Below, in pieces: positions 1 to 64,000 of a DNA stretch of 64,000 nucleotides. The notes beneath the pieces were generated by a model. It searched no databases, had not been told where the DNA came from, and saw nothing but the letters and a program-made list of their open reading frames with translations. How positions within the stretch are numbered: the first letter of the stretch is position 1; each line of letters opens with the position of its first letter. A program made the translations under genes and the position numbers. The stretch is from Tsuneonella sp. CC-YZS046 (GTDB taxonomy: Bacteria; Pseudomonadota; Alphaproteobacteria; Sphingomonadales; Sphingomonadaceae), in assembly GCF_035581365.1 (NCBI RefSeq), contig NZ_CP141590.1, forward strand, positions 2,600,001 through 2,664,000, in the 5' to 3' direction.

Positions 1-2
1 AT

Positions 3-86
3 TTCGAGCCAGCCCTGAACGAGAAGCTGGAGCCGGTGCAGTCCTACTATCAGAATACGGTCCGATTTAACATTCCGCCCCGGTAG
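3..86 (+). CDS. 3' end of an unidentified protein, possibly a TonB C-terminal domain
   Basis: An open frame enters from the left edge and ends with TAG, leaving 27 codons. The visible tail contains EPVQSYYQNTVRFNIPPR. Its pattern (residue-PV, a short strand, then V-R-F-x-I/L-P-P-R at the very end) looks like the last strand of TonB-type energy transducer domains, which often end in RFxLPPR. That is an inference from a very short piece; the rest of the gene lies outside the window. It converges on the DUF445 gene, with about 17 bases between the stop codons. Confidence 0.35.
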   Translation, partial: FEPALNEKLEPVQSYYQNTVRFNIPPR

Positions 87-103
87 GAATCCAAACCGCA
101 CAG

Positions 104-1366
104 TCACAGCCATCCGTCCACCGTGTGGATCGTCACGCCGACCAGCCCGCCGACCAGCGTGCCGTTGACCCGGATGAACTGCAGGTCGCGGCCTACCGCG
201 CTTTCGATCCGCCCGGTCACGGTCCGCGCATCCCAGCGCTTCACCGTGTCCGAGACCAGCGTCACGATCTGCCCGCCGTAGCGGGTGGCCACGCCCACCG
301 CCGTGCGCCGGGCGAAGCGGTTGATCTGGAGCTGCAGGGCCGGATCGTCGCGCAGAGCCTGCCCCAGTTCCGACAGCGCATCGCCGAATTGCCCCGCCAG
401 CGCGGCATCGGGATCGCGCGCAAGGTCGATCAACGCGCGCCTGATCCGCTCCCACACCCCTTCCCACCAGCGGGCGAGGGCCGGATTGTCGAGCAATTCA
501 TGCTTCATCCGCTCCACCCTGGCCTGCATCGCCGGATCGTGCCCCAGATCATGCGCGAATCGCTCCAGCCCTTCCTCCACCTTGCGGCGCAGGGGATGAT
601 CGGGATCGACGATGCATTCCGCGATCAGCTTGTAGAGCCCGTCCAGCACGGCATTGGCCAGCCGCTCGTCCAGCCCGGTCAGCCGCAGCAGGGCATGGGC
701 GCGCTGGTGGATCATGCCGCGGACCAGCTCCTCATTGGCTTCCAGCGTGGCGCCGGCCCAGCGCAGGATGCTCTCCAGCAAGGGCAGATGCCGCTTGTCC
801 GCGATCGCGGCCTCCAGCATCTGGCCCAGCAGCGGCGCGATTTCCAGCCGGTCGAGCTGGCCCCGCAATCCGGCCTTCACCTGCCCGCCGAGCCGTTCGG
901 GATCGAGCGATTCGAGCACTTCGGCGAACAGCTCCGCCGCGCCCGCGCGAATCCGGGATTGCCCGCCGCCGGTGGGAGCGGACAGGAAATTCCCGGCCGC
1001 GAGCGCCAGGTTCATCGCCCGCAATCGCCGCGCCACCACCGCAGGCGTCAGGAAATTGTCGCGCAGGAACGCCGCCATCGTATCGGCGATGCGATCCTTG
1101 TTCTCCGGTATGATCGCGGTGTGCGGGATCGGCAGGCCGAGCGGGCGGCGGAACAGGGCGGTGACGGCGAACCAGTCCGCCAGGCCGCCGACCATGGCCG
1201 CCTCGGCAAAGGCCAGCGCATAGCCCCAGGCCGGATGCACGCCCTCATAGCGCCTTGCCACCAGGAACAGCGCGGCCATCGCCAGCAGCAGCCCGGTGGC
1301 GACCATCCGCATATGGCGGGCGCGGTCGTTCGCGGGAAAGGCCGGAAGGGAAATTCGGCCCGACAT
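104..1366 (-). CDS. DUF445 family membrane protein
   Basis: A 420-residue protein of the DUF445 (YjiN-like) family, whose role is not established. The N-terminal third has two hydrophobic stretches (about residues 20-35 and 48-65, containing GGLADWFAVTALFRRPLG, the family hallmark), followed by IPHTAIIPENKDRIA. The middle is a long, charged, helical region, and the C-terminus ends in a hydrophobic segment (GTLVGGLVGVTIHTVDGWL). An open frame continues upstream, but that part overlaps the RND permease gene. The ATG at 1366 lies only five bases after the permease stop, so it is most likely the last gene of the efflux operon and translationally coupled to it. The pairing with an RND pump is seen here, but its meaning is unknown. 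Confidence 0.85.
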   Translation of the reverse strand: MSGRISLPAFPANDRARHMRMVATGLLLAMAALFLVARRYEGVHPAWGYALAFAEAAMVGGLADWFAVTALFRRPLGLPIPHTAIIPENKDRIADTMAAFLRDNFLTPAVVARRLRAMNLALAAGNFLSAPTGGGQSRIRAGAAELFAEVLESLDPERLGGQVKAGLRGQLDRLEIAPLLGQMLEAAIADKRHLPLLESILRWAGATLEANEELVRGMIHQRAHALLRLTGLDERLANAVLDGLYKLIAECIVDPDHPLRRKVEEGLERFAHDLGHDPAMQARVERMKHELLDNPALARWWEGVWERIRRALIDLARDPDAALAGQFGDALSELGQALRDDPALQLQINRFARRTAVGVATRYGGQIVTLVSDTVKRWDARTVTGRIESAVGRDLQFIRVNGTLVGGLVGVTIHTVDGWL

Positions 1367-1371
1367 CCGCG

Positions 1372-4300
1372 CTATTCGGCAGGCTGCGCGGGTGCGCGCG
1401 GCTCGGCGTCGCCGGGGCGATAGGTCAGGAAACGGCGGCGCAATCCGGGGCCGATCCGCTTCTCGAACCCGTCGGCGAGGCTGAACCCGGCCGGCACGAT
1501 CAGCAGAGTGAGCATGGTGGACAGGATCAGGCCGCCGATCACCGTGGTGCCCATCGGCGCGCGCCACGATCCGTCGCCGGAAAGCGAAATCGCGGTGGGA
1601 ACCATGCCCGCCGTCATCGCCACCGTCGTCATGACGATGGGCTGCGCGCGCTTGTGCCCGGCGTCGAGGATCGCTTCCAGCTTCGGCACGCCCTTTTCCA
1701 TTTCCTCGATCGCGAAGTCGATCAGCAGGATGGAGTTCTTCGCCACGATCCCCAGCAGCATCAATATGCCGATATAAACCGAGATCGAGATCGGCTGCCC
1801 GATCAGGGCGATCGCTATAAGGCCCCCCAGCGGCGCGAGCAGCAGCGAGGTCATGTTGACCAGCGGCGACACGAAGCGCTTGTAGAGCAGCACCAGCACC
1901 GCGAAGACGAGGAAGATGCCGCTGATGACGGCATTGATGAAATTCTGGATCATCTCGCCCTGCCACTTCGCCTCGCCCACTGGCGCGGTGCCGACCCCCG
2001 GGGGAAGGTTGCGCATGATCGGCAACTGCTGGATCTTCTTTTCGGCCGGCCCGGCGACCGCGCCATCGGCCAGATCCGCGCCGATGATGACGCGCCGCGC
2101 CTGATTGTAGCGCTGGATCTGGGTCGGCCCCGCGCCGAAGCGGATTTCGGCCACGCGCTTGAGCGGCACCGATGCGCCGCTGGCGGTCGGCACGGGCAGG
2201 TTTTTTATCGTGGCGATGTCGCGCCGGGCATATTTGGGGAGAATCACCCGGATCGGCACTTGCCGGTCGCTCAGCGAGAATTTCGCCGCCGCCTGGTCGA
2301 TCTCGCCCATGGTGGCGATGCGGATCGTCTGGCTGAGCGCGGCGGTGGTCACCCCAAGCTGCGCGGCCAGATCGAACCTTGGCACGATCACCAGCTCCGG
2401 CCGCTTGAGATCGGCGTCGAGGCGCGGGGCGACCAGTTCCCGGATGCCGCGCATCTGCCCGACCAGGGTATGCGCGGTTTTCTCCAGAAGCTCCGAATCG
2501 GAGCCGGTGAGCATCACCGTGATGTCCCGCCCGCTGCCGACACCGTCCGACTGCGACACGAAGCTCACCCGCGCATCGGCGATGTCCTGCAGCTGGGGAG
2601 TCAGCCGCCGCTCGAATTCGTAGCTCTTGGCGTCCCGCTTCTCGGAAAGGGTGATGTAGAGATCCGCCCCCGCTTCCCTCACCACCCCGATCACCCGCGC
2701 GACTTCCGGCTGTTTCTCCAGCACCGCGATCACTTCATCGCTCACGGCCTCGGTCTGTTCGAGCGTGGTGCCCGGCACCATCTCGATCTTGGCCTGGCTC
2801 CAATCCTGGTCGGCATTGGGCTGGAACTGCTGCGGGATCAGCCCCATCAGCAGGCCGGTAAGGACCAGCGCCCCGACGCCGACCCCCAGCATCCAGACCC
2901 GGTGGTCGCGCAACCGGGCGCCAAGCGAGCGGAGCAGGCCCGGCCGGTCGGCTGTGCGCGCGCGATAAGCCTCGGCGCGGGACTGGTCGAGCGACCAGCG
3001 CAGGATCTGCATGTAGCGATCCATCATGCGGCCCTCGCCGTGGCTCGCCTCGCCCTGGGCTTTCAGGAAATAGGCCGCGACCATCGGCGTGACCATGCGC
3101 GCGACGGCAAGGCTCATCAGCACCGCCGCGACCACGCTCAGGCCGAAATTCTTGAAGAACTGCCCGGAAATGCCCGGCATCAGCCCCACCGGCAGGAACA
3201 CCGCCACGATGGAGAAGGTGGTGGCCACCACCGCCAGGCCGATTTCGTCCGCCGCGTCGATGGCCGCCTGATAGGCGCTTTTGCCCATGCGCATATGGCG
3301 CACGATATTCTCGATCTCGACGATGGCGTCGTCCACCAGCACCCCCGCCACCAGGCTGAGGGCCAGAAGGGAGAGCGAATTGAGCGAGAACCCCATCAGA
3401 TCCATGAACCAGAAGGTCGGGATGGCGGAGAGTGGGATGGCGATCGCGGAAATGATGGTGGCCCGCCAGTCCCGCAGGAAGAAGAACACCACGATCACCG
3501 CCAGGATCGCGCCTTCCACCATCGCTTCCAGCGAGCTGGCATATTGCCCCTTGGTGTAATTGACGGTGGTGAACAGCGAGGTGAAACTGACCCCCGGATT
3601 CTCGGCCTTTATCTTGGCCATCTCCTCCATCGCGGCGTCGTAGACCGTGACGTCGGACGCGCCCTTGGCGCGCTGCAGGCTGAATGTGACCACCTGGCGG
3701 CCCTTCAGCTTGGCGATGGAGGTCTGTTCGGAATAGCTGTCGGACACTTGCGCGACATCGCTCAGCTTGATGGTGCGCCCGTTGCCCAGGCTGATCCTGG
3801 TGTTCGAGAGATTATAGGCATCGGCGGCATTGCCCAGCACGCGCACGGACTGGCGGGAGCCGGCGATCTCGGCGCGGCCGCCGGCCGCATCCACATTCAC
3901 CTGGCGCAGGACATCGTTCACCTGCGCCGCCGTCACCCCGAGCGACTGCATCCGGGCCGGATCGACCATCACCCTGATCTCGCGATCGACCCCGCCGCCG
4001 CGGCTGACCGCCGCCATTCCGGTGATCCCCAGCAAGCGGCGCGCGATGGTATCGTCCACGAACCAGCTCAACTGCTCCATGGTCATGTCGTCGGCGCTGA
4101 CCGCGAAATAGCCGATCGGGCCGCCGCCCGCTTCGACCTTGGTGATCTGCGGCTCGAGAATGCCTTCGGGCAGATCGCTGCGGATCTGGTCGACCGCGTT
4201 CTTGACCTCGTTCACCGCGTCGTTCGGATCGGTTCCGATCACGAACTGCACAATGGTGAGAGAGTTGCCTTCGCTGGCTGTCGACTGGATTTCATCGACC

Positions 4301-4536
4301 CCGCTGATCGAGCGGACCGCGGCTTCCACCTTTTCTGTGATCTGGGTGGTGATTTCGGAAGGGGCCGCGCCCGGCTGCACCACGGTCACGGTCACGGCCG
4401 GAAAGTCTATATCCGGCATGTCGTTCACATCCATCCGGCTGAACGACACGATCCCGGCGATCATCAGGCCTATGAACAGGATGATCGGAACGACCGGATT
4501 GCGAATCGACCAGGCGGAGATGTTGCGCAAACCCAT
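1372..4536 (-). CDS. RND efflux permease, HAE1/AcrB type
   Basis: A 1054-residue inner-membrane proton-driven pump of the RND superfamily, the normal length for AcrB-like trimers. It starts with a short cytoplasmic tail and TM1 (NPVVPIILFIGLMIAG), followed by a large periplasmic porter domain. Central TMs carry VAGVLVDDAIVEIENIVRH, with the paired Asp of the proton relay in TM4. A second periplasmic loop and a C-terminal TM block (IGILMLLGIVAKNSILLIDFA) follow. The adaptor gene lies 11 bases upstream and the DUF445 gene 5 bases downstream, so the three form one operon. No TolC-like outer-membrane channel is present here, so it must be supplied from elsewhere. The substrate cannot be deduced; the HAE1-type sequence argues for organic compounds rather than metals. 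Confidence 0.93.
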   Translation of the reverse strand: MGLRNISAWSIRNPVVPIILFIGLMIAGIVSFSRMDVNDMPDIDFPAVTVTVVQPGAAPSEITTQITEKVEAAVRSISGVDEIQSTASEGNSLTIVQFVIGTDPNDAVNEVKNAVDQIRSDLPEGILEPQITKVEAGGGPIGYFAVSADDMTMEQLSWFVDDTIARRLLGITGMAAVSRGGGVDREIRVMVDPARMQSLGVTAAQVNDVLRQVNVDAAGGRAEIAGSRQSVRVLGNAADAYNLSNTRISLGNGRTIKLSDVAQVSDSYSEQTSIAKLKGRQVVTFSLQRAKGASDVTVYDAAMEEMAKIKAENPGVSFTSLFTTVNYTKGQYASSLEAMVEGAILAVIVVFFFLRDWRATIISAIAIPLSAIPTFWFMDLMGFSLNSLSLLALSLVAGVLVDDAIVEIENIVRHMRMGKSAYQAAIDAADEIGLAVVATTFSIVAVFLPVGLMPGISGQFFKNFGLSVVAAVLMSLAVARMVTPMVAAYFLKAQGEASHGEGRMMDRYMQILRWSLDQSRAEAYRARTADRPGLLRSLGARLRDHRVWMLGVGVGALVLTGLLMGLIPQQFQPNADQDWSQAKIEMVPGTTLEQTEAVSDEVIAVLEKQPEVARVIGVVREAGADLYITLSEKRDAKSYEFERRLTPQLQDIADARVSFVSQSDGVGSGRDITVMLTGSDSELLEKTAHTLVGQMRGIRELVAPRLDADLKRPELVIVPRFDLAAQLGVTTAALSQTIRIATMGEIDQAAAKFSLSDRQVPIRVILPKYARRDIATIKNLPVPTASGASVPLKRVAEIRFGAGPTQIQRYNQARRVIIGADLADGAVAGPAEKKIQQLPIMRNLPPGVGTAPVGEAKWQGEMIQNFINAVISGIFLVFAVLVLLYKRFVSPLVNMTSLLLAPLGGLIAIALIGQPISISVYIGILMLLGIVAKNSILLIDFAIEEMEKGVPKLEAILDAGHKRAQPIVMTTVAMTAGMVPTAISLSGDGSWRAPMGTTVIGGLILSTMLTLLIVPAGFSLADGFEKRIGPGLRRRFLTYRPGDAEPRAPAQPAE

Positions 4537-4547
4537 GGCGTGCTCGC

Positions 4548-5726
4548 CTAGCCGCCCCCGGACTTGACGAGGCGAGGCTTGACCCTGTCGCCTTCCGAAA
4601 GGAACCCGCCCGCGCGCAGGACCACGCGCTCGCCGCCGGTCAGGCCCTGCACGATCGCAATCCCGTTCTCCGTGACCAGGCCGGTCTTGACCGGGCGGCG
4701 GATGACCTTGTCATCCTTGCCCACGATCAGCACGAAGCTGCCCTTCTCGTCGGACTGGATCGCGGATTCGGGCAGGAAGGGCGCAATCACGGTGCCGCTG
4801 CGGATGCTCGCGGAAGCGAACCCGCCGGGCCGCAGTTCCGGGGCGTAGGACAAGGCGATCCGCGCCGTGCCCTGCCGGGTCTGTTGCTCGATGGTCGGGG
4901 AAAGCTGCCAGATCTGCCCGGCGAAGCTCTTCTCCGTGCCGATAGGCGTCACCAGCGCGGCGGCGCCGACGGAAAGCTTGGCGAGATCCTCCTCGCTCAC
5001 CCCGGCAAGCAGCTCCAGTTCTCCCCCGCGGGCAATGCTGAACAATATGCCGGAGCCGCCGCCGACGACCTGCCCCGGCTCGACATTCCTGGTAAGCAGC
5101 AGGCCGGCGTCGGGAGCCGTGATATTCAGCCGCGCGCTCAGCGCCCGCAATTCCCCGAGCTGCGCCTGCGCCTGCTTCACCCGGGCATCGGCGGCATCCC
5201 GCGTGGCGCGCAAGCGGTCGACATCCGCCTTGCTGATAAACCCTCGATCGGTGAGCTTCAGCCCGCGATCGAGGTTGGCCTGGGCCAGCGCGGCATCGGC
5301 CCTGGCAATATCGACCTGCGCGGCCTGCGCCGCGATCTGCTGCGATTGCACCGACCTGTCGATCACCGCGAGCACCTGGCCCTGGCGGACCCATTGGCCC
5401 GCATCGACCGGCACCGATACCACGCGCCCGCCCTCGCCCACCGAACCGACCGGCAGTTCGCGCCGGGCGGCAAGCGTGCCGGTGGCTTCGATATTGCCGT
5501 CGATCGAGCTTGCCGTCGCCGTGACCACGCTGACCACCGGCAATTCCGAAGTTCCCGAATCCTCGGTGCCGCTGCCGCCGCCTTTCAGCAGGAACGCGGC
5601 CACGATCAGCACCGCAAGCGCGATGCCGGCCGCGATCAGCAGCCTGCGGCGGCGGCCTGCGGCGGCATATCCCCCTTGGGAGAGCTTTCCGCCCTGGTCT
5701 GTCTCGATAGGAGCCTCGTAATTCAT
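4548..5726 (-). CDS. RND efflux periplasmic adaptor (membrane fusion protein)
   Basis: The periplasmic adaptor that links the downstream RND permease to an outer-membrane channel (MFP/HlyD family). From the ATG at 5726 it is 392 residues: a short cytoplasmic N-terminus, an Arg-rich stretch before one TM helix (LLIAAGIALAVLIVAAFLL), a lipoyl-like half motif (VDAGQWVRQGQVLAVID), an alpha-helical hairpin (about residues 130-200) and beta-barrel and membrane-proximal domains (FASASIRSGT, GLTGGERVVL). A longer form of 409 residues starting at 5777 is possible: an AAGG sequence precedes that ATG. However, a TATAAG -10-like hexamer lies just before it, which would make the transcript start about there and favours 5726. 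First gene of the adaptor-permease-DUF445 operon. Confidence 0.9.
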   Translation of the reverse strand: MNYEAPIETDQGGKLSQGGYAAAGRRRRLLIAAGIALAVLIVAAFLLKGGGSGTEDSGTSELPVVSVVTATASSIDGNIEATGTLAARRELPVGSVGEGGRVVSVPVDAGQWVRQGQVLAVIDRSVQSQQIAAQAAQVDIARADAALAQANLDRGLKLTDRGFISKADVDRLRATRDAADARVKQAQAQLGELRALSARLNITAPDAGLLLTRNVEPGQVVGGGSGILFSIARGGELELLAGVSEEDLAKLSVGAAALVTPIGTEKSFAGQIWQLSPTIEQQTRQGTARIALSYAPELRPGGFASASIRSGTVIAPFLPESAIQSDEKGSFVLIVGKDDKVIRRPVKTGLVTENGIAIVQGLTGGERVVLRAGGFLSEGDRVKPRLVKSGGG

Positions 5727-5939
5727 CGTCCGGTCATCTAGGTGCCAAACACCATATCGGGCCGGACTATCCGGCATTTCCCCGCCTTATATGCTGCGGC
5801 TGCGAGTGGCAACGCGATAGGGAACCGCACCCCGGAAAGCAGACGCATTCCCAGCCCGCAAGCCGCAACGGGGGACGCGACCGGCCGGCCACGCCCCCCG
5901 TCAGAACACGGCAGGAAAACGCCGCCAGGCCCGCTCCTA

Positions 5940-6030
5940 TTCCGGTTGAACCGGAACGAGCCTGGAATTTACCTGCTTTCCGTGATTTCCGGGCCGGCAA
6001 GTGATTCCACTTGCGTCGAAATCACTCTAG
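5940..6030 (-). repeat. Stop-anchored double-hairpin repeat, copy A
   Basis: One of five related elements in this window. Read on the minus strand it begins with the TAG stop of the GlsB-like gene and AGTGATTTC. It then forms a nested hairpin (outer GTGATTTC/GAAATCAC, inner GCAAGTG/CACTTGC) and ends in a second palindrome, TTCCGGTTCAACCGGAA. Copies B, C, D and E lie near 15.4, 28.3, 42.8 and 53.2 kb. It occupies most of the non-coding 5727-6026 gap and may act as a transcript end or RNA-stability element; neither role is shown. Confidence 0.75.
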
Positions 6031-6293
6031 CGGACGCGGCCCCGCTGGATCAGATTGACGATGGCCAGGAGGACGACCGCCCCGATCACGGCAATGATCA
6101 ATCCGGTCAGCGAGAATTCCTGCACACTGCCGCGAATGCCGAAGAGCGGACCCGCAAGGGCGTTGCCGATCACCGAGCCGACACAGCCCACCACAATGTT
6201 CCAGAAGATGCCCATGGAGGCGTCCCGGTTCATGACCAGGCTGGCAAGCCATCCGGCAATGCCACCCACAACTAACGCGATAATCCAACCCAT
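6027..6293 (-). CDS. GlsB/YeaQ/YmgE family stress-response membrane protein
   Basis: An 88-residue, almost wholly hydrophobic protein with three predicted TM helices: MGWIIALVVGGIAGWLASLV, a central GIFWNIVVGCVGSVIGNALAG, and LTGLIIAVIGAVVLLAIVNL with a short basic tail. Gly-rich helix faces and this length are typical of the transglycosylase-associated (GlsB/YeaQ/YmgE) family, linked to general stress responses although its biochemical role is unknown. The start is set by a strong AGGAGG eight bases before the ATG at 6293; an overlapping out-of-frame ATG sits too close to it. An EcfG-type promoter candidate lies about 45-70 bases upstream. The TAG stop belongs to repeat copy A. Confidence 0.85.
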   Translation of the reverse strand: MGWIIALVVGGIAGWLASLVMNRDASMGIFWNIVVGCVGSVIGNALAGPLFGIRGSVQEFSLTGLIIAVIGAVVLLAIVNLIQRGRVR

Positions 6294-6337
6294 CGGCCAT
6301 TCCTCCTGTTTGAGCTTATGAAAAAGACTCCACCTGC

Positions 6338-6362
6338 AATGCTTATATGCGCTTGTCGTTCC
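6338..6362 (-). promoter_or_regulatory. Candidate EcfG general-stress promoter for the GlsB-like gene
   Basis: On the minus strand the sequence is GGAAC, 16 bases, then CATT. The alphaproteobacterial general stress sigma factor EcfG recognises GGAAC-N16-17-CGTT, so this matches the -35 completely and three of four -10 bases. A start a few bases downstream would give a leader of about 35-40 nt with AGGAGG before the ATG. GlsB-like proteins are common members of such regulons (family knowledge). Confidence 0.4.
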
Positions 6363-6460
6363 GGCCGCCCCGCCATTTCTGCCGAGGGCAAGCCGCACAG
6401 GGAACCTATAGCAAGGCGCAGGGCCTGTCCATCGACCCCCGTCCAGCCCCCCGACCATGC

Positions 6461-6486
6461 AAAAAGGGCCGGCAATGCCGGCCCCT
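6461..6486 (-). terminator. Rho-independent terminator of the sciP operon
   Basis: On the minus strand an 8-bp perfect stem (GGGCCGGC / GCCGGCCC, 3-base loop) is followed at once by five T residues. It sits about 25 bases after the sciP stop codon, the classical form of an intrinsic terminator. Confidence 0.88.
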
Positions 6487-6510
6487 TCACGCATCCCCAA
6501 GGATGGGCTG

Positions 6511-6810
6511 TCAGTATTTCAGCTGCCGCTCGTAGAGATCGCGATAATGCTGGATTCGAGTGACCCGCAGGCCCTGCATTCCCGAACGGTCGACCGCCCG
6601 CTGCCAGGATGCGAATTCTTCCAGCGAAAGGCTGTAGCGTTCCAGCACTTCGTCGATCGTCAGCAAGCCGCCATTGACCGCGGCCACCACCTCGGCCTTG
6701 CGCCGGACGACCCAGCGCCGCGTATCGGGCGACGGCAGGCTGTCGATCGTCAGCGGCTCGCCAAGCGGGCCGATCACCTGAGCCGGCCTGATCTTCTGGT
6801 TTTCAATCAT
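6511..6810 (-). CDS. sciP: SciP-type CtrA inhibitor (DUF1153)
   Basis: A 99-residue DUF1153 protein matching SciP, the small DNA/CtrA-binding protein that blocks CtrA-activated transcription in Caulobacter and relatives. The conserved core is visible: VIGPLGEPLTIDSLPSPDT, RRWVVRRKAEVVAAVNGGLL, then a helix-turn-helix-like YSLSLEEFASWQRAVDRSG and LRVTRIQHYRDLYERQ. Length and motif order agree with SciP (about 93 residues in Caulobacter). Its ATG overlaps the stop of the upstream small gene by eight bases, so the two are translationally coupled. A strong terminator follows. Function is assigned by family knowledge. It implies that the organism runs a CtrA cell-cycle circuit, although ctrA itself is not in this window. 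Confidence 0.88.
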   Translation of the reverse strand: MIENQKIRPAQVIGPLGEPLTIDSLPSPDTRRWVVRRKAEVVAAVNGGLLTIDEVLERYSLSLEEFASWQRAVDRSGMQGLRVTRIQHYRDLYERQLKY

Positions 6811-7123
6811 CCTGTCCTCGGTCGTCGGAACTATCTTGCTGCGCAGTGCCTTTCGCTCTGCCTCGAGAGGCTTTGCTATTGCCTAAAGCATTTGGGTTAA
6901 CGCCGGGTATGGACTCTTCGAATTCTTTCAGATGGAGCGCGGCATCGGCGGCAAAGCTGGCATCCGGGCCGTTTTGGCGCAGGCCCATGACCTTGCGCAG
7001 ATCGCGCGCGGCGGCGAGGCGGGCGCGCAATTCCTCCCATGACAGCAGACGCAGGCTTTCGCCTTCCTCTGTCCGTTGGCGCGCGCCGGCAAGGCGGCGA
7101 GAGTTCATTTTGTCCTCGAACAT
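6803..7123 (-). CDS. Conserved small protein co-translated with sciP
   Basis: A 106-residue soluble protein that I recognise only as a conserved companion of sciP in sphingomonads. It has an Arg/Glu-rich helical N-terminal half (EGESLRLLSWEELRARLAAARDLRKVM), a middle segment FAADAALHLKEFEESIPGVNPNALGN, and a short polar, Asp/Gln-rich tail. No signal peptide, membrane helix or enzymatic motif is visible. The ATG at 7123 follows a good GGAGG. The stop overlaps the sciP start by eight bases, a strong sign of joint expression. A role in SciP/CtrA control is an inference from context only. Confidence 0.75.
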   Translation of the reverse strand: MFEDKMNSRRLAGARQRTEEGESLRLLSWEELRARLAAARDLRKVMGLRQNGPDASFAADAALHLKEFEESIPGVNPNALGNSKASRGRAKGTAQQDSSDDRGQDD

Positions 7124-7155
7124 CGCCTCCGCTTAGACCGAATATGGTCAAGAAC

Positions 7156-7176
7156 AGGTAAAGCCCGCCTTTACCT
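7156..7176. promoter_or_regulatory. Perfect inverted repeat between the sciP operon and mnmA
   Basis: AGGTAAAG, five bases, CTTTACCT: a perfect 8-bp inverted repeat 32 bases upstream of the sciP-operon start and about 60 bases before mnmA. Its symmetry and position between divergent genes suggest a repressor or activator operator. No regulator is identified. Confidence 0.35.
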
Positions 7177-7238
7177 TCGGTTAGGGTTAGCGCCGTGGGC
7201 TTTGCGAGGATGCGCGGACCAGTGTATGGGCGGCCATC

Positions 7239-8408
7239 ATGCCCGCTCTGGCCACAACCGCGCTTCCCGCCGATCCCATCGGCCTGTTCGACCTGCCCCG
7301 CCCGGCGGCACGGTCGCGGATCGTCGTGGCCATGTCGGGCGGCGTGGATTCCTCGGTGGTCGCAGCGCTCGCCGCCGCCAGCGGCGCGGAAGTGATCGGC
7401 ATCACCCTGCAGCTTTACGATTACGGCGCGGCCACGGGGCGCAAGGGCGCGTGCTGCGCCGGCGACGACATCCGCGATGCGCGCGCCGTGGCCGACCGGC
7501 TCGGAATCGCCCATTACGTGTTCGATCACGAATCCGCCTTCCGTGAAGAGGTCGTGGAGCGCTTCGCCGACGATTATCTGTCCGGCCGCACCCCGATTCC
7601 CTGCATCCGCTGCAACATGGGGCCGAAATTCACCGACCTGCTGCGCATGGCGCGGGAACTGGGCGCCGATTGCCTGGCGACCGGCCATTACGTGCGCCGG
7701 GTGAACGGCCCGGCCGGGCCGGAGCTGCACCGCGCGCTCGATCCCGCCCGCGACCAGAGCTATTTTCTTTACGGCACCACGGAAGACCAGCTCGGCTTCC
7801 TGCGCTTCCCGCTGGGCGGGCTGCCCAAGCAGGACGTGCGCGCGCTGGCGGCCGACGCCGGGCTGCGCGTGGCCGCCAAGCCCGACAGCCAGGACATCTG
7901 CTTCGTGCCGGATGGCGACTATGCCAGGATCGTGCGCGGCATCCGCCCCGAAGGCGCGCTGCCGGGGCCGATCGTCCATGCCGCGACCGGCGAGGTGTTG
8001 GGCGAGCACAAGGGCATCATCCATTATACCGTGGGGCAGCGGCGCGGGCTGGAGATCGGCGGGCAGGCGGAACCGCTCTACGTCGTCGCGCTCGATGCGG
8101 AGAAGGCGCGAGTGCTGGTCGGCACCAGGGCCTTGCTGGCGGTCGGATCGGCGCGAATCATCGAAACGAACCGGATCGGCCCGCTCGACCCATCCGATCC
8201 CGCCCCGCGCCTGACCGCCAAGGTCCGGTCGCTGGCAAGGCCCGTTCCCGTCACGCTGCATGGCCACTTGGGCGAAGGGGCCGCCGTGGACATCCGCTTC
8301 GACCAGCCGGAATACGGCGTCGCGCCCGGTCAGGCGGCGGTGCTCTATCAGGGCGACCGGGTGGTCGGCGGCGGCTGGATTGCCGGCACCGAGGCGGCGC
8401 ATAGCTGA
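7239..8408 (+). CDS. mnmA: tRNA-specific 2-thiouridylase MnmA
   Basis: The enzyme that thiolates U34 of tRNA-Lys, -Glu and -Gln using ATP and relayed persulfide sulfur. The 389-residue protein has the PP-loop SGGVDSS near residue 33, the Cys of TPIPCIRCN and the second Cys of [14 protein letters not shown] (the catalytic disulfide pair). It also has the ATGHYVR and [13 protein letters not shown] motifs and the C-terminal beta-barrel (VRFD-like [21 protein letters not shown]). The N-terminal extension of about 25 residues before the PP-loop is common in alphaproteobacteria. It is transcribed away from the sciP operon and converges on the small membrane protein at 8446. The start ATG has only a weak ribosome site. 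Confidence 0.95.
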
Positions 8409-8445
8409 AAGCGGAGCGCGGCTTCGGCTCCTGCCGTCCAGTCAA

Positions 8446-8811
8446 TCAGTCGTCCCAAGGCTCCAGCACGCAGCCCCATCCTTCGCGGTAATAGGCCGTT
8501 TGCCGCGCCAGCATCGGCACGCGCGCGGTCACGCTCTGGTTGTCCTCGTCTTCGCTGAGGAACAGCATCCCCGGCCCATCCTCGACATCGATCGCGGCCC
8601 GGCACTCGCGCAACGGCAGGCCGGAGACATAGCGGCAGGTGCAGCCGATTCGCGCGCCATAGGCCGCCCCGATCGTGGAATAGCCCCCGATCGACTCGCG
8701 ATAGGCAAAGGCGACCACCCCGGCGCACAGCGCCAGGCCGACGACCGCAAGTGCCGGCGGCGACAATCTGCGGCGGGAGCGTTTCTTTGCGGTTGCCATC
8801 GAACCCTGCAT
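8446..8811 (-). CDS. Small membrane-anchored protein resembling a serine-hydrolase accessory module
   Basis: A 121-residue protein (117 if it starts at the ATG at 8799). A basic N-terminus (KKRSRRR) precedes one TM helix (ALAVVGLALCAGVVAFAY) and a periplasmic part of about 80 residues. That part contains CTCRYVSGLPLREC and VPMLARQTAYYREGWGCVLEPW. These stretches resemble the segment usually found at the N-terminus of beta-lactamase-type serine hydrolases (AKxLCSxVFVSGR ... AVYREGLGCTL), from memory of that family. Here it is a separate gene, divergent from a serine hydrolase gene only 19 bases away, so the two are probably functional partners. Four Cys residues may form disulfides. No catalytic motif of its own. 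Confidence 0.7.
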   Translation of the reverse strand: MQGSMATAKKRSRRRLSPPALAVVGLALCAGVVAFAYRESIGGYSTIGAAYGARIGCTCRYVSGLPLRECRAAIDVEDGPGMLFLSEDEDNQSVTARVPMLARQTAYYREGWGCVLEPWDD

Positions 8812-8830
8812 ACGGAAGAGATGCGCCGCG

Positions 8831-9985
8831 ATGAAACGGCCCGCCCCCCATATCCTCTCGGTTGCCTTGCGGCCAGCCCTGCTGCTGGCGCCAATCGCCC
8901 TGCTGGCTCTTGCGGCCTGCGGTCAGGCGGGCGGCTCGGCCGAACCGCCGGTGAGCGAAACCGCCCTGGCAGCCGTCTCGGCCAATCCCGGCGCGCCCCG
9001 CGCCCCTCTCGCCCGCGCGGTGGATGCCCTGTTCACCGCGGACGGCATCGGCGAAACCGACGCGGTGATCGTGATGCACAGGGGCGAAATCGCGGCGGAG
9101 CGCTATCGCGAGGGCTATGGTCCCAAGACCCGTTTCCTCGGCTGGTCGATGTCGAAGACGGTCACCGCCCTGGTCATCGGGATGCTGGTATCGGACGGGC
9201 GGCTGCATCTCGATGAATCGCCGCCGATCTCGCACTGGCGCCGGACAGGCGACCCGCGCGGCGAGATCACCCTGAAGCAATTGCTGCAGATGCGCTCGGG
9301 GCTGCGCCATACGGAACAGACCGATCCGCCCTATCGCGCCGAAACCGCGCGGCTGCTGTTCCTCGACGGGCGGGACGACATGGCGGCCGAAGCGGAGGCC
9401 GAGCCGCTCGAGGCGGAGCCGGGGCGCAAGTTCGAATATTCGACCGCCACCAGCATCATCCTGGCCGACATCGCCACCCGCGTGCTGACGCAGAGTGAAG
9501 ATCCGGCCCGGCGCCAGAAGGCCATGTCGGAATTCCTCTCCGCCCGGCTGTTCGGCCCGCTCGGGCTGCACTCCATGATGGCGGAATACGACGCCGCGGG
9601 AACCATGATCGGCGGCGCGATGATCTCCGCCAATGCGCGGGACTGGGCGCAGCTGGGCGAATTTCTCCGCCACGGCGGCAGCGTGAAAGGCTCGCAGATC
9701 CTGCCGCGAGGGTGGATCGACTTCATGCGCAAGCCATCCCCTCGCGCCCCGGATTACGGCGCGCATCTCTGGCTCAACCGTCCATCCGGCACGGATCGCA
9801 GCGTCCTGTTCGCCGAACAAGGCCCGGCCAGCGCGTTCGCGGCGATCGGGCATCTCGGGCAATATGTGATCGTATCGCCCGGGCAGCGGCTCACCATCGT
9901 AAGGCTGGGCAAGACCCGGGAGGAAGAGCGGGCGGCGCTGGTGGCGCGGCTGGCCGAGATCTCCGTGCTTTACCCGGCGAGCTAA
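8831..9985 (+). CDS. Lipoprotein serine hydrolase, class C beta-lactamase family
   Basis: A 384-residue hydrolase of the beta-lactamase/transpeptidase-like fold. The N-terminus is a lipoprotein signal with lipobox LAAC (Cys30). The nucleophile motif is SMSK (Ser106, Lys109) in FLGWSMSKTVTALVIG. The second motif is Y-S-T in KFEYSTATS, and the third is probably H-L-G in AAIGHLGQYVIV. It therefore looks catalytically complete, but this family contains esterases, amidases and peptidases, and the substrate is unknown. It lacks the N-terminal module that related proteins carry; a similar module is encoded by the divergent neighbour. Its 3' end overlaps the PhzF-like gene by four bases in a tail-to-tail arrangement. 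Confidence 0.85.
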   Translation: MKRPAPHILSVALRPALLLAPIALLALAACGQAGGSAEPPVSETALAAVSANPGAPRAPLARAVDALFTADGIGETDAVIVMHRGEIAAERYREGYGPKTRFLGWSMSKTVTALVIGMLVSDGRLHLDESPPISHWRRTGDPRGEITLKQLLQMRSGLRHTEQTDPPYRAETARLLFLDGRDDMAAEAEAEPLEAEPGRKFEYSTATSIILADIATRVLTQSEDPARRQKAMSEFLSARLFGPLGLHSMMAEYDAAGTMIGGAMISANARDWAQLGEFLRHGGSVKGSQILPRGWIDFMRKPSPRAPDYGAHLWLNRPSGTDRSVLFAEQGPASAFAAIGHLGQYVIVSPGQRLTIVRLGKTREEERAALVARLAEISVLYPAS

Positions 9986-10788
9986 CCCTCCCCCAGCCGG
10001 AAACGCGCTTCCATCACCGTGAAGCATTGTCCGCCCAGCCACACGCCATCCCCTTCCAGCCGGCACGCGAGACGGCCGCCCCGCGCCGATGCCTGACAGG
10101 CCGAGAAAGCCATGCGCCCCAGCCGGGCCGCCCAGAACGGCGTGAGCGCGGCATGGGCGGAGCCGGTCACGCTGTCTTCCGGCACGCCCGCGCCGGGCAC
10201 GAACACGCGGCTCACCACGTCGCTTTCACTCCCTTCGGCGGTGCAGATGAACTGATGCTCGCCCAGCGCGGCAAGGCCCGGCAGATCGGGCCGCAGCCCG
10301 CGCACCGCGGCTTCGTCCTCGAACAGGAAGATCGTGTAGCCATCGGGATTGCTCCAGCACTCCAGCGGCGTAGCGCCCAGCAGTTTCTCCGCCTCGGGCC
10401 ATGACGCAGGCTGCGTGGCGATAGCGGGCAATTTTAATTCATACCCTTGCGCCAGGCGCCGCACGTCGAGGACTCCGGCGCGTCCCGTGCGGAAGCGCAC
10501 CTCGCTCGCCTCCCGGTCGCTCTGGAGCAGCACATGCCCCGCCGCCAGCGTGGCATGGCCGCACAGGCGCACTTCGCAGGCGGGGGTGAACCACCGCAGC
10601 TCCCAGTCCGCCGCATCGCCGGCATCGGCGACCAGAAAGGCGGTTTCGGCGAAGTTGTTCTCTTCGGCAATGGCTTGCAGCAATTCGTCATGCGGCCATC
10701 GGTCGAGCAGCATGACCGCCGCCTGATTGCCCGAGAAGGGGCGGTCGGCGAAGGCATCGACATGCCAGTAGGGTATCGAGCCGGTCAT
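9982..10788 (-). CDS. PhzF-family isomerase/epimerase-like protein
   Basis: A 268-residue member of the PhzF superfamily (diaminopimelate-epimerase-like fold). Conserved features are the N-terminal HVDAFADRPFSGNQAAV and EENNFAETAFLV (the Glu of the NxxETAF motif is the general acid/base), then WFTPACEVRLCGHATLAAGHVL and, near the C-terminus, VPEDSVTGSAHAALTPFWA. No phenazine genes are nearby, so it is more likely one of the many PhzF-like isomerases of unknown substrate. It is the last gene of the pdxH-CDF-phzF operon; its ATG overlaps the CDF stop by four bases. Confidence 0.85.
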   Translation of the reverse strand: MTGSIPYWHVDAFADRPFSGNQAAVMLLDRWPHDELLQAIAEENNFAETAFLVADAGDAADWELRWFTPACEVRLCGHATLAAGHVLLQSDREASEVRFRTGRAGVLDVRRLAQGYELKLPAIATQPASWPEAEKLLGATPLECWSNPDGYTIFLFEDEAAVRGLRPDLPGLAALGEHQFICTAEGSESDVVSRVFVPGAGVPEDSVTGSAHAALTPFWAARLGRMAFSACQASARGGRLACRLEGDGVWLGGQCFTVMEARFRLGEG

Positions 10789-11714
10789 GTCTCAGGCCTT
10801 CCGGACCCGCGCGGCAGGATGTTGGATGGCCCTGGACCGGGATCGACATGCCCTTCCGGATCGGGATGAATGATGATCTCCACATCGGGAAATTCGGCTT
10901 TCAGCTTCGCCTCGATCTCTTCCATGATCCGGTGCGCTTCCCGCAAGGGGAGATTGCCGTCCACCCAGACATGGAACTGCGCGAAATCGCGCTGGCCGGA
11001 CGTGCGCGTGCGCAGATCGTGGACCCCGCGCAATTCGGGGTGCCGGGCCAGCGCCGCCAGCAGCCGCTGTTTCTTCTCTTCAGGCCATTCCCGGTCCATC
11101 AGATTGTCGACGACCCGCCGCGACGCCCCCCACGCCCCCCAGGCCAGCCAGAGTGCGATGAGCAGGCCGAACACCGGGTCCGCCCCCGCAATGCCGCCAT
11201 ATTGATCGAGCGCCAGCGCCGCGATCACCGCGAGATTGAGCAGCAGGTCGGACTTGTAGTGGAGATGATCGGTGGCGATGGCGAGGCTGCCGGTGCGGCG
11301 AATGACATGGCGCTGCCAGGCCAGCAATCCGAGCGTCGCCACCATTGCCACCAGCGACACCGCTATGCCGCTTTCGGCCGCTTCCGGGCGCGCGCCCTCC
11401 ACGAACTGGCCGATGGCGCGAACCGCGATCCCGAACGCCGACAGGGCGATCAGCACGATCTGGATCATCGCGGCCAGGGCTTCCGCCTTGCCATGCCCGA
11501 AGCGATGGTCCTCATCGGCGGGCATCGCCGCGATCCATACGCCGGCAAGGGTGGTCAGGCTGGCGACCAGATCCAGCGCCGTATCCGCCAGGCTGCCCAG
11601 CATCGCGGCGGAGCCGGTGGACCAGGCGGCCCAGGCTTTCAGCAGGACGAGAAATACCGCCACAGCTATGCTGGCGAAGGCCGCGCTCCGGTTCAGCCGC
11701 CCATGGTCGGCCAT
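10785..11714 (-). CDS. Cation diffusion facilitator transporter (FieF-like)
   Basis: A 309-residue divalent metal/proton antiporter of the CDF family. About six TM helices are visible. The first metal site is LADTALDLVAS (DxxxD in TM2). A conserved DEDHRFGHGKAEAL loop follows, and the second half-site is ATDHLHYKSDLLLN (HxxxD in TM5). The cytoplasmic C-terminal domain has HPELRGVHDLRTRTSG and FHVWVDGNLPLREAH, which build the dimer interface. Metal choice (Zn, Fe or Mn) cannot be read with confidence. I chose ATG 11714 (MADHGRLNRS); a GTG at 11723 would give a 4-base GTGA overlap with pdxH. Confidence 0.92.
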   Translation of the reverse strand: MADHGRLNRSAAFASIAVAVFLVLLKAWAAWSTGSAAMLGSLADTALDLVASLTTLAGVWIAAMPADEDHRFGHGKAEALAAMIQIVLIALSAFGIAVRAIGQFVEGARPEAAESGIAVSLVAMVATLGLLAWQRHVIRRTGSLAIATDHLHYKSDLLLNLAVIAALALDQYGGIAGADPVFGLLIALWLAWGAWGASRRVVDNLMDREWPEEKKQRLLAALARHPELRGVHDLRTRTSGQRDFAQFHVWVDGNLPLREAHRIMEEIEAKLKAEFPDVEIIIHPDPEGHVDPGPGPSNILPRGSGRPET

Positions 11715-11719
11715 GGATC

Positions 11720-12328
11720 TCACGGATACAGCAGCATGCTGTTCCAGCCGCCGCCTTCGCGGAAGAACTGCCTGCGCTCATGCAGGCGATGGGGCCGGTC
11801 CAGCCAGAACTCGATCCGCTCCGGCGCGAGCCGAAAGCCGGTCCAATGCGACGGACGTTCGACATCGCGCCCCTCGAAACGCTGCCGCGCCGCTTCGTAG
11901 CGGTCGAGGAAAGTCTCGCGCGCATCGAGCGGAGCGGACTGGTCGGACGCGACCGCGCCCAATTGCGAATCGCGATGGCGGCTGGCGAAATAGGCATCGG
12001 CCTCCGCCGCACTCACCGGAGCCAGCGTGCCTTCGATCCGCACCTGCCGGCGCAGCGACTTCCAGTGGAACAGCAGCGCGGCGTTGGGATTGGCCGCGAG
12101 TTCGCGCCCCTTCCGGCTGCGGGAATTGGTATAGAACACGAAGCCATCCGGCCCATGGCCCTTGAGCAGCACCATCCGCACCGAAGGAAGGCCGTCAGGC
12201 GTGGCGGTGGCCAGAGCCATCGCATTCGAATCGTTCGGCTCGCTTTCCCGCGCCTCGGCGAACCAGGCCGCGAAGATGGCGAAGGGATCGTCATGGGGGA
12301 TGGCGTCAGCCGCCTGTTCAGCCTGCAT
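11720..12328 (-). CDS. pdxH: Pyridoxamine 5'-phosphate oxidase
   Basis: FMN-dependent enzyme that makes pyridoxal 5'-phosphate from PNP/PMP, the last step of vitamin B6 synthesis and salvage. At 202 residues it has the usual size. The FMN/substrate region [19 protein letters not shown] is followed by [30 protein letters not shown], and the C-terminal [17 protein letters not shown] plus a short LLYP end. AGGAAA lies before the ATG. First gene of a three-gene operon with overlapping starts. Upstream, a 9-base-period direct repeat (GTTGACA twice, 12349-12364 on the plus strand) could hold operator or promoter elements. Confidence 0.95.
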
Positions 12329-12396
12329 CGCTGTTTCCTGTATGAGAGGTTGACAGAGTTGACACTGTCCTGATCGAAAAAACCAGACCCGCGCAA

Positions 12397-12430
12397 CCGC
12401 CCGGAACAGCGCGCGAAACGCGCCGGGCGG
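12397..12430. other. Strong GC-rich hairpin in the pdxH-dnaJ divergent gap
   Basis: CCGCCCGG pairs with CCGGGCGG, with an inner CGCG/CGCG stem and an AAA loop. No T-run follows on either strand, so it is not an ordinary terminator. It lies in the 214-bp gap between divergent genes and could be part of the dnaJ-like leader, an operator or a small RNA. Confidence 0.35.
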
Positions 12431-12459
12431 AACGGTCGATAAAGGCCGGAGAAAAGCGC

Positions 12460-12528
12460 ATGATATGCCTGCCTAGCCCGCTGTATCGCCGTAGGAAACC
12501 CCTGCGCTTGCGAAGAGCAGGTCCGTAA
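12460..12528 (+). CDS. Possible 22-residue Arg-rich leader peptide
   Basis: A short frame, ATG to TAA, encodes [20 protein letters not shown] plus GP, with seven Arg. GGAG lies eight bases before its ATG. It ends 14 bases before the dnaJ-like start. The ribosome site and very basic composition are suggestive, but a chance frame in GC-rich DNA is equally possible. Confidence 0.22.
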
Positions 12529-12542
12529 CCTAGCTATGTGCC

Positions 12543-13493
12543 ATGGCAGATCCATATTCGACGCTGGGGGTGGCGCGCGGCGCCAGCGAAAAGGATATCA
12601 AATCCGCATATCGCAAGCTCGCCAAGGAGCTTCACCCGGACCGCAACAAGGACAATCCCAAGGCGGCGGAACGCTTCTCCGACGTGACCCGCGCCTATGA
12701 TCTGCTGTCCGACAAGGACAAGCGCGCCCAGTATGACCGGGGCGAGATCGACGCCGACGGCAACCCCACCATGCCCTTCGGCTCCGGCGGATTCCGCAGC
12801 GCGAGGCCCGGCAATGGCCGCACCAGCGGGGGCTTCGGCGGGTTCGGCGGCGCCGAGGAAGTCGATCTCGGAGATATCTTCGAAGGCCTGTTCGGCGGGC
12901 GGGGCGGCATGGGCGGCCGCCGTGGCCCGGCCGGATTTGGCGGCGGAATGGGCGCGGGGCGGCCGCAGCCGCCGCGCGGCGGCAATGTCCAATACCGCCT
13001 CACCGTTCCCTTCGCGGACGCTGCCACCCGGCAGGATCAGCGGATCACCCTGGCCGATGGCAAGACCATCGATCTCAAGCTGCCCGCCGGGGTCGAGAAC
13101 GGCACGCAGATGCGCCTCAAGGGCAAGGGCGAATCCGGGCCGGGCGGCGCGGGCGACGCGCTGGTGACCATCGAAATCCAGCCGCACGCCTTCTTCCGGC
13201 GCGAGGGCGACGACATCCGGCTCGACCTGCCGATCTCGCTGGACGAGGCGGTCAACGGCGCCAAGGTGAAGGTTCCGACCGTGGAAGGCGCGGTCATGCT
13301 GACCATTGCCCCGGGCAGCGGATCAGGCAAGACCCTGCGGCTCAAGGGCAAGGGGTTCTCGCGCAAGGACGGCGCCCGGGGCGACCAGCTCGTCACCCTG
13401 CAGGTCGAGCTGCCGCCCGATGACAAGGACCTGGCGAAGCGGCTCGAAGGCTGGCGGGATTCGCGCAATCTGCGCGGCCGCCTCGGAGTCTGA
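12543..13493 (+). CDS. DnaJ-type co-chaperone without zinc finger (CbpA-like)
   Basis: A 316-residue class B J-domain protein that stimulates Hsp70 (DnaK) ATPase and presents substrates. The J domain fills residues 4-70 with HPD at 31-33. A Gly/Phe-rich linker follows ([24 protein letters not shown] and similar), then two beta-rich C-terminal substrate-binding domains ([40 protein letters not shown]). The Cys-rich zinc-binding repeats of true DnaJ are absent, so this is a CbpA/DnaJ-like paralogue, probably not the main dnaJ. The stop overlaps the next start (TGATG), placing it at the head of a dnaJ-like/yihY/fabI operon. Confidence 0.9.
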
Positions 13494-14530
13494 TGGCGCA
13501 GCAGGAAATCCGCGAATCCGAAACGCCCGAGGAACTGCCTCCGGCTCACGATTACACGCCGGAAGCAAGGCGGCGGGAAGCGAGGCTCAAGGCCCGCCTC
13601 GGCCGGGTGAGGCAGGAACTCGGGCCGGGAACGCGATTCGCCGTGGTGCTGAAGCGGGTGTTTCTGGGCGCCTGGAACGATGGCTTCATCCATGCCGGCA
13701 ATCTGGCCTATATGGCGATGCTGGCGATCTTCCCCTTCTTCATATTGGGGGCGGCGGTTTTTTCGCTGGCCGGCGAGGAGCATGAACGGGCAGCCTCGAT
13801 CGACGCCGTCGTGCTGGCCCTGCCGCCGGTGGTCGGCAATGTGATCGAGCCGGTCGCCCGCAACGTGATCGAGCTGCGCAGCGGCTGGCTGCTGTGGGCC
13901 GGCGGCCTGTTCGCGCTGTGGACCGTGGGCAGCCTGGTCGAAACGATCCGCGACCTGCTGCGCCGCGCCTATGGAACCGAGCCGAGCCAGAGCTTCCTGC
14001 GCAGCCGCCTGCTGGCCAGCGGAATCAGCGTGGCGGCCGTCGTCCTGCTGATGCTTTCGCTGATCGCGCAGGTCCTGATCGGGGCGGCGCAGGAAGTGAT
14101 CGACGCATATCTGCCCCAGCTGAACGACTGGCTGGCGAGCCTTTCGCTATCCCGGCTGCTGCCCGCCTTCGGCCTGTTCGGATCGATCTACCTGCTGTTC
14201 TACAGCCTGACGCCCGCGGCCTATCGCAAGCGGTGCTACCCGAAATGGCCCGGCGCCCTGCTGGTCACGCTATGGTGGGTGGGGGTCACGATCGCGCTGC
14301 CGCCGCTTCTGCGCAGCGTGTTCAGCTACGATCTGACCTATGGCAGCCTCGCCGGGATGATGATCGCGCTTTTCTTTTTCTGGCTTGTCGGCTTAGGGAT
14401 GGTGATCGGCGCGGAGCTCAACGCCGCTCTCGCCGAGCCGGAGAACGAGGAGGACCTGGTGGGCCAAGCAGACAATCGCGCGCGAGCGCGCAGGACCATC
14501 GTCCAGAAAGAGGGAAACGGATCGGAATGA
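13493..14530 (+). CDS. YihY/BrkB family inner-membrane protein
   Basis: A 345-residue polytopic protein of the YihY (BrkB) family. The N-terminal 45 residues are charged and cytoplasmic. About six TM helices follow, with family motifs GNLAYMAMLAIFPFFILG, the VETIRDLLRRAYGTEPS loop, LLFYSLTPAAYRKR and SLAGMMIALFFFWLVGLGMVIGAELNAAL. The C-terminus is polar. The family was once named ribonuclease BN in error; its real role is unknown. It starts within the stop codon of the dnaJ-like gene and its own stop overlaps the fabI start by four bases, so it is translated in series with both. Confidence 0.9.
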   Translation: MAQQEIRESETPEELPPAHDYTPEARRREARLKARLGRVRQELGPGTRFAVVLKRVFLGAWNDGFIHAGNLAYMAMLAIFPFFILGAAVFSLAGEEHERAASIDAVVLALPPVVGNVIEPVARNVIELRSGWLLWAGGLFALWTVGSLVETIRDLLRRAYGTEPSQSFLRSRLLASGISVAAVVLLMLSLIAQVLIGAAQEVIDAYLPQLNDWLASLSLSRLLPAFGLFGSIYLLFYSLTPAAYRKRCYPKWPGALLVTLWWVGVTIALPPLLRSVFSYDLTYGSLAGMMIALFFFWLVGLGMVIGAELNAALAEPENEEDLVGQADNRARARRTIVQKEGNGSE

Positions 14531-15330
14531 GTGGATTGATGGCGGGCAAGCGCGGGCTCATCATGGGCCTTGCCAATGACAAATCGCTGGCATGGGGAAT
14601 CGCCCAGAAACTGCGGGAACACGGCGCGGAACTGGCCTTTTCCTATCAGGGCGAAGCCTTGGCCAAGCGGGTGCTGCCGCTGGCGCAAAGCCTCGGTTCC
14701 GATTTCCTGATCGATTGCGACGTTTCGGACATGGCGGCGCTCGACCGGACCTTCGATGCGATCCGCGCCCGCTGGGACAGCCTCGATTTCGTGGTCCATG
14801 CGATCGGCTTTTCCGACAAGAACGAGCTGCGCGGGAAATATGTCGACACCAGCCTCGAAAATTTCCTGATGACCATGAACATCTCCGCCTACTCGCTGGT
14901 CGCCGTCACCAAGCGCGCGCGGGAGATGATGGGATCGGGCGGATCGATCCTGACCCTGACCTATTACGGGGCGGAAAAGGTGGTTCCCCATTACAACGTG
15001 ATGGGCGTCGCCAAATCCGCGCTGGAAACCAGCGTCAAATATCTCGCCAACGATCTCGGGCCGGAGAATATCCGGGTGAACGCGATCTCGGCCGGACCGA
15101 TCAAGACGCTGGCCGCCAGCGGCATCGGCGATTTCCGCTATATCCTCAAATGGAACGAGCTGAACGCGCCGCTGCGCCGCAATGTCACCATCGAGGATGT
15201 GGGCGGAGCGGGGCTGTATCTGCTGTCCGACCTGTCCGCCGGAGTGACCGGCGAGGTCCACCATGTCGACGCGGGCTACAACCTCGTCGGAATGAAGCAG
15301 GAAGACGCCCCGGATATTTCGCTGGTGTGA
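14527..15330 (+). CDS. fabI: Enoyl-ACP reductase FabI
   Basis: NADH-dependent enoyl-[acyl-carrier protein] reductase, the last step in each cycle of type II fatty acid elongation. At 267 residues it is a typical FabI. It has GKRGLIMGLANDKSLAWGIA (the divergent nucleotide-binding loop), CDVSDMAALDRTF, HAIGFSDKNELRG, and the catalytic Tyr and Lys with FabI spacing in YNVMGVAKSALE (about residues 156-163). RVNAISAGPIKTLAASGI and the C-terminal HHVDAGYNLVGM follow. Its ATG overlaps the yihY stop by four bases. Repeat copy B lies in the convergent gap with wecC and may end both transcripts. Confidence 0.96.
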   Translation: MSGLMAGKRGLIMGLANDKSLAWGIAQKLREHGAELAFSYQGEALAKRVLPLAQSLGSDFLIDCDVSDMAALDRTFDAIRARWDSLDFVVHAIGFSDKNELRGKYVDTSLENFLMTMNISAYSLVAVTKRAREMMGSGGSILTLTYYGAEKVVPHYNVMGVAKSALETSVKYLANDLGPENIRVNAISAGPIKTLAASGIGDFRYILKWNELNAPLRRNVTIEDVGGAGLYLLSDLSAGVTGEVHHVDAGYNLVGMKQEDAPDISLV

Positions 15331-15370
15331 TCGCGCCGCGCGGCGGCCGCCTGAAAGCGGTCCGTCCAGA

Positions 15371-15472
15371 CTCGTTCCGCTTCTGGTCGAACCGAAAGGA
15401 GACTTGAATTTACTTGTTTTTCCGTAATTTCCGAGTCGGCAAGTGTTTCCACTTGCTTCGGAATCACTCTAG
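15371..15472 (-). repeat. Stop-anchored double-hairpin repeat, copy B
   Basis: Full-length copy, oriented from the wecC stop codon outward. On the plus strand it reads GTAATTTCCGAGTCGG, AAGTG-TTTC-CACTT, then CGGAATCACTCTAG, whose CTA is the complement of the wecC TAG. The second, distal hairpin (TTCCGCTTCTGG/TCGAACCGAA) is weaker than in copies A and C. It lies between convergent fabI and wecC and may serve as a two-way transcript end. Confidence 0.72.
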
Positions 15473-16776
15473 CCCGCCCGGCGCAGCGCGTCGGCGGGGC
15501 CGGTATCCAGCGCCGGCTGATCCGGCCAGATGCCGCGCGTGTCATACACGATCTTGTCCGCCCGCTCCGCCAGCGGCACCGATTTGAACACGTCGTGATC
15601 GACCAGCACAATCAGGATATCGCAATCCTCCAGCGCGGTATCGACATCGACCAGGCTCGCGCCCGTATCGGTGAACTCCAGCGGCAATTGCGCGGTATAG
15701 GGTTCCACCACATGGATGCGGCCGCCGAAGCGCCGGGCCAGCGTGCCGGCGACCAGCCGGGCGGGGCTTTCGCGAAAATCGTCGATATTGGCCTTGAAGG
15801 CCAGGCCGAGGCAGGCGACCTTCCGGTCGGGATGGGCTTCGACCATGGCGCTCGCCCGGGCGATGACATGGTGGATCTTGCCGTCGTTCACGCCCCGCGC
15901 GGTGCGGATCAGCGGGGTCTGCTCCGGCGCGCCATGCACGATGAACCATGGATCGACCGCGATGCAGTGGCCGCCCACGCCCGGCCCGGGCTGCAGGATG
16001 TTGACGCGCGGATGCCGGTTGGCCAGCCGGATCACTTCCCACACATCGAGATCCATCGCATCGGCGATGATCGAAAGCTCGTTGGCGAAGGCGATGTTGA
16101 CGTCGCGATAGGCGTTTTCGACCAGCTTGGTCATCTCGGCCGAGCGCGCATCGGTGGTCACGCAGGCGCCGCGCACGAAACGCTTGTAGAAGGACAGCGC
16201 CTTGCGCGCGCAGCGCGGCGTGATCCCGCCGATGGAGCGGTCGTTGTTGGCCAGCTCTTCCAGAATCCGCCCGGGCAGCACCCGTTCCGGGCAATAGGCG
16301 ATCGAAACGTCCGGCGTTCCGGCGCAAAGCCCCGGCAGTTTGAGATCGGGCCGTTCCGCCGCGATCATGTCGCGCATCCGTTCGGTAGTGCCGACCGGCG
16401 AAGTGGATTCGAGGATCACCACGTCTCCGCTTTTCAGCACTTTCGCCACCTCGCGGGCGGCGGACAGCACATAGGAGATGTCGGGCGTGTGATGGCCATC
16501 CTTTTCGAACGGCGTCGGCACCGCGATCACGAACACGTCGGCGGGGGCGATGGCTGTCGATGCGCGCAGCAGGCCGCGCTGCACCACGCCATGCACCAGG
16601 CCGTCCAGATCGACTTCCTCGATATGGATCTCGCCCCGGTTGATCGTATCGACCACCGGCTGTGCCACATCCACGCCCAGCACCTGCATTCCCGCCCGCG
16701 CGATGATCGCGGCGGTGGGCAGGCCGATATAGCCAAGGCCGACGACACAGACTTCAGGCAATTCGCTTCCGCGCAT
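15469..16776 (-). CDS. wecC: UDP-N-acetyl-D-mannosaminuronate dehydrogenase
   Basis: A 435-residue NAD-dependent nucleotide-sugar dehydrogenase that oxidises UDP-ManNAc to UDP-ManNAcA in two steps. The N-terminal Rossmann motif is CVVGLGYIGLPTAAIIA. FVIAVPTPF, ESTSPVGTTERM and CPERVLPGR follow, then the central helical dimer domain, and the catalytic Cys in GPGVGGHCIAVDPWF. The third domain has LGLAFKANIDDFRESPA and VDHDVFK. The closest recognisable type is WecC; the wecB epimerase just upstream supports that over UDP-glucose or other dehydrogenases. The stop codon belongs to repeat copy B. Genes that would use the ManNAcA are not in the window. Confidence 0.9.
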   Translation of the reverse strand: MRGSELPEVCVVGLGYIGLPTAAIIARAGMQVLGVDVAQPVVDTINRGEIHIEEVDLDGLVHGVVQRGLLRASTAIAPADVFVIAVPTPFEKDGHHTPDISYVLSAAREVAKVLKSGDVVILESTSPVGTTERMRDMIAAERPDLKLPGLCAGTPDVSIAYCPERVLPGRILEELANNDRSIGGITPRCARKALSFYKRFVRGACVTTDARSAEMTKLVENAYRDVNIAFANELSIIADAMDLDVWEVIRLANRHPRVNILQPGPGVGGHCIAVDPWFIVHGAPEQTPLIRTARGVNDGKIHHVIARASAMVEAHPDRKVACLGLAFKANIDDFRESPARLVAGTLARRFGGRIHVVEPYTAQLPLEFTDTGASLVDVDTALEDCDILIVLVDHDVFKSVPLAERADKIVYDTRGIWPDQPALDTGPADALRRAG

Positions 16777-16857
16777 GGATGATCCTCGTTGCTGTCAGGC
16801 CGGCCATGCCGGAAAGGGGTAAATATTGCGGTAACGAAAGGGAATCTCCCTTTTCGG

Positions 16858-17985
16858 TCAGGGGCGAATCGCCAGCAATTCCACGATCCGGCCCACGCTC
16901 CTGCCGTCACCGAACGGATTATGCGCACGCGCCATTTCCGCATAGGCGGCCTCGTCGTCCAGCAGGCGCGTCACTTCCTCGACGATCCGCCTGCTATCCG
17001 TGCCGACCAGGCGCGCGGTGCCGGCGGCGACGCCTTCCGGGCGCTCCGTCGTCTCCCGCATCACCAGCACCGGCTTGCCCAGCGCGGGCGCTTCTTCCTG
17101 CACCCCGCCGCTGTCGCTCAGCATCAGGTGGCAGATGTCGAGCAAGCGGGCGAAGTGGGGATAATCCAGCGGCTCGATCATCGCGACATTGGGCAGGCCC
17201 GCCAGGGCGCCGTCCATCACCGCCCGCACATTGGGGTTGGGGTGGACCGGGAAGATCAGGGCCACATCGTCGCGGCGGGCGATCTCCCGGATCGCGGCGG
17301 CGATCGCTTCCAGCCCGCCCCCGAAATTCTCCCGCCGGTGGCTGGTCACGCCGATGATCCGCTTGCCGTTGAAACGCGCCTCAAGCTCGGCCAGCCCGGC
17401 GGCAAGGGCCGGTTCCTGCCCGATCCGCCGGGTTATCCAGTGCAGTGCATCGATGACGGTATTGCCGGTGACATGGATCGTTTCAGGCGCGACATTCTCG
17501 CGCCGCAGCGCCTCGGCCGAGGTTTCCGTGGGCGCGAGATGGAGCCTTGCAATCGTGCCGATGATCTTGCGATTGACCTCTTCCGGCCAGGGATGATGAA
17601 TATTGCCGCTGCGCAGCCCCGCTTCGACATGCGCCACCGGGATCTTGCGGTAATAGGCCGCCAGCGCCCCCGCCATGGCCGTGGCGGTATCGCCCTGCAC
17701 CACCACCCAGTCCGGCTTTTCCGCATCCATGACCTGCCCCAGCCCGGAGAGGAGGTTGGCGGTCAGCATGTCCAGCGTCTGGCCCGGCTGCATGACGTCG
17801 AGATCGTGATCCGGCGCCAGCCCGGCGATCGCCAGCACCTGATCCAGCATGTCGCGATGCTGGCCCGATACGCAGACGCGCGAAATGAAGCGCGAATCGG
17901 CGTCCAGTGCATGGACGAGCGGGAACAGCTTGATCGCTTCCGGCCGGGTGCCGAAGATGGTGAGAATGCGCAGCGGGTCGGTCAT
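16858..17985 (-). CDS. wecB: UDP-N-acetylglucosamine 2-epimerase (non-hydrolysing)
   Basis: A 375-residue GT-B-fold epimerase converting UDP-GlcNAc to UDP-ManNAc. It has the N-terminal ILTIFGTRPEAIKLFPLVHAL, VQGDTATAMAGALAAYY, HVEAGLRSGNIHHPWPEEVNR, VTSHRRENFGGGL, the active-site region IEPLDYPHFARLL, and LMLSDSGGVQEEAPALGKPVLVMRETTERPE. Length and motifs fit WecB closely. It is 81 bases upstream of wecC on the same strand; the two catalyse consecutive steps to UDP-ManNAcA, used in capsule, exopolysaccharide or enterobacterial-common-antigen-like polymers. Confidence 0.93.
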   Translation of the reverse strand: MTDPLRILTIFGTRPEAIKLFPLVHALDADSRFISRVCVSGQHRDMLDQVLAIAGLAPDHDLDVMQPGQTLDMLTANLLSGLGQVMDAEKPDWVVVQGDTATAMAGALAAYYRKIPVAHVEAGLRSGNIHHPWPEEVNRKIIGTIARLHLAPTETSAEALRRENVAPETIHVTGNTVIDALHWITRRIGQEPALAAGLAELEARFNGKRIIGVTSHRRENFGGGLEAIAAAIREIARRDDVALIFPVHPNPNVRAVMDGALAGLPNVAMIEPLDYPHFARLLDICHLMLSDSGGVQEEAPALGKPVLVMRETTERPEGVAAGTARLVGTDSRRIVEEVTRLLDDEAAYAEMARAHNPFGDGRSVGRIVELLAIRP

Positions 17986-18024
17986 ACCCGTGCCTCTAGC
18001 GTGGAATGGTTAAGAGGCGATGGC

Positions 18025-18579
18025 CTATTGATCCGCGCCTGTGCCTGGCTCGGCCGCGCCCTGGGCGGCTTGCTGTTCGGCCGCCTGGCGCGCCTCATGC
18101 TCCTTCTCGATCTCCTCGACGCGCGACTGCTCGGCAGCGGCTTCTTCCTCCAGTGTGGACAGCCGCTTCTCGCGTTCCCGTTCGATCAATTGCCCGAACT
18201 GCAGCGCGGAGCCCTGCTTCTTTTCCGCATAGGCCGCGTTTATCAGCTTCTGGGAGCAGCCGGTCCACCCGCCATCGCCCACCGGCGAGCAGGAATTGGT
18301 GCCGAAATTGCCGACCGTTTCATAGGCCACCACCCGTTCGGTCCATGCCTTGTTGGCCACGTCCTCGCTCATGCGAAGCTCTTCGGGAATGCGGAAGCGT
18401 TCGCTCTCGTCCTTGCGGGCGCAGACCGTGATCTCGCTGCCCGTCGATTCCGGGCACTCGTCATCGCCATAGATGATAAGCTGGTTGACCCGGTAATCGG
18501 CATCCTGCGCCACGGCGGGCGTTGCCGGAACGAGCGCGGCCGAAGCGGCAAGGAATCCGATAGCGATCAGGCGTTGCAT
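18025..18579 (-). CDS. Secreted protein with coiled-coil tail, function unknown
   Basis: A 184-residue protein I do not recognise beyond similar hypotheticals in sphingomonads. It has a Sec signal peptide (about residues 1-24, cleavage after PAVAQ), then a globular part with two likely disulfide pairs (CPESTGSEITVC and CSPVGDGGWTGC). Residues 125-170 form a highly charged coiled coil (EREREKRLSTLEEEAAAEQ), followed by an Ala/Gln-rich tail. It is predicted to be periplasmic. It lies alone between wecB and coq7, with a 103-bp upstream gap that must hold its promoter. Confidence 0.75.
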   Translation of the reverse strand: MQRLIAIGFLAASAALVPATPAVAQDADYRVNQLIIYGDDECPESTGSEITVCARKDESERFRIPEELRMSEDVANKAWTERVVAYETVGNFGTNSCSPVGDGGWTGCSQKLINAAYAEKKQGSALQFGQLIEREREKRLSTLEEEAAAEQSRVEEIEKEHEARQAAEQQAAQGAAEPGTGADQ

Positions 18580-18682
18580 GGTCTTGTCTCCATTGCGGGC
18601 ATCGCCCGCCTTTCTATCACAATAGCCCCCGTTCGGCTGAATTACGCATGAAGCAGCGAAAAATATCCCGCCTTGCGCTGCA

Positions 18683-19201
18683 TCAAATCCTTTCCGCCAG
18701 GCGAATGGCCAGACGGCAGCCGAGCCGGATCGCGCCCGACAGCAGCGGATAGGCAGGCGCCCGTTCCGCCCCCGCCGCCAGCGCGGCGTCGCGGTGGGCC
18801 TGCTCCTCCGCGCGAAATTCCTCGATCATCGTGGACAATTCGGGATCGTCCCCGCCTTCCAGCTGCTCCAGCTGGCGAGTGTAATGGCGGTCTATCTCCT
18901 CTTCCACCGCGGCCGTGCAGGCCATCGCCGCTTCCGGCCCGATCAGCGCGGTCGCGGCGCCGAGCGCATAGCCGGCGGCGGACCATAGCGGCCGGAGCGC
19001 GGTGGGCCGCACGCCGCGCCGCGCTATCAGCACATCGAACCGCCTGAGGTGCTCGTCCTCCTGCCGCGCCATCGCGGCGATTTCGGCGGCATGGGGGCCG
19101 CTGCTGCCGAGCACGGCGAGCTGCCCCCCGTAGATGCGGGTGGCGCCGAACTCCCCGGCTTGGTCGACACGGATCATCCGGTCCGTTTCAGATTTGCGCA
19201 T
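18683..19201 (-). CDS. coq7: Demethoxyubiquinone hydroxylase (Coq7 family)
   Basis: A 172-residue di-iron carboxylate monooxygenase that adds the C6 hydroxyl in ubiquinone synthesis. The ferritin-like iron ligands are visible: Glu17 in QAGEFGATRIY, Glu48 and His51 in RQEDEHLRRFD, the Glu/His of AAVEEEIDRHY, and Glu/His of FRAEEQAHRD. Membrane-interacting hydrophobic helices lie between. The start at 19201 is supported by AGGAAGG; it overlaps the end of dsbB by 14 bases. Final gene in the minus-strand series from proA. Confidence 0.92.
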   Translation of the reverse strand: MRKSETDRMIRVDQAGEFGATRIYGGQLAVLGSSGPHAAEIAAMARQEDEHLRRFDVLIARRGVRPTALRPLWSAAGYALGAATALIGPEAAMACTAAVEEEIDRHYTRQLEQLEGGDDPELSTMIEEFRAEEQAHRDAALAAGAERAPAYPLLSGAIRLGCRLAIRLAERI

Positions 19202-19670
19202 CGCCCTTCCTCAGCAGCAGCCACCCGATCGCCGCCGCGGCGGTGGTGGAAAGCAGGAAGTTCCAGCCTGCCAGAGAAATCCCGAAAAGGCTCCAGGGAA
19301 CTTCATCGCAGCGGACGAGCGGCGCATCCATGATCGCCGCCAGCGGATCGCCATCGCCCAGCGCGGGGGTGGCGCAGGCGGTCAGCCCTTCCCACCAGCC
19401 ATATTCCACCCCGGCATGAAACCCGCCGATCAGGCCGGATGCAAGGATGGCAAGAGCGGCCAGAGCGACACACAGGCGAACCTGAACGGCACACAAAGCG
19501 ACCACAGCCAGCCCGATCGCCGCGAAATGGGGATAGCGCTGCCACCAGCACATCTCGCAAGGATAAAGTCCGAAGCCATACTGGCCGAGATAGGCCCCGG
19601 CGAGCAGGAAGGCCGGGACGCCGAGCGCGAGGAGACGCGCCAGGCGCAAGCGGGCGCTGGTGCCGGTCAT
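19188..19670 (-). CDS. dsbB: Disulfide bond formation protein B (DsbB family)
   Basis: A 160-residue inner-membrane quinone-linked oxidase that recharges DsbA. Four TM helices are predicted. The first periplasmic loop has the redox pair CEMC (Cys38/Cys41, in GLYPCEMCWWQRYPH, typical for the family), and the second loop has the partner Cys pair in TACATPALG and LVRCDEVPW. The spacing of the second pair is longer than in E. coli DsbB. Seven bases separate it from the ctpA stop, and it overlaps coq7, a quinone-synthesis gene whose product is its electron acceptor. Confidence 0.88.
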   Translation of the reverse strand: MTGTSARLRLARLLALGVPAFLLAGAYLGQYGFGLYPCEMCWWQRYPHFAAIGLAVVALCAVQVRLCVALAALAILASGLIGGFHAGVEYGWWEGLTACATPALGDGDPLAAIMDAPLVRCDEVPWSLFGISLAGWNFLLSTTAAAAIGWLLLRKGDAQI

Positions 19671-19676
19671 CGCCGC

Positions 19677-21011
19677 CTATTTCGCCGTGAGCTGGGCGCC
19701 GTTGGTGCGGCGCAGGGTTTCAAGCGCATAATGCAGCTGGAAATCCTCGATGCCCTGCTTCTTCAATTCCTCCGGCGTGGCTGCGAAGCGAGGGTCCTGC
19801 TTGGTGTCGGCTTCCAGCTCCCGGTCGTCGAGATTGACCTCGTTCACCAGATGCCGGCGCAGGTCGGATTCGCGATAGCGCAGCTTGGCCCGCGCGACCC
19901 GATCCGGATCCGAAAGCTGCGGCACGGTAATGTCCGGCTCGATCCCGCCTTCCTGGACCGAGCGCCCGCCCGGCGTGTAATACCGCGCGGTGGTGAGCTT
20001 GATCGCGCTGTCGCGGGTGAGCGGCAGCAAGGTCTGCACGCTGCCCTTGCCGAAGCTGCGCTCGCCCATCACTAGCGCGCGATGGCGATCCTGCAGGGCG
20101 CCCGCGACGATTTCCGAGGCGGAGGCGGAGCCGGCGTCGATCAGCACCACCATCGGGATGCCCGCGGCCGCATCGCCCTTGTAGACGGTTTCCGCATTGT
20201 AGACCGCGTTTTCCCGCTTGATCCGGCCGCGCTGCGACACGATCACCCCGTCCGACAGGAACAGGTCCGACAGGGCGACCGCCTCGTCCAGCGAGCCGCC
20301 GGGATTGGAGCGCAGGTCCAGCACGATGCCGGTGAGCTTGCCGCCCGCCTTCCTGCGCAATTCCTTGATCGCGTCGTTCACGTTCTTGCCGACATTGCGC
20401 GAGAATTCATTGACCGTGATGAGGCCGACCCGCCCGGGCTTGAGATCGGAGGTGACCGGCTCCAGCGTGATGACTCCGCGCGTCACGGTGACGTCGAACG
20501 GCTCGTCCCGGCCGGGGCGGAAGATGGTGAGGCGAATGTCGGTCCCGGCCTCGCCGCGCATCCGGCTGACCGCCTCGTCCAGCTCGAGGCCGTAGATCAA
20601 TTGCCCGTCGAGATGGGTGATGTAATCGCCCGCCTTGACCCCGGCCTTCTCCGCCGGGCTGCCGCGCATCGGCGAGATCACCTTGACCGCGCCGTCGCTG
20701 GTCGTCACCGACAGACCGAGGCCGGAATAATTCCCGTCGATCATCGTCTCCAGGCGCTGCAGCGAAGCGCCGTCGAGATAGGTGGAATGCGGATCGAGCG
20801 CGGCCAGCATCCCTTCGATCGCCCCGCGCACCAGAACCTCGTCCTCCACCTCGTCGACATAGCTGGCCTTGATCCGCTGATAGGTGGCGAACAGCTTGCC
20901 GAACTGGGGCGCGGCGCGGCCCTCCACGGCGGCGAGGCCGGCGGTGGTGACCGGGAGCAGCGCGACGGCGCTGACAAGCGCGGCGGAACGCAGGAGTGCG
21001 GCGATTTTCAT
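19677..21011 (-). CDS. ctpA: Carboxy-terminal processing protease (S41 family)
   Basis: A 444-residue periplasmic tail-specific protease. It has an N-terminal signal or anchor (SAALVSAVALLPVTTAGLA), a helical region with YVDEVEDEVLVRGAIEGMLAALDPHSTYLD, and a PDZ domain (about residues 95-180: GSPAEKAGVKAGDYITHLDG). The S41 core carries the catalytic dyad: Ser in DAGSASASEIVAGALQD and Lys in GERSFGKGSVQ. Substrates in other species include cell-wall hydrolases and their adaptors. The gene directly follows an EnvC-like murein hydrolase activator, a common pairing, so it may control cell-wall hydrolysis. GGAGCG precedes the ATG. Confidence 0.93.
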   Translation of the reverse strand: MKIAALLRSAALVSAVALLPVTTAGLAAVEGRAAPQFGKLFATYQRIKASYVDEVEDEVLVRGAIEGMLAALDPHSTYLDGASLQRLETMIDGNYSGLGLSVTTSDGAVKVISPMRGSPAEKAGVKAGDYITHLDGQLIYGLELDEAVSRMRGEAGTDIRLTIFRPGRDEPFDVTVTRGVITLEPVTSDLKPGRVGLITVNEFSRNVGKNVNDAIKELRRKAGGKLTGIVLDLRSNPGGSLDEAVALSDLFLSDGVIVSQRGRIKRENAVYNAETVYKGDAAAGIPMVVLIDAGSASASEIVAGALQDRHRALVMGERSFGKGSVQTLLPLTRDSAIKLTTARYYTPGGRSVQEGGIEPDITVPQLSDPDRVARAKLRYRESDLRRHLVNEVNLDDRELEADTKQDPRFAATPEELKKQGIEDFQLHYALETLRRTNGAQLTAK

Positions 21012-21090
21012 GAGACGCTCCTATCGCTTCCCGTCGATGAACGCCAGATGAGGATTTGCGATCCGGCTGCGCCCGGCGCGGGTATTTTTC

Positions 21091-22311
21091 CTACCCCAGA
21101 TATTCCAGCGGATTGACCGGAACGGTTCCGCGCCGCAGCTCCAGCGTCACCACCGGCCGCCCCGGCCCGGCCACGCCCAGCGGCGTGCCGGGGACGAGGC
21201 TTTCGCCCACCGTCACATCGACCCGGGCCAGGCCGGTGACGAGGCTGGTCCAGCCGCCGTCATGCTCGATGATGACGATCCGGTCATAGCCGCGATACGG
21301 CCCGGCAAAGGCGACCCGCCCGCCCGCCGGGGCCACGACCTGCGCGAGGCCGCGCGGCGCGAGGCTGATGCCCTCGCTGCGCAGGCCGGACTGGGAGACC
21401 GCCCCGAAGCCCGCCAATATCCGGCCCATCACCGGCAGCCGATAATCATGCGGCGCGGCGGCATCGACGGCAGGCGCGGCTTCAGCATCGGCCATCACCC
21501 GGGATTCGGCAGGCCGGACCGGGCGGATGATCGGCCCCGGCAGGGCGGCGAGCTTCTTGCGCATCGCCCCTGCCTGCTCGAGCCGCCCGATCAGCGCATC
21601 GAGATCCTGCGCATCTTCCGCCAGGGCCAGCGCGCGATCCGCCTCGCGCGCCGCCACCCCGCTCGCCTCCCGCGATTCGAGGCGTTGCCTGGCCTCCAGC
21701 GCGGCAAGCTGCTTGCGCCGCGCCGTCCATTGCTCCTCGCTGGCGCGCAGGCCCGCGATGGCCAGCCGCGCCTCCCGTTGCAGCGCGCGGCTGCGCGCGA
21801 TCTCTCCGCGCAGGTCGGCGGTGCGCCGCTCGACCTGGGGGATGGTGGAAGCGAGCACCGCGCGCAGATGCACCGTGTCCTTGAGCGAACCGGGCTGAAG
21901 CACCGAAAGGGCGAGCGGGCGGCGCGACAGGTTCTGCAAGGCGGCGGTGAGGCGCACGACCGGCTGCTGCTTGTTGGCGAGCCGCACCCGCAGCACCGCG
22001 CGCTGGCGCTCGATCAGGGCAAGGCGCGCTTCGCCCGCCACGATCTCCACCTCCGAATGCTGGATGCGGGCCGCCAGCGCCGCCGCTTCCCGCGCGGTCC
22101 GCTCGGCCGCCTGCGTGGTCTGCGCCGCGCGCCGTTCGAGAACCGCCGCCCGCTGGCTCGCTGCCCGCTCCTCCGCCTGCGCCCGGGCGAGGGCAGCGCG
22201 CGTTTCGTCCGCATCGGCATAATTCGCCGCCCGCTGAGCGGACACCACGCCCGCCGATCCCAGCGCAAGCGCCGCGAGGCACGGGGCGAGAAAACGGAAA
22301 CGGCGCGTCAT
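21091..22311 (-). CDS. EnvC-like murein hydrolase activator with degenerate LytM domain
   Basis: A 406-residue secreted protein. After the signal peptide (cleavage near VVSAQ) comes a long Ala/Arg/Glu-rich coiled coil (about residues 30-240), then a C-terminal LytM/M23-like domain. The usual zinc ligands are missing: RSEGISL replaces HxGxDF and VVTLELRR replaces HLHFE. It therefore cannot be an active peptidase and fits EnvC, which activates cell-division amidases. An open frame extends far upstream over rlmH; the ATG at 22311, four bases after the rlmH stop, fits the signal peptide. The next gene is the protease ctpA. Confidence 0.88.
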   Translation of the reverse strand: MTRRFRFLAPCLAALALGSAGVVSAQRAANYADADETRAALARAQAEERAASQRAAVLERRAAQTTQAAERTAREAAALAARIQHSEVEIVAGEARLALIERQRAVLRVRLANKQQPVVRLTAALQNLSRRPLALSVLQPGSLKDTVHLRAVLASTIPQVERRTADLRGEIARSRALQREARLAIAGLRASEEQWTARRKQLAALEARQRLESREASGVAAREADRALALAEDAQDLDALIGRLEQAGAMRKKLAALPGPIIRPVRPAESRVMADAEAAPAVDAAAPHDYRLPVMGRILAGFGAVSQSGLRSEGISLAPRGLAQVVAPAGGRVAFAGPYRGYDRIVIIEHDGGWTSLVTGLARVDVTVGESLVPGTPLGVAGPGRPVVTLELRRGTVPVNPLEYLG

Positions 22312-22315
22312 GACG

Positions 22316-22738
22316 TCATCCTGCCCGATGATAGGGATGGCCCGCAAGGATGCTCGTTGCGCGGAACAGCTGCTCCAGCAGCATCGCCCGCGCCAGCAGA
22401 TGGGGCCATGTCGCCGCCCCGAAGGCGAGCAGCAGGTCGGCCCGGTCCCTTTCGGCGGCCGCATGGCCATCAGCCGCGCCGATCAGGAAGCGGGTTTCGC
22501 GGATGCCGTCATCGCGCCAGCGCCCCAGCAGTTCGGCAAACTGCACGGAACCAAGCTGCCCGCCCCGCTCGTCCAGCAGCACGGTGCGGAACGGAGCTTG
22601 CGGTTCGGGAATGGTGCCGCCCTTTTCGGGCAGTTCGGTAAGGGTGAGCGGCCAGCTTATCCGCCTGGCGTAGCGCTGCACCAGATCGGCCTCGGGCGAG
22701 CGGCCGATCTTGCCCCGGGCGATGACGTGCAGCCTCAT
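22316..22738 (-). CDS. rlmH: 23S rRNA pseudouridine1915-N3 methyltransferase RlmH
   Basis: A 140-residue SPOUT-class methyltransferase acting on mature 70S ribosomes. It starts MRLHVIARGKIG, has EADLVQRYARRI, the SAM-knot region FLIGAADGH, and the C-terminal LLEQLFRATSILAGHPYHRAG, which is highly typical. An in-frame extension to 22798 is not supported by the family length. A 9-bp hairpin (22806-22836) and 187 bp separate it from rsfS, so it may have its own promoter even though the two often share an operon. It is closely linked to the EnvC-like gene downstream. Confidence 0.94.
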   Translation of the reverse strand: MRLHVIARGKIGRSPEADLVQRYARRISWPLTLTELPEKGGTIPEPQAPFRTVLLDERGGQLGSVQFAELLGRWRDDGIRETRFLIGAADGHAAAERDRADLLLAFGAATWPHLLARAMLLEQLFRATSILAGHPYHRAG

Positions 22739-22805
22739 GAAAACCCGGCGCGGACCTGCCGCGCGAAAAGCCCCAATGGCACGATTGTCGTCCTGCACCC
22801 CATCG

Positions 22806-22836
22806 CATCGCCCGATGCCAATATTAGCGGGCGATG
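22806..22836 (-). terminator. Hairpin after rsfS, possible terminator or attenuator
   Basis: CATCGCCCG pairs with CGGGCGATG over a 13-base loop in the 187-bp gap between rsfS and rlmH. No T-run follows, so intrinsic termination is uncertain. I see nothing else recognisable in this gap. Confidence 0.33.
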
Positions 22837-22925
22837 GGAAGCGGGAAGACGCCCCCCTCCGTTCACGCCGGTGTCTCTCGCCCGGCCGCTGTCGCCCCGG
22901 CCCGAGCCCGGGGCAAGCCGGGCGA

Positions 22926-23369
22926 TCAGGCCTGCCCGGCCACCGCTATCGGCGCGCCGTCGCCAAAGCCCCACATCCGTTCCAGATTGTAGAAGCTGCG
23001 CACTTCGGGGCGGAACAGGTGGACGACGACATCGCCCGCGTCGATCAGCACCCAGTCCGCCGCGGGCAGGCCTTCGACCCGGGGGCCGGGGCGGCCGGAC
23101 CGCTTGATCCGCTCCGCCAGTTTCTGCGCGATGGCCGCAACCTGCCGCGTGGACCGGCCGGACGCGATCACCATATAGTCTGCAATACCCGATTTGCCGG
23201 CCAGGGAGATCGAGATGACATCCTGCGCCTGATCCTCATCGAGCGAGGACAGCACGAGTTCGTGAAGCGACCCTGCTTCCGGGGCCGCGCCGGCAAAAGC
23301 CTCAGTCATTCCGTGGGCTTCTCCAGCGGTGGAACCGGCCGTGGCCGGTATGGTCTGCGCATGATTCAT
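22926..23369 (-). CDS. rsfS: Ribosomal silencing factor RsfS
   Basis: A 147-residue RsfS/Iojap protein that binds uL14 of the large ribosomal subunit and blocks subunit joining in starved cells. The conserved region runs from LVLSSLDEDQAQDVISI through LAGKSGIADYMVIASGRSTRQVAAIAQKL and GLPAADWVLIDAGDVVVHLF to RPEVRSFYNLERMWG. The 24 residues before MTEAFAG are low in complexity; a start at 23309 is also possible. It follows nadD after 57 bases, the common nadD-rsfS-rlmH order in proteobacteria. Confidence 0.93.
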   Translation of the reverse strand: MNHAQTIPATAGSTAGEAHGMTEAFAGAAPEAGSLHELVLSSLDEDQAQDVISISLAGKSGIADYMVIASGRSTRQVAAIAQKLAERIKRSGRPGPRVEGLPAADWVLIDAGDVVVHLFRPEVRSFYNLERMWGFGDGAPIAVAGQA

Positions 23370-23426
23370 CGCAGCTGTTCAGGCTCCTGATGGCGGGGTG
23401 GAATAACGCGAGAGACGGTTCGCGCC

Positions 23427-24092
23427 TCATGCACGCTCCGTTCCATTATCGGTCTGGACAGGATGATGCGTCACCTGGTCCCGGGGCGGTGTTCCCGCCA
23501 TGCGGGACGCCCAATCGGGATCGGCGCGGCGGATGGCCGTGGCCGAACGTGGATCAGGATCGAAACGCAATTCTATCAGCGCCGGTGCGCTCCATTCACC
23601 CCGGTTACGAAAACTGGCCGCATCCGTGCGGTAACGCCGCAACCAGACCATCGCGGGGCTCGCGAGGGCATCGTCATCATAGCCCGGCCTGGCGATCACC
23701 GCAATCGGCATCATGCGCGCTATGCCGCGCCAATCCTTCCAGTGATGGAACTGGGCGAGATTGTCCGCCCCCATCACCCAGACGAACCGCCGCCGGGGCC
23801 AGATCCGCCTGAGCGCCCGCAGCGTGTCGATCGTATAGGATGAGCCGAGCCGGCGCTCGATCGCGGTGACCCGCACCGGCATCCGCCGGGCCTGCGCGCG
23901 GGCGGACCGAACGCGGGCGGCAAGCGGGGCCATCCCCGCCTTGGGCTTCAGCGGATTGCCCGGCGAAACCAGCCACCACATTTCATCCAGCCCCAGCGCG
24001 TCCATGGCGAAGCGCGTGATGCGCCGGTGCCCGCCATGGGCCGGATTGAAACTTCCGCCCAGCAGGCCGGTCCGCAGCCTCGCCGCTGTCAC
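23427..24092 (-). CDS. nadD: Nicotinate-nucleotide adenylyltransferase NadD
   Basis: A 221-residue enzyme that makes deamido-NAD from nicotinate mononucleotide and ATP. It has the nucleotidyltransferase motif GLLGGSFNPAHGGHRRI, WWLVSPGNPLKP, the family SSYTIDTLRAL region and FVWVMGADNLAQFHHWKDW. No ATG lies before the first motif. The GTG at 24092 (VTAARLRTG) overlaps the aldo/keto reductase stop as GTGA, which fixes the start as GTG and implies translational coupling. The C-terminal segment (PPRDQVTHHPVQTDNG) is a short, unconserved tail. Confidence 0.93.
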   Translation of the reverse strand: MTAARLRTGLLGGSFNPAHGGHRRITRFAMDALGLDEMWWLVSPGNPLKPKAGMAPLAARVRSARAQARRMPVRVTAIERRLGSSYTIDTLRALRRIWPRRRFVWVMGADNLAQFHHWKDWRGIARMMPIAVIARPGYDDDALASPAMVWLRRYRTDAASFRNRGEWSAPALIELRFDPDPRSATAIRRADPDWASRMAGTPPRDQVTHHPVQTDNGTERA

Positions 24093-25141
24093 CTGGGCTG
24101 TCGCCTCTTCGCCACCGTGGCGGAGCGGTATTCGCCCTGAAAACGCAGCATCCAGCCGGGATATTCGGGCGCAAGCGCGCTTGCCGCATCGAGCTGGGCA
24201 AGCTCGGCCTCGCTCAATTCCACCTTGCAGGCGGCGATATTGTCCGCGAGCTGGTCGGCCCGCTTGGCCCCGACGATCACCGTGGAAACGGCCGGCCGAT
24301 ACAGCAGCCAGGCCAGCGCCACCTGCGCCACGGACACGTCCCGGGCCTGCGCCATCGGCCGCATGATGTCGATCAGATCGTAGGCGCGGTCGAGATCGAC
24401 CGGCGGGAAATCGAACCGCCCCCGGCGCCCTTCGCCCTCCACCGCCTGGTCCACCCGGCTGTATTTGCCCGACAGCAGGCCGCCGGCCAGCGGGCTCCAG
24501 ACCATCAGGCCCAGCCCCTCGCTTTCCAGCATCGGCACGATCTCCCGCTCGAGATCGCGCGCGGCGACGGTGTAATAGGCCTGCAGCGAGACGAATTTTT
24601 CGAGGCCGAGCCGCTCGGAAATGCCCAGCGCCTTCGCGATCTGCCAGGCCGCCCAGTTGGATACGCCGATATAGCGGGCGCGGCCGGAGCGCACGATGTC
24701 GTCCAGCGCGCGCAGCGCCTCCTCGATCGGAGTCTGCGCATCCCAGCCGTGGATCTGGTAGAGATCGACATGGTCCAGCCCGAGCCTGCCCAGGCTGGCG
24801 TCGATCTGGCCGAGCAGGTGATAGCGGCTCATCCCGGTGTCGTTGGGGCCTTCGCCCATCGGCCCCACCGCCTTGGTCGCCACGATCACATCGGAGCGCC
24901 CGACGCCCAGCGCACGCAGCGCCTCGCCGACGAATTCCTCGGACTGGCCGGCCGTGTAGGTATTGGCGGTATCGATGAAATTGATGCCCGCATCCAGCGC
25001 CTGCCTGACCAGCGCGGTGGACGCATCCTGATCCAGCCCGGCAATCGCCTCGAACCGGCCCGGCCTGGTGCCGAAGGTCATGGCCCCGAGGCACAATTCG
25101 GAAACGAACAGGCCGGTGTTGCCCAAACGATTGTAACGCAT
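24089..25141 (-). CDS. Aldo/keto reductase
   Basis: A 350-residue NADPH-dependent oxidoreductase of the aldo/keto reductase superfamily. The TIM barrel starts with MRYNRLGNTGLFVSELCLGAMTFG. The catalytic tetrad is visible: Asp and Tyr in FIDTANTYTAGQSEE, Lys in VIVATK and His in LYQIHGWD. The C-terminal NADP region STVIVGAKRADQLADNI is present. The physiological substrate is unknown. It is placed between proA and nadD and overlaps nadD by four bases. GGGAG lies before the ATG. Confidence 0.92.
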   Translation of the reverse strand: MRYNRLGNTGLFVSELCLGAMTFGTRPGRFEAIAGLDQDASTALVRQALDAGINFIDTANTYTAGQSEEFVGEALRALGVGRSDVIVATKAVGPMGEGPNDTGMSRYHLLGQIDASLGRLGLDHVDLYQIHGWDAQTPIEEALRALDDIVRSGRARYIGVSNWAAWQIAKALGISERLGLEKFVSLQAYYTVAARDLEREIVPMLESEGLGLMVWSPLAGGLLSGKYSRVDQAVEGEGRRGRFDFPPVDLDRAYDLIDIMRPMAQARDVSVAQVALAWLLYRPAVSTVIVGAKRADQLADNIAACKVELSEAELAQLDAASALAPEYPGWMLRFQGEYRSATVAKRRQPR

Positions 25142-25181
25142 AGGAAATCTCCCGCTGCGGGTGGCCGTGGCGCTGGTCCGA

Positions 25182-26462
25182 TCAGGGGCGGGTCTGGCCG
25201 CTCCCCCTCACCACCCACTTGTAGGTCGTCAGCCCTTCGAGCGCGACCGGGCCGCGCGCATGCAGCCGGCCGGTGGCGATCCCGATTTCGGCGCCGAGGC
25301 CGAACTCGCCGCCATCGGCGAACTGGCTGGAGGCGTTCACCATCACGATCGCGCTGTCGACCTCGGCCAGGAAGCGATCCGCTGCCGCTTCATCCGCCGT
25401 GATGATCGCATCCGTGTGGTGCGAGGAATGGCGGGCGATATGATCGAGCGCGGCGTCCAGCCCATCGACCACCGCGACGGACAGCACCGCATCGAGATAT
25501 TCCGTATCCCAGTCATTGGCCCCGGCGGGCCGGATGCGCGGATCGATCGTCTGGGCACGGCTGTCGCCCCGCAATTCGCAGCCGGCATCGAGCAAGGCGC
25601 CGACGACCTCGCCCGAAGCGGGGAAATTCGCATCGAGCAGCAAGGTTTCCATCGCCCCGCAAATCCCGGTGCGGCGCATCTTCGCATTGCGCGAGACATC
25701 GACCGCCATGGCCGGATCGGCGGCGGGATGGATATAGGTGTGGCAAATCCCGTCCAGATGGGCGAGCACCGGCACCCGGGCATCCGCCTGCACCCGGGCA
25801 ACCAGGCCCTTGCCGCCACGGGGCACGATCATGTCGATCAGCCCGGCCGCGGCCAGCATGGCGCCCACAACGGCGCGATCCTGGGTCGGGATGAGCTGGA
25901 CGGCGGCGGCGGGGATGCCGCCCGCTTCCAGCCCTCTGGCGAAGGCCGCCTCGATCGCGCGGTTGGAATTGACTGCCTCGCTCCCGCCGCGCAGCAGCAC
26001 GGCATTGCCCGCGCGCACGCACAGCGCGGCGGCGTCGGCCGTCACATTCGGGCGGCTTTCATAGATGATCCCGATCAGCCCGATCGGCACCCGCACGCGC
26101 GAAAGGTGCAGGCCATTGGGGCGCTCCGCCCGGTCTATCACCTGGCCGACCGGATCGGGCAGGGCCGCCACCGCCTCGACCGCGTCGGCGATCCCGGCGA
26201 GGCGCTGCGGATCGAGCCGCAGCCGGTCCAGCATGGCCGGGCTGAGCCCATTCGCTTCCCCCGCCGCGACGTCGCGCGCATTGGCCGCCAGCACTTCCGC
26301 CTCGGCATCCCGCAAGGCCTGCGCCGCCTGGCGCAAGGCCGCCGCCTTGGCCGCGTCGCCCATCCGCGCCAGCACGCGCTGCGCGGCGCGCCCGGCATGG
26401 GCAAGGCGTTCGACCAGCGCTTCGGGCGATTCGGTGGAGAGGGTGGCGGGTTCTGCGGACAT
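25182..26462 (-). CDS. proA: Glutamate-5-semialdehyde dehydrogenase (gamma-glutamyl phosphate reductase)
   Basis: A 426-residue enzyme for the second step of proline synthesis, reducing gamma-glutamyl phosphate with NADPH. It has VRVPIGLIGIIYESRPNVTADAAALCVRAGNAVLLRGGSEA (shown in part), VPRGGKGLVARVQ, HLDGICHTYIHPAADPAMA, and the catalytic Cys in RRTGICGAMETLLL. GAEIGIATGRLHARGPVALEGLTTYKW closes the family signature. proB is not nearby. It heads the minus-strand series and ends 40 bases before the aldo/keto reductase. Confidence 0.96.
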   Translation of the reverse strand: MSAEPATLSTESPEALVERLAHAGRAAQRVLARMGDAAKAAALRQAAQALRDAEAEVLAANARDVAAGEANGLSPAMLDRLRLDPQRLAGIADAVEAVAALPDPVGQVIDRAERPNGLHLSRVRVPIGLIGIIYESRPNVTADAAALCVRAGNAVLLRGGSEAVNSNRAIEAAFARGLEAGGIPAAAVQLIPTQDRAVVGAMLAAAGLIDMIVPRGGKGLVARVQADARVPVLAHLDGICHTYIHPAADPAMAVDVSRNAKMRRTGICGAMETLLLDANFPASGEVVGALLDAGCELRGDSRAQTIDPRIRPAGANDWDTEYLDAVLSVAVVDGLDAALDHIARHSSHHTDAIITADEAAADRFLAEVDSAIVMVNASSQFADGGEFGLGAEIGIATGRLHARGPVALEGLTTYKWVVRGSGQTRP

Positions 26463-26615
26463 GGCGTGCGGGTAGCAGCTTGGCTTGGAATTGTCAGGCC
26501 GAATCCGCGCGACTCGACGATTTCCGCCATTTTCGCCCGGAATCGGGGATCAGACAACGCCGCAAGCGCGGTTGCGTTCCCGTTCCTTGCGATTAAATCT
26601 TAAGAAAGAGGGACG

Positions 26616-26630
26616 TTAACCAACCGTTCA
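26616..26630. promoter_or_regulatory. CtrA-box-like sequence upstream of the M23-bactofilin operon
   Basis: TTAA, seven bases, TTCA matches the full CtrA site TTAA-N7-TTAA at seven of eight fixed positions. It lies about 90-104 bases before the M23 start, in the 257-bp gap after proA. Cell-shape genes are plausible CtrA targets and sciP is present in this genome, but TTAA motifs alone are weak evidence. Confidence 0.33.
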
Positions 26631-26719
26631 TCGCGCGACTCCCTCGAACTCAACCGCTTTCCACCGCGCCGAAATGGCAGGCCCCCGCAACGCATGCTAG
26701 CCGCCCTCGGTCAAAAAAG

Positions 26720-27895
26720 ATGGCGGGAACGGGGTCGTTCACTTTGAAACATGGGTTGTCCAGCGGCACGTTTATCCGCCGCCTGCAGGAACTGTTCCCT
26801 GATCGCGAGTTCTTCATGCGATCGCAGGGCCATGTCCGCTTCATCAAGATCACGTCCCGAATGCAGATCATCGGCGTGGCCATCGTCGCGCTGGCCTTGC
26901 TGGTCTGGATCGGCACCATCGCCGGAATGACGATCAGCCAGTTCGTGTCCCGCGCCGATCGGCTGGAACTGATCGAGCGCGAAGCCAAGGTGACGACCGC
27001 CGAAAACCGTGTCTCGGCCTATCGCGACGATCTGGATTCCGTGGCCGACGACCTCCAGCGAAGGCAGGATTTCATCGAGGAGATGGTGGACAGCCTGCCA
27101 GCGGACATCAAGGCCGAAGAAACCGTGTCGGACAGCAGCGGAGAGGCGGAAAAGACCATCTCCAAGGTCAGCGCCGCCATTCCGGAAGCCTCCGCGCTGG
27201 CCCGGATCGAAGCCCGCCAGCTGGCCTTCGTCGAGAATCTGACCCGCTTTGCGGACCGCCGCGCCAAGCGGGCCGAACTGGCGATCCGCAAGCTCGGCCT
27301 TGATCCGCGCCGGATGCTCGCTTCCGCCAAGGACGCCCAGGGCGGTCCGCTCGAATTGCTGTCCACCGGCCGCGACGGGTCGATCGATCCGCGTTTCGAG
27401 CGGCTCGGGTTCAGCCTGTCGCGGATGGAAGCGCTGGAGCGCGGGCTGAAAAGCATTCCGCAGGTGATGCCGGCCAGCCTCAAGACGATTTCCTCCGGCT
27501 TCGGCTATCGCCGCGATCCTTTCACCGGCGCCGCCGCGATGCATGCCGGCCTCGATTTCCGCGGCCCGGTCGGTGCGCCGATCTATGCCGCCGCCAAGGG
27601 CAAGGTCAGCTTCGCCGGCCGCAAGTCCGGTTACGGAAACTGCATCGAGATCAGCCATGGCAACGGGCTGATGACCCGCTATGCCCACATGTCCGCCTTC
27701 CGCGCCAAAGTGGGGCAGGAGGTCGCCGCCGGCGCTGTCATTGGCGCAATCGGCAGCACCGGTCGCTCGACCGGGCCGCATTTGCATTTCGAAGTGCGGA
27801 TCAACGATCGCGCGGTCAACCCGCGCCCCTTCCTGGAGGCAGCGCCCCATGTTCTCGAAGAAGCTCGCGGAGAAACCGCGGCACCCGGCCGATAG
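26720..27895 (+). CDS. M23 family metallopeptidase (bactofilin partner)
   Basis: A 391-residue membrane-anchored peptidoglycan endopeptidase. The N-terminus is cytoplasmic (LFPDREFFMRSQGHVRFIKI). One TM helix follows (IIGVAIVALALLVWIGTIAGM), then a coiled coil (about residues 75-130), and a C-terminal LytM domain with intact zinc ligands: HAGLDF for HxxxD and GPHLHFEV for HxH. The next gene, bactofilin, begins inside its last 47 bases. M23/bactofilin pairs shape the cell wall in several bacteria (H. pylori Csd1/CcmA, Hyphomonas LmdC/BacM). The ATG at 26720 has no clear ribosome site. Confidence 0.92.
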   Translation: MAGTGSFTLKHGLSSGTFIRRLQELFPDREFFMRSQGHVRFIKITSRMQIIGVAIVALALLVWIGTIAGMTISQFVSRADRLELIEREAKVTTAENRVSAYRDDLDSVADDLQRRQDFIEEMVDSLPADIKAEETVSDSSGEAEKTISKVSAAIPEASALARIEARQLAFVENLTRFADRRAKRAELAIRKLGLDPRRMLASAKDAQGGPLELLSTGRDGSIDPRFERLGFSLSRMEALERGLKSIPQVMPASLKTISSGFGYRRDPFTGAAAMHAGLDFRGPVGAPIYAAAKGKVSFAGRKSGYGNCIEISHGNGLMTRYAHMSAFRAKVGQEVAAGAVIGAIGSTGRSTGPHLHFEVRINDRAVNPRPFLEAAPHVLEEARGETAAPGR

Positions 27896-28298
27896 AGCGA
27901 TGTCGGGCGGCACATTTTCCGTCATCGGCCCGGATGTCGTCATCAAGGGCGACATCAAGGCCTCCGCTGATCTCCATGTCGACGGCCGGATCGAGGGCGA
28001 TATTTCGTGCTCTTCGCTGGTGCAGGGCGAAAGCAGCGCCGTGACCGGGGCGATCCTCGCGGAAAGCGCGCGGCTGGCGGGCCGGGTCCAGGGCTCGATC
28101 AGCGCGAGCCAGCTCGTGGTGCTGCGCACCGCCCGGATCGAAGGGGACGTATTCTACGATGCGCTGACCATCGAACAGGGCGCGGAAGTGACGGGCCGCT
28201 TCGCCCATCGCACCAGCGCGGAAGCCGCGATGCCCTCTGCCGCCGCGCCCGCCGTGGAAGAAAACGGCGAGGAACCGCGCCTTTCGCTGGCCCGCTAG
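27849..28298 (+). CDS. Bactofilin (cytoskeletal polymer protein)
   Basis: A 149-residue bactofilin. A short, basic, disordered N-terminus (MFSKKLAEKPRHPADRA) leads into the beta-helix core: GGTFSVIGPDVVIKGDIKA, DLHVDGRIEGDISCSSLVQG, VTGAILAESARLAGRVQG and LRTARIEGDVFYDALTIEQG. Repeats like xxIxGxIxx build the right-handed beta-helix that polymerises without nucleotides. The ATG at 27849 lies in the end of the M23 gene in another frame, so translation is coupled. The TAG stop is the first codon of repeat copy C. Confidence 0.93.
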   Translation: MFSKKLAEKPRHPADRAMSGGTFSVIGPDVVIKGDIKASADLHVDGRIEGDISCSSLVQGESSAVTGAILAESARLAGRVQGSISASQLVVLRTARIEGDVFYDALTIEQGAEVTGRFAHRTSAEAAMPSAAAPAVEENGEEPRLSLAR

Positions 28299-28390
28299 AG
28301 CGATTTCGCGGCAAGTGGCATCGCTTGCCGGCCCGGAAATAACGCAAAACGGCTAATTCCAGCCTTGTTCCGGTTCTGGCCGAACCGGCA
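28296..28390 (+). repeat. Stop-anchored double-hairpin repeat, copy C
   Basis: Full-length copy on the plus strand, beginning with the bactofilin TAG and AGCGATTTCG. It has an inner stem GGCAAG/CTTGCC, CCCGGAAATAACGC, and the distal palindrome CCGGTTCTGGCCGAACCGG. Its reverse complement matches copy A almost throughout, including GGCTGGAATT and TTTCCGGGCCGGCAAG. It fills nearly all of the gap to the acyl-CoA ligase, whose stop lies 11 bases further on. Confidence 0.75.
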
Positions 28391-28401
28391 CCGCTCGCGC
28401 T

Positions 28402-30132
28402 TCAGGGAGTATGCGGGCCGGTTGGCAGCGTCACCTTGCCCGCCGCGACCTCGGCCTTGAGCGCCTTGCGGTCGAGCTTCCCGATCATCGTCTTGGGCAG
28501 ATCGTCCCGGATTTCCACGCCGATCAGGCGTTCGTGCTTGCCCACATGCGGATCGAGCCAGGCACGCAGCTGTTCCCCCGTCACCGGGCCGGCGCCGTCT
28601 TTCAGGCTGACGAAGCCCATCGGGCTTTCGCCGCGATAGGAATCGGGAACCCCGATCACCAGCGCTTCCTTGACCGCCGGATGCTGCAGCAGGACTTTCT
28701 CGACCCGGCTGGGGAACACCTTGAAGCCGCCCACCGCGATCATGTCCTTGCTGCGGTCGACGATATGGATGTAGCCGTCGGGATCGAGCGTAGCGATGTC
28801 GCCCGTCCGCAGCCAGCGCTCTCCATCGCGCGCGGCGAAGGCCTGCGCGGCGGCGTCGGGCCGGTTCCAGTAGCCCTGCATGATCTGCGGGCCGAGGATG
28901 GCCAGCTCGCCCGGTTCGCCCGGCGGCGCATCCCGCGCGGGGTCTTCCTTGTCCAGCAGCCTGATCCGGGTCGCGGGCAAGGGCTGGCCGATGCTGCCCG
29001 GCCGGTTTTCGCCGCGCAGCGGATTGGTGGAAACCACCCCGCTGCTTTCGGTCAACCCATAGCCTTCGATCACCTTGACCCCGGTTTCCCGCTCGAACCG
29101 GGACTTGAGCGGAAGCGACAGCGGCGCGCCGCCCGATATGCATTCCCTGAGCGACGAGAAATCGGTGCGTGCGCATCTGGGATGGTCGAGCAGCGCCTGG
29201 AACATCGTCGGCACCCCGAACAGCGATGTCGGGCGGGTCCGCGCGATGGTGGCCAGCGCCTGCCCGGCATCGAACCGCGGCAGCATCACGATGCACCCGG
29301 CATTCGCCACCGTGCGGTTGAGCACGCAGGTATTGGCGAAGACATGGAACAGCGGCAGCACGCCCAGGACGACATCGCGATTGTCGCGATCCGGATCGAC
29401 CGCGCGAACCTGCCGGGCATTGGCGGAAAGATTCTGATGGGTCAGCATCGCGCCCTTCGGCGTGCCGGTGGTGCCGCCGGTATATTGCAGCAAGGCCAGG
29501 TCGCCGGGCGCGACCGGGACCGGCTCGGGCGCCGTGGCGGCCAAGCAATCCCGCCATTTCCAGACATCCGGCCGGCGGGGCAGGCGCGCGATCTGGTCGC
29601 GGCCCAGCAGCTTGAGCGCGAGGCGCTTGGGCCAGGGCAGCATATCGCCAAGGGACGCGACGATCAGGCTTTCCAGCGGGGAATTGTCGAGCACTTCCAG
29701 GGCTGTCGGCAACAGGGCCGCGACATCGGCGGTCACCAGCACCCGCGTGCCGGAATCCACCACCTGGGCCTCCAGCTCCTCAGCGGAATAAAGCGGGGAG
29801 AAATTAACGACGACCGCGCCGATCATCATCGCGCCGTAATAGGCCGAAAGATAGGCGGGAACATTGGGCAGGAACAGGCCCACCCGATCCCCCCCGGCGA
29901 TGCCGCGCCGCTGCAATCCGGCGGCAAAGCCACGGGCCTGATCGAGCATTTCCGCGTAGCTGTAGGTCCGGCCCAGAAAATCTATCAGCGGCGCATCGGG
30001 CCGCCTGGCGACCGCTTGCTCGAACATCTGGGGGAGAGCGAGCGGCGCGAAGGACAAATCCCATTCACATGCATGGGCATAATGCGCCGCCGCTATGCCG
30101 CCCTGCACCGAACTGTCGTCACCTCTCTCCAC
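28402..30132 (-). CDS. Long-chain acyl-CoA ligase (FadD-like AMP-binding enzyme)
   Basis: A 576-residue adenylate-forming enzyme that activates fatty acids with ATP and CoA. The P-loop-like motif is LLQYTGGTTGTPKGAMLTHQ. FGVPTMFQALLDHP, the A5 region GYGLTESSGVVSTNP, GELAILGPQIMQGYWNRP, GERWLRTGD and the C-terminal DRSKDMIAVGGFKVFPSRVE and LPKTMIGKLDRKALK, with its catalytic Lys, follow. The length fits FadD-type synthetases. The first codon is GTG at 30132; no ATG occurs before the conserved region. It converges with bactofilin and is 57 bases downstream of trcR, on the same strand. Confidence 0.9.
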   Translation of the reverse strand: MERGDDSSVQGGIAAAHYAHACEWDLSFAPLALPQMFEQAVARRPDAPLIDFLGRTYSYAEMLDQARGFAAGLQRRGIAGGDRVGLFLPNVPAYLSAYYGAMMIGAVVVNFSPLYSAEELEAQVVDSGTRVLVTADVAALLPTALEVLDNSPLESLIVASLGDMLPWPKRLALKLLGRDQIARLPRRPDVWKWRDCLAATAPEPVPVAPGDLALLQYTGGTTGTPKGAMLTHQNLSANARQVRAVDPDRDNRDVVLGVLPLFHVFANTCVLNRTVANAGCIVMLPRFDAGQALATIARTRPTSLFGVPTMFQALLDHPRCARTDFSSLRECISGGAPLSLPLKSRFERETGVKVIEGYGLTESSGVVSTNPLRGENRPGSIGQPLPATRIRLLDKEDPARDAPPGEPGELAILGPQIMQGYWNRPDAAAQAFAARDGERWLRTGDIATLDPDGYIHIVDRSKDMIAVGGFKVFPSRVEKVLLQHPAVKEALVIGVPDSYRGESPMGFVSLKDGAGPVTGEQLRAWLDPHVGKHERLIGVEIRDDLPKTMIGKLDRKALKAEVAAGKVTLPTGPHTP

Positions 30133-30189
30133 GCGCGCAGCCTGCCGCGCCAGAGGCGGCGCGGCAAGCGGAAAAGGTGAACCGGCGGC

Positions 30190-30888
30190 TTACTCGGCGG
30201 TGGATTCGCTGGCGCGCTTCGCTTCCAGCCAAGCGGCGGCCTCCGCCTCCTGCGCGGCTTCCACCGCAGCCTTGGCGGCGGCTTCGCGTTCCGCGCGCAG
30301 TTCCTCGATCAGGGCTTCCCGGTCGCCGGTCATGCCGGGGTCGGCCGCGCGGTCTTCGCTGATGCCAGCCTTCTTCGCCGCCTTGGCGACGACCGCATCC
30401 AGCTCGCGCTGGGAGCACAGGCCGAGCGTGACGGGGTCCTTGGGCTGGATGTTCTGGATGTTCCAGTGGCTGCGTTCCCGGATCGCGGTGATCGTGTTGC
30501 GCGTGGTGCCGATCAGCTTGCCGATCTGGGCATCCGAAATCTCGGGGTGATTGCGCAATATCCAGGCGATGCCGTCGGGCTTGTCCTGCCGCTTGGAAAC
30601 CGGGGTGTAGCGCGGCCCCTTGGTGCGGCTGACGGAAACCGGGGCGCGCTGCATCTTCAGGCGGTATTCCGGATCGTTCTGGCCGCGCTCGATCTCCTCA
30701 TGCGTCAGCTCGCCGGAATGGATCGGATCGCGGCCCGTGTATTTGGAGCTGGCGAGATCGTCCGCCATCGCCTGGACTTCCAGAATATGGAGGCCGCAGA
30801 ACTCTGCGATCTGCTCGAAAGTGAGTGCGGTATTGTCGACCAGCCAGGATGCCGTGGCATGGGGCATCAGCGGTGTGGGTTGGGACAT
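30190..30888 (-). CDS. trcR: Cell cycle transcriptional regulator TrcR (DUF1013)
   Basis: A 232-residue DUF1013 protein, named TrcR in alphaproteobacteria and linked to cell-cycle transcription. The N-terminal half has WLVDNTALTFEQIAEFCGLH (a helix-turn-helix-like segment) and SKYTGRDPIHSGELTHEEIERG. The middle has DGIAWILRNHPEISDAQIGKLIGTTRNTI, a second DNA-binding-like helix pair. The C-terminal 60 residues are a charged Ala/Glu helix. The ATG at 30888 is favoured over an upstream one by GGAGAGAA. Together with sciP it points to a CtrA-type cell cycle. Its detailed targets are not known to me. Confidence 0.85.
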   Translation of the reverse strand: MSQPTPLMPHATASWLVDNTALTFEQIAEFCGLHILEVQAMADDLASSKYTGRDPIHSGELTHEEIERGQNDPEYRLKMQRAPVSVSRTKGPRYTPVSKRQDKPDGIAWILRNHPEISDAQIGKLIGTTRNTITAIRERSHWNIQNIQPKDPVTLGLCSQRELDAVVAKAAKKAGISEDRAADPGMTGDREALIEELRAEREAAAKAAVEAAQEAEAAAWLEAKRASESTAE

Positions 30889-30920
30889 GGTTCTCTCCGC
30901 CCGAAAAAGGGCCAAAACAG

Positions 30921-30958
30921 GGCCAGAAAATATAAGGGCCGCCCCATGCGGAGCGGCC
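30921..30958 (-). terminator. Possible terminator between agt-like gene and trcR
   Basis: On the minus strand GGCCGC pairs with GCGGCC over a ten-base loop and is followed by CTTATATTTTCT, a partly T-rich tail. It lies 50 bases after the agt-like stop and could end the plcP-agt transcript. The TATATT could instead be part of the trcR promoter. Confidence 0.4.
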
Positions 30959-31008
30959 GATCACGCCACCATGTAGGCGATCCCCGCCTTTTCGGCAAGC
31001 GCGATACG

Positions 31009-32034
31009 TCAGGCGGCCAGCACCTGCGGCTCGCAAGCCAGCGCCGACAGGAACTGCGCCGTGCTCGCTCCCCAGCTGAAAGTGGCCGCATGGGCAATGC
31101 AGCTTTCGCGATCCAGCTTCAGCGCGGCGGCGATCGCGCGATCGAGATCCTCGTCCATCGCGCCGCAGCTGGGCGTCAGTATGTCGAGCGGCCCCGTGAC
31201 CGGATAGGCCGCGACCGGGGTGCCGCAAGCCAGCGCCTCGATCATCACCAGGCCAAAGGTGTCGGTCCTGCTGGGAAACACGAACACGTCCGCTCCGGCA
31301 TAGCAGGCGGCCAGATCCGCGCCTTGCTGCTTGCCCAGGAAATGGACCGTGGGGAATTGCAGCTTCAGCCGGGCGAGCGCCGGGCCATCGCCGACCACCA
31401 CTTTCGATCCCGGATGGGTCGAGCGCAGGAAGGCTTCGATATTCTTCTCGACCGACACCCGGCCGACATAGAGCTGGATCGGCCGCTCAAGCTCCCAGAA
31501 CAGGGCGGGCGGCTCCATATCCGGATGGAAATCGGCAAGGTCGACACCCCGGCTCCATGCCCGGACCTGCGGCAATCCCTGGCTGCGCAATTGCGCCCTG
31601 ACCGTATCGGTCGCCACCATGATTCCCGCCGATGGCCGGTGGAACCAGCGGATATAGGGCCAGAAAGCGCGGGCCGGCAGGCCCGTGCGGCGCGCGAGAT
31701 AATCCGGGAACTGGGTGTGATAGGCCGTGGTGAACGAAATGCCGCGCGACAGGCAGTAACGCCGCGCGGCCAGGCCCAGCGGGCCTTCGGTCGCGATATG
31801 GACCGCGTCGGCACCGATCGCGGCAATGCGCTTGCCGATATTGCCGCGCCGGGCCAGCGCCAGGCGGATTTCCGGATAGCTCGGGCACGGCATCGACGCG
31901 AACTGGTCGGGGGAAATGACCGTGACGTCATGCCCCCGCGAGCGCAGCTCCCGCGTCACCGCGGACAGGGTGCGGACAACTCCGTTGACCTGCGGCGCCC
32001 AAGCATCGGTCACCAAGGCGATGCGCAGCCCCAT
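31009..32034 (-). CDS. GT4 glycosyltransferase, Agt-like (glycolipid synthesis)
   Basis: A 341-residue GT-B glycosyltransferase. It starts LRIALVTDAWAPQVNGVVRTL, then FASMPCPSYPEIRLAL, VHIATEGPLGLAARRY, FTTAYHTQFPDYLARR, WSRGVDLADFHP, LYVGRVSVEKNIEAFL, and the donor-site VFVFPSRTDTFGLVMIEALACGTPVAAYP (shown in part). This pattern matches the Agt-type diacylglycerol glycosyltransferases that make mono-glycosyl or glucuronosyl diacylglycerol during phosphate starvation (family knowledge). Its ATG lies two bases after the stop of a PlcP-like phosphoesterase, the partner that supplies diacylglycerol. The donor sugar cannot be read. Related GT4 enzymes with other acceptors remain possible. Confidence 0.82.
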   Translation of the reverse strand: MGLRIALVTDAWAPQVNGVVRTLSAVTRELRSRGHDVTVISPDQFASMPCPSYPEIRLALARRGNIGKRIAAIGADAVHIATEGPLGLAARRYCLSRGISFTTAYHTQFPDYLARRTGLPARAFWPYIRWFHRPSAGIMVATDTVRAQLRSQGLPQVRAWSRGVDLADFHPDMEPPALFWELERPIQLYVGRVSVEKNIEAFLRSTHPGSKVVVGDGPALARLKLQFPTVHFLGKQQGADLAACYAGADVFVFPSRTDTFGLVMIEALACGTPVAAYPVTGPLDILTPSCGAMDEDLDRAIAAALKLDRESCIAHAATFSWGASTAQFLSALACEPQVLAA

Positions 32035-32036
32035 GC

Positions 32037-32930
32037 CTATGCCGCCGCTTCCAGAGCGGCTATCGCGCCGCCGGCTTCGCGCTTCGCGATTTCCTCGGGC
32101 CAGTGGAGAATTTCCATCCGTCCGTCGAAATGCTCGACCAGCGCGGTGCAGCCTTCCACCCAGTCGCCGTCATTGTAATAGGCCACATCCCCGAACTGGC
32201 GCATTTCGGCATTGTGGATATGGCCGCAGACCACGCCGTCCACCCCTCTGTCGCCAGCGGCCTTGGCCACCACTTCCTCGTAGCGGGAGATGAACTCGAC
32301 CGCGTTCTTGACCTTGTGCTTGGCCATCTTGCTGAGCGACCAGTAGGGCAGCTCCAGCCGGCTGCGCACCGCGTTGACCCAGCGGTTTAGGTTCATCAGC
32401 AGGGTGTAGGCCGCATCCCCCACGCAGGCGAGCCAGCGGTGGGCCAGCATCACGGCGTCGAACTCGTCCCCATGCAGCACCATCAGCCGCCGTCCATCGG
32501 CGGTGGTGTGGAAGGCCGTGCGCCGGATCTCCACGCCTCCGAAGCTCAGCCCCGAGAACTGGCGGAACATCTCGTCGTGATTGCCGGGAATATAGACGAT
32601 GCGCGTGCCGCGCTTCGCCCGCTTCAGGATACGCCAGACGATGTCGTTATGCGCCGCGGGCCAGTAGAATTTCTTCTTCAGCCGCCATCCGTCGATGATG
32701 TCGCCGACCAGATACATGGTCTCACTGTCGACGCTGTCGAGGAAATCGATCAGCAGCTCGGCATTGCACCCCTTGGTTCCGAGATGCACGTCCGAGATCC
32801 AGACCGTGCGGTATCGCCGCCTTCCGGAAACCGGAGGCTCCGGCCGCGCCGGCCGCAAGCGGGAGAGAGGAACGGCAGCCGCATCGCTGCTGGCCGCCAG
32901 ATCACGATCGACAAGTCTTTCGACGCCCAT
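32037..32930 (-). CDS. Metallophosphoesterase, PlcP-like phospholipase C
   Basis: A 297-residue calcineurin-like phosphoesterase. The metal-binding blocks are TVWISDVHLGTKGCNAELL, YLVGDIIDGW, YIPGNHDEMFR, LMVLHGDEFDAV and GVVCGHIHNAEMR, all complete, followed by YNDGDWVEGCTALVEHFDGRMEIL. Databases often label this type UDP-2,3-diacylglucosamine hydrolase, but the WSLSKMAKHKVKNAVEFI region and the adjacent Agt-like glycosyltransferase match PlcP. PlcP is the phosphate-starvation phospholipase C of Sinorhizobium and marine alphaproteobacteria, which releases diacylglycerol from phospholipids. A PHO-box-like repeat lies 46 bases upstream in the right orientation. The N-terminal 38 residues are an unconserved Arg/Pro-rich lead. 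Confidence 0.82.
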   Translation of the reverse strand: MGVERLVDRDLAASSDAAAVPLSRLRPARPEPPVSGRRRYRTVWISDVHLGTKGCNAELLIDFLDSVDSETMYLVGDIIDGWRLKKKFYWPAAHNDIVWRILKRAKRGTRIVYIPGNHDEMFRQFSGLSFGGVEIRRTAFHTTADGRRLMVLHGDEFDAVMLAHRWLACVGDAAYTLLMNLNRWVNAVRSRLELPYWSLSKMAKHKVKNAVEFISRYEEVVAKAAGDRGVDGVVCGHIHNAEMRQFGDVAYYNDGDWVEGCTALVEHFDGRMEILHWPEEIAKREAGGAIAALEAAA

Positions 32931-32975
32931 GGGCGAATCACTAGCCGGGGATTGTTACGCGCCAACCACAATTCG

Positions 32976-32993
32976 ATGACATTACAGTTACAT
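32976..32993 (-). promoter_or_regulatory. PHO-box-like direct repeat upstream of plcP-agt
   Basis: On the minus strand: ATGTAAC, TGTA, ATGTCAT. The PhoB/PhoP binding site is two CTGTCAT-like heptamers spaced four bases apart (11-base period). Here the heptamers match at five and six of seven positions, with the exact spacing, and point toward the plcP-like gene 46 bases downstream. This fits the known phosphate control of plcP-agt pairs; PhoB binding is inferred. Confidence 0.55.
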
Positions 32994-33123
32994 CGCGGGC
33001 GCATCGCGACATGCTTCCGCGGGGCCATCCGTAACCTCTCCTTAAGTGCGATGTGGCAGACGCAGCTCCGGCCTGCGCGGTGGGACGAGGCAGGCAGCGC
33101 CGAATGGCAAGGGGGAAGTAATC

Positions 33124-33825
33124 ATGCGTCGCGTTCTCGCCGCCGGCTTGACCCTGGCCCTCGCCGCTTGCGGGGGCGGAGACGATTTCTCCCTCGATGT
33201 CGGGCGCCCGGCCGCCCGCGTCTATGGCCAGCTTTCCTCGCTGGATGGCGGGATGGTGCGCCAGATCCTGGGCTTGCCCGCAATCAGGCGCAGCAATCCG
33301 GCGGATGGGGAGCTGCTCTATACGATCCCCGGAAGCGGTGGAAATGGCGACGGGACGCTGGCCTTCCGGATCGAGCCGCAGGGCGAGAACCAGGCCCGGG
33401 TCCATGTGAATCTCGAATTGCCGACGATCAGGACGCGAATCCAGGGCATCGACAAGGTTCTGAACGAAAACCGCGCCGAAAACATGCTGCAGGACAAGCT
33501 CGATCAATGGGCGGCGAACATCAGATCGGGCGGATCGGGGCATGAGCATATTCTGCGGATCGACGAAATGCTGGGCGCCCTGACGCTGGCGATGAACCCC
33601 GACCGGATCGACAAGGTGCTGGCGATGTCGGAAAAGCCGGAGATACTGGCCGAATTCCTGGGCGATCGGATGGCGTGGGAAAGCGCATCGGGCGAATTCA
33701 GCCGGGCCGACGCCCCGATGAGCGATCCCGAACGGGACGCGGCCCAGTTCGCGGAACCGATGGACAAGGCCACCGGCAGCGATCCTTCCTGGGACAGCCA
33801 GCGCTATGGCGATCCCGGCTACTAG
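33124..33825 (+). CDS. Conserved lipoprotein of unknown function
   Basis: A 233-residue protein with a short lipoprotein signal (MRRVLAAGLTLALAAC, lipobox LAAC, Cys16). The mature part starts Gly/Asp-rich, then shows alternating beta-like segments (GRPAARVYGQLSSLDG, LAFRIEPQGENQARVHVNLELP) and a helical C-terminal half (IDKVLNENRAENMLQDKLDQW). I do not recognise the family beyond similar sphingomonad lipoproteins. The ATG at 33124 has GGGGGAAG upstream; an upstream extension lacks a signal peptide. It is divergent from plcP, sharing a 193-bp gap, and converges on the quinone oxidoreductase. Confidence 0.8.
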   Translation: MRRVLAAGLTLALAACGGGDDFSLDVGRPAARVYGQLSSLDGGMVRQILGLPAIRRSNPADGELLYTIPGSGGNGDGTLAFRIEPQGENQARVHVNLELPTIRTRIQGIDKVLNENRAENMLQDKLDQWAANIRSGGSGHEHILRIDEMLGALTLAMNPDRIDKVLAMSEKPEILAEFLGDRMAWESASGEFSRADAPMSDPERDAAQFAEPMDKATGSDPSWDSQRYGDPGY

Positions 33826-33827
33826 GA

Positions 33828-34829
33828 TCAGGGCCGCAGCACGATCTTGCCGATATGTTCGCCCGCCTCCATCCGGCGATGGGCGGACGCGGCCTCTTCC
33901 AGCGGGAAGACCTGATCCATCACCGGCCGCAAGGCGCCTTCCTGCACCAGCGGCCACACTTCGCGCGCGATTTCCTGCGCAAGCACCGCCTTGAAATCGT
34001 CCGAGCGCGGGCGCAGCGTCGAGCCGGTAAGGCTGTAGCGCCGCGTCATCACCTGCGCCATGTTGATCTCGGCCCTCGCCCCGCCCTGCACCGCGATCGT
34101 CACATGGCGGCCGTCCTCGGCCAGGCATTTGAGATTGCGGGCGACATAATCCCCGGCCACCATGTCGAGCACCAGCGCAACCCCCCGGCCCTCCGTGATC
34201 GCCTGCACGGCCTCCACGAAATCCGTGGACCTATAGTTGATCGCGTGCGCCGCGCCGATCTCCACTGCGGCGGCGCATTTCTGGTCGGACCCGCAGGTGA
34301 CGATCACGGTGAGGCCGAACAGCCGCCCGAGCATCGCCGCCATCGTGCCAATGCCGCTGGTGCCGCCGTGGACCAGAATCGTTTCGCCCTCGCACGCCCA
34401 GCCGCGCTCGAACAGATTGTGCCACACGGTGAACAATGTCTCGGGCAAGGCTGCCGCCTGGTCCGGCGCAAGACCCTCCGGCACCGGCAGGCAGTGATCC
34501 GCCCGGGCGAGGCAATATTCCGCATATCCGCCGCCGGAAACCAGGGCGCAGACCTGCTGGTTGAGCAGTTCAGGCTCCACCCCCTCGCCCACCGCCACTA
34601 CCTGGCCCGACACCTCCAGCCCAAGGATCGGCGATGCGCCCGGCGGCGGCGGATAATTGCCCTGCCGCTGGATCACGTCGGGCCGGTTCACGCCGGCGAA
34701 CGCCACCTTGACGAGCAGCTGCCCGGGATCGGGCCGGGGCACCGCGACTTCGGAAACCCGAAGCACTTCCGGTCCGCCTGGCTCAGCGAATGTGATGGCC
34801 CGCATGGCAGCGGGCGGATTTACGGCCAT
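33828..34829 (-). CDS. NAD(P)H-quinone oxidoreductase (zinc-free MDR, PIG3 type)
   Basis: A 333-residue medium-chain reductase. After a 13-residue lead, MRAITFAEPGGPEVL opens the catalytic domain with VKVAFAGVNRPDVIQRQGNYPPPPGASPILGLEVSG (shown in part), typical of the PIG3/TP53I3-like quinone oxidoreductases. The nucleotide-binding motif is ILVHGGTSGIGTMAAMLGRLFG, and GSDQKCAAAVEIGAAHAINY follows. The Cys/His zinc ligands of alcohol dehydrogenases are absent. The start at 34829 has GGGGAGTGAAA before it; the next Met (MRAIT) is possible too. It converges on the lipoprotein gene two bases away, stop to stop. Confidence 0.9.
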   Translation of the reverse strand: MAVNPPAAMRAITFAEPGGPEVLRVSEVAVPRPDPGQLLVKVAFAGVNRPDVIQRQGNYPPPPGASPILGLEVSGQVVAVGEGVEPELLNQQVCALVSGGGYAEYCLARADHCLPVPEGLAPDQAAALPETLFTVWHNLFERGWACEGETILVHGGTSGIGTMAAMLGRLFGLTVIVTCGSDQKCAAAVEIGAAHAINYRSTDFVEAVQAITEGRGVALVLDMVAGDYVARNLKCLAEDGRHVTIAVQGGARAEINMAQVMTRRYSLTGSTLRPRSDDFKAVLAQEIAREVWPLVQEGALRPVMDQVFPLEEAASAHRRMEAGEHIGKIVLRP

Positions 34830-34925
34830 TTTCACTCCCCAGTGTGCCCCAACCGCAACGTTCCATCGAGAAGTAGCGGGATGCCCCATTGACAGCAAGG
34901 CGCGCGCGCGGGATGCTGCGTTGCA

Positions 34926-35132
34926 ATGGACGAAGATGATCGCCCCCGGTTACGTGGCGATGCAGCCACCCGGCTCTCGGCGGAGAGCCTCGACAGCTAT
35001 TCGCAGCACGAGCTGGAAACACGCATTCGCCTGCTGGAAGCGGAAATCGCCAGGGTCGAATCCCATCGCCTCAAGGCCGCTGCCCACCGGCAGACTGCGG
35101 ATTCCCTGTTCAAGCCAAGGGCCGAGAGTTGA
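34926..35132 (+). CDS. DUF1192 family small protein
   Basis: A 68-residue soluble protein of the DUF1192 family found across alphaproteobacteria. It has an acidic start (MDEDDRPRLRGD), then LSAESLDSYSQHELETRIRLLEAEIARVESHR (shown in part), a Leu-zipper-like helix, and the conserved end KAAAHRQTADSLFKPRA. No enzymatic motif is visible and the function is unknown. It lies 113 bases upstream of clpA on the same strand. Confidence 0.85.
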   Translation: MDEDDRPRLRGDAATRLSAESLDSYSQHELETRIRLLEAEIARVESHRLKAAAHRQTADSLFKPRAES

Positions 35133-35245
35133 GGCGGGCCGCCTCTCGCAATCGGGCGGCCGATCCCCATATTGGCGGGGTCAAGTTCATTTTCCACAGT
35201 TTTCAGGCCATTCGCCGATATTCACACGCAAGGGACGCATAAGAG

Positions 35246-37606
35246 ATGCCCAGTTTCGCCCAGAACCTTGAAAACACGCTCCACGCCGCGCTGAGCAATG
35301 CCGCGGACCGGAGCCACGAATATGCGACGCTGGAACACCTCTTGCTGGCGTTGATCGAGGATACGGATGCCGCCGAGGTGATGACCGCCTGCGGAGTGGA
35401 TCTGAACGATCTCGGCGATGTGGTCAGGCAATATCTCGATCAGGAATACCAGTCCCTGAAAACCGAGGACAAGGCCGATCCGCAGCCCACCGCCGGGTTC
35501 CAGCGCGTGATCCAGCGCGCCATCCTGCATGTCCAGTCCTCGGGCAAGGATACGGTGACGGGGGCCAATGTCCTGGTCGCCCTGTTCTCCGAGCGGGACA
35601 GCTACGCCGTATACTTCCTCCAGCAGCAGGACATGAGCCGGCTGGACGCGGTGAGCTATATCAGCCACGGCATCGGCAAGGGCGGACGGCAACTGGAAAG
35701 CCGCACGGCAAGCGGGGTCGAGGAACCGAGCCATAACGAGGAAAAGGTCGAAACCAAGTCCAGCGGCAGCGGCGGCAAGGACAGCGCGCTCGACCAGTTC
35801 TGCGTTAACCTCAACGAGAAGGCGCTGAACGGCAAGGTCGATCCGCTGATCGGGCGCGGGCCGGAAGTGGATCGCACCATCCAGATCCTCTGCCGCCGTT
35901 CCAAGAACAACCCGCTCTATGTGGGTGATCCCGGCGTCGGCAAGACCGCCATCGCCGAAGGCCTCGCCCGCAAGATCGTGGAAGGCGAAGTGCCCGATGT
36001 GCTGGCCGAAGCGGTGATCTATTCGCTCGACATGGGCTCGCTGCTGGCCGGCACGCGCTATCGCGGCGATTTCGAGGAACGGCTCAAGCAGGTGGTGTCC
36101 GAACTGGAAAAGATGCCGCATGCGATCCTGTTCATCGACGAGATCCACACGGTGATCGGCGCCGGCGCCACCAGCGGCGGGGCGATGGACGCATCCAACC
36201 TGCTCAAGCCCGCGCTTTCCGGCGGCACGATCCGCTGCATCGGCTCCACCACCTACAAGGAGTTCCGCAACCACTTCGAGAAGGATCGCGCGCTGCTGCG
36301 CCGGTTCCAGAAGATCGACGTCAACGAGCCGACGGTCGAGGACACGATCAAGATCCTGCGGGGCCTGCGGACCGCCTTCGAGGAGCATCACAACGTCAAA
36401 TACACACCGGATGCGATCAAGACCGCGGTGGAGCTTTCCGCCCGCTACATCAACGACCGCAAGCTGCCCGACAAGGCGATCGACGTGATCGACGAGGTGG
36501 GCGCGATGCAGATGCTCGTCCCGCCCAGCCGGCGGCGCAAGACCATCACCGCGCGCGAGATCGAGAAGGTGATCGCCACCATGGCCCGCATCCCGCCGAA
36601 ATCGGTGAGCAGCGACGACCGCAAGGCGCTGGAGCATCTCGAGCGGGACCTGAAGCGCGTGGTCTATGGCCAGGACAAGGCGATCGCCGTCCTGTCGAGC
36701 GCCATGAAGCTGAGCCGGGCCGGGCTGCGCGATCCGGATAAGCCGATCGGCAGCTTCCTGTTCTCCGGCCCCACCGGCGTCGGCAAGACGGAAGTCGCCC
36801 GGCAGCTCGCCAGCATCATGGGCATTCCGCTGCAGCGTTTCGACATGTCGGAATATATGGAGCGCCACTCCGTCAGCCGGCTGATCGGCGCGCCTCCGGG
36901 CTATGTCGGCTACGATCAGGGCGGCTTGCTGACCGACGCGGTGGACCAGCAGCCGCATTGCGTGCTGCTGCTGGACGAGATCGAGAAGGCGCATCCCGAC
37001 CTGTTCAACATCCTGCTGCAGGTGATGGATAACGGCCGGCTGACGGATCACCACGGCAAGACCGTGGATTTCCGCAATGTCGTGCTTATCATGACCACCA
37101 ATGCGGGCGCTTCCGACATGGCGCGGCAGGGCATCGGCTTCGGCGATGTCAGCAAGGAGGATGCGGGCGACGAGGCGGTGAAGCAGATGTTCACCCCGGA
37201 GTTCCGCAATCGCCTGGATGCGATCGTGCCGTTCGCCTACCTCGGGCAGGAGACGGTCAGCCGCGTGGTCGACAAGTTCATCCTGCAGCTCGAACTGCAG
37301 CTGGCCGACCAGAACGTGCATATCCAGTTCGATACCGATGCGCGCAAATGGCTGGCCCAGCGCGGCTATGACAAGCTCTATGGCGCCCGGCCGATGGCCC
37401 GGCTGATCCAGGAGAAGGTCAAGCAGCCGCTTGCCGAGGAATTGCTGTTCGGCAAGCTCTCCCAGGGTGGCGAGGTGCATGTCAGCGTGAAGGAGGACAA
37501 GCTCAATTTCGAGCTGGCTCCGGCAGCGCCCCGGGTCGTCAAGCAGAAGCCGAAGCGCAGGAGAGGGGCGGCAACCCCGGAAAAGAGCGGCGGCAAGCAG
37601 GATTGA
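35246..37606 (+). CDS. clpA: ATP-dependent Clp protease ATP-binding subunit ClpA
   Basis: A 786-residue AAA+ unfoldase that feeds proteins to ClpP. The Clp N-domain (PSFAQNLENTLHAAL and its repeat) binds the adaptor ClpS. The first AAA module has Walker A GDPGVGKT near residue 226 and Walker B ILFIDEIH; the second has GPTGVGKT near residue 507 and VLLLDEIEKAH. The ClpP-docking IGF loop is visible in MARQGIGFGD near residue 629. The long middle domain of ClpB is absent, confirming ClpA. The Lys/Arg-rich C-terminal tail (KQKPKRRRG) is an extension. clpS and clpP are not in the window. Confidence 0.97.
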   Translation: MPSFAQNLENTLHAALSNAADRSHEYATLEHLLLALIEDTDAAEVMTACGVDLNDLGDVVRQYLDQEYQSLKTEDKADPQPTAGFQRVIQRAILHVQSSGKDTVTGANVLVALFSERDSYAVYFLQQQDMSRLDAVSYISHGIGKGGRQLESRTASGVEEPSHNEEKVETKSSGSGGKDSALDQFCVNLNEKALNGKVDPLIGRGPEVDRTIQILCRRSKNNPLYVGDPGVGKTAIAEGLARKIVEGEVPDVLAEAVIYSLDMGSLLAGTRYRGDFEERLKQVVSELEKMPHAILFIDEIHTVIGAGATSGGAMDASNLLKPALSGGTIRCIGSTTYKEFRNHFEKDRALLRRFQKIDVNEPTVEDTIKILRGLRTAFEEHHNVKYTPDAIKTAVELSARYINDRKLPDKAIDVIDEVGAMQMLVPPSRRRKTITAREIEKVIATMARIPPKSVSSDDRKALEHLERDLKRVVYGQDKAIAVLSSAMKLSRAGLRDPDKPIGSFLFSGPTGVGKTEVARQLASIMGIPLQRFDMSEYMERHSVSRLIGAPPGYVGYDQGGLLTDAVDQQPHCVLLLDEIEKAHPDLFNILLQVMDNGRLTDHHGKTVDFRNVVLIMTTNAGASDMARQGIGFGDVSKEDAGDEAVKQMFTPEFRNRLDAIVPFAYLGQETVSRVVDKFILQLELQLADQNVHIQFDTDARKWLAQRGYDKLYGARPMARLIQEKVKQPLAEELLFGKLSQGGEVHVSVKEDKLNFELAPAAPRVVKQKPKRRRGAATPEKSGGKQD

Positions 37607-37616
37607 ATGGAATGTT

Positions 37617-37642
37617 CCGGCCTGTCCGCAGGGGCAGGCCGG
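37617..37642. terminator. Hairpin between convergent clpA and EF-hand genes
   Basis: CCGGCCTG pairs perfectly with CAGGCCGG over a ten-base loop, ten bases after the clpA stop and 24 bases beyond the EF-hand stop. There is no T-run, so it may be a transcript-protecting structure or a weak two-way terminator. Confidence 0.42.
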
Positions 37643-37665
37643 ATCGCATCAGGACAGGCGTCCCC

Positions 37666-38169
37666 TCAAGGGCTGTCGGAATCCGGCTTTTCCCTGGCGT
37701 CCCATTCCTCGCGCGTGATCCAGCCATCCTCGTTCGCGTCCGCCCGCGCGAACTCCGCATTGGACATGGCGAACCATTCCGCCAGAGTCAGCTTCTTGTC
37801 CCCATCGCTGTCACCGGCCGCGATCCGCTTTTCCGAAGCCGGTTCCGTGGGCAGGCCCAGCGATACGCGCGCCGCGTCCATTTCCTGCACGGTGATCGTG
37901 CCGTCCCGGTTGGCATCTATCGCCGCAAAGATCTTCTGCGCGGCCTGGCTGTGCTCCGTCGAGGTCAAGCGCCCGTCATGATCGGCATCCCTGCCGTCGA
38001 ACGAAGCGAGAGGCGCCGTTGCCGCGGGATCTTCCGTGACCGCCGGAACCGGCGTGGCCACGGCCGGCACGACCGCGCGCGCCTGCTCGTCAGGCCCGGT
38101 TTCCTTCTTCCCGCATCCCGCGAGCAAAGCGGCGGCCATGGCCGCACCCAGAATGATCCGTGCGTGCAT
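37666..38169 (-). CDS. EF-hand lipoprotein
   Basis: A 167-residue calcium-binding-type lipoprotein. The lipobox LAGC puts the lipidated Cys at 19. After an Ala/Pro/Val linker there are four EF-hand loops: DADHDGRLTSTE, DANRDGTITVQE, DSDGDKKLTLAE and DANEDGWITREE. All have Asp at positions 1 and 3 and Glu at 12, so they should bind metal. The third has Lys at position 6, where Gly is normal, and may be weaker. It is probably attached to the outer membrane facing the periplasm. Its role is unknown. It converges with clpA. Confidence 0.85.
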   Translation of the reverse strand: MHARIILGAAMAAALLAGCGKKETGPDEQARAVVPAVATPVPAVTEDPAATAPLASFDGRDADHDGRLTSTEHSQAAQKIFAAIDANRDGTITVQEMDAARVSLGLPTEPASEKRIAAGDSDGDKKLTLAEWFAMSNAEFARADANEDGWITREEWDAREKPDSDSP

Positions 38170-38279
38170 GGGTGCAATCCTCTCAAAACGCTTGCCCGAC
38201 TATCTCTAGCGCCTGTTGCGCGCTACGCAACAGACAGGATCGAAGCGGAACGATTTCGCGCAATCGCCGCTATGTTGCC

Positions 38280-39290
38280 ATGATGCGTCCGCCTTTTTCA
38301 TGGATCAGGCCGGAGCCCTGGGGCATCCGGATCGAACCGGCCGGCTGCTGGATCGATCCGGCGCGCCCGGTGGATCGCGCGCTCATTACCCACGGTCACG
38401 CCGACCATGCCCGCGGCGGCCATGCGCAAACCATAGCAACGCCGGAAACCCTTGCGATCATGGCCTTGCGCTATGGCACCGACGCAGGCGCGGTGCCGGT
38501 GGAATATGGGGAAGAAATCACGTTGGCGAAGGGTGTCACCGCGCGGTTCATCCCGGCGGGCCATGTTCTCGGCTCCGCGCAGATATTGCTCGAACATGCC
38601 GGAGAGCGGGTGATCGTGACAGGCGACTACAAGCGGTGTCCGGACCCGACTTGCGCGCCCTTCGAAGTTGCGCCGTGCGACTTGCTGATCACCGAAGCGA
38701 CCTTCGGCCTGCCGGTGTTCATCCACCCGCCGGTCGAAGATGAAATCGCCAAGCTGCTGGCTGCCCGCAACGCCCATCCCGGCCGCTGCGTTCTGGTCGG
38801 GGCCTATGCGCTGGGCAAGGCCCAGCGCGTCATCGCGCAATTGCGCCTGGCGGGCTATGCCGAGCCGATCTGGCTGCATGGCGCGATGGAGCGCATGTGC
38901 CGGTTGTATGAGGACTTCGGCATCGAACTCGGCCCGTTGCGGCTGGTGGCGGAAGCCGGGAAAGCCGACGATCTGCGCGGCCAGATCGTGATCTGCCCGC
39001 CCGGCGCGCTGAATGACCGCTGGAACCGCCGCCTGCCCGATCCGGTCACCGCCATGGCGTCAGGCTGGATGCGGGTGCGCCAGCGCGCCCGGCAGCGCAA
39101 TGTGGAGCTGCCGCTGATTATCTCGGACCATGCGGACTGGAACGAGCTTACCCGGACGATCGAGCAGATAGACCCTCGGGAGAGCTGGATAACCCATGGC
39201 CGCGAGGAAGCGCTGCTGCGCTGGCACCAGCTGCACCAGCGCCGCGCCCGGGCGCTGGCCATGGTCGGCTATGAGGACGAGGACGATTGA
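38280..39290 (+). CDS. Ligase-associated DNA exonuclease (metallo-beta-lactamase fold)
   Basis: A 336-residue protein of the metallo-beta-lactamase/beta-CASP-like nuclease group found beside ATP-dependent DNA ligases. The metal motif is THGHADHARGG (HxHxDH). HVLGSAQILLEHAGERVIVTGDYKR, ITEATFGLPVF and, near the end, ISDHADWNEL with THGREEAL supply the remaining ligands. It has ATG ATG at 38280/38283; upstream in-frame codons overlap the divergent EF-hand gene. Its TGA overlaps the ligase ATG (TGATG). In other genomes the same module also has an Lhr-like helicase and a phosphoesterase; neither is next to it here. Confidence 0.9.
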   Translation: MMRPPFSWIRPEPWGIRIEPAGCWIDPARPVDRALITHGHADHARGGHAQTIATPETLAIMALRYGTDAGAVPVEYGEEITLAKGVTARFIPAGHVLGSAQILLEHAGERVIVTGDYKRCPDPTCAPFEVAPCDLLITEATFGLPVFIHPPVEDEIAKLLAARNAHPGRCVLVGAYALGKAQRVIAQLRLAGYAEPIWLHGAMERMCRLYEDFGIELGPLRLVAEAGKADDLRGQIVICPPGALNDRWNRRLPDPVTAMASGWMRVRQRARQRNVELPLIISDHADWNELTRTIEQIDPRESWITHGREEALLRWHQLHQRRARALAMVGYEDEDD

Positions 39291-40885
39291 TGGAGCGCTT
39301 CGCCGCCCTGCTCGACGCTCTGGTCTACACCCGGTCGCGCAACGCCAAGCTGGAACTCATCGCCGACTATCTGCGGCAGACGCTCGATCCCGACCGGGGC
39401 TGGGCCTTGGCGGCGCTGACCGGAAGCCTCGATTTTCCCGCGGTCAAATCCTCCACTATCCGCGCGCTGCTGCAGAACCGGATCGACCCGGTGCTGTGGA
39501 CCCTGTCGCGCGACTATGTCGGCGACACGGCCGAGACCGCCAGCCTGCTGTGGCCGGAGCCGGATGGCGCAAGGGCCGACCCGCCCGGCGTTTCGGAAGT
39601 GGTGAAGCATCTGCGGGGCATGACCCGCTCCACCGCGGCCGCCGAATTGGCGGCGCTGCTGGACCGGCTCGACGCCTCGGGCCGCTATGCCCTGCTCAAG
39701 CTCGCGACCGGCGGGATGCGGATCGGCATTTCCGCCCGCCTCGCCAAGACGGCCTTCGCCCAGGCCTTTGGAGTGCCATTGGACGAGGTGGAGGAATATT
39801 GGCACGGGCTGGAGCCGCCCTACGCCCCCTTGTTCGACTGGGCGGCGCATGGGCAGCCCCCGCCGGATACGGAAAACCTGCCGCTGTTCCGGCCCTTCAT
39901 GCTGGCCCATCCGCTGGAAGGCGCGACGATCGACGTGACGGACTATGTCGCGGAGTGGAAATGGGACGGCATTCGCGTGCAGACAGTCCATGCCGCCGGC
40001 GAAACCCGTGTGTTCTCGCGTTCGGGCGACGATATTTCGCACAGCTTCCCGGAAATCGCGGAGGCTTTGCGCATTCCCGCCGTGCTCGATGGCGAACTGC
40101 TGGTGCGCGGCTCGCATCAGGGCGGCGAGGAAGGCGGCGCGGCCAGCTTCAACGCCTTGCAGCAGCGGCTGGGCCGCAAGCTGGTGAGCAGGAGGATGCT
40201 GGAGCAGGCGCCCGCCTTCGTCCGGCTCTACGACGTGCTGATCCTCGAAGGCGAGGATCTGCGTCCCCTGCCCTGGAGCGAACGGCGGATACTGCTGGAA
40301 CGGCTGATCGAACGCCTGCCCGCCAGCCATTTCGACCTGTCGCAGATGCTACCGGCGGACAGCTTCGAACAGCTGGCGGCGATCCGCGCGGCGGCGCGAG
40401 ACGATTCCATCGAAGGGCTGATGCTCAAGCGGCGCGACAGCCCCTATGTGGCGGGGCGCCGGACCGGGCTGTGGTATAAATGGAAGCGCGACCCGCTGCT
40501 GGTCGATTGCGTGCTGATGTATGCCCAGCGCGGATCGGGCAAGCGCTCCAGCTTCTATTCCGACTATACGTTCGGCTGCTGGGATGGCGATCCCGATCAG
40601 GGAGCGGAACTGCTGCCCGTGGGCAAGGCCTATTCCGGCTTCACCGATGAGGAGCTGAAATGGCTCGACCGGCATGTCCGCACCCATACCGTCAATCGCT
40701 TCGGCCCCGTGCGGGAAACCGACAAGAGCCTGGTGTTCGAAGTCGCGTTCGATTCCATCCATCCCAGCAAGCGCCACAAATCCGGGCTCGCCATGCGCTT
40801 TCCCCGCATCCATCGCATCCGCAAGGACAAGCCAGCCTACGAGGCGGACCGCATCGAAAGCCTGAAGGCCCTGATTCGCGATTGA
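39290..40885 (+). CDS. ATP-dependent DNA ligase (PP_1105 family)
   Basis: A 531-residue ATP-dependent ligase that seals DNA nicks. The N-terminal helical DNA-binding domain (about 1-200) has LKLATGGMRIGISARLAKTA. The nucleotidyltransferase domain has motif I EWKWDGIRVQ with the Lys that takes AMP, then VFSRSGDDISHSFPEI, VLDGELL, VRLYDVLILEGED, IEGLMLKRRDSPY (motif IV) and LWYKWKRDP (motif V). The OB-fold with SLVFEVAFDSIHPSKRHKSG closes the protein. A TTG three bases upstream could also start it. It is co-translated with the exonuclease, suggesting a joint repair role. The essential NAD-dependent ligase is expected elsewhere. Confidence 0.93.
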   Translation: MERFAALLDALVYTRSRNAKLELIADYLRQTLDPDRGWALAALTGSLDFPAVKSSTIRALLQNRIDPVLWTLSRDYVGDTAETASLLWPEPDGARADPPGVSEVVKHLRGMTRSTAAAELAALLDRLDASGRYALLKLATGGMRIGISARLAKTAFAQAFGVPLDEVEEYWHGLEPPYAPLFDWAAHGQPPPDTENLPLFRPFMLAHPLEGATIDVTDYVAEWKWDGIRVQTVHAAGETRVFSRSGDDISHSFPEIAEALRIPAVLDGELLVRGSHQGGEEGGAASFNALQQRLGRKLVSRRMLEQAPAFVRLYDVLILEGEDLRPLPWSERRILLERLIERLPASHFDLSQMLPADSFEQLAAIRAAARDDSIEGLMLKRRDSPYVAGRRTGLWYKWKRDPLLVDCVLMYAQRGSGKRSSFYSDYTFGCWDGDPDQGAELLPVGKAYSGFTDEELKWLDRHVRTHTVNRFGPVRETDKSLVFEVAFDSIHPSKRHKSGLAMRFPRIHRIRKDKPAYEADRIESLKALIRD

Positions 40886-40966
40886 AATTGCGCTGGATCA
40901 AGGACTGGCGCCCATGCCGGGGGCAGGAACAGGCTGCAAAATCTTGACCCGGAGAGACCGCCCGCC

Positions 40967-41365
40967 ATGGCCAGCCAGCCAGCATCCCAAAGAACCGCAT
41001 ATCAGGCACTCGGCGGACGAAGCGCGATCGAACGCATCGTCAATCGCTTCTACGATTTGATGGACCAGAACCCCGCCTATGCCGAATTGCGCGCCCTGCA
41101 CGCGGCCGACCTGGCGCCGATGCGGGAATCCCTGGCCGGATTCCTGACCGGCTGGAGCGGCGGCCCGCGCGACTGGTTCGAGGCCAACCCCAGCAAATGC
41201 ATGATGAGCGCGCATCGCGGCATTCCGGTCGACGCCCGGACGGCCCGGCAATGGGCCGACGCCATGCGCCGCGCGATAGAAGATTGCCCGCCCGAAGATC
41301 CGCGCGTCGGGCAAGCCATGGCCCAGGTGCTTGACGATATCGCTCTGGGCATGGCACGAGACTGA
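40967..41365 (+). CDS. Group II truncated hemoglobin
   Basis: A 132-residue 2-over-2 hemoglobin (TrHbO-like). AYQALGGRSAIERIVNRFYDLM opens the globin helices. MRESLAGFLTGWSGGPRDWFEANP and the proximal His83 in MMSAHRGIPVDA follow, then the G-helix Trp in RTARQWADAMRRAIED, a hallmark of group II. It probably binds O2 or reacts with NO or peroxides in the cytoplasm. GGAGAGA lies before the ATG. It is a stand-alone gene between the DNA ligase and the SulP transporter. Confidence 0.9.
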   Translation: MASQPASQRTAYQALGGRSAIERIVNRFYDLMDQNPAYAELRALHAADLAPMRESLAGFLTGWSGGPRDWFEANPSKCMMSAHRGIPVDARTARQWADAMRRAIEDCPPEDPRVGQAMAQVLDDIALGMARD

Positions 41366-41482
41366 ACATCATCACCTGAGAATGAAGCCGCGCCGGTCCT
41401 GCCGGCGAACTGCGATCCCATCGCAGAGGGGGCAAGCCGAGCCACGCTTGCCACGGCTGCATTCTTCCATTGGCGAGCAGGC

Positions 41483-42745
41483 ATGAAACCGAAGCTGCTG
41501 ACGATACTGCCGACCTATACCCCGGCCCTGTTCCGGGCCGATCTGGTCGCGGGCATCACTGTCGCCCTGGTTGCGATCCCGCTCAGCATAGCGATCGCCA
41601 TCGCATCCGGGGCCAGCCCGGAGAAAGGCCTGCTGACGGCGATCGTCGGCGGCTTGATAATATCCGTGCTGGGCGGCAGCCGCGTCCAGATCGGCGGGCC
41701 GACCGGCGCCTTCATCGTAGTGGTTTATGGCGTGATCGCCACCCATGGCTATGACGGGCTGGTCCTCGCCACGCTGATGGCGGGCGCGATCCTGCTGCTG
41801 GCCGGCCTGCTGCGGGCGGGCAATCTGATCGCCTATGTGCCGGAGGCAGTAGTCAACGGCTTCACGATAGGCATCGCCATCATCATCGCCTCCAGCCAGC
41901 TCAAGGATTTCCTGGGGCTCAACGTGGCATCCGTTCCCGCCGAGTTCCTGCCGAAGCTGGCGGCCTTGTGGGATGCCCGCGCATCCTTCAACGTCCATGC
42001 CCTCGGCGCCGGGCTGGTCGCTCTCGCGCTCATCGTTTTGCTGCGCCGGATGTTTCCCCGGCTGCCGGGGCTGATCGTGGCCGTCTCCGCGGTTTCGGCC
42101 CTGGTCGTCATCTTCGGCCTGCCGGTGGACAATATCGATTCACGCTACGGCGAGCTTCCCCGGAGCCTTCCGATGCCAGCCGTGCCCAAGATCACGCTTG
42201 CGCGCCTGACCGAGCTGCTGCCGTCCGCGCTGGTGATCGCATTCCTGGCGGCAATCGAATCCCTGCTTTCGGCGGTCGTTGCGGATCGCCTGATCGAGGG
42301 GCGCCATCGCCCGAACGCGGAAGTCCTTGCCCAGGGCTGGGCCAATATCGGCTCCGCGCTGTTCGGCGGCCTTCCCGCCACGGGCGCCATCGCGCGGACC
42401 GCCACCAATGTTCGCGCCGGCGGGAAAACCCCGGTCGCGGGAATCATCCATGCCCTTGCCATCCTCGCCATCATGATGGCGGCGGGGCCGCTCGCAGGCT
42501 ATCTGTCGCTTCCCGCGCTCGCCGCGCTGCTGCTGACAACGGCGTGGAACATGAGCGAGCCGCACAAGTGGCGCAGCTACTGGTCCGCCCCCGTCTCCGA
42601 CCGGATCCTGCTGCTGCTCACCCTGATCCTGACTGTCCTGGCGGATCTCACCATCGCCATCGGGGTCGGCGTGGGCATCGGCCTTGCGCTGCGGCTGCGG
42701 GACAGCAATCAGAAAACCACCGACTGGTCCGATTCCGACCGCTAA
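41483..42745 (+). CDS. SulP family anion transporter lacking a STAS domain
   Basis: A 420-residue SLC26/SulP permease. The first motif is FRADLVAGITVALVAIPLSIAIAIASGASPEKGL (shown in part). GGSRVQIGGPTGAFIVVVYGV is the substrate-site region, and AFLAAIESLLSAVVADRLIEGRHRPNAE and GLPATGAIARTATNVRAGGKTPVAGI also match the family core. About 11-14 TM helices fit. It stops soon after the last helix (LRDSNQKTTDWSDSDR), so the C-terminal STAS regulatory domain of most SulP proteins is missing. The anion (sulfate, bicarbonate or another) is unknown. Repeat copy D follows. Confidence 0.9.
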   Translation: MKPKLLTILPTYTPALFRADLVAGITVALVAIPLSIAIAIASGASPEKGLLTAIVGGLIISVLGGSRVQIGGPTGAFIVVVYGVIATHGYDGLVLATLMAGAILLLAGLLRAGNLIAYVPEAVVNGFTIGIAIIIASSQLKDFLGLNVASVPAEFLPKLAALWDARASFNVHALGAGLVALALIVLLRRMFPRLPGLIVAVSAVSALVVIFGLPVDNIDSRYGELPRSLPMPAVPKITLARLTELLPSALVIAFLAAIESLLSAVVADRLIEGRHRPNAEVLAQGWANIGSALFGGLPATGAIARTATNVRAGGKTPVAGIIHALAILAIMMAAGPLAGYLSLPALAALLLTTAWNMSEPHKWRSYWSAPVSDRILLLLTLILTVLADLTIAIGVGVGIGLALRLRDSNQKTTDWSDSDR

Positions 42746-42751
42746 TCCGCC

Positions 42752-42808
42752 TGTTTTCCGTGATTTCCGAGTCAGCAAGTGATCTCACTTGCTCCGAAAT
42801 CGCTCTAA
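42752..42808 (-). repeat. Stop-anchored hairpin repeat, copy D (shortened)
   Basis: Only the nested first hairpin of the element: GTGATTTC/GAAATCGC around GCAAGTGATCTCACTTGC. It starts at the TAG of the DUF167 gene on the minus strand. The distal hairpin of copies A-C is absent. It occupies the whole convergent gap between the SulP and DUF167 genes. Confidence 0.72.
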
Positions 42809-43089
42809 TCCGGCGGAAGCTGGATCAGCTTTTCGCGCGATGTCGCGCCGCGCAACAAGCGAAGCCGTGACGTCGCCACTCCCAAGGCATCGGCGAGCAG
42901 GGCCAGCACAGCCTCATTCGCCTTTCCGCCTTCGGGCTTGGTGCGCACCTTGACCTCCACCCTGCCCTGTTCGATCCCGATCTGCTCGACCCGCGCGCCC
43001 GGCGTCACCCGCACCGCAAGCCGCCCATCCCCATCGGCGAGTTCGCGGATGGCATGGGCCGGCGGATGGGTGAGCCTGGGCCGCGCCAT
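42805..43089 (-). CDS. DUF167 (YggU-like) protein
   Basis: A 94-residue protein of the DUF167/YggU family. The conserved stretch is LAVRVTPGARVEQIGIEQGRVEVKVRTKPEGGKANEAVLALLADALG (shown in part), with PEGGKAN the family signature, followed by SRLRLLRGATSREKLIQL. The fold is known, the function is not. It begins on the base next to the gamma carbonic anhydrase stop and is the last gene of the hemB-led operon. The stop codon is provided by repeat copy D. Confidence 0.9.
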   Translation of the reverse strand: MARPRLTHPPAHAIRELADGDGRLAVRVTPGARVEQIGIEQGRVEVKVRTKPEGGKANEAVLALLADALGVATSRLRLLRGATSREKLIQLPPD

Positions 43090-43652
43090 TCACCCCGCAG
43101 CCTCGAGGGCGGCGCGGTGGAACCGCCCGTTCTCCACATAGCTCGCCACGCCCTTCTGCATTTCGGCCAGCGCCTTGTCCGGCAGATCGCGCAGATATTT
43201 GGCGGGCCGCCCGGTCCACAGCTGGCGCGATCCGATCACCTTGCCGGGCGTCAGCAAGGCGCCCGCCGCCAGCATTCCGTCGCTTTCGATGGTGCAGCCA
43301 TCCATCACGATGGAGCCGAGGCCGACGAAGGCGCGATCGGCCAACACGCAGCCATGCACCATGGCCATATGGCCGATCAGCACATCTTCCCCGATCAGGG
43401 TGGGATGCCCTTCCGGCCTTCCTTCCTTGGGGCTGTCGCAATGGACGACCGTGCCGTCCTGGATATTGCTGCGCGCGCCGATCACGATGCGGTTCACATC
43501 GGCCCGGATCACGCAATTGTACCAGATGCTGGCATCCGGCCCGATCTCCACATCGCCGATGATCCGGCAGCCGGGGGCGATGAAGGCGCTGTCATGGATG
43601 CGCGGGGTTTTCCCGTGGATCGGCAGGATGGTGATGTCGGTTCGGTGCAAGC

Positions 43653-43656
<4 letters not shown>
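43090..43656 (-). CDS. Gamma carbonic anhydrase family protein
   Basis: A 188-residue left-handed beta-helix protein. Hexapeptide repeats run through residues 20-150 (APGCRIIGDVEIGPDASIWYNCVIRADVNRIVIGARSNIQDG, shown in part). The three metal-binding His are in GTVVHCD, LIGHMAM and MVHGCVL. A C-terminal helix (DKALAEMQKGVASYVENGRFHRA) packs on the trimer. Such proteins may be carbonic anhydrases, but many (YrdA, PaaY-like) have other or unproven activities. It overlaps the spermidine-synthase fusion gene by four bases and abuts DUF167. Confidence 0.88.
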
Positions 43657-46876
<3,220 letters not shown>

Positions 46877-46890
46877 CTAAGTGCCGCAAA

Positions 46891-46910
46891 ATGATTGCAC
46901 CTGCAATCAT
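46891..46910. promoter_or_regulatory. Perfect palindrome between the M23 gene and hemB
   Basis: ATGATTGCA-CC-TGCAATCAT is a perfect inverted repeat in the 64-bp gap, 24 bases before the hemB ATG. It could be an operator for hemB. On the minus strand it is followed by TTTG, so it might instead be a weak intrinsic terminator of the upstream M23 gene. Confidence 0.42.
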
Positions 46911-46931
46911 CCCGGCTGCAAGCAGCAAGGA

Positions 46932-48632
46932 TCAGGGCTTGGGCTGCGCCAGCCGGTCGATTTCGCGGGCGGGTTCGCTGGGTTCTGCCACCTTCGGGGC
47001 AAGGCTGGCGAGAGCCGCGCCCGGGCCGACTTGCTTCAGCGCCGCCAATCTTGCCCGAAAGGCCTGCAACTCGGCGCCCTCTAGCTGCGCCCGGACGGTG
47101 AAGTTCACGCTGGCCGGGTTCACGGTGCGACCGTTGCGATACATTTCGTAATGGAGATGCGGCCCGGTGGAAAGGCCGGTGGAGCCGACATAGCCGATCA
47201 CCTGCCCCCGCCGGACCCTGCCGCCCGGCGCAACCGCTATGCGGCTGAGATGCGCATAGCCGGTGCCAAGCCCGCCGCCATGCCCCAGCCGCACGAAATT
47301 GCCGTGCCCGCCATGCCGCCCGGCGAACTGCACCACGCCATCCGCCACCGCATGAACCGGCGTGCCATAGCTCGCCTTGAAATCCATGCCGGCATGCATC
47401 CGGGTATAGCCCAATATGGGATGCCGCCGCATTCCATAGTTCGAGCTTACCGAACCGTTGACCGGGCGCACCAGGCCGGTCCGGGTTTCCCCGACGCCGG
47501 ACGCTTCGAAGAAACGGCCGTCGCTGCCCCAGCGCAGGAGCTGCGCGGTAGGCTTCCCGTTGCGCTCCAGCCCCGCATACAGCAGATCGCCCGCTTCCGC
47601 CTCGCCCGTCTCGGCCCGCTTGTAGGCAAGGATGATGTCGAAGGTATCGGTGGGGCGCATGCCGCTGTCGCTATCGAGCTGGTCGGTCAGCGCGCGCAGA
47701 TATTGCTGGACTGCCCTGGCCGGAACGCCCGCTGCCCGCGCGGATCGGTAAAGGCTCGGTCCGACCGTTCCCCGCACCCGCAGAGGGGTGCCATCCACCC
47801 TGATCGGCCGGCGCTCCAACACCAATTGCCCATCACGGCGCTGCAGCGCGAGATCGAGGTCGAAGCGGGCGCGGAACGAGAGGGAATCGAGCGGGCGCGG
47901 CTGATCGGCATCGGCACGGCGGCCCAGCACGATGTCCACCTTGGTGCCCGCGCGGATATCCTGCAACGGAACGGCATTGGCCACCATCTGCGTCACCCGC
48001 GCGGCCTCTGCGCCGCCCACGCCCGCCCGTTGCAGCATCCGGCCGAAACTGTCGCCCTGAACCAGCGTCGCCGCCAGTTCTATCTGCGGGCGTTCGGGCG
48101 CCGATTGCAGCGGAACGACCGATTTCGTCCAACCCATATGGCGGCCGCTGTCGCTCCCCAGCGCAAGCGGAAGGATCATCTGGCTGCGGAATTCATCGCG
48201 CGCTCCGGCATCGATCCGCATGGCGGGGGCCGCTTCCAGCGGGGCGAAATCCGGCCAGAAGGCCACAGCCGCCGCGCCCAGCCCAAGCATGGTGCCAAAG
48301 CCCCGGAACCAGCGCGCGCTGCCGATGTTCTCGGCCAGGTCAGGTGCCCAATCCAGCGCGGCAATGTGTGCATAAAGGCGGTGCCTGGCCGCGATCAGCC
48401 GGTCCCGCAGACCATGCTTGCGGCTGAGCTTGAAGCTTTGCGGCTCCCGGACGATCTGCGCGATGCTCAATTGGGCGGTGGCCGCAGGCGGCCCGCCCGG
48501 GTCTCCGGTTCCATGCCCGGGCAGTGAAATATCGCGCGGCTTGAACAACGCGCCCTCCAATTCCGGCGCCCGCCAGATCCCGTCGGCGGGGCCTGCGATC
48601 CCGGCAGCCCTATTGGTAGAAACCCGTGCCAT
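46932..48632 (-). CDS. M23 family peptidoglycan metallopeptidase
   Basis: A 566-residue membrane-anchored endopeptidase. A long cytoplasmic N-terminus (about 110 residues) precedes one TM helix (FGTMLGLGAAAVAFWP). The periplasmic part has an OapA/LysM-like region (LVQGDSFGRMLQRAGVGGAEAARV and a second repeat) and the C-terminal LytM domain with SSNYGMRRHPILGYTRMHAGMDF (HxxxD) and GPHLHYEMYRNG (HxH), so all zinc ligands are present. It probably cuts peptide cross-links to allow wall growth, with substrate specificity unknown. It is followed by hemB on the same strand after 64 bases. Confidence 0.9.
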   Translation of the reverse strand: MARVSTNRAAGIAGPADGIWRAPELEGALFKPRDISLPGHGTGDPGGPPAATAQLSIAQIVREPQSFKLSRKHGLRDRLIAARHRLYAHIAALDWAPDLAENIGSARWFRGFGTMLGLGAAAVAFWPDFAPLEAAPAMRIDAGARDEFRSQMILPLALGSDSGRHMGWTKSVVPLQSAPERPQIELAATLVQGDSFGRMLQRAGVGGAEAARVTQMVANAVPLQDIRAGTKVDIVLGRRADADQPRPLDSLSFRARFDLDLALQRRDGQLVLERRPIRVDGTPLRVRGTVGPSLYRSARAAGVPARAVQQYLRALTDQLDSDSGMRPTDTFDIILAYKRAETGEAEAGDLLYAGLERNGKPTAQLLRWGSDGRFFEASGVGETRTGLVRPVNGSVSSNYGMRRHPILGYTRMHAGMDFKASYGTPVHAVADGVVQFAGRHGGHGNFVRLGHGGGLGTGYAHLSRIAVAPGGRVRRGQVIGYVGSTGLSTGPHLHYEMYRNGRTVNPASVNFTVRAQLEGAELQAFRARLAALKQVGPGAALASLAPKVAEPSEPAREIDRLAQPKP

Positions 48633-48706
48633 TCCAAAGTTAATCTTTCGCTAATTTCGACCAATCGGGCCGTTGTTGCGTCCAATTGCGATGTGAAGAA
48701 TCCCTG

Positions 48707-51292
48707 ATGAGCGGGGATAGCCGTCAGGCAGAGCTTGCGGCGCATGGCCGCGCTTGCCACATTCCACCTGTGAGTGGTCTTTCTCCTTCGCGACCCGGCG
48801 ATGGCCATTTGAAGGCTGTGCTCGGGCCGACCAATACCGGCAAGACGCATCTTGCGATCGAACGCCTGTGCGCGCATTCGAGCGGTGCGATCGGCTTTCC
48901 CCTGCGGCTGCTGGCCCGCGAGGTGTATGACCGGGTGCGCGCCATCAAGGGCGATCATCAGGTGGCCCTGATCACCGGCGAGGAACGGATCGAGCCGCCG
49001 CAAGCCCGCTGGCTGCTCTGCACCGCCGAAGCCATGCCGCGCGACGGCGGGGGCCATGCCTTCGTGGCGCTGGACGAGGCGCAGCTTGCCGCCGACCCTG
49101 AACGCGGCCACATCTTCACCGACCGGCTGCTGAACGCGCGCGGCCGCGAGGAAACCATGATTCTGGGTTCCGCCACGCTGGAACCGATGATCAAGGCCCT
49201 GACCCCGACAGCGGAGATCATTTCCCGCCCGCGCTTTTCCTCGCTCACCCATGCCGGACCCTGCAAGCTTTCGCGCCTGCCGCCGCGCAGCGCCATCGTC
49301 GCCTTCTCGGCGGAGCAGGTCTATGCGGCGGCGGAGATGCTGCGCCGCTTCAGGGGCGGCGCGGCGGTGGTGATGGGCGCGCTCAGCCCGGAGACGCGCA
49401 ACCGGCAGGTCGCGCTGTTCCAGTCGGGCGAGGTCGACTACATCGTCGCCACCGACGCCATCGGCATGGGATTGAACCTCGACGTGGGGCATGTCGCCTT
49501 CGCCGGGCTCAGCAAGTTCGACGGCACCAGAAGGCGGCGCCTGACCCCCGCCGAGATGGCCCAGATCGCAGGCCGGGCCGGCCGCCACCAGAAGGACGGC
49601 ACCTTCGGAACGCTGGCCGGAGGCGATGGACCGCCGATCGAGTTCGCCGAGGAAGAGATCCACGCGATCGAGGAACATCGCTTCGCGCCGCTCACCAGGC
49701 TGTTCTGGCGCGAGGCGGAACCGCGGTTCGACCGGCTGGACATGCTGATCGACGATCTGGAATCCCGCCCCGGGCATGGCGCGCTGGCCCCCGCGCCCGA
49801 GGCGATCGACCTGGCGGTGCTCAAGCGCCTCGCCGAAGATCCCGCTATAGCAGGCAGCCTGCACAGCCCTTCCCTGATCGCGCGTTTCTGGGACACCTGC
49901 TGCCTGCCGGATTTCCGCCAGCAGGGGGCGGAAACCCACGCCCGCTTCATCGCCCGGCTGTGGCAGGACCTGCGCAACGGCTATCTGGGCGCCGATTACG
50001 CCGCGGCCAGGATCGCCGAACTCGACAATAGCCAGGGCGATATCGATACGCTGCAGGGGCGGATCGCCGCGATCCGGAGCTGGAGCTATATCGCGCAGCG
50101 GCCGGACTGGCTGCAGGCGAAGGAAGAGCTGGCGGCCCGCGCCAAGGGCGCCGAAGCCCGCCTGTCCGATGCGCTGCACGCCCGCCTTACGGAACGCTTC
50201 GTCAACCGGCGGACCGCGATATTGATGAAGGCCGTGGGCAAGGACCCGCGCCTGCTGAAGGTGGAACTGGCGGAAGGCGACAAGGTGCTCGTCGAAGGGG
50301 AAGCCATCGGCCATCTCGAAGGCTTCCGCTTCGTCGTCGACGCCACCGCCAATCATGCGGACCGCAAGCTGCTGCTGGCCGCCGCCGAGAAGCATTTGCC
50401 GGATCTGCTGGCGCGAAAGGCGGACCTGCTCGTCGCGCGCGATCTCGGCACATTGGAGCTTTCAGGCGGGAATATCGTGCGGGACGGCAAGGCGATTGCA
50501 GCGGTGCTTCCCGGGAGGAACGGCGGCCAGGCCACCCTCGATTTGTCGCGCGAACTCGCCGCCCTGCCACCGGGCCAGCGCAAGGAACTGGTCGAAGCGC
50601 TGGAACTATGGCTGGAAGCGCAGCTCAGGCCCCTGCTTCCTCTGCGGGAACTGGAAAGGGCCGCCAGGGCTCCGGCCAGCGGAAGCGAGGTCCGCGCGCT
50701 GCTGCTGGCAGTGATCGCCGGTCATGGGACGGTGCCCCGCGATGCGGCCGGTCTGGAACACATTGCCCCGGAAGGACGCAAGCTGCTGCGGCGGCTTGGC
50801 GTCACGATCGGCGCATTGGACATCTTCGTCCCGGCCCTGCTCAAGCCGGCGCCGCGCCGCCTGCTGGCCGGCCTCGGACTGGACAGGCGGCCGCTGGCCG
50901 GCAACATGGAGCCGGTCCTTGCATCCGCGCACCATCTTCCCGCCGGCTATCGCAGAGCGGGCAAGCAGGCGATCAGGGTCGATCTGGCCGAGCGCATCCT
51001 GCGCGCCGCGCATGAGCGCCGCGCCAATACGCGCGGCGGGCGCTTCGCTCCGGATCGCGTGATGGCGACTTCCATGGGGCTGGCGCAGCCGGGCTTCGAC
51101 GCGCTGATGCGCGATGCCGGATTCAGGCTGGAACGGCGGGCGCAAACCCTGCCCGAAGGAGCGCACGGGCCTGCCGCGCCCGAGAGCTGGAGCTGGCGCC
51201 CACGCCGCCGCAAGCAGCAGATCGAGGGCGGGAACGGTCCCGCCCCGCCGCAGGGCAATGCCTTCGCCGCCCTGGCGGATCTGGTGCGGTAA
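48707..51292 (+). CDS. Suv3-like DEAD/DEAH-box helicase
   Basis: An 861-residue superfamily 2 helicase of the Suv3/mitochondrial degradosome type. Walker A is GPTNTGKTHLAIE (residues 40-47 contain GPTNTGKT). Walker B is FVALDEAQLA, the SAT motif is ILGSATLEP, and the second domain has VDYIVATDAIGMGLNLDV and AQIAGRAGRH. The C-terminal 450 residues carry the helical Suv3-like region and an alphaproteobacterial Arg/Pro-rich extension. It is expected to unwind RNA or RNA/DNA duplexes; partners are not known here. The start is the ATG at 48707 rather than an in-frame TTG at 48686. The S4 RNA-binding protein follows after 13 bases. Confidence 0.9.
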   Translation: MSGDSRQAELAAHGRACHIPPVSGLSPSRPGDGHLKAVLGPTNTGKTHLAIERLCAHSSGAIGFPLRLLAREVYDRVRAIKGDHQVALITGEERIEPPQARWLLCTAEAMPRDGGGHAFVALDEAQLAADPERGHIFTDRLLNARGREETMILGSATLEPMIKALTPTAEIISRPRFSSLTHAGPCKLSRLPPRSAIVAFSAEQVYAAAEMLRRFRGGAAVVMGALSPETRNRQVALFQSGEVDYIVATDAIGMGLNLDVGHVAFAGLSKFDGTRRRRLTPAEMAQIAGRAGRHQKDGTFGTLAGGDGPPIEFAEEEIHAIEEHRFAPLTRLFWREAEPRFDRLDMLIDDLESRPGHGALAPAPEAIDLAVLKRLAEDPAIAGSLHSPSLIARFWDTCCLPDFRQQGAETHARFIARLWQDLRNGYLGADYAAARIAELDNSQGDIDTLQGRIAAIRSWSYIAQRPDWLQAKEELAARAKGAEARLSDALHARLTERFVNRRTAILMKAVGKDPRLLKVELAEGDKVLVEGEAIGHLEGFRFVVDATANHADRKLLLAAAEKHLPDLLARKADLLVARDLGTLELSGGNIVRDGKAIAAVLPGRNGGQATLDLSRELAALPPGQRKELVEALELWLEAQLRPLLPLRELERAARAPASGSEVRALLLAVIAGHGTVPRDAAGLEHIAPEGRKLLRRLGVTIGALDIFVPALLKPAPRRLLAGLGLDRRPLAGNMEPVLASAHHLPAGYRRAGKQAIRVDLAERILRAAHERRANTRGGRFAPDRVMATSMGLAQPGFDALMRDAGFRLERRAQTLPEGAHGPAAPESWSWRPRRRKQQIEGGNGPAPPQGNAFAALADLVR

Positions 51293-51305
51293 GGCGCACG
51301 GCCTC

Positions 51306-51617
51306 ATGCGAATCGACCGGCTGCTCTGGTTTCTGCGGTTTGCAAAGACCCGGAGCCTTGCGCAGAAATGGGTCGAGGAAGGGCATATCAGGCGCAACGG
51401 CAAGCGGATCGACCGGACGGGGCAGCCGATCGCCGTCGGCGACGTGCTCACCCTGCCGCTGCGCAGCGGCGTGCTCGTCATCCAGCTGACCGCGATACCG
51501 GCCCGGCGCGGGCCGCCCCAGGAAGCGCGCGATTGCTATCGCGTGCTTGACGGCGGACGAGACTTCGCCATAGCACCGGCTCGAATATCATCGCCTGAAA
51601 GGGAAGACTGGCCATGA
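51306..51617 (+). CDS. S4-domain RNA-binding protein (Hsp15-like)
   Basis: A 103-residue protein with an S4 RNA-binding domain in the first 60 residues: [49 protein letters not shown]. It resembles Hsp15 (HslR), which binds stalled 50S subunits carrying nascent chains, though it is shorter. The tail ([20 protein letters not shown]) is conserved in alphaproteobacterial members. It sits between a Suv3-like helicase and fdxA and overlaps fdxA by four bases, consistent with an operon. Confidence 0.88.
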
Positions 51618-51952
51618 CCTACGTAGTCACCGACGCATGCATCCGTTGCAAGTATATGGATTGCGTCGAAGTCTGTCCTGTCGATTGCTTCTACGAAGGC
51701 GAGAACATGCTGGTGATCAATCCCAGCGAATGCATCGACTGCGGTGTTTGCGAACCCGAATGTCCGGCGGAAGCGATCCTGCCCGACACGGAAAGCGGCT
51801 TGGAACAATGGCTGGAGCTCAATGCCAAATATTCGTCCGAATGGCCCAATCTGACGAGCAAGAAGGATTGCCCGCCGGACGCCGACGACCACAAGGGCGA
51901 AGAAGGCAAGTTCGAGAAATATTTCTCGGCCGAGCCTGGCGAAGGCGATTGA
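51614..51952 (+). CDS. fdxA: 7Fe ferredoxin FdxA
   Basis: A 112-residue soluble ferredoxin. The first cluster region is [21 protein letters not shown] and the second is [16 protein letters not shown]; the replaced Cys spacing is that of [3Fe-4S][4Fe-4S] ferredoxins such as Azotobacter FdI. The acidic C-terminal half ([12 protein letters not shown]) is usual for the family. It carries electrons in the cytoplasm; the partner is not known. It starts in the last four bases of the S4 protein gene. Confidence 0.95.
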
Positions 51953-52253
51953 CGGCACCCGGCTTCCCCGGCCCAGGCCGGGGAAAACCGCTGTCACAAA
52001 TACGAAACCTGCCGACCCTAGCGCACCCTGGCGAATTTGCGGCATGAATCATGGCGCTGGCTTTTTCCACGGAAATCCGCTATAAACCACTTCAGTGCCG
52101 GGGACGTTCGGTCCCCGGGCAGGATTGGCATCTGGCAAGGCAAGGGTTTCCGCCACATCGCTGATGCATGACAGGGTCGCGTCGATAGCTGGCACGGCCC
52201 CCCGCATCGCGATCTTCTCCTGGTGGAGAACCTGCCCTAGGAAAGGACCATAC
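51953..52253 (+). promoter_or_regulatory. 301-bp non-coding region and leader of carD
   Basis: No protein gene is supported in this stretch. A TATAAA at 52081-52086 is a good -10 candidate, though no clear -35 stands out. About twelve bases after it lies a strong hairpin (CCGGGGAC/GTCCCCGG, loop GTTCG, 52098-52118), which would be near the 5' end of a leader of about 160 nt. A GGAAAGGA ribosome site precedes carD. The hairpin has no T-run. Confidence 0.4.
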
Positions 52254-52787
52254 ATGGCAGCCAAGGCTCCCGCTTTCGATGTCGGAGATTATGTCGTTTA
52301 CCCCAAGCACGGCGTGGGCCGTGTGATCGAACTGCTGCAGCAGGAGATCGCTGGCATGCAGCTCGAACTCTATGTCCTGCGCTTCGAGAAAGAGCGGATG
52401 ACCCTGCGGGTGCCCGTCAACAAGGTCGAAGCGATCGGGATGCGCAAGCTTTCGTCTGACAAGACCCTGCGCGAAGCGCTCGATACGCTGAAGGGCAAGC
52501 CCAAGGTCAAGCGCACCATGTGGTCGCGCCGCGCCCAGGAATATGAAGCGAAGATCAATTCGGGCGATCTGGTTTCGATCGCAGAAGTGACCCGTGACCT
52601 GTTCCGCGCCGACGATCAGCCGGAGCAGAGCTATTCCGAGCGTCAGATCTTCGAAGCGGCTTCATCGCGCCTTGCGCGCGAGCTTGCCGCGATGGAGAAG
52701 ACCGACGAGCCGGCCGCGCTCAAGAAGATCCTCGCGATCCTGAACGAGCATGCTCCGAAATATTACGAGAATGCCGAGACCGCCTGA
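52254..52787 (+). CDS. carD: CarD family transcriptional regulator
   Basis: A 177-residue CarD/CdnL protein that binds RNA polymerase beta and stabilises open complexes, affecting rRNA and growth genes. The N-terminal RNA-polymerase-interacting domain is FDVGDYVVYPKHGVGRVIELL through YVLRFEKERMTLRVPVNKVEAIGMRKL (shown in part). The helical C-terminal domain has the DNA-contact region KRTMWSRRAQEYEAKINSGDLVSIAEVTRDLF (shown in part) and SYSERQIFEAASSRLARELA. The start ATG at 52254 has GGAAAGGA upstream. It is monocistronic, with a clear terminator. Confidence 0.95.
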   Translation: MAAKAPAFDVGDYVVYPKHGVGRVIELLQQEIAGMQLELYVLRFEKERMTLRVPVNKVEAIGMRKLSSDKTLREALDTLKGKPKVKRTMWSRRAQEYEAKINSGDLVSIAEVTRDLFRADDQPEQSYSERQIFEAASSRLARELAAMEKTDEPAALKKILAILNEHAPKYYENAETA

Positions 52788-52811
52788 GCCTCGCGCATCT
52801 CCTGCAATGAG

Positions 52812-52841
52812 AAAGGGCCGCCTGCGGGGTGGCCCTTTTTC
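52812..52841 (+). terminator. Rho-independent terminator of carD
   Basis: AAAGGGCC pairs with GGCCCTTT over an 11-base loop and ends in five T residues, 25 bases after the carD stop. A standard intrinsic terminator. Confidence 0.88.
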
Positions 52842-52911
52842 GTTTCGGCCTGTCCGTTCGCCTCAACAGTTTCCGTGACAGTGCGGAAAGAATGCTTCAT
52901 TCTGCCGCATC

Positions 52912-53229
52912 ATGCGCATTGTTTCCTGCATCCCCTTCGCGATGGGCGCCTCACTTTTACTGACCGGCTGCATAGCCCGCACCGCGGTTGACGTCGTTAC
53001 GCTGCCGGTAAAGGCCGTGGGCGGCGCGGTGGATGCGACCACGACCAGCCAGTCCGAAGCCGACGAGAAACGCGGCCGCGCCCTGCGCAAGCAGGAGGAG
53101 CGGCTGGGCAAGCTGGAGCGCCAGCACCGCAAGGCGGAACAGGCCTGCCATGGGGGCAACGATGCGGCTTGCCGCGAGATGGCCCAGCTGGAAGACGAAA
53201 TGGAAGCGCTGCGCCGAAGCGGCTACTAA
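52912..53229 (+). CDS. Small lipoprotein with coiled coil
   Basis: A 105-residue protein with a lipoprotein signal (lipobox LTGC, Cys20). A short hydrophobic region (AVDVVTLPVKAVGGAVDA) is followed by a charged coiled-coil-like helix (EADEKRGRALRKQEERLGKLERQ) and two Cys (ACHGGNDAACREM) that may form a disulfide. It is predicted to be periplasmic. I do not recognise the family; similar small lipoproteins occur in sphingomonads. It has its own short upstream gap after the carD terminator and ends at repeat copy E. Confidence 0.75.
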   Translation: MRIVSCIPFAMGASLLLTGCIARTAVDVVTLPVKAVGGAVDATTTSQSEADEKRGRALRKQEERLGKLERQHRKAEQACHGGNDAACREMAQLEDEMEALRRSGY

Positions 53230-53266
53230 GGATTTCCAAGTCAGCAAGCGTTCCCGAAATCGCTAG
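53229..53266 (-). repeat. Stop-anchored hairpin repeat, copy E (truncated)
   Basis: A degenerate copy: on the plus strand GGATTTCCAAGTCAGCAAGCG then TCCCGAAATCGCTAG, where CTA complements the TAG of the Sua5-type gene. The outer GATTTC/GAAATC arms remain but the inner stem is largely lost. It fills the 33-bp gap with the lipoprotein gene. Confidence 0.55.
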
Positions 53267-54204
53267 GCCGCCGCGCGTTTCAACCGATCATTGATGGCGT
53301 CGCCGATCCCCCCCGCCGGGATCGGTGCAATGGCGATGTGCGGCTTGTCCGACGCCGCCGCGCTATGCAGGCAGGCATAGAGCCGGGCAGCGGCTTCGCC
53401 CAGATCGCCTGTTTCGGACAAGGATATGTCCCCGCGAACCGGCCCGAACCCGATCATGAATTCGTCGGGAGCAGCTTCTTGCGCATCGAGCCGGACCGGC
53501 TTGCCCGGCGCATAATGGCTCGCCAATTGCCCTGGCGCCTCGATCCGGGCATCGCCCACCTCCTCGGGCGGCCCGAGGATCGCGGCGAGTTCCTCCGCCA
53601 CAATCGGCCCGGGGCGCAGGATCTGCCAGCACCCGCCTTCGCGCAGGGCGACAATGGTGGACTCCAGCCCAGCCTCGCATGGACCGCCGTCCAGAAGCAG
53701 AGGGATACTCTCTCCCAGCGAGGCGGCGACATGCGCGGCGCTGGTCGGGCTGACCCCACCGCTGCGATTGGCCGAGGGAGCGGCCAGCGGCAGCCCGGTT
53801 TCAGCCAGCAGGGCGCGCATCACCGGATGGGCCGGCATCCTGATCGCTATCGTGGGCAAGCCCGCCGTGACCGCCGCGGCAACCGGAGCCTCCTCTCGCA
53901 GCGGCAGCACCAGAGTGAGCGGGCCGGGCCAGAAGCGCTCCGCCAGCAGGCGCGCCCGCGCATCGAAAACGGCAAGGCGCTCCGCCTGCGCCAGATCGCC
54001 GACATGCACGATCAGCGGATTGAAATCGGGCCGCCCCTTGGCCCGATAGATACCCGCCACCGCAGCATCGTCGTCCGCGCGCGCGGCAAGCCCATAGACC
54101 GTCTCGGTGGGAACCGCGACCAGCCCGCCCATGCGCAGATGACGCACGGCCCGTGCAAGGGCTGTTGCGTCAGCAGCCAGAATCCGTGGTGCCTTGCCGG
54201 ACAT
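53263..54204 (-). CDS. L-threonylcarbamoyladenylate synthase (Sua5 type)
   Basis: A 313-residue enzyme that makes threonylcarbamoyl-AMP for the t6A37 modification of ANN-decoding tRNAs. The YrdC domain (residues 1-210) has GGLVAVPTETVYGLAARADD, IYRAKGRPDFNPLIVHV, FWPGPLTLVLP, TIAIRMPAHP and APSANRSGGVSPTSAAHV. The C-terminal Sua5 domain (from about 225, ASHYAPGKPVRLD) makes it the long Sua5 type rather than TsaC. The ATG at 54204 fits the family; a longer start would overlap the divergent acyl-CoA dehydrogenase leader. The stop codon is part of repeat copy E. Confidence 0.94.
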   Translation of the reverse strand: MSGKAPRILAADATALARAVRHLRMGGLVAVPTETVYGLAARADDDAAVAGIYRAKGRPDFNPLIVHVGDLAQAERLAVFDARARLLAERFWPGPLTLVLPLREEAPVAAAVTAGLPTIAIRMPAHPVMRALLAETGLPLAAPSANRSGGVSPTSAAHVAASLGESIPLLLDGGPCEAGLESTIVALREGGCWQILRPGPIVAEELAAILGPPEEVGDARIEAPGQLASHYAPGKPVRLDAQEAAPDEFMIGFGPVRGDISLSETGDLGEAAARLYACLHSAAASDKPHIAIAPIPAGGIGDAINDRLKRAAA

Positions 54205-54262
54205 GGTGCCCCCGCTATAGGTGAGCGTGGCCAAAGCCAAGCAAAAGCGCCAAGAGGGACCC

Positions 54263-56017
54263 ATGGCTGATTTCACGGCACCGACCCAGGATCAATTGCT
54301 GGCCATGCAGGTCTGCGCCGGAATCGGGGAACTGGCGCGGAACGACCGCTTTTCCGCCGCTACGCCGGATCTGGTCGAAGCGATAGCCGAAGGGATCGCC
54401 GCCTTCGCGGCAGGCGAATGGGCACCGCTCAACCGGATCGGCGACATCGAAGGGGCGCGGCTTGCCAATGGCGTCGTGACCTTGCCGGACGGGTTCGCGC
54501 AAGCCTATGCCGCCTATGTCGAGCAGGGCTGGAACGGGATTGCCGCGCCGGCCGAGTTCGGCGGGCAGGGCCTGCCCTTCACCCTCGCCACCCAGGTTCT
54601 CGAAAGCCTCGGCGCGGCCAATCTGGCGTTCACGCTGCTGCCGATCCTCACCACCGGCGCGATCGAGGCGTTGCAGCATCATGGCAGCGAGGAACAGAAG
54701 GCGCTGTATCTGCCCAGGCTGATTTCGGGCGAATGGTCCGGCACCATGAACCTGACCGAACCGCAGGCGGGCAGCGATGTCGGCGCCTTGCGCACCACGG
54801 CCACGCCGGTCGGCCCGGACGAGTTCGAGGGAAGACATGCCGGGAAATACCGGATTTCCGGACAGAAGATCTTCATCACCTGGGGCGAGCATGAGCTGGC
54901 GGAGAACATCGTCCATCTCGTGCTGGCCCGAACCCCCGGCGCGCCCGAAGGCTCGCGCGGCATTTCCCTGTTCATCGTGCCCAAATATCTGGTGTCGGAA
55001 GACGGATCGCTCGGGGAGCGCAACGATCTGGTTTGCGCCAGTATCGAGCACAAGCTGGGCATCCACGCCTCGCCCACCTGCGTGATGAGCTATGGCGACA
55101 ACGGCCAGTGCATCGGCGAACTGGTCGGCCGCGAGAACGAAGGGCTGCGCGCGATGTTCACCATGATGAACAATGCGCGGATCAATGTCGCCAGCCAGGG
55201 CGTGCAGATCGCCGAACGGGCGGCCCAGCAGGCGCTGGCCTATGCGCGCGAACGCATCCAGTCGCCCCGGGCCGGCTCCGCCGACAAGCATCCGGTGGCA
55301 ATCGTCGAGCATCCCGATGTGCGCCGGATGCTGTTGCGCATGCGGGCGCTGACCGAAGGGGCGCGCGCCCTGCTCTATTACACAACAGGCCAGGTCGACC
55401 GGGGTAGGCTGGCAGACACGGCAGCCGCACAGCGCGCGGAATTGCTGGTGCCGCTCGCCAAGGCATGGTGCACCGATACCGGGATCGAGGTCGCCAGCCT
55501 CAACATCCAGATCCATGGCGGCATGGGATATATCGAGGAAACCGGCGCGGCGCAGCTATACCGCGATGCGCGTATCCCGCCGATCTACGAAGGCACCAAC
55601 GGCATCCAGGCGGCGGATCTCGTCACCCGCAAGCTCGGCATGGAGCAGGGCGGCGTCCTCGCCGGCCTGATGGACGAGATCGCGCGCGAAGCCGGTGACG
55701 TCACTGCCCTGGCCGGACTGGCGCGCGGCTGTGCCCGCATCGGGCGCTGGATGGTGGAAGAGGCCAGCCTGGACGATCGGCTTGCCGGAAGCGTGCCGTT
55801 CTGCACGATGTGCGCGGTCGCGGTCGCCGGATCGCAGCTGCTGCGGCAGAGCCGCGCCGTTGCAGCGGGCGCGGCCCCGGCGCTGGCCGCGCTCAAGCCC
55901 GTTACGGCCCGCTATTTCCTCGAGCATGTGGTGCCGGAAGCCGCCGGGCTGGAAGCCGCCGCCACCGCCGGCGCGGAACTGCTCTATTCCCTCTCCACAG
56001 ACCAATTGACCGCATGA
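54263..56017 (+). CDS. Acyl-CoA dehydrogenase
   Basis: A 584-residue FAD enzyme that oxidises acyl-CoA to enoyl-CoA. It has the long form with a C-terminal extension. Motifs are GWNGIAAPAEFGGQGLPFTLATQVLE (shown in part), GEWSGTMNLTEPQAGSDVGALRT, ISGQKIFITWGEHEL, and the FAD/active-site block IQIHGGMGYIEETGAAQLYRDARIPPIYEGTNGIQAADL (shown in part), where the Glu of YEGTN is the base. The extra C-terminal domain (after 470) is typical of FadE-like enzymes with unknown chain-length preference. The ATG at 54263 has AAGAGGGA before it. It overlaps, or nearly abuts, the DUF815 gene. Confidence 0.92.
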   Translation: MADFTAPTQDQLLAMQVCAGIGELARNDRFSAATPDLVEAIAEGIAAFAAGEWAPLNRIGDIEGARLANGVVTLPDGFAQAYAAYVEQGWNGIAAPAEFGGQGLPFTLATQVLESLGAANLAFTLLPILTTGAIEALQHHGSEEQKALYLPRLISGEWSGTMNLTEPQAGSDVGALRTTATPVGPDEFEGRHAGKYRISGQKIFITWGEHELAENIVHLVLARTPGAPEGSRGISLFIVPKYLVSEDGSLGERNDLVCASIEHKLGIHASPTCVMSYGDNGQCIGELVGRENEGLRAMFTMMNNARINVASQGVQIAERAAQQALAYARERIQSPRAGSADKHPVAIVEHPDVRRMLLRMRALTEGARALLYYTTGQVDRGRLADTAAAQRAELLVPLAKAWCTDTGIEVASLNIQIHGGMGYIEETGAAQLYRDARIPPIYEGTNGIQAADLVTRKLGMEQGGVLAGLMDEIAREAGDVTALAGLARGCARIGRWMVEEASLDDRLAGSVPFCTMCAVAVAGSQLLRQSRAVAAGAAPALAALKPVTARYFLEHVVPEAAGLEAAATAGAELLYSLSTDQLTA

Positions 56018-56028
56018 AGGAGCTTGCC

Positions 56029-56853
56029 ATGACCGATCAGGGCGACCCTCTCGCCCGCATCGCCGATGCGCTGGAAAGGCTCGCGCCGCCCGCCGCCCCC
56101 ACCGACTGGACCGCGTTCCCGGCCTATGTCTGGGATCGGCATGGGGGGCGGGGCATAGACCGGCTGGATGCGCCACCCTTGCCGCTGCTGCGCGGGATCG
56201 ACCGGCAGAAGGAGCTGGTGACCGGCAATATCACTCGCCTGGCATGCGGCTATGCGGCGCATGACATGCTGCTGTGGGGCGCGCGCGGGATGGGCAAATC
56301 CGCCCTGATCCGGGGGGCGGTGCTTGCGGCGCAGGCGGCCAGGCCCGGCAGCATCGCGCTGGTGCAGGCGGACACCGAAGCCTTGGCCGCGCTGTCTGCG
56401 CTGTTCGCCGATCTGGCCCGGCAAGAGCGGTCGTTCCTCGTCTTCATCGACGATCTCGGCTTCGAGGAGCAGGACACGCTTTCGCCGCGGCACCTGCGCA
56501 GCTGGCTGCAGGGCGGGGTCGAAGCGCGCCCGGCCAATATCCGCCTTGCCGTCACGTCCAATCGCCGGGCCATCGTCGCGCGCGATGCGAGCGAGCAGAA
56601 CGATCCGCTCAATCCCCGCGACGTGGTGGACGACCGGCTGGCGCTGGCGGACCGCTTCGGCCTTTCCATCGGCTTCCACAATTGCGACCAGCCCGCCTAT
56701 CTCGCGATCATTGCCGGCTATGCCGAGGAATTCGGCCTGGAATGGGAAGAAGCGGAAGCCCTGGAATGGGCAAGGCGGCGCGGGGCGCGATCGGGCCGCA
56801 CCGCGTGGCAATATATCACGGAACTGGCGGGCCGGGCCGGCAAGGCGCTGTGA
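56029..56853 (+). CDS. DUF815 family AAA+ ATPase
   Basis: A 274-residue P-loop ATPase of the DUF815 family, whose job is unknown. A Pro/Ala-rich N-terminus leads to LPLLRGIDRQKELVTGNI, Walker A LLWGARGMGKSALI near residue 83, and Walker B SFLVFIDDLGFEEQDT. The sensor-like RLAVTSNRRAIV and DRLALADRFGLSIGFHNCDQPAYLAII complete the AAA core, and RSGRTAWQYI ends it. The ATG at 56029 has AAGGAG upstream; an ATG at 56014 overlaps the acyl-CoA dehydrogenase stop. It is co-directional with that gene; a functional link is not known. Confidence 0.88.
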   Translation: MTDQGDPLARIADALERLAPPAAPTDWTAFPAYVWDRHGGRGIDRLDAPPLPLLRGIDRQKELVTGNITRLACGYAAHDMLLWGARGMGKSALIRGAVLAAQAARPGSIALVQADTEALAALSALFADLARQERSFLVFIDDLGFEEQDTLSPRHLRSWLQGGVEARPANIRLAVTSNRRAIVARDASEQNDPLNPRDVVDDRLALADRFGLSIGFHNCDQPAYLAIIAGYAEEFGLEWEEAEALEWARRRGARSGRTAWQYITELAGRAGKAL

Positions 56854-56917
56854 CCGGGGTACGTGACGTCACGCACCCCGACAATCGCGAAACTCTGCCG
56901 AGTGCCGGGCTGCTCCC

Positions 56918-58372
56918 TCAATTTTCCTCGACGTAATCGTCCTTGAAGGTTGCGACAGCCCGGTCGCCGCGCAATTCGCGCTGCGACGGAAGCGGTGTCG
57001 ACTTCACGACCTGCGGCTTGGCCGCCGGCTTCGCCCCGGGGGCCATGACCCGCCAGATGATCCCGGCGGTATCGTCGCTGACCAGCAAGGCCCCCTGCCT
57101 GTCCCAGCTCAGCCAGGTCGGGCGGCCGCGCGTGGTGCCCTCCCCGGTCAGGAAGCCAGTCAGCACCGGCACCGGCTTGCCGACGGGGTTGCCCCGTTCA
57201 TCGAACTTCACGAACACGACGTCATAGCCGGATTTCGGCTTGCGGTTCCAGGAGCCATGCTGCGCGATGAACGCGCCATTGGCGAATGCATCGCCCATGC
57301 GATGCCCTTCCTGCGTGAACGCCAACCCCAGCGCTGCGACATGCGGGCCCAGGGCATATTCCGGGCGGCGGGCATATTCGGTGAGGTAGAGCGGCATCGG
57401 GTCCTTGACCCGCCGGTCGACCTTGTTGCGCCAATAGACCCAGGGCCAGCCATATTGCGCGCCGACCGGGACATTGGTGAGGTAATCGGGCACGAGATCC
57501 GAGCCGAGCATGTCGCGCTCGTTCACCGTGGTCCACAATTCGCCGGTCGCCGGGTTCCAGCCAAGGCCGTTGGGATTGCGCAGCCCCGCTGCATATTGCC
57601 TGCGGCTCTTCCCCTTGAGATCATATTCCCAGATCACCGCGCGGCCCTGCTCCGCCTCCATGCCGTTCTCGCCGATATTGGAAGCCGAGCCCACGGCAAT
57701 GTAGATATTGTTCCCATCGGGGCTGAGCAGGATGTTGCGCATCCAGTGATTGCCGGCGGCGGGAAGATCCATCAGCTTCTCCGGCTCGCCCTGGATCGCG
57801 GTCTGGCCCGGCTCGAACGCGAAGGACAGCAGCGCATCGTGATTGGCGACGAACAGCCGCCCGCCGCCATAGGCCAGTCCGGACGGCGAGCGGAGATCCT
57901 CGCGCAGGACGAACCGCTGCTCCGCCTTTCCATCGCCGTCGCCATCGCGCAGCAGCACCAGCTTGTCGGGCGAAGGAGCGCCCGCTCCAGCCCGTGTCAT
58001 CAGGCGCCCCATCACCCAGCCGACAATTCCGCCGGGATTGCTCTGCGCCGGCGCACCCGTCAGGGCCGCCACCACATCGCCATTTGGCAGGGTGAGCAGA
58101 GTGCGCGGATGCTCCAGCCCTTCCGCGAAGCGGGTTACTGCGAGGCCCGAGGCCGCTTTCGGCGCGGCGCCGTCCGGCCACCCCACCGGCTTGGCGATCG
58201 ACACGGTCGGAATGGTCTCCGCATCGAACTCCTCTTCGAGCTTGGGATCGGTTCCGGTGACCTCCGCGAAGGGCACGTTCGCCTCGTCCCCGCTCAACAG
58301 CCACCAGCCCGCGCCAGCGAGGACGAGGACGGACAGCGCGGCACCGATGGCGATCTTGGAGCTCTTTTTCAT
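56918..58372 (-). CDS. PQQ-dependent sugar dehydrogenase-like protein (sorbosone dehydrogenase type)
   Basis: A 484-residue beta-propeller oxidoreductase. A positively charged start and one hydrophobic segment (AIGAALSVLVLAGAGWWLL) anchor it or export it. Propeller segments are LEHPRTLLTLPNGDVVAALTG, SGLAYGGGRLFVANHDALL, NHWMRNILLSPDGNNIYIAVGSASN, LRNPNGLGWNPATGELWTTVNERDMLG (shown in part) and the end RPTWLSWDRQGALLVSDDTAGIIWRV. These match soluble-GDH/L-sorbosone dehydrogenase-like proteins that carry PQQ; cofactor and substrate here are inferred. The ATG at 58372 suits the signal segment. It is divergent from the glycine-zipper gene. Confidence 0.85.
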   Translation of the reverse strand: MKKSSKIAIGAALSVLVLAGAGWWLLSGDEANVPFAEVTGTDPKLEEEFDAETIPTVSIAKPVGWPDGAAPKAASGLAVTRFAEGLEHPRTLLTLPNGDVVAALTGAPAQSNPGGIVGWVMGRLMTRAGAGAPSPDKLVLLRDGDGDGKAEQRFVLREDLRSPSGLAYGGGRLFVANHDALLSFAFEPGQTAIQGEPEKLMDLPAAGNHWMRNILLSPDGNNIYIAVGSASNIGENGMEAEQGRAVIWEYDLKGKSRRQYAAGLRNPNGLGWNPATGELWTTVNERDMLGSDLVPDYLTNVPVGAQYGWPWVYWRNKVDRRVKDPMPLYLTEYARRPEYALGPHVAALGLAFTQEGHRMGDAFANGAFIAQHGSWNRKPKSGYDVVFVKFDERGNPVGKPVPVLTGFLTGEGTTRGRPTWLSWDRQGALLVSDDTAGIIWRVMAPGAKPAAKPQVVKSTPLPSQRELRGDRAVATFKDDYVEEN

Positions 58373-58540
58373 GGGCTTCCATTTAGGGGCGAGAGGAACG
58401 TCAGGCAATGGCGCACCGCTCGACCCGAAACGGGACAGTAGGAGAGATTTTCCCGCGCAGTCCTTGGTTTGCCGATCCGGCTGATGCTAAATTTTCCGTT
58501 AATTCCCGGAATCGACCGGACTAAGGAACAGGGGACCACG

Positions 58541-59419
58541 ATGAACGCCCGCCAGCTTTCGCTCAGCGCCATCGCCAGCGCACTGCTCGCAGCAGGCTCC
58601 GGCACCGCTCTCGCGCAATCGACCCCCGAAGCGCAAGCTCCGGCAGAGGCGCCCGCGATTCCGGCGGCACCCGCGCCCGTCCTGCCGCAAGCCTACCCTG
58701 GACCTGTCTATCCGGCTCCCGCCTATCCCGGCGGACCTGTCTATCCCGCACCCTATGGTGCTGCCGGCCCGGCCTATCCGGTGCCGGTATATCCCGCCCC
58801 GGCGGCCCCCTACCCCGGCGGGCCGGTGGCGGGCGGCGTTGCGCCCTATGCGCATGGCGCGGTTCCCTATCCGCCGGGCGGAGCCGATCCGGTGGCCTAT
58901 GACCGCGCGCGCGCTGACTGGATAAGCGAGTGCGCCGATCGCTATCGGCGTGACAGACGCGACGGCAAGGGCGGGCTGATCGGCGGCCTGCTGGGGGCCT
59001 TGATCGGCGGCGTCGCCGGCAACCGGATCGACGACAAGGGCGACCGCTGGGCCGGCACCCTGATCGGGGCCGGAGTCGGCGGCGTGGCAGGCGCGGTGAT
59101 CGGAACGGTCGCCAACAGGTCGTCCCGCAGCAAGCTCGACAATGAAGCGCTCGATTGGTGCGAGGATTACCTCGCAAGCCGCAGTTCCGCGCCGGGCTAT
59201 GGCTATGGCCAGCCCCAAGGCTACGGATACGGTTATGGCCCGGTTATGATGGTTCCGGTCATGGTCCCCAAGGGCAGGAAATGCCCGGAACAAGTAGTGG
59301 AGGAGATTGTCGAGCCCGCGCCCGTCATTCGCCGCGCGATTCCCCGCCCCGTCCCGGACAAGCGGATCAAGCTGGCTCCGACCAAGACCAAGCGGATCGA
59401 ATATTCCAAAACCCAGTAA
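58541..59419 (+). CDS. Glycine-zipper 2TM domain protein with Pro/Tyr repeats
   Basis: A 292-residue exported protein. The signal peptide ends near TALAQ. Residues 45-125 are low-complexity repeats of the YPxPxYPGGPVYPAP type. A charged motif (WISECADRYRRDRRDGKG) leads into the glycine zipper (LIGGLLGALIGGVAGNRI and WAGTLIGAGVGGVAGAVIGTVA), which may insert in the outer membrane or oligomerise. A Tyr/Gly patch (GYGYGQPQGYGYGYG) and a basic Pro-rich tail end it. Glycine-zipper 2TM proteins (RcnB/Rick_17kDa-like) are structural or stress-linked, with unknown function. It converges with parB. Confidence 0.82.
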   Translation: MNARQLSLSAIASALLAAGSGTALAQSTPEAQAPAEAPAIPAAPAPVLPQAYPGPVYPAPAYPGGPVYPAPYGAAGPAYPVPVYPAPAAPYPGGPVAGGVAPYAHGAVPYPPGGADPVAYDRARADWISECADRYRRDRRDGKGGLIGGLLGALIGGVAGNRIDDKGDRWAGTLIGAGVGGVAGAVIGTVANRSSRSKLDNEALDWCEDYLASRSSAPGYGYGQPQGYGYGYGPVMMVPVMVPKGRKCPEQVVEEIVEPAPVIRRAIPRPVPDKRIKLAPTKTKRIEYSKTQ

Positions 59420-59540
59420 GGGTGGGATTCCGCCATATCTGATTGATATTGTTGAATTTATATGCGGCATTGGGCCAATCAGCCGGCGCACCTTCGCATA
59501 TTCCCGCTTGCCCCATCCAATGCCCGGCTCGGGCGAAAGA

Positions 59541-60512
59541 TCAGATTCCGCCGCCGGTCAGGCGCTGGCAGATGAGATCGAGCTGGTCCAGTGTGCGGTA
59601 GCGAATCACCACCGCGCCTGATCGCGGGTCCGCATCGGCATTGATCCGCACGGCCAGCCCCAGAAATTCCTCCAGATGGTTCTGAACGGCCGCGATATCC
59701 GCATTGTCGGCGGTAGCGCGGGCGGGCCGGGCATGGCGTGGCCCCGCCCCTTCCCCGCGCGGCTTGCGCGCCTTTTTCTCGACCTCGCGCACCGACAGAT
59801 TCTTCGCGATCGCTTCCAGCGCAATCGCTTCCGCGTCCTCATGCCCGATCAGCGCCCGGGCATGGCCCATAGACAAGCGGCCGGTTTCGATATGCTCGAT
59901 CACCGCATCGGGCAGCGACAGCAAGCGCTGGAGATTGGCGACATGGCTGCGGGACTTGTCGACCAGCTGCGCGATTTCCGCCTGGCTCATCCCTTCATTC
60001 TCGGCAAGCCTGTGATAAGCCCGCGCTTCTTCGATAGGGTTGAGATCCTCCCGCTGGAGATTCTCGATCAGCGCCAGCGCCATCACATCGCGGTCGCCCA
60101 ACTCGCGAACCAGCGCCGGAATCTCATGCAGACGCGCCTTTTGCGCGGCCCGCCAGCGCCGTTCGCCCGCCACCAGCTGATAGCGGCCATTGCCCAGCGG
60201 ACGCACGATGATAGGCTGGATCACACCGCGCGCGGTGATGGAAGCGGCCAGCTCCTCGAGCGCATCCTCGTCGAAACGGCGGCGTGGCTGCTCCGGATGC
60301 GGCTCGACCGAGGAGATCGAGAGCATCGCAAGGCCCCGGGCACCTTCCCCGACAAGCGCGCCGGAACCGTCCGAACCGCCCCTGGCGACAAGCGGCTCCT
60401 CGCGCTTGATATCGCCAAGCAGGGCGCCCAGCCCCCGGCCAAGCCCGGAAGGCTTGCGCTTGATCGGAGCCGACGGGGAAAGGCCTGCGGACGAATCGCT
60501 CTTTTCGCTCAT
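59541..60512 (-). CDS. parB: Chromosome partitioning protein ParB
   Basis: A 323-residue CTP-dependent DNA clamp that loads at parS and spreads along DNA. The N-terminal region (GLGRGLGALLGDI) binds ParA. The nuclease-like CTP domain has VEPHPEQPRRRFDEDALEELAASI, GVIQPIIVRPLGNGRYQLVAGERRWRAAQ (shown in part) and ALIENLQREDLNPIEEARAY. The helix-turn-helix MSQAEIAQLVDKSRSHVANLQRLL follows, and a C-terminal dimer domain (LEEFLGLAVRINADA) ends it. The ATG at 60512 overlaps the parA stop. Three parS sites lie within 3.4 kb. Confidence 0.97.
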   Translation of the reverse strand: MSEKSDSSAGLSPSAPIKRKPSGLGRGLGALLGDIKREEPLVARGGSDGSGALVGEGARGLAMLSISSVEPHPEQPRRRFDEDALEELAASITARGVIQPIIVRPLGNGRYQLVAGERRWRAAQKARLHEIPALVRELGDRDVMALALIENLQREDLNPIEEARAYHRLAENEGMSQAEIAQLVDKSRSHVANLQRLLSLPDAVIEHIETGRLSMGHARALIGHEDAEAIALEAIAKNLSVREVEKKARKPRGEGAGPRHARPARATADNADIAAVQNHLEEFLGLAVRINADADPRSGAVVIRYRTLDQLDLICQRLTGGGI

Positions 60513-61285
60513 GCGGCTTTCCTTTCTTCCGGAAGTCTGCCGATCAATTCGCGCGCCAGCGCCATGTAAGCGCGGCTGCCCGCGCAATTATGGTCGTATA
60601 CCAGCGCCGGAAGGCCGTGGCTGGGCGCTTCCGACAAGCGGACGTTGCGCGGAATGACGGATTCGAACACCAGACCGCCCAGGCACGCACGGACATCTTC
60701 CGCCACCTGGTCGGTAAGCCGATTGCGCCGGTCGAACATGGTCAGAGCGACACCGACAATGCCCAGATCGGCGTTGAAACGCTGCTGAACGCGCTCCACC
60801 GTCTGCAGAAGCTGGCTCAACCCTTCCAGGGCGAAGAATTCGCATTGCAGCGGCACCAGCAGCGTATCAGCAGCCACCAAAGCATTCAGGGTGAGAAGGC
60901 CGAGCGAGGGCGGGCAATCGATAAAGCAGATATCGTGCAGTTTGTGACCTGCCAGCGCATCGCGCAATCGGTCGCTGCGCTGCTCGACAGAAACCAGCTC
61001 CACCTCCGCCCCGCTCAGATCGACCGTCGCCGGCACAATATCCAGCCCCGGGATCGCCGTGGGCACGATGCAATCCGTAAGGGGGAGCTGATCGACCAGT
61101 AGATCGTAGCTTGAACGGACCCGGCTGGCGGCTTCGATTCCGATCCCCGTAGAGGCATTGCCCTGCGGATCGAGATCAATAAGCAAGGTTTTCCACCCCG
61201 TTGCAGCCATTGCAGTAGCGATATTGATCGCAGTCGTGGTCTTCCCCACCCCGCCTTTCTGGTTCGCGATTGCAATCCGGATCAT
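60509..61285 (-). CDS. parA: Chromosome partitioning ATPase ParA (Soj)
   Basis: A 258-residue deviant Walker ATPase that drives origin segregation with ParB. The P-loop is KGGVGKTTTAINI (residues 10-17 hold KGGVGKTT). LLIDLDPQGNASTGIG, FIDCPPSLGLLTLNALVAADTLLVPLQCEFFALEG (shown in part) and VALTMFDRRNRL are the standard motifs. The N-terminus is short, without a DNA-binding extension, so it is the chromosomal (Soj) class. It overlaps rsmG upstream and parB downstream by four bases each. Confidence 0.97.
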   Translation of the reverse strand: MIRIAIANQKGGVGKTTTAINIATAMAATGWKTLLIDLDPQGNASTGIGIEAASRVRSSYDLLVDQLPLTDCIVPTAIPGLDIVPATVDLSGAEVELVSVEQRSDRLRDALAGHKLHDICFIDCPPSLGLLTLNALVAADTLLVPLQCEFFALEGLSQLLQTVERVQQRFNADLGIVGVALTMFDRRNRLTDQVAEDVRACLGGLVFESVIPRNVRLSEAPSHGLPALVYDHNCAGSRAYMALARELIGRLPEERKAA

Positions 61286-61920
61286 GCCCTTGCTCCGTTT
61301 TTCTGCCTCAGATGTCCGATGACGATGCCGGCTTCGCCATCCGTCACGGATTGTTCCACGTGGAACATGGCGCGCAATCGACGCGGCAGTGTTTCCAGAT
61401 CATGCGCGGCGGATCGTCCCTTGGGCAACAGCCAAAGCGTGTCGCTTGTGGAAAAACGCGCGGAAAGATCTATCAGCCGCTGCATCGGCGCGAAAGCGCG
61501 TGCCGAAATGACCGATGCAGGGAAGCTCTCCACCTGCTCCAGTCTCATTCCGGCCACCTCGCAAGATCCAAGCCCGAGCCGCATCGCCACTTCATTCAGC
61601 CATTCGATTCGCCGCTTGCGCGATTCGACCAGTTTCACTGGCCATTGCGGGCGCATCGCCGCGATCACCATTCCGGGAAAGCCCGCTCCCGTCCCGAGAT
61701 CCAGCCAGATGCCGGTTGTTTCACGTGGAACATGGGTCAGCAACTGCGCGCTGTCAGCGATATGCCGTCGCCACATATGCGGAATACTGTCGCGCCCGAT
61801 CAGGTTCTGGCGTTCATTTTCCGTGGCAAGCATGTCCACCAACCGATCGAGCCGATCCATCGCCGTCTGATCGCACAGCTTTGCGACAAATTGACGCGCG
61901 GATTCCTCGTCCCCGATCAT
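61282..61920 (-). CDS. rsmG: 16S rRNA m7G527 methyltransferase RsmG
   Basis: A 212-residue SAM methyltransferase that modifies G527 of 16S rRNA (loss gives low-level streptomycin resistance in other species). The SAM loop is [19 protein letters not shown], followed by [22 protein letters not shown] and [34 protein letters not shown] and [12 protein letters not shown] are coding stretches that also contain the two parS sequences. The gene overlaps mnmG and parA by four bases each, in the classic gidA-gidB-parA-parB order. Confidence 0.96.
61352..61367. promoter_or_regulatory. parS site 1 (inside rsmG)
   Basis: TGTTCCACGTGGAACA, a perfect 16-bp palindrome and a known strong variant of the ParB site (consensus TGTTTCACGTGAAACA). 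It lies in the 3' part of rsmG, where it encodes FHVEQ, about 840 bp from parB. Confidence 0.9.
61717..61732. promoter_or_regulatory. parS site 2 (inside rsmG)
   Basis: TGTTTCACGTGGAACA, one base from each of the two perfect parS palindromes. It is embedded in the rsmG frame (encoding HVPRETT), 365 bp from site 1. Confidence 0.9.
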
Positions 61921-63773
61921 GCAGCCACCGCCGAGCGGCGGCGGGCATGGACCAGCAGCACAGCCAGGGCGGCAGGCGTGATTCCCGGGATGCGACCGGC
62001 GGCGGCCAGCGTCTGCGGCTTTGCCGCGACAAGCCGCTCCACCATCTCGCGCGACAGCCCCGGCACTTCCGCAAAGGGAAAACCATCCTCCAACACCACC
62101 GCCTCGCTCGACCGGAGATCGCGCAATTCGGCATCCTGCCGCGCCAGATAGGGCGCGTAAGCGGCATCCTCGGCCAGTTCGAGCGCCATCTCGCTGGCGC
62201 TATCCACGCCCGGATCGAGCCAGGGCGCCAGACCGGCAAGGTCCACTCCCCCGAAACGCAGCCATTCCCTGATCGGCAGCCGCCCCGCATCCGGGCGGAC
62301 CGGCAGGCCCGCCCCGGACAGTTGGGCGCTGGTCAGCTCGCGGTCGAACGCGACCTCCAACCGGGCACGTTCCTCTTCCCTGCGCAGAAACCATTCCTGC
62401 CGACGCGCGCCGACGCAGCCCGCCCCTATCGCCAGCCCGGTCAGCCGGGTGGTCGCATTGTTGGCGCGCAGGCGCAGACGATATTCCGCGCGCGCGGTGA
62501 GCATCCGATAAGGCTCACTCACCCCATGCAGAGTGAGATCGTCGATCATCACCGCCATATAGGCATTGGCGCGGTCGAGCGGCGCCGGCGCCTTGCCCAG
62601 TACGCTCGCGGCGGCATGCAGCCCGGCGATCAGCCCCTGCGCGGCCGCTTCCTCATAGCCGGTCGTCCCGTTGATCTGGCCCGCGCAATAGAGGCCCGGC
62701 ATATCGCGCAATTCCAGCGACGGGCGCAGAGCGCGCGGATCGATGTGATCATATTCCACCGCATAGCCCGGAACCGCCATCTCCACGCGCTCCAGACCTT
62801 CCATGGTCCGCAGCATTTCGAGCTGGACCTCGGTGGGCAAGGAGGTGCTGATTCCATTCGGATAGACCAGATGCGTGCCCAGCCCTTCCGGCTCCAGGAA
62901 TATCTGATGGCTATCGCGATCGGCGAAGCGATGAATCTTGTCCTCGATCGAGGGGCAATAGCGCGGGCCGCGCGCGTCGATCGCCCCGGTGAACAACGGC
63001 GAGCGATGGAGATTGGCCCGAATGACATCGTGACTGCGCGCATTGGTGCGCGTGATCGCACAGAACAGCTGGGGATTCACCCGCCCTTCGCTCAGCGGCG
63101 ACATCACCCATGGCTCGGGGTCGGAAATCTGCTCCACCAGCCGCGCCCAGTCGATGCTGCGCCCGTCGAGGCGGGGCGGCGTGCCGGTCTTGAGCCGGGC
63201 CATCGGCAGCTCCGCTTCACGCAATTGCGCCGCGAGCCTCTGCGCCGAGGCTTCCCCGATCCGCCCGCCGGACAGCCTTTCCTCCCCGCGAAACAGTGTG
63301 CCACCCAGGAAAGTGCCGGTGCATAGCACCACGGCCTGCGAAGCAAGCGCGGTGCCATCGGCCAGATCGAGGCCGGTCACGCAGCCGTTGGCGATGCGCA
63401 GCCCAGCCGCTTCGCCCTCGACCAGCGCGAGATCGCCCTGCTCCTTCAGCAATCGCTGGATCGCCGCCTTGAACAGCGCGCGGTCGGCCTGTACGCGCGG
63501 CCCCCACACGGCGCTGCCCTTAGAGCGATTGAGCATGCGGTAATGGATCGCGGCGGCATCCGCGGCGTGGGCGATCAACCCGTCGAAGGCATCCACTTCC
63601 CGCACCAGATGGCCCTTGCCCAGGCCGCCGATCGCCGGGTTGCAGCTCATCGCCCCGATCGCTGCGAGATCGAAGCTCACCAGAGCGACGCGCGCGCCCA
63701 TGCGCGCGGCTACCGCCGCGGCCTCGCAGCCGGCATGGCCGCCGCCCACAACCACGATATCGAACGCATGCAT
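61917..63773 (-). CDS. mnmG: tRNA uridine-34 carboxymethylaminomethyl-modifying enzyme MnmG (GidA)
   Basis: A 618-residue FAD protein that works with MnmE to install cmnm5/nm5 groups at U34 of several tRNAs. The dinucleotide motif is [23 protein letters not shown] near the N-terminus. [70 protein letters not shown] and [16 protein letters not shown] all follow in the family order. The ATG at 63773 was chosen over a TTG twelve bases upstream. It overlaps rsmG by four bases and follows mnmE after 90 bases that contain parS 3. Confidence 0.97.
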
Positions 63774-63827
63774 GATGGCCGCCAATATAGGAGGGCGGGA
63801 CTCGGGTCAAAGCCTCCCTACCGCCGG

Positions 63828-63843
63828 TGTTTCACGTGAAACA
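63828..63843. promoter_or_regulatory. parS site 3 (mnmE-mnmG gap)
   Basis: TGTTTCACGTGAAACA, the exact parS consensus, between mnmE and mnmG. It is the only intergenic parS in the window and 55 bp upstream of the mnmG ATG. Confidence 0.96.
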
Positions 63844-63863
63844 TTCCATAAAGCTCGGCGCGC

Positions 63864-64000
63864 CTATTTGCCGATGCAGAAGCGCCCGAACAGCGTGTCC
63901 AGCATATCCTCGGTCCCCGCCCGGCCAGTCAGGCGGTCAAACGCGAGGCGCGCTGAGCGCAGCGATTCAGCTACCAGCAGGAGATCGCCCTCCCCAGCCG
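63864..64000 (-). CDS. mnmE: tRNA modification GTPase MnmE, C-terminal end (partial)
   Basis: The last 45 codons of a minus-strand gene that continues past the right edge. The end reads LAFDRLTGRAGTEDMLDTLF then GRFCIGK. The terminal CIGK (C-x-G-K) motif with its conserved Cys is the hallmark of MnmE, the GTPase partner of MnmG in wobble-uridine modification. Position next to mnmG supports the call. The G domain lies outside the window. Confidence 0.93.
   Translation of the reverse strand, partial: AGEGDLLLVAESLRSARLAFDRLTGRAGTEDMLDTLFGRFCIGK

What the first reader, a model, noticed from the sequence alone, without database searches (positions are those of the whole stretch)
8446..9985. Serine hydrolase with its usual N-terminal module encoded as a separate divergent gene
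The 121-residue membrane protein carries CTCRYVSGL and YYREGWGCVL, resembling a segment normally fused in front of beta-lactamase-type hydrolases (AKxLCSxVFVSGR / YREGLGCTL). The neighbouring lipoprotein hydrolase lacks it. Split modules from two genes 19 bases apart suggest a two-part periplasmic complex with an inner-membrane anchor and a lipidated enzyme. I have not seen such a split described.
Basis: inference. Interest (0 to 1): 0.5.

Follow-up and report, generated by a model that had tools for sequence, protein, structure and literature searches.

The report
Serine hydrolase with separate membrane partner
Next to a lipid-anchored enzyme of the beta-lactamase family lies a tiny membrane-protein gene whose counterpart in many other bacteria is part of the enzyme itself, so the two very probably work together as one two-part enzyme.

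Summary
SMALL (window 8446-8799, minus strand, conserved start) is homologous to an N-terminal module of fused S12/PF00144 hydrolases (profile-profile E 1.9e-18; no Pfam model recurs on it). HYD (8831-9985) is a lipoprotein hydrolase with intact Ser106/Lys109/Tyr203 and no module of its own. Wherever context was checked, the separate module lies beside such a hydrolase: 142 of 142 family genomes (all divergent, matched parts 11-200 bases apart) and 16 of 16 distinct loci outside it, in three gene orders, some with overlapping stop and start codons. Eighty relatives found by catalytic domain alone comprised 50 fused, 6 split and 24 with neither; those 24 lack an export signal, and no module was found in 22 of their 24 (mostly metagenome-assembled) genomes. 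Separate modules carry four cysteines (46 of 46), fused ones rarely (1 of 61). HYD Glu252 is Glu in 97% of fused and all split enzymes, but Arg, Lys or Thr in the 24. Best reading: a two-subunit exported S12 hydrolase whose small subunit docks on and completes the enzyme, usually also anchoring it. Binding, activity and substrate are not shown; whether fusion or splitting came first is open.

The parts
8446..8799 (-). SMALL: module subunit, 117 aa from the conserved start MATAK (ORF from 8811 gives 121 aa). One N-terminal hydrophobic (transmembrane-like) segment, then a module with Cys57, Cys59, Cys70 and Cys114 (numbering of the 121-aa ORF), VTARVP and YREGWGC
   Evidence: invariant A53 C57 C59 G64 C70 D75 V94 T95 P99 A106 G113 C114 L116 in 28 sequences; hydrophobic segment before the module in 46 of 46 standalone modules
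8831..9985 (+). HYD: lipoprotein S12/PF00144 serine hydrolase, 384 aa; lipobox LAAC (Cys30), Ser106-x-x-Lys109, Tyr203, GHLGQ 340-344, Glu252; no cysteine after the lipobox
   Evidence: AlphaFold2 model mean pLDDT 86.4, pTM 0.85, residues 10-51 under pLDDT 50
8800..8830 (.). 31 bases between the conserved SMALL start and the HYD start (19 bases if SMALL starts at M1); divergent genes, purine-rich ribosome-site-like sequence before each (by eye), no sigma-70-like match
   Evidence: same divergent arrangement with 11-200 bases between the matched parts in 142 of 142 genomes

Best explanation
SMALL and HYD are the two subunits of one exported S12-type serine hydrolase. HYD carries the full catalytic centre. 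SMALL supplies, in trans, the small module that many exported relatives carry at their own N-terminus. Proposed working: SMALL is inserted in the inner membrane with its module in the periplasm, where its four cysteines pair among themselves (mature HYD has none to offer). The module docks non-covalently on the HYD catalytic domain, around Glu252/Trp272, and helps to shape or stabilise the substrate cleft, while its helix usually holds the enzyme at the inner membrane. In this family HYD adds a lipid and a floppy tether of some 20-25 residues. Shown here by computation: homology of the module, the gene pairing, three gene orders, absence of the module together with absence of an export signal in one clade, conserved catalytic residues. 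Inferred: binding, interface, disulphides, stoichiometry, activation, location. The substrate is unknown; an envelope ester or amide is the most likely class, because an envelope enzyme of the same fold, EstG, acts on a cyclic glucan.
For: Module homology: E 1.9e-18 to fused modules, 4.3e-25 to standalone modules outside the family. Fused, tandem and divergent forms of the same two parts. Co-occurrence in 298 genomes of the family: all 194 with the module at E<=1e-3 are among the 195 with a HYD match at E<=2e-60; the one extra, G252, carries a fused form. Adjacent and divergent in 142 of 142 with both places listed. Tandem pairs overlap or touch: ATGA in L045 and L066, TGATG in L047, L051 and L088, ATG 16 bases before the stop in L044. 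No module found in 22 of 24 genomes whose hydrolase has no neighbouring module; those 24 hydrolases have no hydrophobic N-terminus (0 of 24 at the cut-off against 43 of 46 split ones). Residue 252: Glu in 97% of fused, 100% of split, 0 of 24 module-less, where it is R, K or T. Fused L136 model: mean pLDDT 94, pTM 0.93 for module plus catalytic domain. SMALL and HYD distances correlate beyond mnmA (partial r 0.36, permutation p 0.001, 24 genomes).
Against: No binding or activity data. Model coordinates and aligned-error values were not available, so the docking face is not seen and the Glu252 site is a guess from sequence. The family-wide pairing sits in a conserved neighbourhood (mnmA directly on the other side of SMALL in 28 of 30 loci), so part of it is plain synteny; the other arrangements outside the family are the stronger evidence. 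The change at 252 and the loss (or absence) of export and module belong to one clade (support 99), so they are a single event. Exported-looking S12 relatives outside this group (L162, L176) have no module, so the fold as such does not need it. HYD lipoboxes carry mostly Gly or Ser after the Cys, which by the E. coli rule (recalled) means outer membrane, while SMALL looks like an inner-membrane protein; a complex would have to bridge, or HYD would have to stay behind.
Confidence: 0.72

Rival explanations
1. SMALL is only a membrane tether: it binds HYD and keeps it at the inner membrane, with no part in catalysis or folding.
For: Hydrophobic segment before the module in 46 of 46 standalone and 57 of 61 fused proteins; no module where the enzyme lacks an export signal.
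Against: HYD here has its own lipid anchor (lipobox pattern in 29 of 30). The conserved part is the module, not the anchor: in L044 the anchor of SMALL looks like a lipid, and fused L061 and L064 look, by eye, like a signal-peptide and a lipoprotein form. Glu252 of the catalytic domain tracks the module.
Confidence: 0.13
2. SMALL is a dedicated assembly factor or inhibitor: it helps HYD fold after export, or keeps it inactive until lipidated, and does not stay in the active enzyme.
For: Found only with members that look exported, within this group; a cysteine-rich module suits the oxidising periplasm; overlapping genes in several tandem pairs suggest synthesis in step.
Against: In 50 of 80 loci found by catalytic domain the same module stays covalently attached, and in L136 it is modelled with high confidence together with the catalytic domain, which does not suit a transient helper.
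Confidence: 0.1
3. The two genes are just neighbours: SMALL shares ancestry with the module but now does something unrelated, and synteny explains the pairing.
For: Conserved mnmA-SMALL-HYD neighbourhood in the family: mnmA adjacent in 28 of 30 loci.
Against: Outside the family the pair persists in other gene orders, 16 of 16 distinct loci, with overlapping codons in several; no standalone module without a hydrolase was found (the three weak candidates L065, L206, L207 lack the cysteine pattern).
Confidence: 0.05

Closest known systems
Fused module-hydrolases of the S12/PF00144 family (I found no characterised member), e.g. L136, L087, L148
   Same: Same module, same catalytic subfamily, one polypeptide; two members, L148 and L149, occur inside the window's own family in one genus.
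   Different: Module in cis; 1 of 61 has all four cysteines, 37 of 61 have two.
PIB-1 of Pseudomonas aeruginosa (PDB 8rlj), called a Zn-dependent imipenemase in a passage of PMC9948630
   Same: Nearest solved structure to HYD by sequence (E 2.9e-20) and first by fold (Z 35.2, rmsd 2.5, 311 aligned).
   Different: The module profile matches no PDB chain up to E 10. The fused model aligns to PIB-1 from model residue 31, so a shorter structural counterpart of the module in PIB-1 is not excluded.
6-aminohexanoate-dimer hydrolase NylB and relatives (PDB 1wyb, 4gb7)
   Same: Catalytic fold; HYD E 1.7e-12 and 4.8e-14, Z 32.1 and 30.6.
   Different: The module profile finds none of these chains; 4gb7 also aligns to the fused model from residue 31.
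EstG of Caulobacter (PDB 7u1b)
   Same: S12-like fold, envelope enzyme (Z 29.5-30.0 for HYD); substrate reported as a cyclic hexamer of glucose (passage in PMC11389396).
   Different: No sequence comparison made here; a module partner for EstG is not known to me (recall).
ClbP, inner-membrane S12 peptidase
   Same: Working analogy: a membrane part beside an S12 catalytic domain extends the substrate cleft and is needed for activity (abstract and passages of PMC9889268).
   Different: Three-helix C-terminal membrane domain in cis; sequences not compared here.
MipA-MipB of Pseudomonas aeruginosa
   Same: Lipoprotein with a beta-lactamase fold paired with a second envelope protein from the neighbouring gene (abstract and passages of PMC10936184).
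   Different: Partner is an outer-membrane barrel; MipB is reported to lack the catalytic SxxK motif.

Membership tests
S12 / PF00144 serine hydrolases | Match to PF00144 over the curated cut-off | tested here: met
   114.2 bits against a cut-off of 27
S12 / PF00144 serine hydrolases | Ser-x-x-Lys and Tyr catalytic motifs | tested here: met
   S106-M-S-K109 and Y203-S-T; Ser, Lys and Tyr invariant in 18 aligned relatives
S12 / PF00144 serine hydrolases | Hydrolase activity | not testable with these tools
   no assay
Class C beta-lactamase (AmpC) | Match to the NCBIfam class C model and KTG third motif | tested here: not met
   no bla_class_C row for HYD up to E 10; the third motif region reads GHLGQ (that this is the place of KTG is recalled, not aligned)
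6-aminohexanoate-dimer hydrolase (NylB) | Action on aminohexanoate oligomers | not testable with these tools
   fold and sequence similarity only
EstG-type glucan esterase | Orthology with EstG | tested here: inconclusive
   fold match Z about 30, like many S12 enzymes; no sequence test made
Module shared with fused hydrolases | Significant profile match of SMALL to the N-terminal module | tested here: met
   hhalign E 1.9e-18, 95 columns
Module shared with fused hydrolases | First and last cysteine and the G-C end | tested here: met
   Cys57 and Gly113-Cys114; some fused modules lack one of the two cysteines (9 of 61 have a single Cys)
Module shared with fused hydrolases | Named in a curated domain library | tested here: not met
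   no Pfam or NCBIfam row for SMALL up to E 10; in 50 fused members only PF00144 recurs in Pfam, 14 others hit one member each; in 10 outside standalone modules two Pfam families hit one member each
Two-subunit enzyme | Subunits bind each other | not testable with these tools
   no complex prediction tool and no experiment

The most novel reading that the evidence does not exclude
An unnamed, widespread envelope domain is an obligate partner of a whole exported branch of S12 hydrolases: it works in cis in many phyla and as a separate four-cysteine subunit in alphaproteobacterial and some myxococcotal lineages. It completes the active enzyme through an interface around Glu252, and the lineage that makes the enzyme without an export signal has no partner and the opposite charge at that place. 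This would be a natural two-subunit S12 hydrolase with a dedicated activating subunit.
Probability: 0.5. Interest if true: 0.7.

Novelty: new variant of a known kind. Interest (0 to 1): 0.56.

Why it matters
S12 hydrolases (beta-lactamases, esterases, peptidases, nylon hydrolases) are normally treated as self-contained chains. If the exported ones of this branch need the module, then enzymes expressed without it, or with the small neighbour gene left out, may look inactive, and many 'serine hydrolase' annotations lack a half. The natural series fused, overlapping tandem, divergent and absent gives a ready experiment on how a domain becomes a subunit or the reverse.

Tried and rejected
A fused homologue in the window's own genome: not found. 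Three PF00144 places only; the 41% identical hit of the small protein at 2082479-2082628 has a stop inside and lies over a glycerol-kinase-like gene, so I took it as chance.

First named scan with SMALL alone found no relative, so the second and last scan used the catalytic domain, with the split hydrolase L046 as first sequence and one short motif as pattern.

Lone modules without a hydrolase: L065, L206 and L207 were weak hits without the cysteine pattern and were rejected as chance. My note after one search took both its hits as fused paralogues; one search showed that L146 is another separate module beside its own hydrolase.

Direction of evolution: the tree without outgroup separates fused from split plus module-less forms, with one exception on each side at weak support; rooted on L162, L170 and L176 the split forms are basal (13 redundant rows dropped, 11 added), but long outgroup branches meet. 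AU tests reject neither 'fused one clade' (p 0.67) nor 'split one clade' (p 0.34) on 69 rows that I thinned from 111. Left open.

Intermolecular disulphide: disfavoured for the family, as none of 30 HYD has a cysteine after the lipobox region. Outside the family L050 shows two and L044 one; the count of three for L114 in that call is unreliable because the anchor motif was found too early.

Plasmids: no match to SMALL; HYD relatives there are below 43% identity in the 25 rows listed. Promoter and terminator scan: nothing.

Papers: the searches showed, in the rows listed, no description of this module, of the gene pair or of a split S12 hydrolase. Of the listed papers I saw titles and abstract starts, and passages of PMC13269358, PMC11389396, PMC9948630, PMC9889268 and PMC10936184. 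Most subscription papers and all preprints are missing from that library.

Full report
What is in the window. HYD matches PF00144 at 9.4e-33; SMALL matches nothing in Pfam or NCBIfam up to E 10. Most orthologues of SMALL in the alignment begin at MATAK, so the likely start is base 8799, 31 bases from the HYD start.

The module. In 28 sequences of SMALL the invariant residues are A53, C57, C59, G64, C70, D75, V94, T95, P99, A106, G113, C114 and L116. A profile of these, run over 385 genomes of the class, hit 26, four of them in the window's own family. Of the other 22 places, ten are separate small ORFs, all ten beside an S12 hydrolase; eleven are the N-terminus of a single long hydrolase ORF; one (L065) is chance. 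Profile against profile, SMALL to fused modules gives E 1.9e-18 and SMALL to separate modules outside the family E 4.3e-25.

A module-blind test. Of these 80 loci, 50 carry the module fused, 6 have it as a separate neighbouring gene and 24 have neither within the DNA held. Fused forms occur in many phyla by record title (Bacteroidota, Cyanobacteriota, Chloroflexota, Nitrospirota, Myxococcota, Pseudomonadota and others). In the genomes of the 24 without, the module profile finds nothing in 22; in one there is another separate module next to another hydrolase (L146), in one a fused paralogue (L147). These genomes are metagenome bins by their titles, with completeness not told.

Pairing. In 298 genomes of the window's family, SMALL is found in 194 and HYD at E<=1e-30 in 225; 195 of these have E<=2e-60 and the other 30 only 1e-30 to 6.5e-43. 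The 194 are all among the 195. The extra one, G252, has a fused form, and so has G167, which is among the 194, so the 194 are not all separate genes. Both places are listed for 142 genomes: 142 of 142 are divergent, with 11-200 bases between the matched parts. Of the other 52, G167 alone was looked at. Thirty loci read in full agree; mnmA is directly on the far side of SMALL in 28 of them, about 1 kb away in L021 and not in the DNA held in L031. Outside the family 17 loci, 16 distinct by module sequence, all have the hydrolase next door: divergent in 7 (L046, L048, L050, L052, L053, L069, L114), small gene first in tandem in 6 (L044, L045, L047, L051, L056 with the same module as L071, L066), hydrolase first in 3 (L079, L088, L146). 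Overlaps of ATGA or TGATG type in L045, L047, L051, L066 and L088 suggest coupled translation. Family genomes without the pair often hold a fused paralogue: a module hit in 24 of 51 searched (51 of the 104 without a SMALL hit were given), and 26 of 30 hydrolase paralogue loci read carry the module in the same ORF.

Two signatures. First, all 46 separate modules have four cysteines with a CxC, against 1 of 61 fused ones (L136); 37 of 61 have two, 9 one and 14 three (counted on profile-matched columns; the 46 include near-copies and the L056/L071 pair). HYD of the family has no cysteine for them (30 of 30), so the pairs would be within SMALL (inference). Second, the module goes with export. A hydrophobic segment precedes the module in 46 of 46 separate and 57 of 61 fused proteins; of the four exceptions two have a cut or short N-terminus (L049, L063) and two lie just under the cut-off (L127, L141). 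Split hydrolases have a signal-like segment in 43 of 46, the other three just under the cut-off; the 24 module-less ones in 0 of 24. This holds inside the group; the outgroup hydrolases L162 and L176 look exported by eye and have no module.

Interface hint. Comparing catalytic domains of the 111 rows, residue 252 is Glu in 97% of fused, 100% of split and 0 of 24 module-less proteins (Arg 17, Lys 5, Thr 2); Trp272 (89%, 81%, 8%) and Asn316 (67%, 85%, 0) behave similarly; Arg at 77 does too (75%, 88%, 0), but the window's own HYD has Asp there. The reverse control (shared by fused and module-less, not split) gives a top score of 1.24, against about 1.97 for residue 252 from the fractions shown. 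The module-less proteins form one clade, so this is one event. A salt bridge from Glu252 to a conserved basic residue of the module (position 54 or 109 of SMALL) is my inference.

Structure. The fused L136, chosen because it alone has all four cysteines, is predicted with mean pLDDT 94 and pTM 0.93: a long helix 2-45, a short helix 50-57 and four strands within 65-98, then a poorly ordered linker and the catalytic domain. HYD alone gives pLDDT 86 with residues 10-51 under 50. Best solved relatives are PIB-1, Lsa45, NylB and, lower, EstG. No PDB chain matches the module profile up to E 10. Coordinates were not provided, so packing was not measured.

History. In a 111-row tree the fused forms and the split plus module-less forms separate, with one exception on each side at weak support (L060, L069); the module-less group has support 99. 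Rooting on distant hydrolases puts the split forms at the base, which would make the fused enzyme the younger state, but the root is unreliable and neither grouping is rejected. So 'split' in the finding should be read as 'separate', without direction.

Working model and limits. SMALL anchors and completes HYD in the periplasm, much as the membrane part of ClbP extends its cleft (PMC9889268, abstract and passages). Homology, pairing, coupling with export signals and catalytic residues are shown by computation; binding, activation, place and substrate are not. Distances of SMALL and HYD correlate beyond mnmA (partial r 0.36, p 0.001, 24 of 30 loci after dropping near-copies and loci without a long mnmA match), which is only mild support.

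Novelty. No curated domain found here covers the module, and seven literature searches listed no description of it or of the pair. The enzyme family is well known, so this is a new variant of a known kind: an S12 hydrolase that comes in two pieces.

Noticed in passing
window 9982-9985 and 10785-10788: HYD ends with a 4-base convergent overlap with the PhzF-like ORF 9982-10788 (-), which in turn overlaps the cation-transporter-like ORF 10785-11723 (-) by 4 bases (names by eye).
   Followed up: no
L136 3701-5086: A Flavobacteriales fused enzyme is the only one of 61 fused modules with all four cysteines of the separate form.
   Followed up: partly
L148, L149 (genus g22 of the same family): Fused two-cysteine enzymes at 41-43% identity to HYD occur in the window's own family; whether other members of that genus have the separate pair was not checked.
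   Followed up: partly
L123: A record titled Bifidobacterium breve (a metagenome bin) carries a fused enzyme that groups with Elusimicrobia in the tree; probably a mislabelled or contaminated bin.
   Followed up: no
L056 and L071: Loci from two collections with the same module sequence, probably the same genome; counted once among the 16 distinct loci.
   Followed up: partly
L150, L153, L155-L161 and others in L148-L177: A divergent fused subfamily (motif like GYKAxxLCSxIFNAGR, longer module) is common in family genomes without the separate pair; L154 falls below the profile cut-off but looks like it by eye.
   Followed up: no

Follow-up and report, generated by a model that had tools for sequence, protein, structure and literature searches.

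A probable PhoB-activated operon of plcP and agt that would remodel membrane lipids in Tsuneonella sp. CC-YZS046

Our study identified, in Tsuneonella sp. CC-YZS046, two adjacent genes, plcP and agt, that very probably constitute a PhoB-activated operon for membrane lipid remodelling under phosphate shortage. This reading draws on elements that we observed directly: the gene pair, the families to which its products belong, their catalytic residues, a conserved promoter array, the Pho machinery and an enzyme that makes a candidate sugar donor. The enzyme activities, the binding of PhoB, the induction and the exact sugar are carried over from characterised homologues, and on their model the system would work as follows. 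When phosphate is short, PhoR would phosphorylate PhoB, which would bind a tandem 11-bp array at 32993-32950, standing in for the -35 element, and would drive transcription of both genes leftward. PlcP would then cleave phospholipids into diacylglycerol and phosphorylated head groups, and Agt would move glucose and/or glucuronic acid from UDP-sugars onto the diacylglycerol, giving glycolipids of the MGDG/GADG type, with the outcome that phosphorus would be freed and the bilayer preserved. A sequence-only reading of this DNA had proposed a PlcP/Agt lipid-remodelling pair under a PHO box, and the family placement, the residues, the promoter and the Pho machinery described below all support that proposal. 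All coordinates refer to the window, that is, the whole stretch of 64,000 nucleotides that was analysed.

The gene pair and its glycosyltransferase

The plcP gene (32037-32930, minus strand) encodes a PlcP-type calcineurin-like metallophosphoesterase of 297 aa, and the agt gene (31009-32034, minus strand) encodes a GT4 glycosyltransferase of the diacylglycerol type, 341 aa in length. The open reading frame coordinates and the sequence agree with the earlier description of a phosphoesterase and a GT4 glycosyltransferase on one strand, with two bases between the plcP stop codon (TAG) and the agt ATG. Relatives whose protein also begins with MG(V/I)E, and whose ATG lies at the equivalent position, support 32930 as the start of plcP. 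The gene is single copy in this genome, and the phosphoesterase is present in 143 of the 201 genomes of the family. Among 97 distinct sphingomonad relatives, 93 carry a glycosyltransferase gene directly 3' of plcP on the same strand; of the other four loci, three run into a contig end and the fourth (L024) lacks a glycosyltransferase match. On this arrangement plcP and agt most likely form one operon and would be co-transcribed. Other genes of the window were also recorded. A gene of the TrcR family (cell cycle regulator) is located downstream of agt (30190-30915, minus strand; Pfam PF06242, E = 2e-63). At 38160-40885 (plus strand), the translations point to two consecutive genes, one resembling an MBL-fold exonuclease and the next an ATP-dependent DNA ligase, which together recall a ligase-associated DNA damage response pair. 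A UDP-N-acetyl-D-mannosamine dehydrogenase at 15532-16755 (minus strand; 568.9 bits, cut-off 459) suggests a surface polysaccharide locus.

GT4 domains were detected in the agt product, which carries the published Agt motifs GRVxxEKN and FPSxTDTFG, as GRVSVEKN at 191 and FPSRTDTFG at 253, in common with the Agt of A. tumefaciens (atu2297). The catalytic residues His104 and Asp256 of GTcp from 'Ca. Pelagibacter' HTCC7211 (PMC8231724) are matched by a His-Asp dyad at His105 and Asp258, the UDP-sugar residues are matched as well, and the diacylglycerol-contacting Thr162, Arg163 and Trp320 of GTcp correspond to Ser161, Arg162 and Trp321, so that the threonine is replaced by serine. The diacylglycerol-binding Arg and Trp are reported to be strictly conserved in the published Agt/GTcp family (PMC8231724), and both are kept in the window protein. 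This protein is 49% identical, at 99% coverage, to the P. aeruginosa glycosyltransferase that adjoins plcP; a PDB sequence search with it returned distant GT4s only. The diagnostic Agt residues and the adjacency to plcP across the order uphold the assignment of the open reading frame at 31009 as an Agt-type glycosyltransferase. By analogy with its homologues, the enzyme would convert diacylglycerol and a UDP-sugar into a glycolipid, and the exact sugar would likewise be theirs. The glycosyl donor, which the sequence-only reading had left open, is narrowed to UDP-Glc and/or UDP-GlcA; the genome encodes a protein of the UDP-glucose 6-dehydrogenase type, so UDP-glucuronate can probably be made.

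It is very unlikely that this glycosyltransferase instead glucuronosylates ceramide and so makes glycosphingolipids of the kind that sphingomonads typically have, PlcP being no more than a neighbour. Glycosyltransferases do make glucuronosylceramides in sphingomonads and in Caulobacter, and the Caulobacter enzymes are controlled by PhoB; when starved of phosphate, this organism makes both glycoglycerolipids and a glycosphingolipid (PMC6445935). However, in the glycosyltransferase network of a 2026 Novosphingobium study, Sgt1-type ceramide glucuronosyltransferases and Agrobacterium Agt-like proteins fall into separate clusters (PMC13318209), and the window enzyme both adjoins plcP, whose product would be diacylglycerol, and retains Arg162 and Trp321 of the Agt diacylglycerol-binding site.

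The promoter array and the Pho machinery

The genome contains a phoR-pstSCAB-phoU-phoB cluster. The PHO box proposed upstream of plcP corresponds to array units 1-2 (ATGTAACTGTA ATGTCAT; 32976-32993, minus strand), where we find the 18-base direct repeat ATGTAAC-TGTA-ATGTCAT as described, although its distance from the plcP ATG is 45 bases by our count and not 46. Measured against the E. coli-type consensus the site is weak, since it falls outside the matches with three or fewer mismatches to CTGTCATNNNNCTGTCAT; the two matches that the window does contain at this level both lie elsewhere and equal chance expectation. This consensus was rejected as a detector, and because it fails on the site, an 18-bp matrix was learned from the clade instead, trained on the sequences upstream of pstS in 29 relatives, with our own genome and all plcP loci excluded. 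With this pstS-derived matrix, 32976-32993 (minus strand) ranks first of approximately 128,000 window positions, with 15.8 bits, and is the only one to reach the threshold of 15.7 bits; its overlapping neighbour unit ranks third. Of the 98 plcP upstream regions scored, one of them from our own genome, 84% lie above the 95% level of shuffles. In our genome, pstS and phoB are each preceded by a site of 20.9 bits. The top rank given by an independent matrix confirms the PHO box upstream of plcP: on the sequence evidence the box is real, and PhoB is predicted to bind it. The window contains one more PHO-like site (51991, plus strand; 14.3 bits; CTGTCACAAATACGAAAC), the second half-site of which is poor.

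It is important to note that the promoter element does not end with the two units first recognised, as two further 11-bp units (TTGTGGTTGGC and GCGTAACAATC) that the sequence-only reading missed continue it to 32950. The complete structure is a four-unit array with an 11-bp period at 32993-32950 (minus strand), composed of ATGTAACTGTA, ATGTCATCGAA, TTGTGGTTGGC and GCGTAACAATC. Its downstream half (units 3-4; 32950-32971, minus strand) is the portion conserved across the order, a footprint common to relatives across Sphingomonadales, and conservation is highest in the last unit. A 54-bp element, also with an 11-bp period, is common to the plcP upstream regions of 97 relatives; it ends in TGT(A/C)ACA(A/T)T and is followed, ten bases past the last half-site, by a CATAGG-like hexamer. 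The lineages closest to our genome match this element most strongly; in Sphingobium and in part of Sphingomonas the match is weaker, and it is chiefly the last unit and the hexamer that are retained. A held-out matrix of relatives assigns 36.7 bits to the window site, and for a model (R1) built from 48 relatives, our own genome excluded, the array is the only genome-wide match at E values up to 10 (E = 1.5e-5; E values of this kind are rough, and the training relatives are not independent). When units 3-4 (TTGTGGT-GCGTAAC) are scored as a PHO box in our genome with the pstS-derived matrix, they reach a low 4.0 bits; the half with the strong site is therefore not the half that is conserved.

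A candidate -10 hexamer, TAGTGA (32938-32943, minus strand), lies 10 bp past the last PHO half-site and aligns with the CATAGG/CATTGG of the relatives, in which the CAT is conserved at this same spacing. The pho promoters of E. coli have an identical 10-bp spacing between half-site and hexamer, and the general layout of Pho-regulon promoters, with two 7-bp half-sites at an 11-bp period approximately 10 bp before the -10 element, is found at plcP. Only 7 bases separate the candidate hexamer from the plcP ATG, and the gap is similarly short in the nearest relatives (L002, L008, L010, L014); in many other sphingomonads it is approximately 40 bases. Such a short distance implies that the plcP message may be leaderless in this sub-clade. 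We tentatively propose, as a possible rather than a probable scheme, that plcP-agt promoters across the order might use three to four in-phase PhoB half-sites where two are usual, with a proximal half that has diverged from the pst type (TGTAACAWT for TGTCAT) and that maybe confers another phosphate threshold or a more cooperative response than at pstS, and that in our own sub-clade the message might be leaderless, with the plcP ATG at the expected transcription start.

Regulators of the OmpR family generally bind tandem repeats of 10-11 bp, and the repeats in the consensus of the relatives end in TGTAACA, in contrast to the CTGTCAT consensus; both observations would fit a site for another member of this family (for example, an envelope-stress regulator of the ChvI or CenR type), in which case the operon would answer envelope stress and not phosphate. 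We regard this as highly improbable, given that a matrix trained only on pstS promoters places the site at the top of the window and most plcP upstream regions above the shuffle level, and that in this genome the phoB promoter (GTGTCATAACTTTGTAACAATTTTGCGGAATGGG) is laid out in the same way as that of plcP.

Two further sets of genes related to phosphate and lipids accompany the PhoB-activated operon proposed here. A second phosphate cluster (L115; G000:C1:858500-866500) comprises polyphosphate kinase 2, a protein without NCBIfam match, a second PstS and a Na/Pi symporter, and a PHO-like site of 14.1 bits is located just before polyphosphate kinase 2, its first gene. The genome also encodes a BtaA-type (DUF3419) protein, for DGTS; in the stretch scanned with the pstS-derived matrix no PHO box was found next to btaA, so we list BtaA as a capability and not as a member of the regulon.

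The phosphoesterase and the lipid A genes

Pfam detects a Metallophos domain in the plcP product, which is 48-55% identical to PlcP-type proteins of S. meliloti (48.5%), P. aeruginosa (53%), Roseomonas and Mitsuaria. We identified these references as homologues from their organism, their context and identity values in the literature, and not from accessions of the assayed proteins; as a check, a comparison of the S. meliloti reference with that of P. aeruginosa gave 46.6% identity, against a published 46% for PA3219 and S. meliloti PlcP (PMC8528852). The calcineurin-type metal-binding motifs SDVHLG, GNHDE and GHIH appear as in the reference PlcPs, and in our tree the protein branches with those of S. 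meliloti and P. aeruginosa, the PlcP clade that includes the sphingomonads having a support of 94/99. A PDB sequence search identified no PlcP relative among solved structures. By analogy with its homologues, the protein would convert phospholipid into diacylglycerol and a phospho-headgroup.

That the phosphoesterase is LpxH (UDP-2,3-diacylglucosamine diphosphatase), with the glycosyltransferase acting on lipopolysaccharide or polysaccharide, is extremely improbable, and this identity was rejected: homologues in plasmid records carry this annotation and LpxH models do match weakly, but the scores of 38 and 32 bits are far below the respective cut-offs of 134 and 190 bits, the protein reads GNHD(E) where LpxH has GNRD, the tree separates it from five bona fide LpxH with branch support of 100/100, and no match to LpxC, LpxI or LpxH was found in a genome estimated to be 99.99% complete. 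The searches for LpxC and LpxI were both positive in a Caulobacter control, and since neither was found here an LpxH role becomes moot; no match was found for a lipid A pathway that the phosphoesterase could serve. The earlier preference for PlcP over LpxH thus stands, as neither the LpxH models nor the tree recovered an LpxH grouping. It also follows that PlcP homologues deposited as UDP-2,3-diacylglucosamine diphosphatase are misannotated. The plcP-like gene on P. aeruginosa plasmids was seen in three records (H15-H17; e.g., NZ_CP137508, L148), with a glycosyltransferase gene directly 3' in the one record read.

Relation to known systems and biological meaning

The plcP-agt pair and its starvation response have already been reported in Sphingomonadales. 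In Erythrobacter sp. NAP1, assigned to this order by taxonomy, agt lies downstream of plcP in a 'type 2' plcP neighbourhood, and phosphorus starvation leads to MGDG, GADG and DGTS (PMC4796936). Order and gene order are alike in the two organisms, and our genome also encodes the BtaA-type protein for DGTS; the lipid response was measured in NAP1 and is predicted for our organism, and the four-unit array is described for our genome. The proposed replacement of phospholipids by glycolipids is therefore supported, but its presentation as unexpected in a clade known for glycosphingolipids was overstated, because a member of the same order already has both the genes and the glycolipid response. Citromicrobium bathyomarinum, also of Sphingomonadales, has a GTcb in the same clade as the SAR11 GTcp (PMC8231724), and its locus (L069) carries plcP and a glycosyltransferase 65% identical to ours.

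In P. aeruginosa, mutants of PA3219 and PA3218 and purified Agt confirm the pathway, and this PlcP-Agt1 pair, like ours, is adjacent with a PHO box upstream (PMC8528852). The plasmid pair, to which our PlcP and glycosyltransferase are 53% and 49% identical, is very probably the same pair as PA3219-PA3218. P. aeruginosa has a second glycosyltransferase (Agt2) for GADG (PMC8528852), whereas no second close Agt paralogue was found in our genome, the best other glycosyltransferase reaching 32% over part of its length. The S. meliloti record, despite the PlcP similarity given above, has no glycosyltransferase beside the gene, while our genome has one in the predicted operon.

The main addition to existing knowledge is the extended, order-wide promoter architecture, which makes a promoter at base resolution available for testing. 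A phosphate-saving membrane response measured in one sphingomonad, Erythrobacter NAP1, is extended by these results to most of the family sampled. In bacteria that lack LPS and have glycosphingolipids in its place, such a response would leave a nearly phosphorus-free envelope when the cells are starved.
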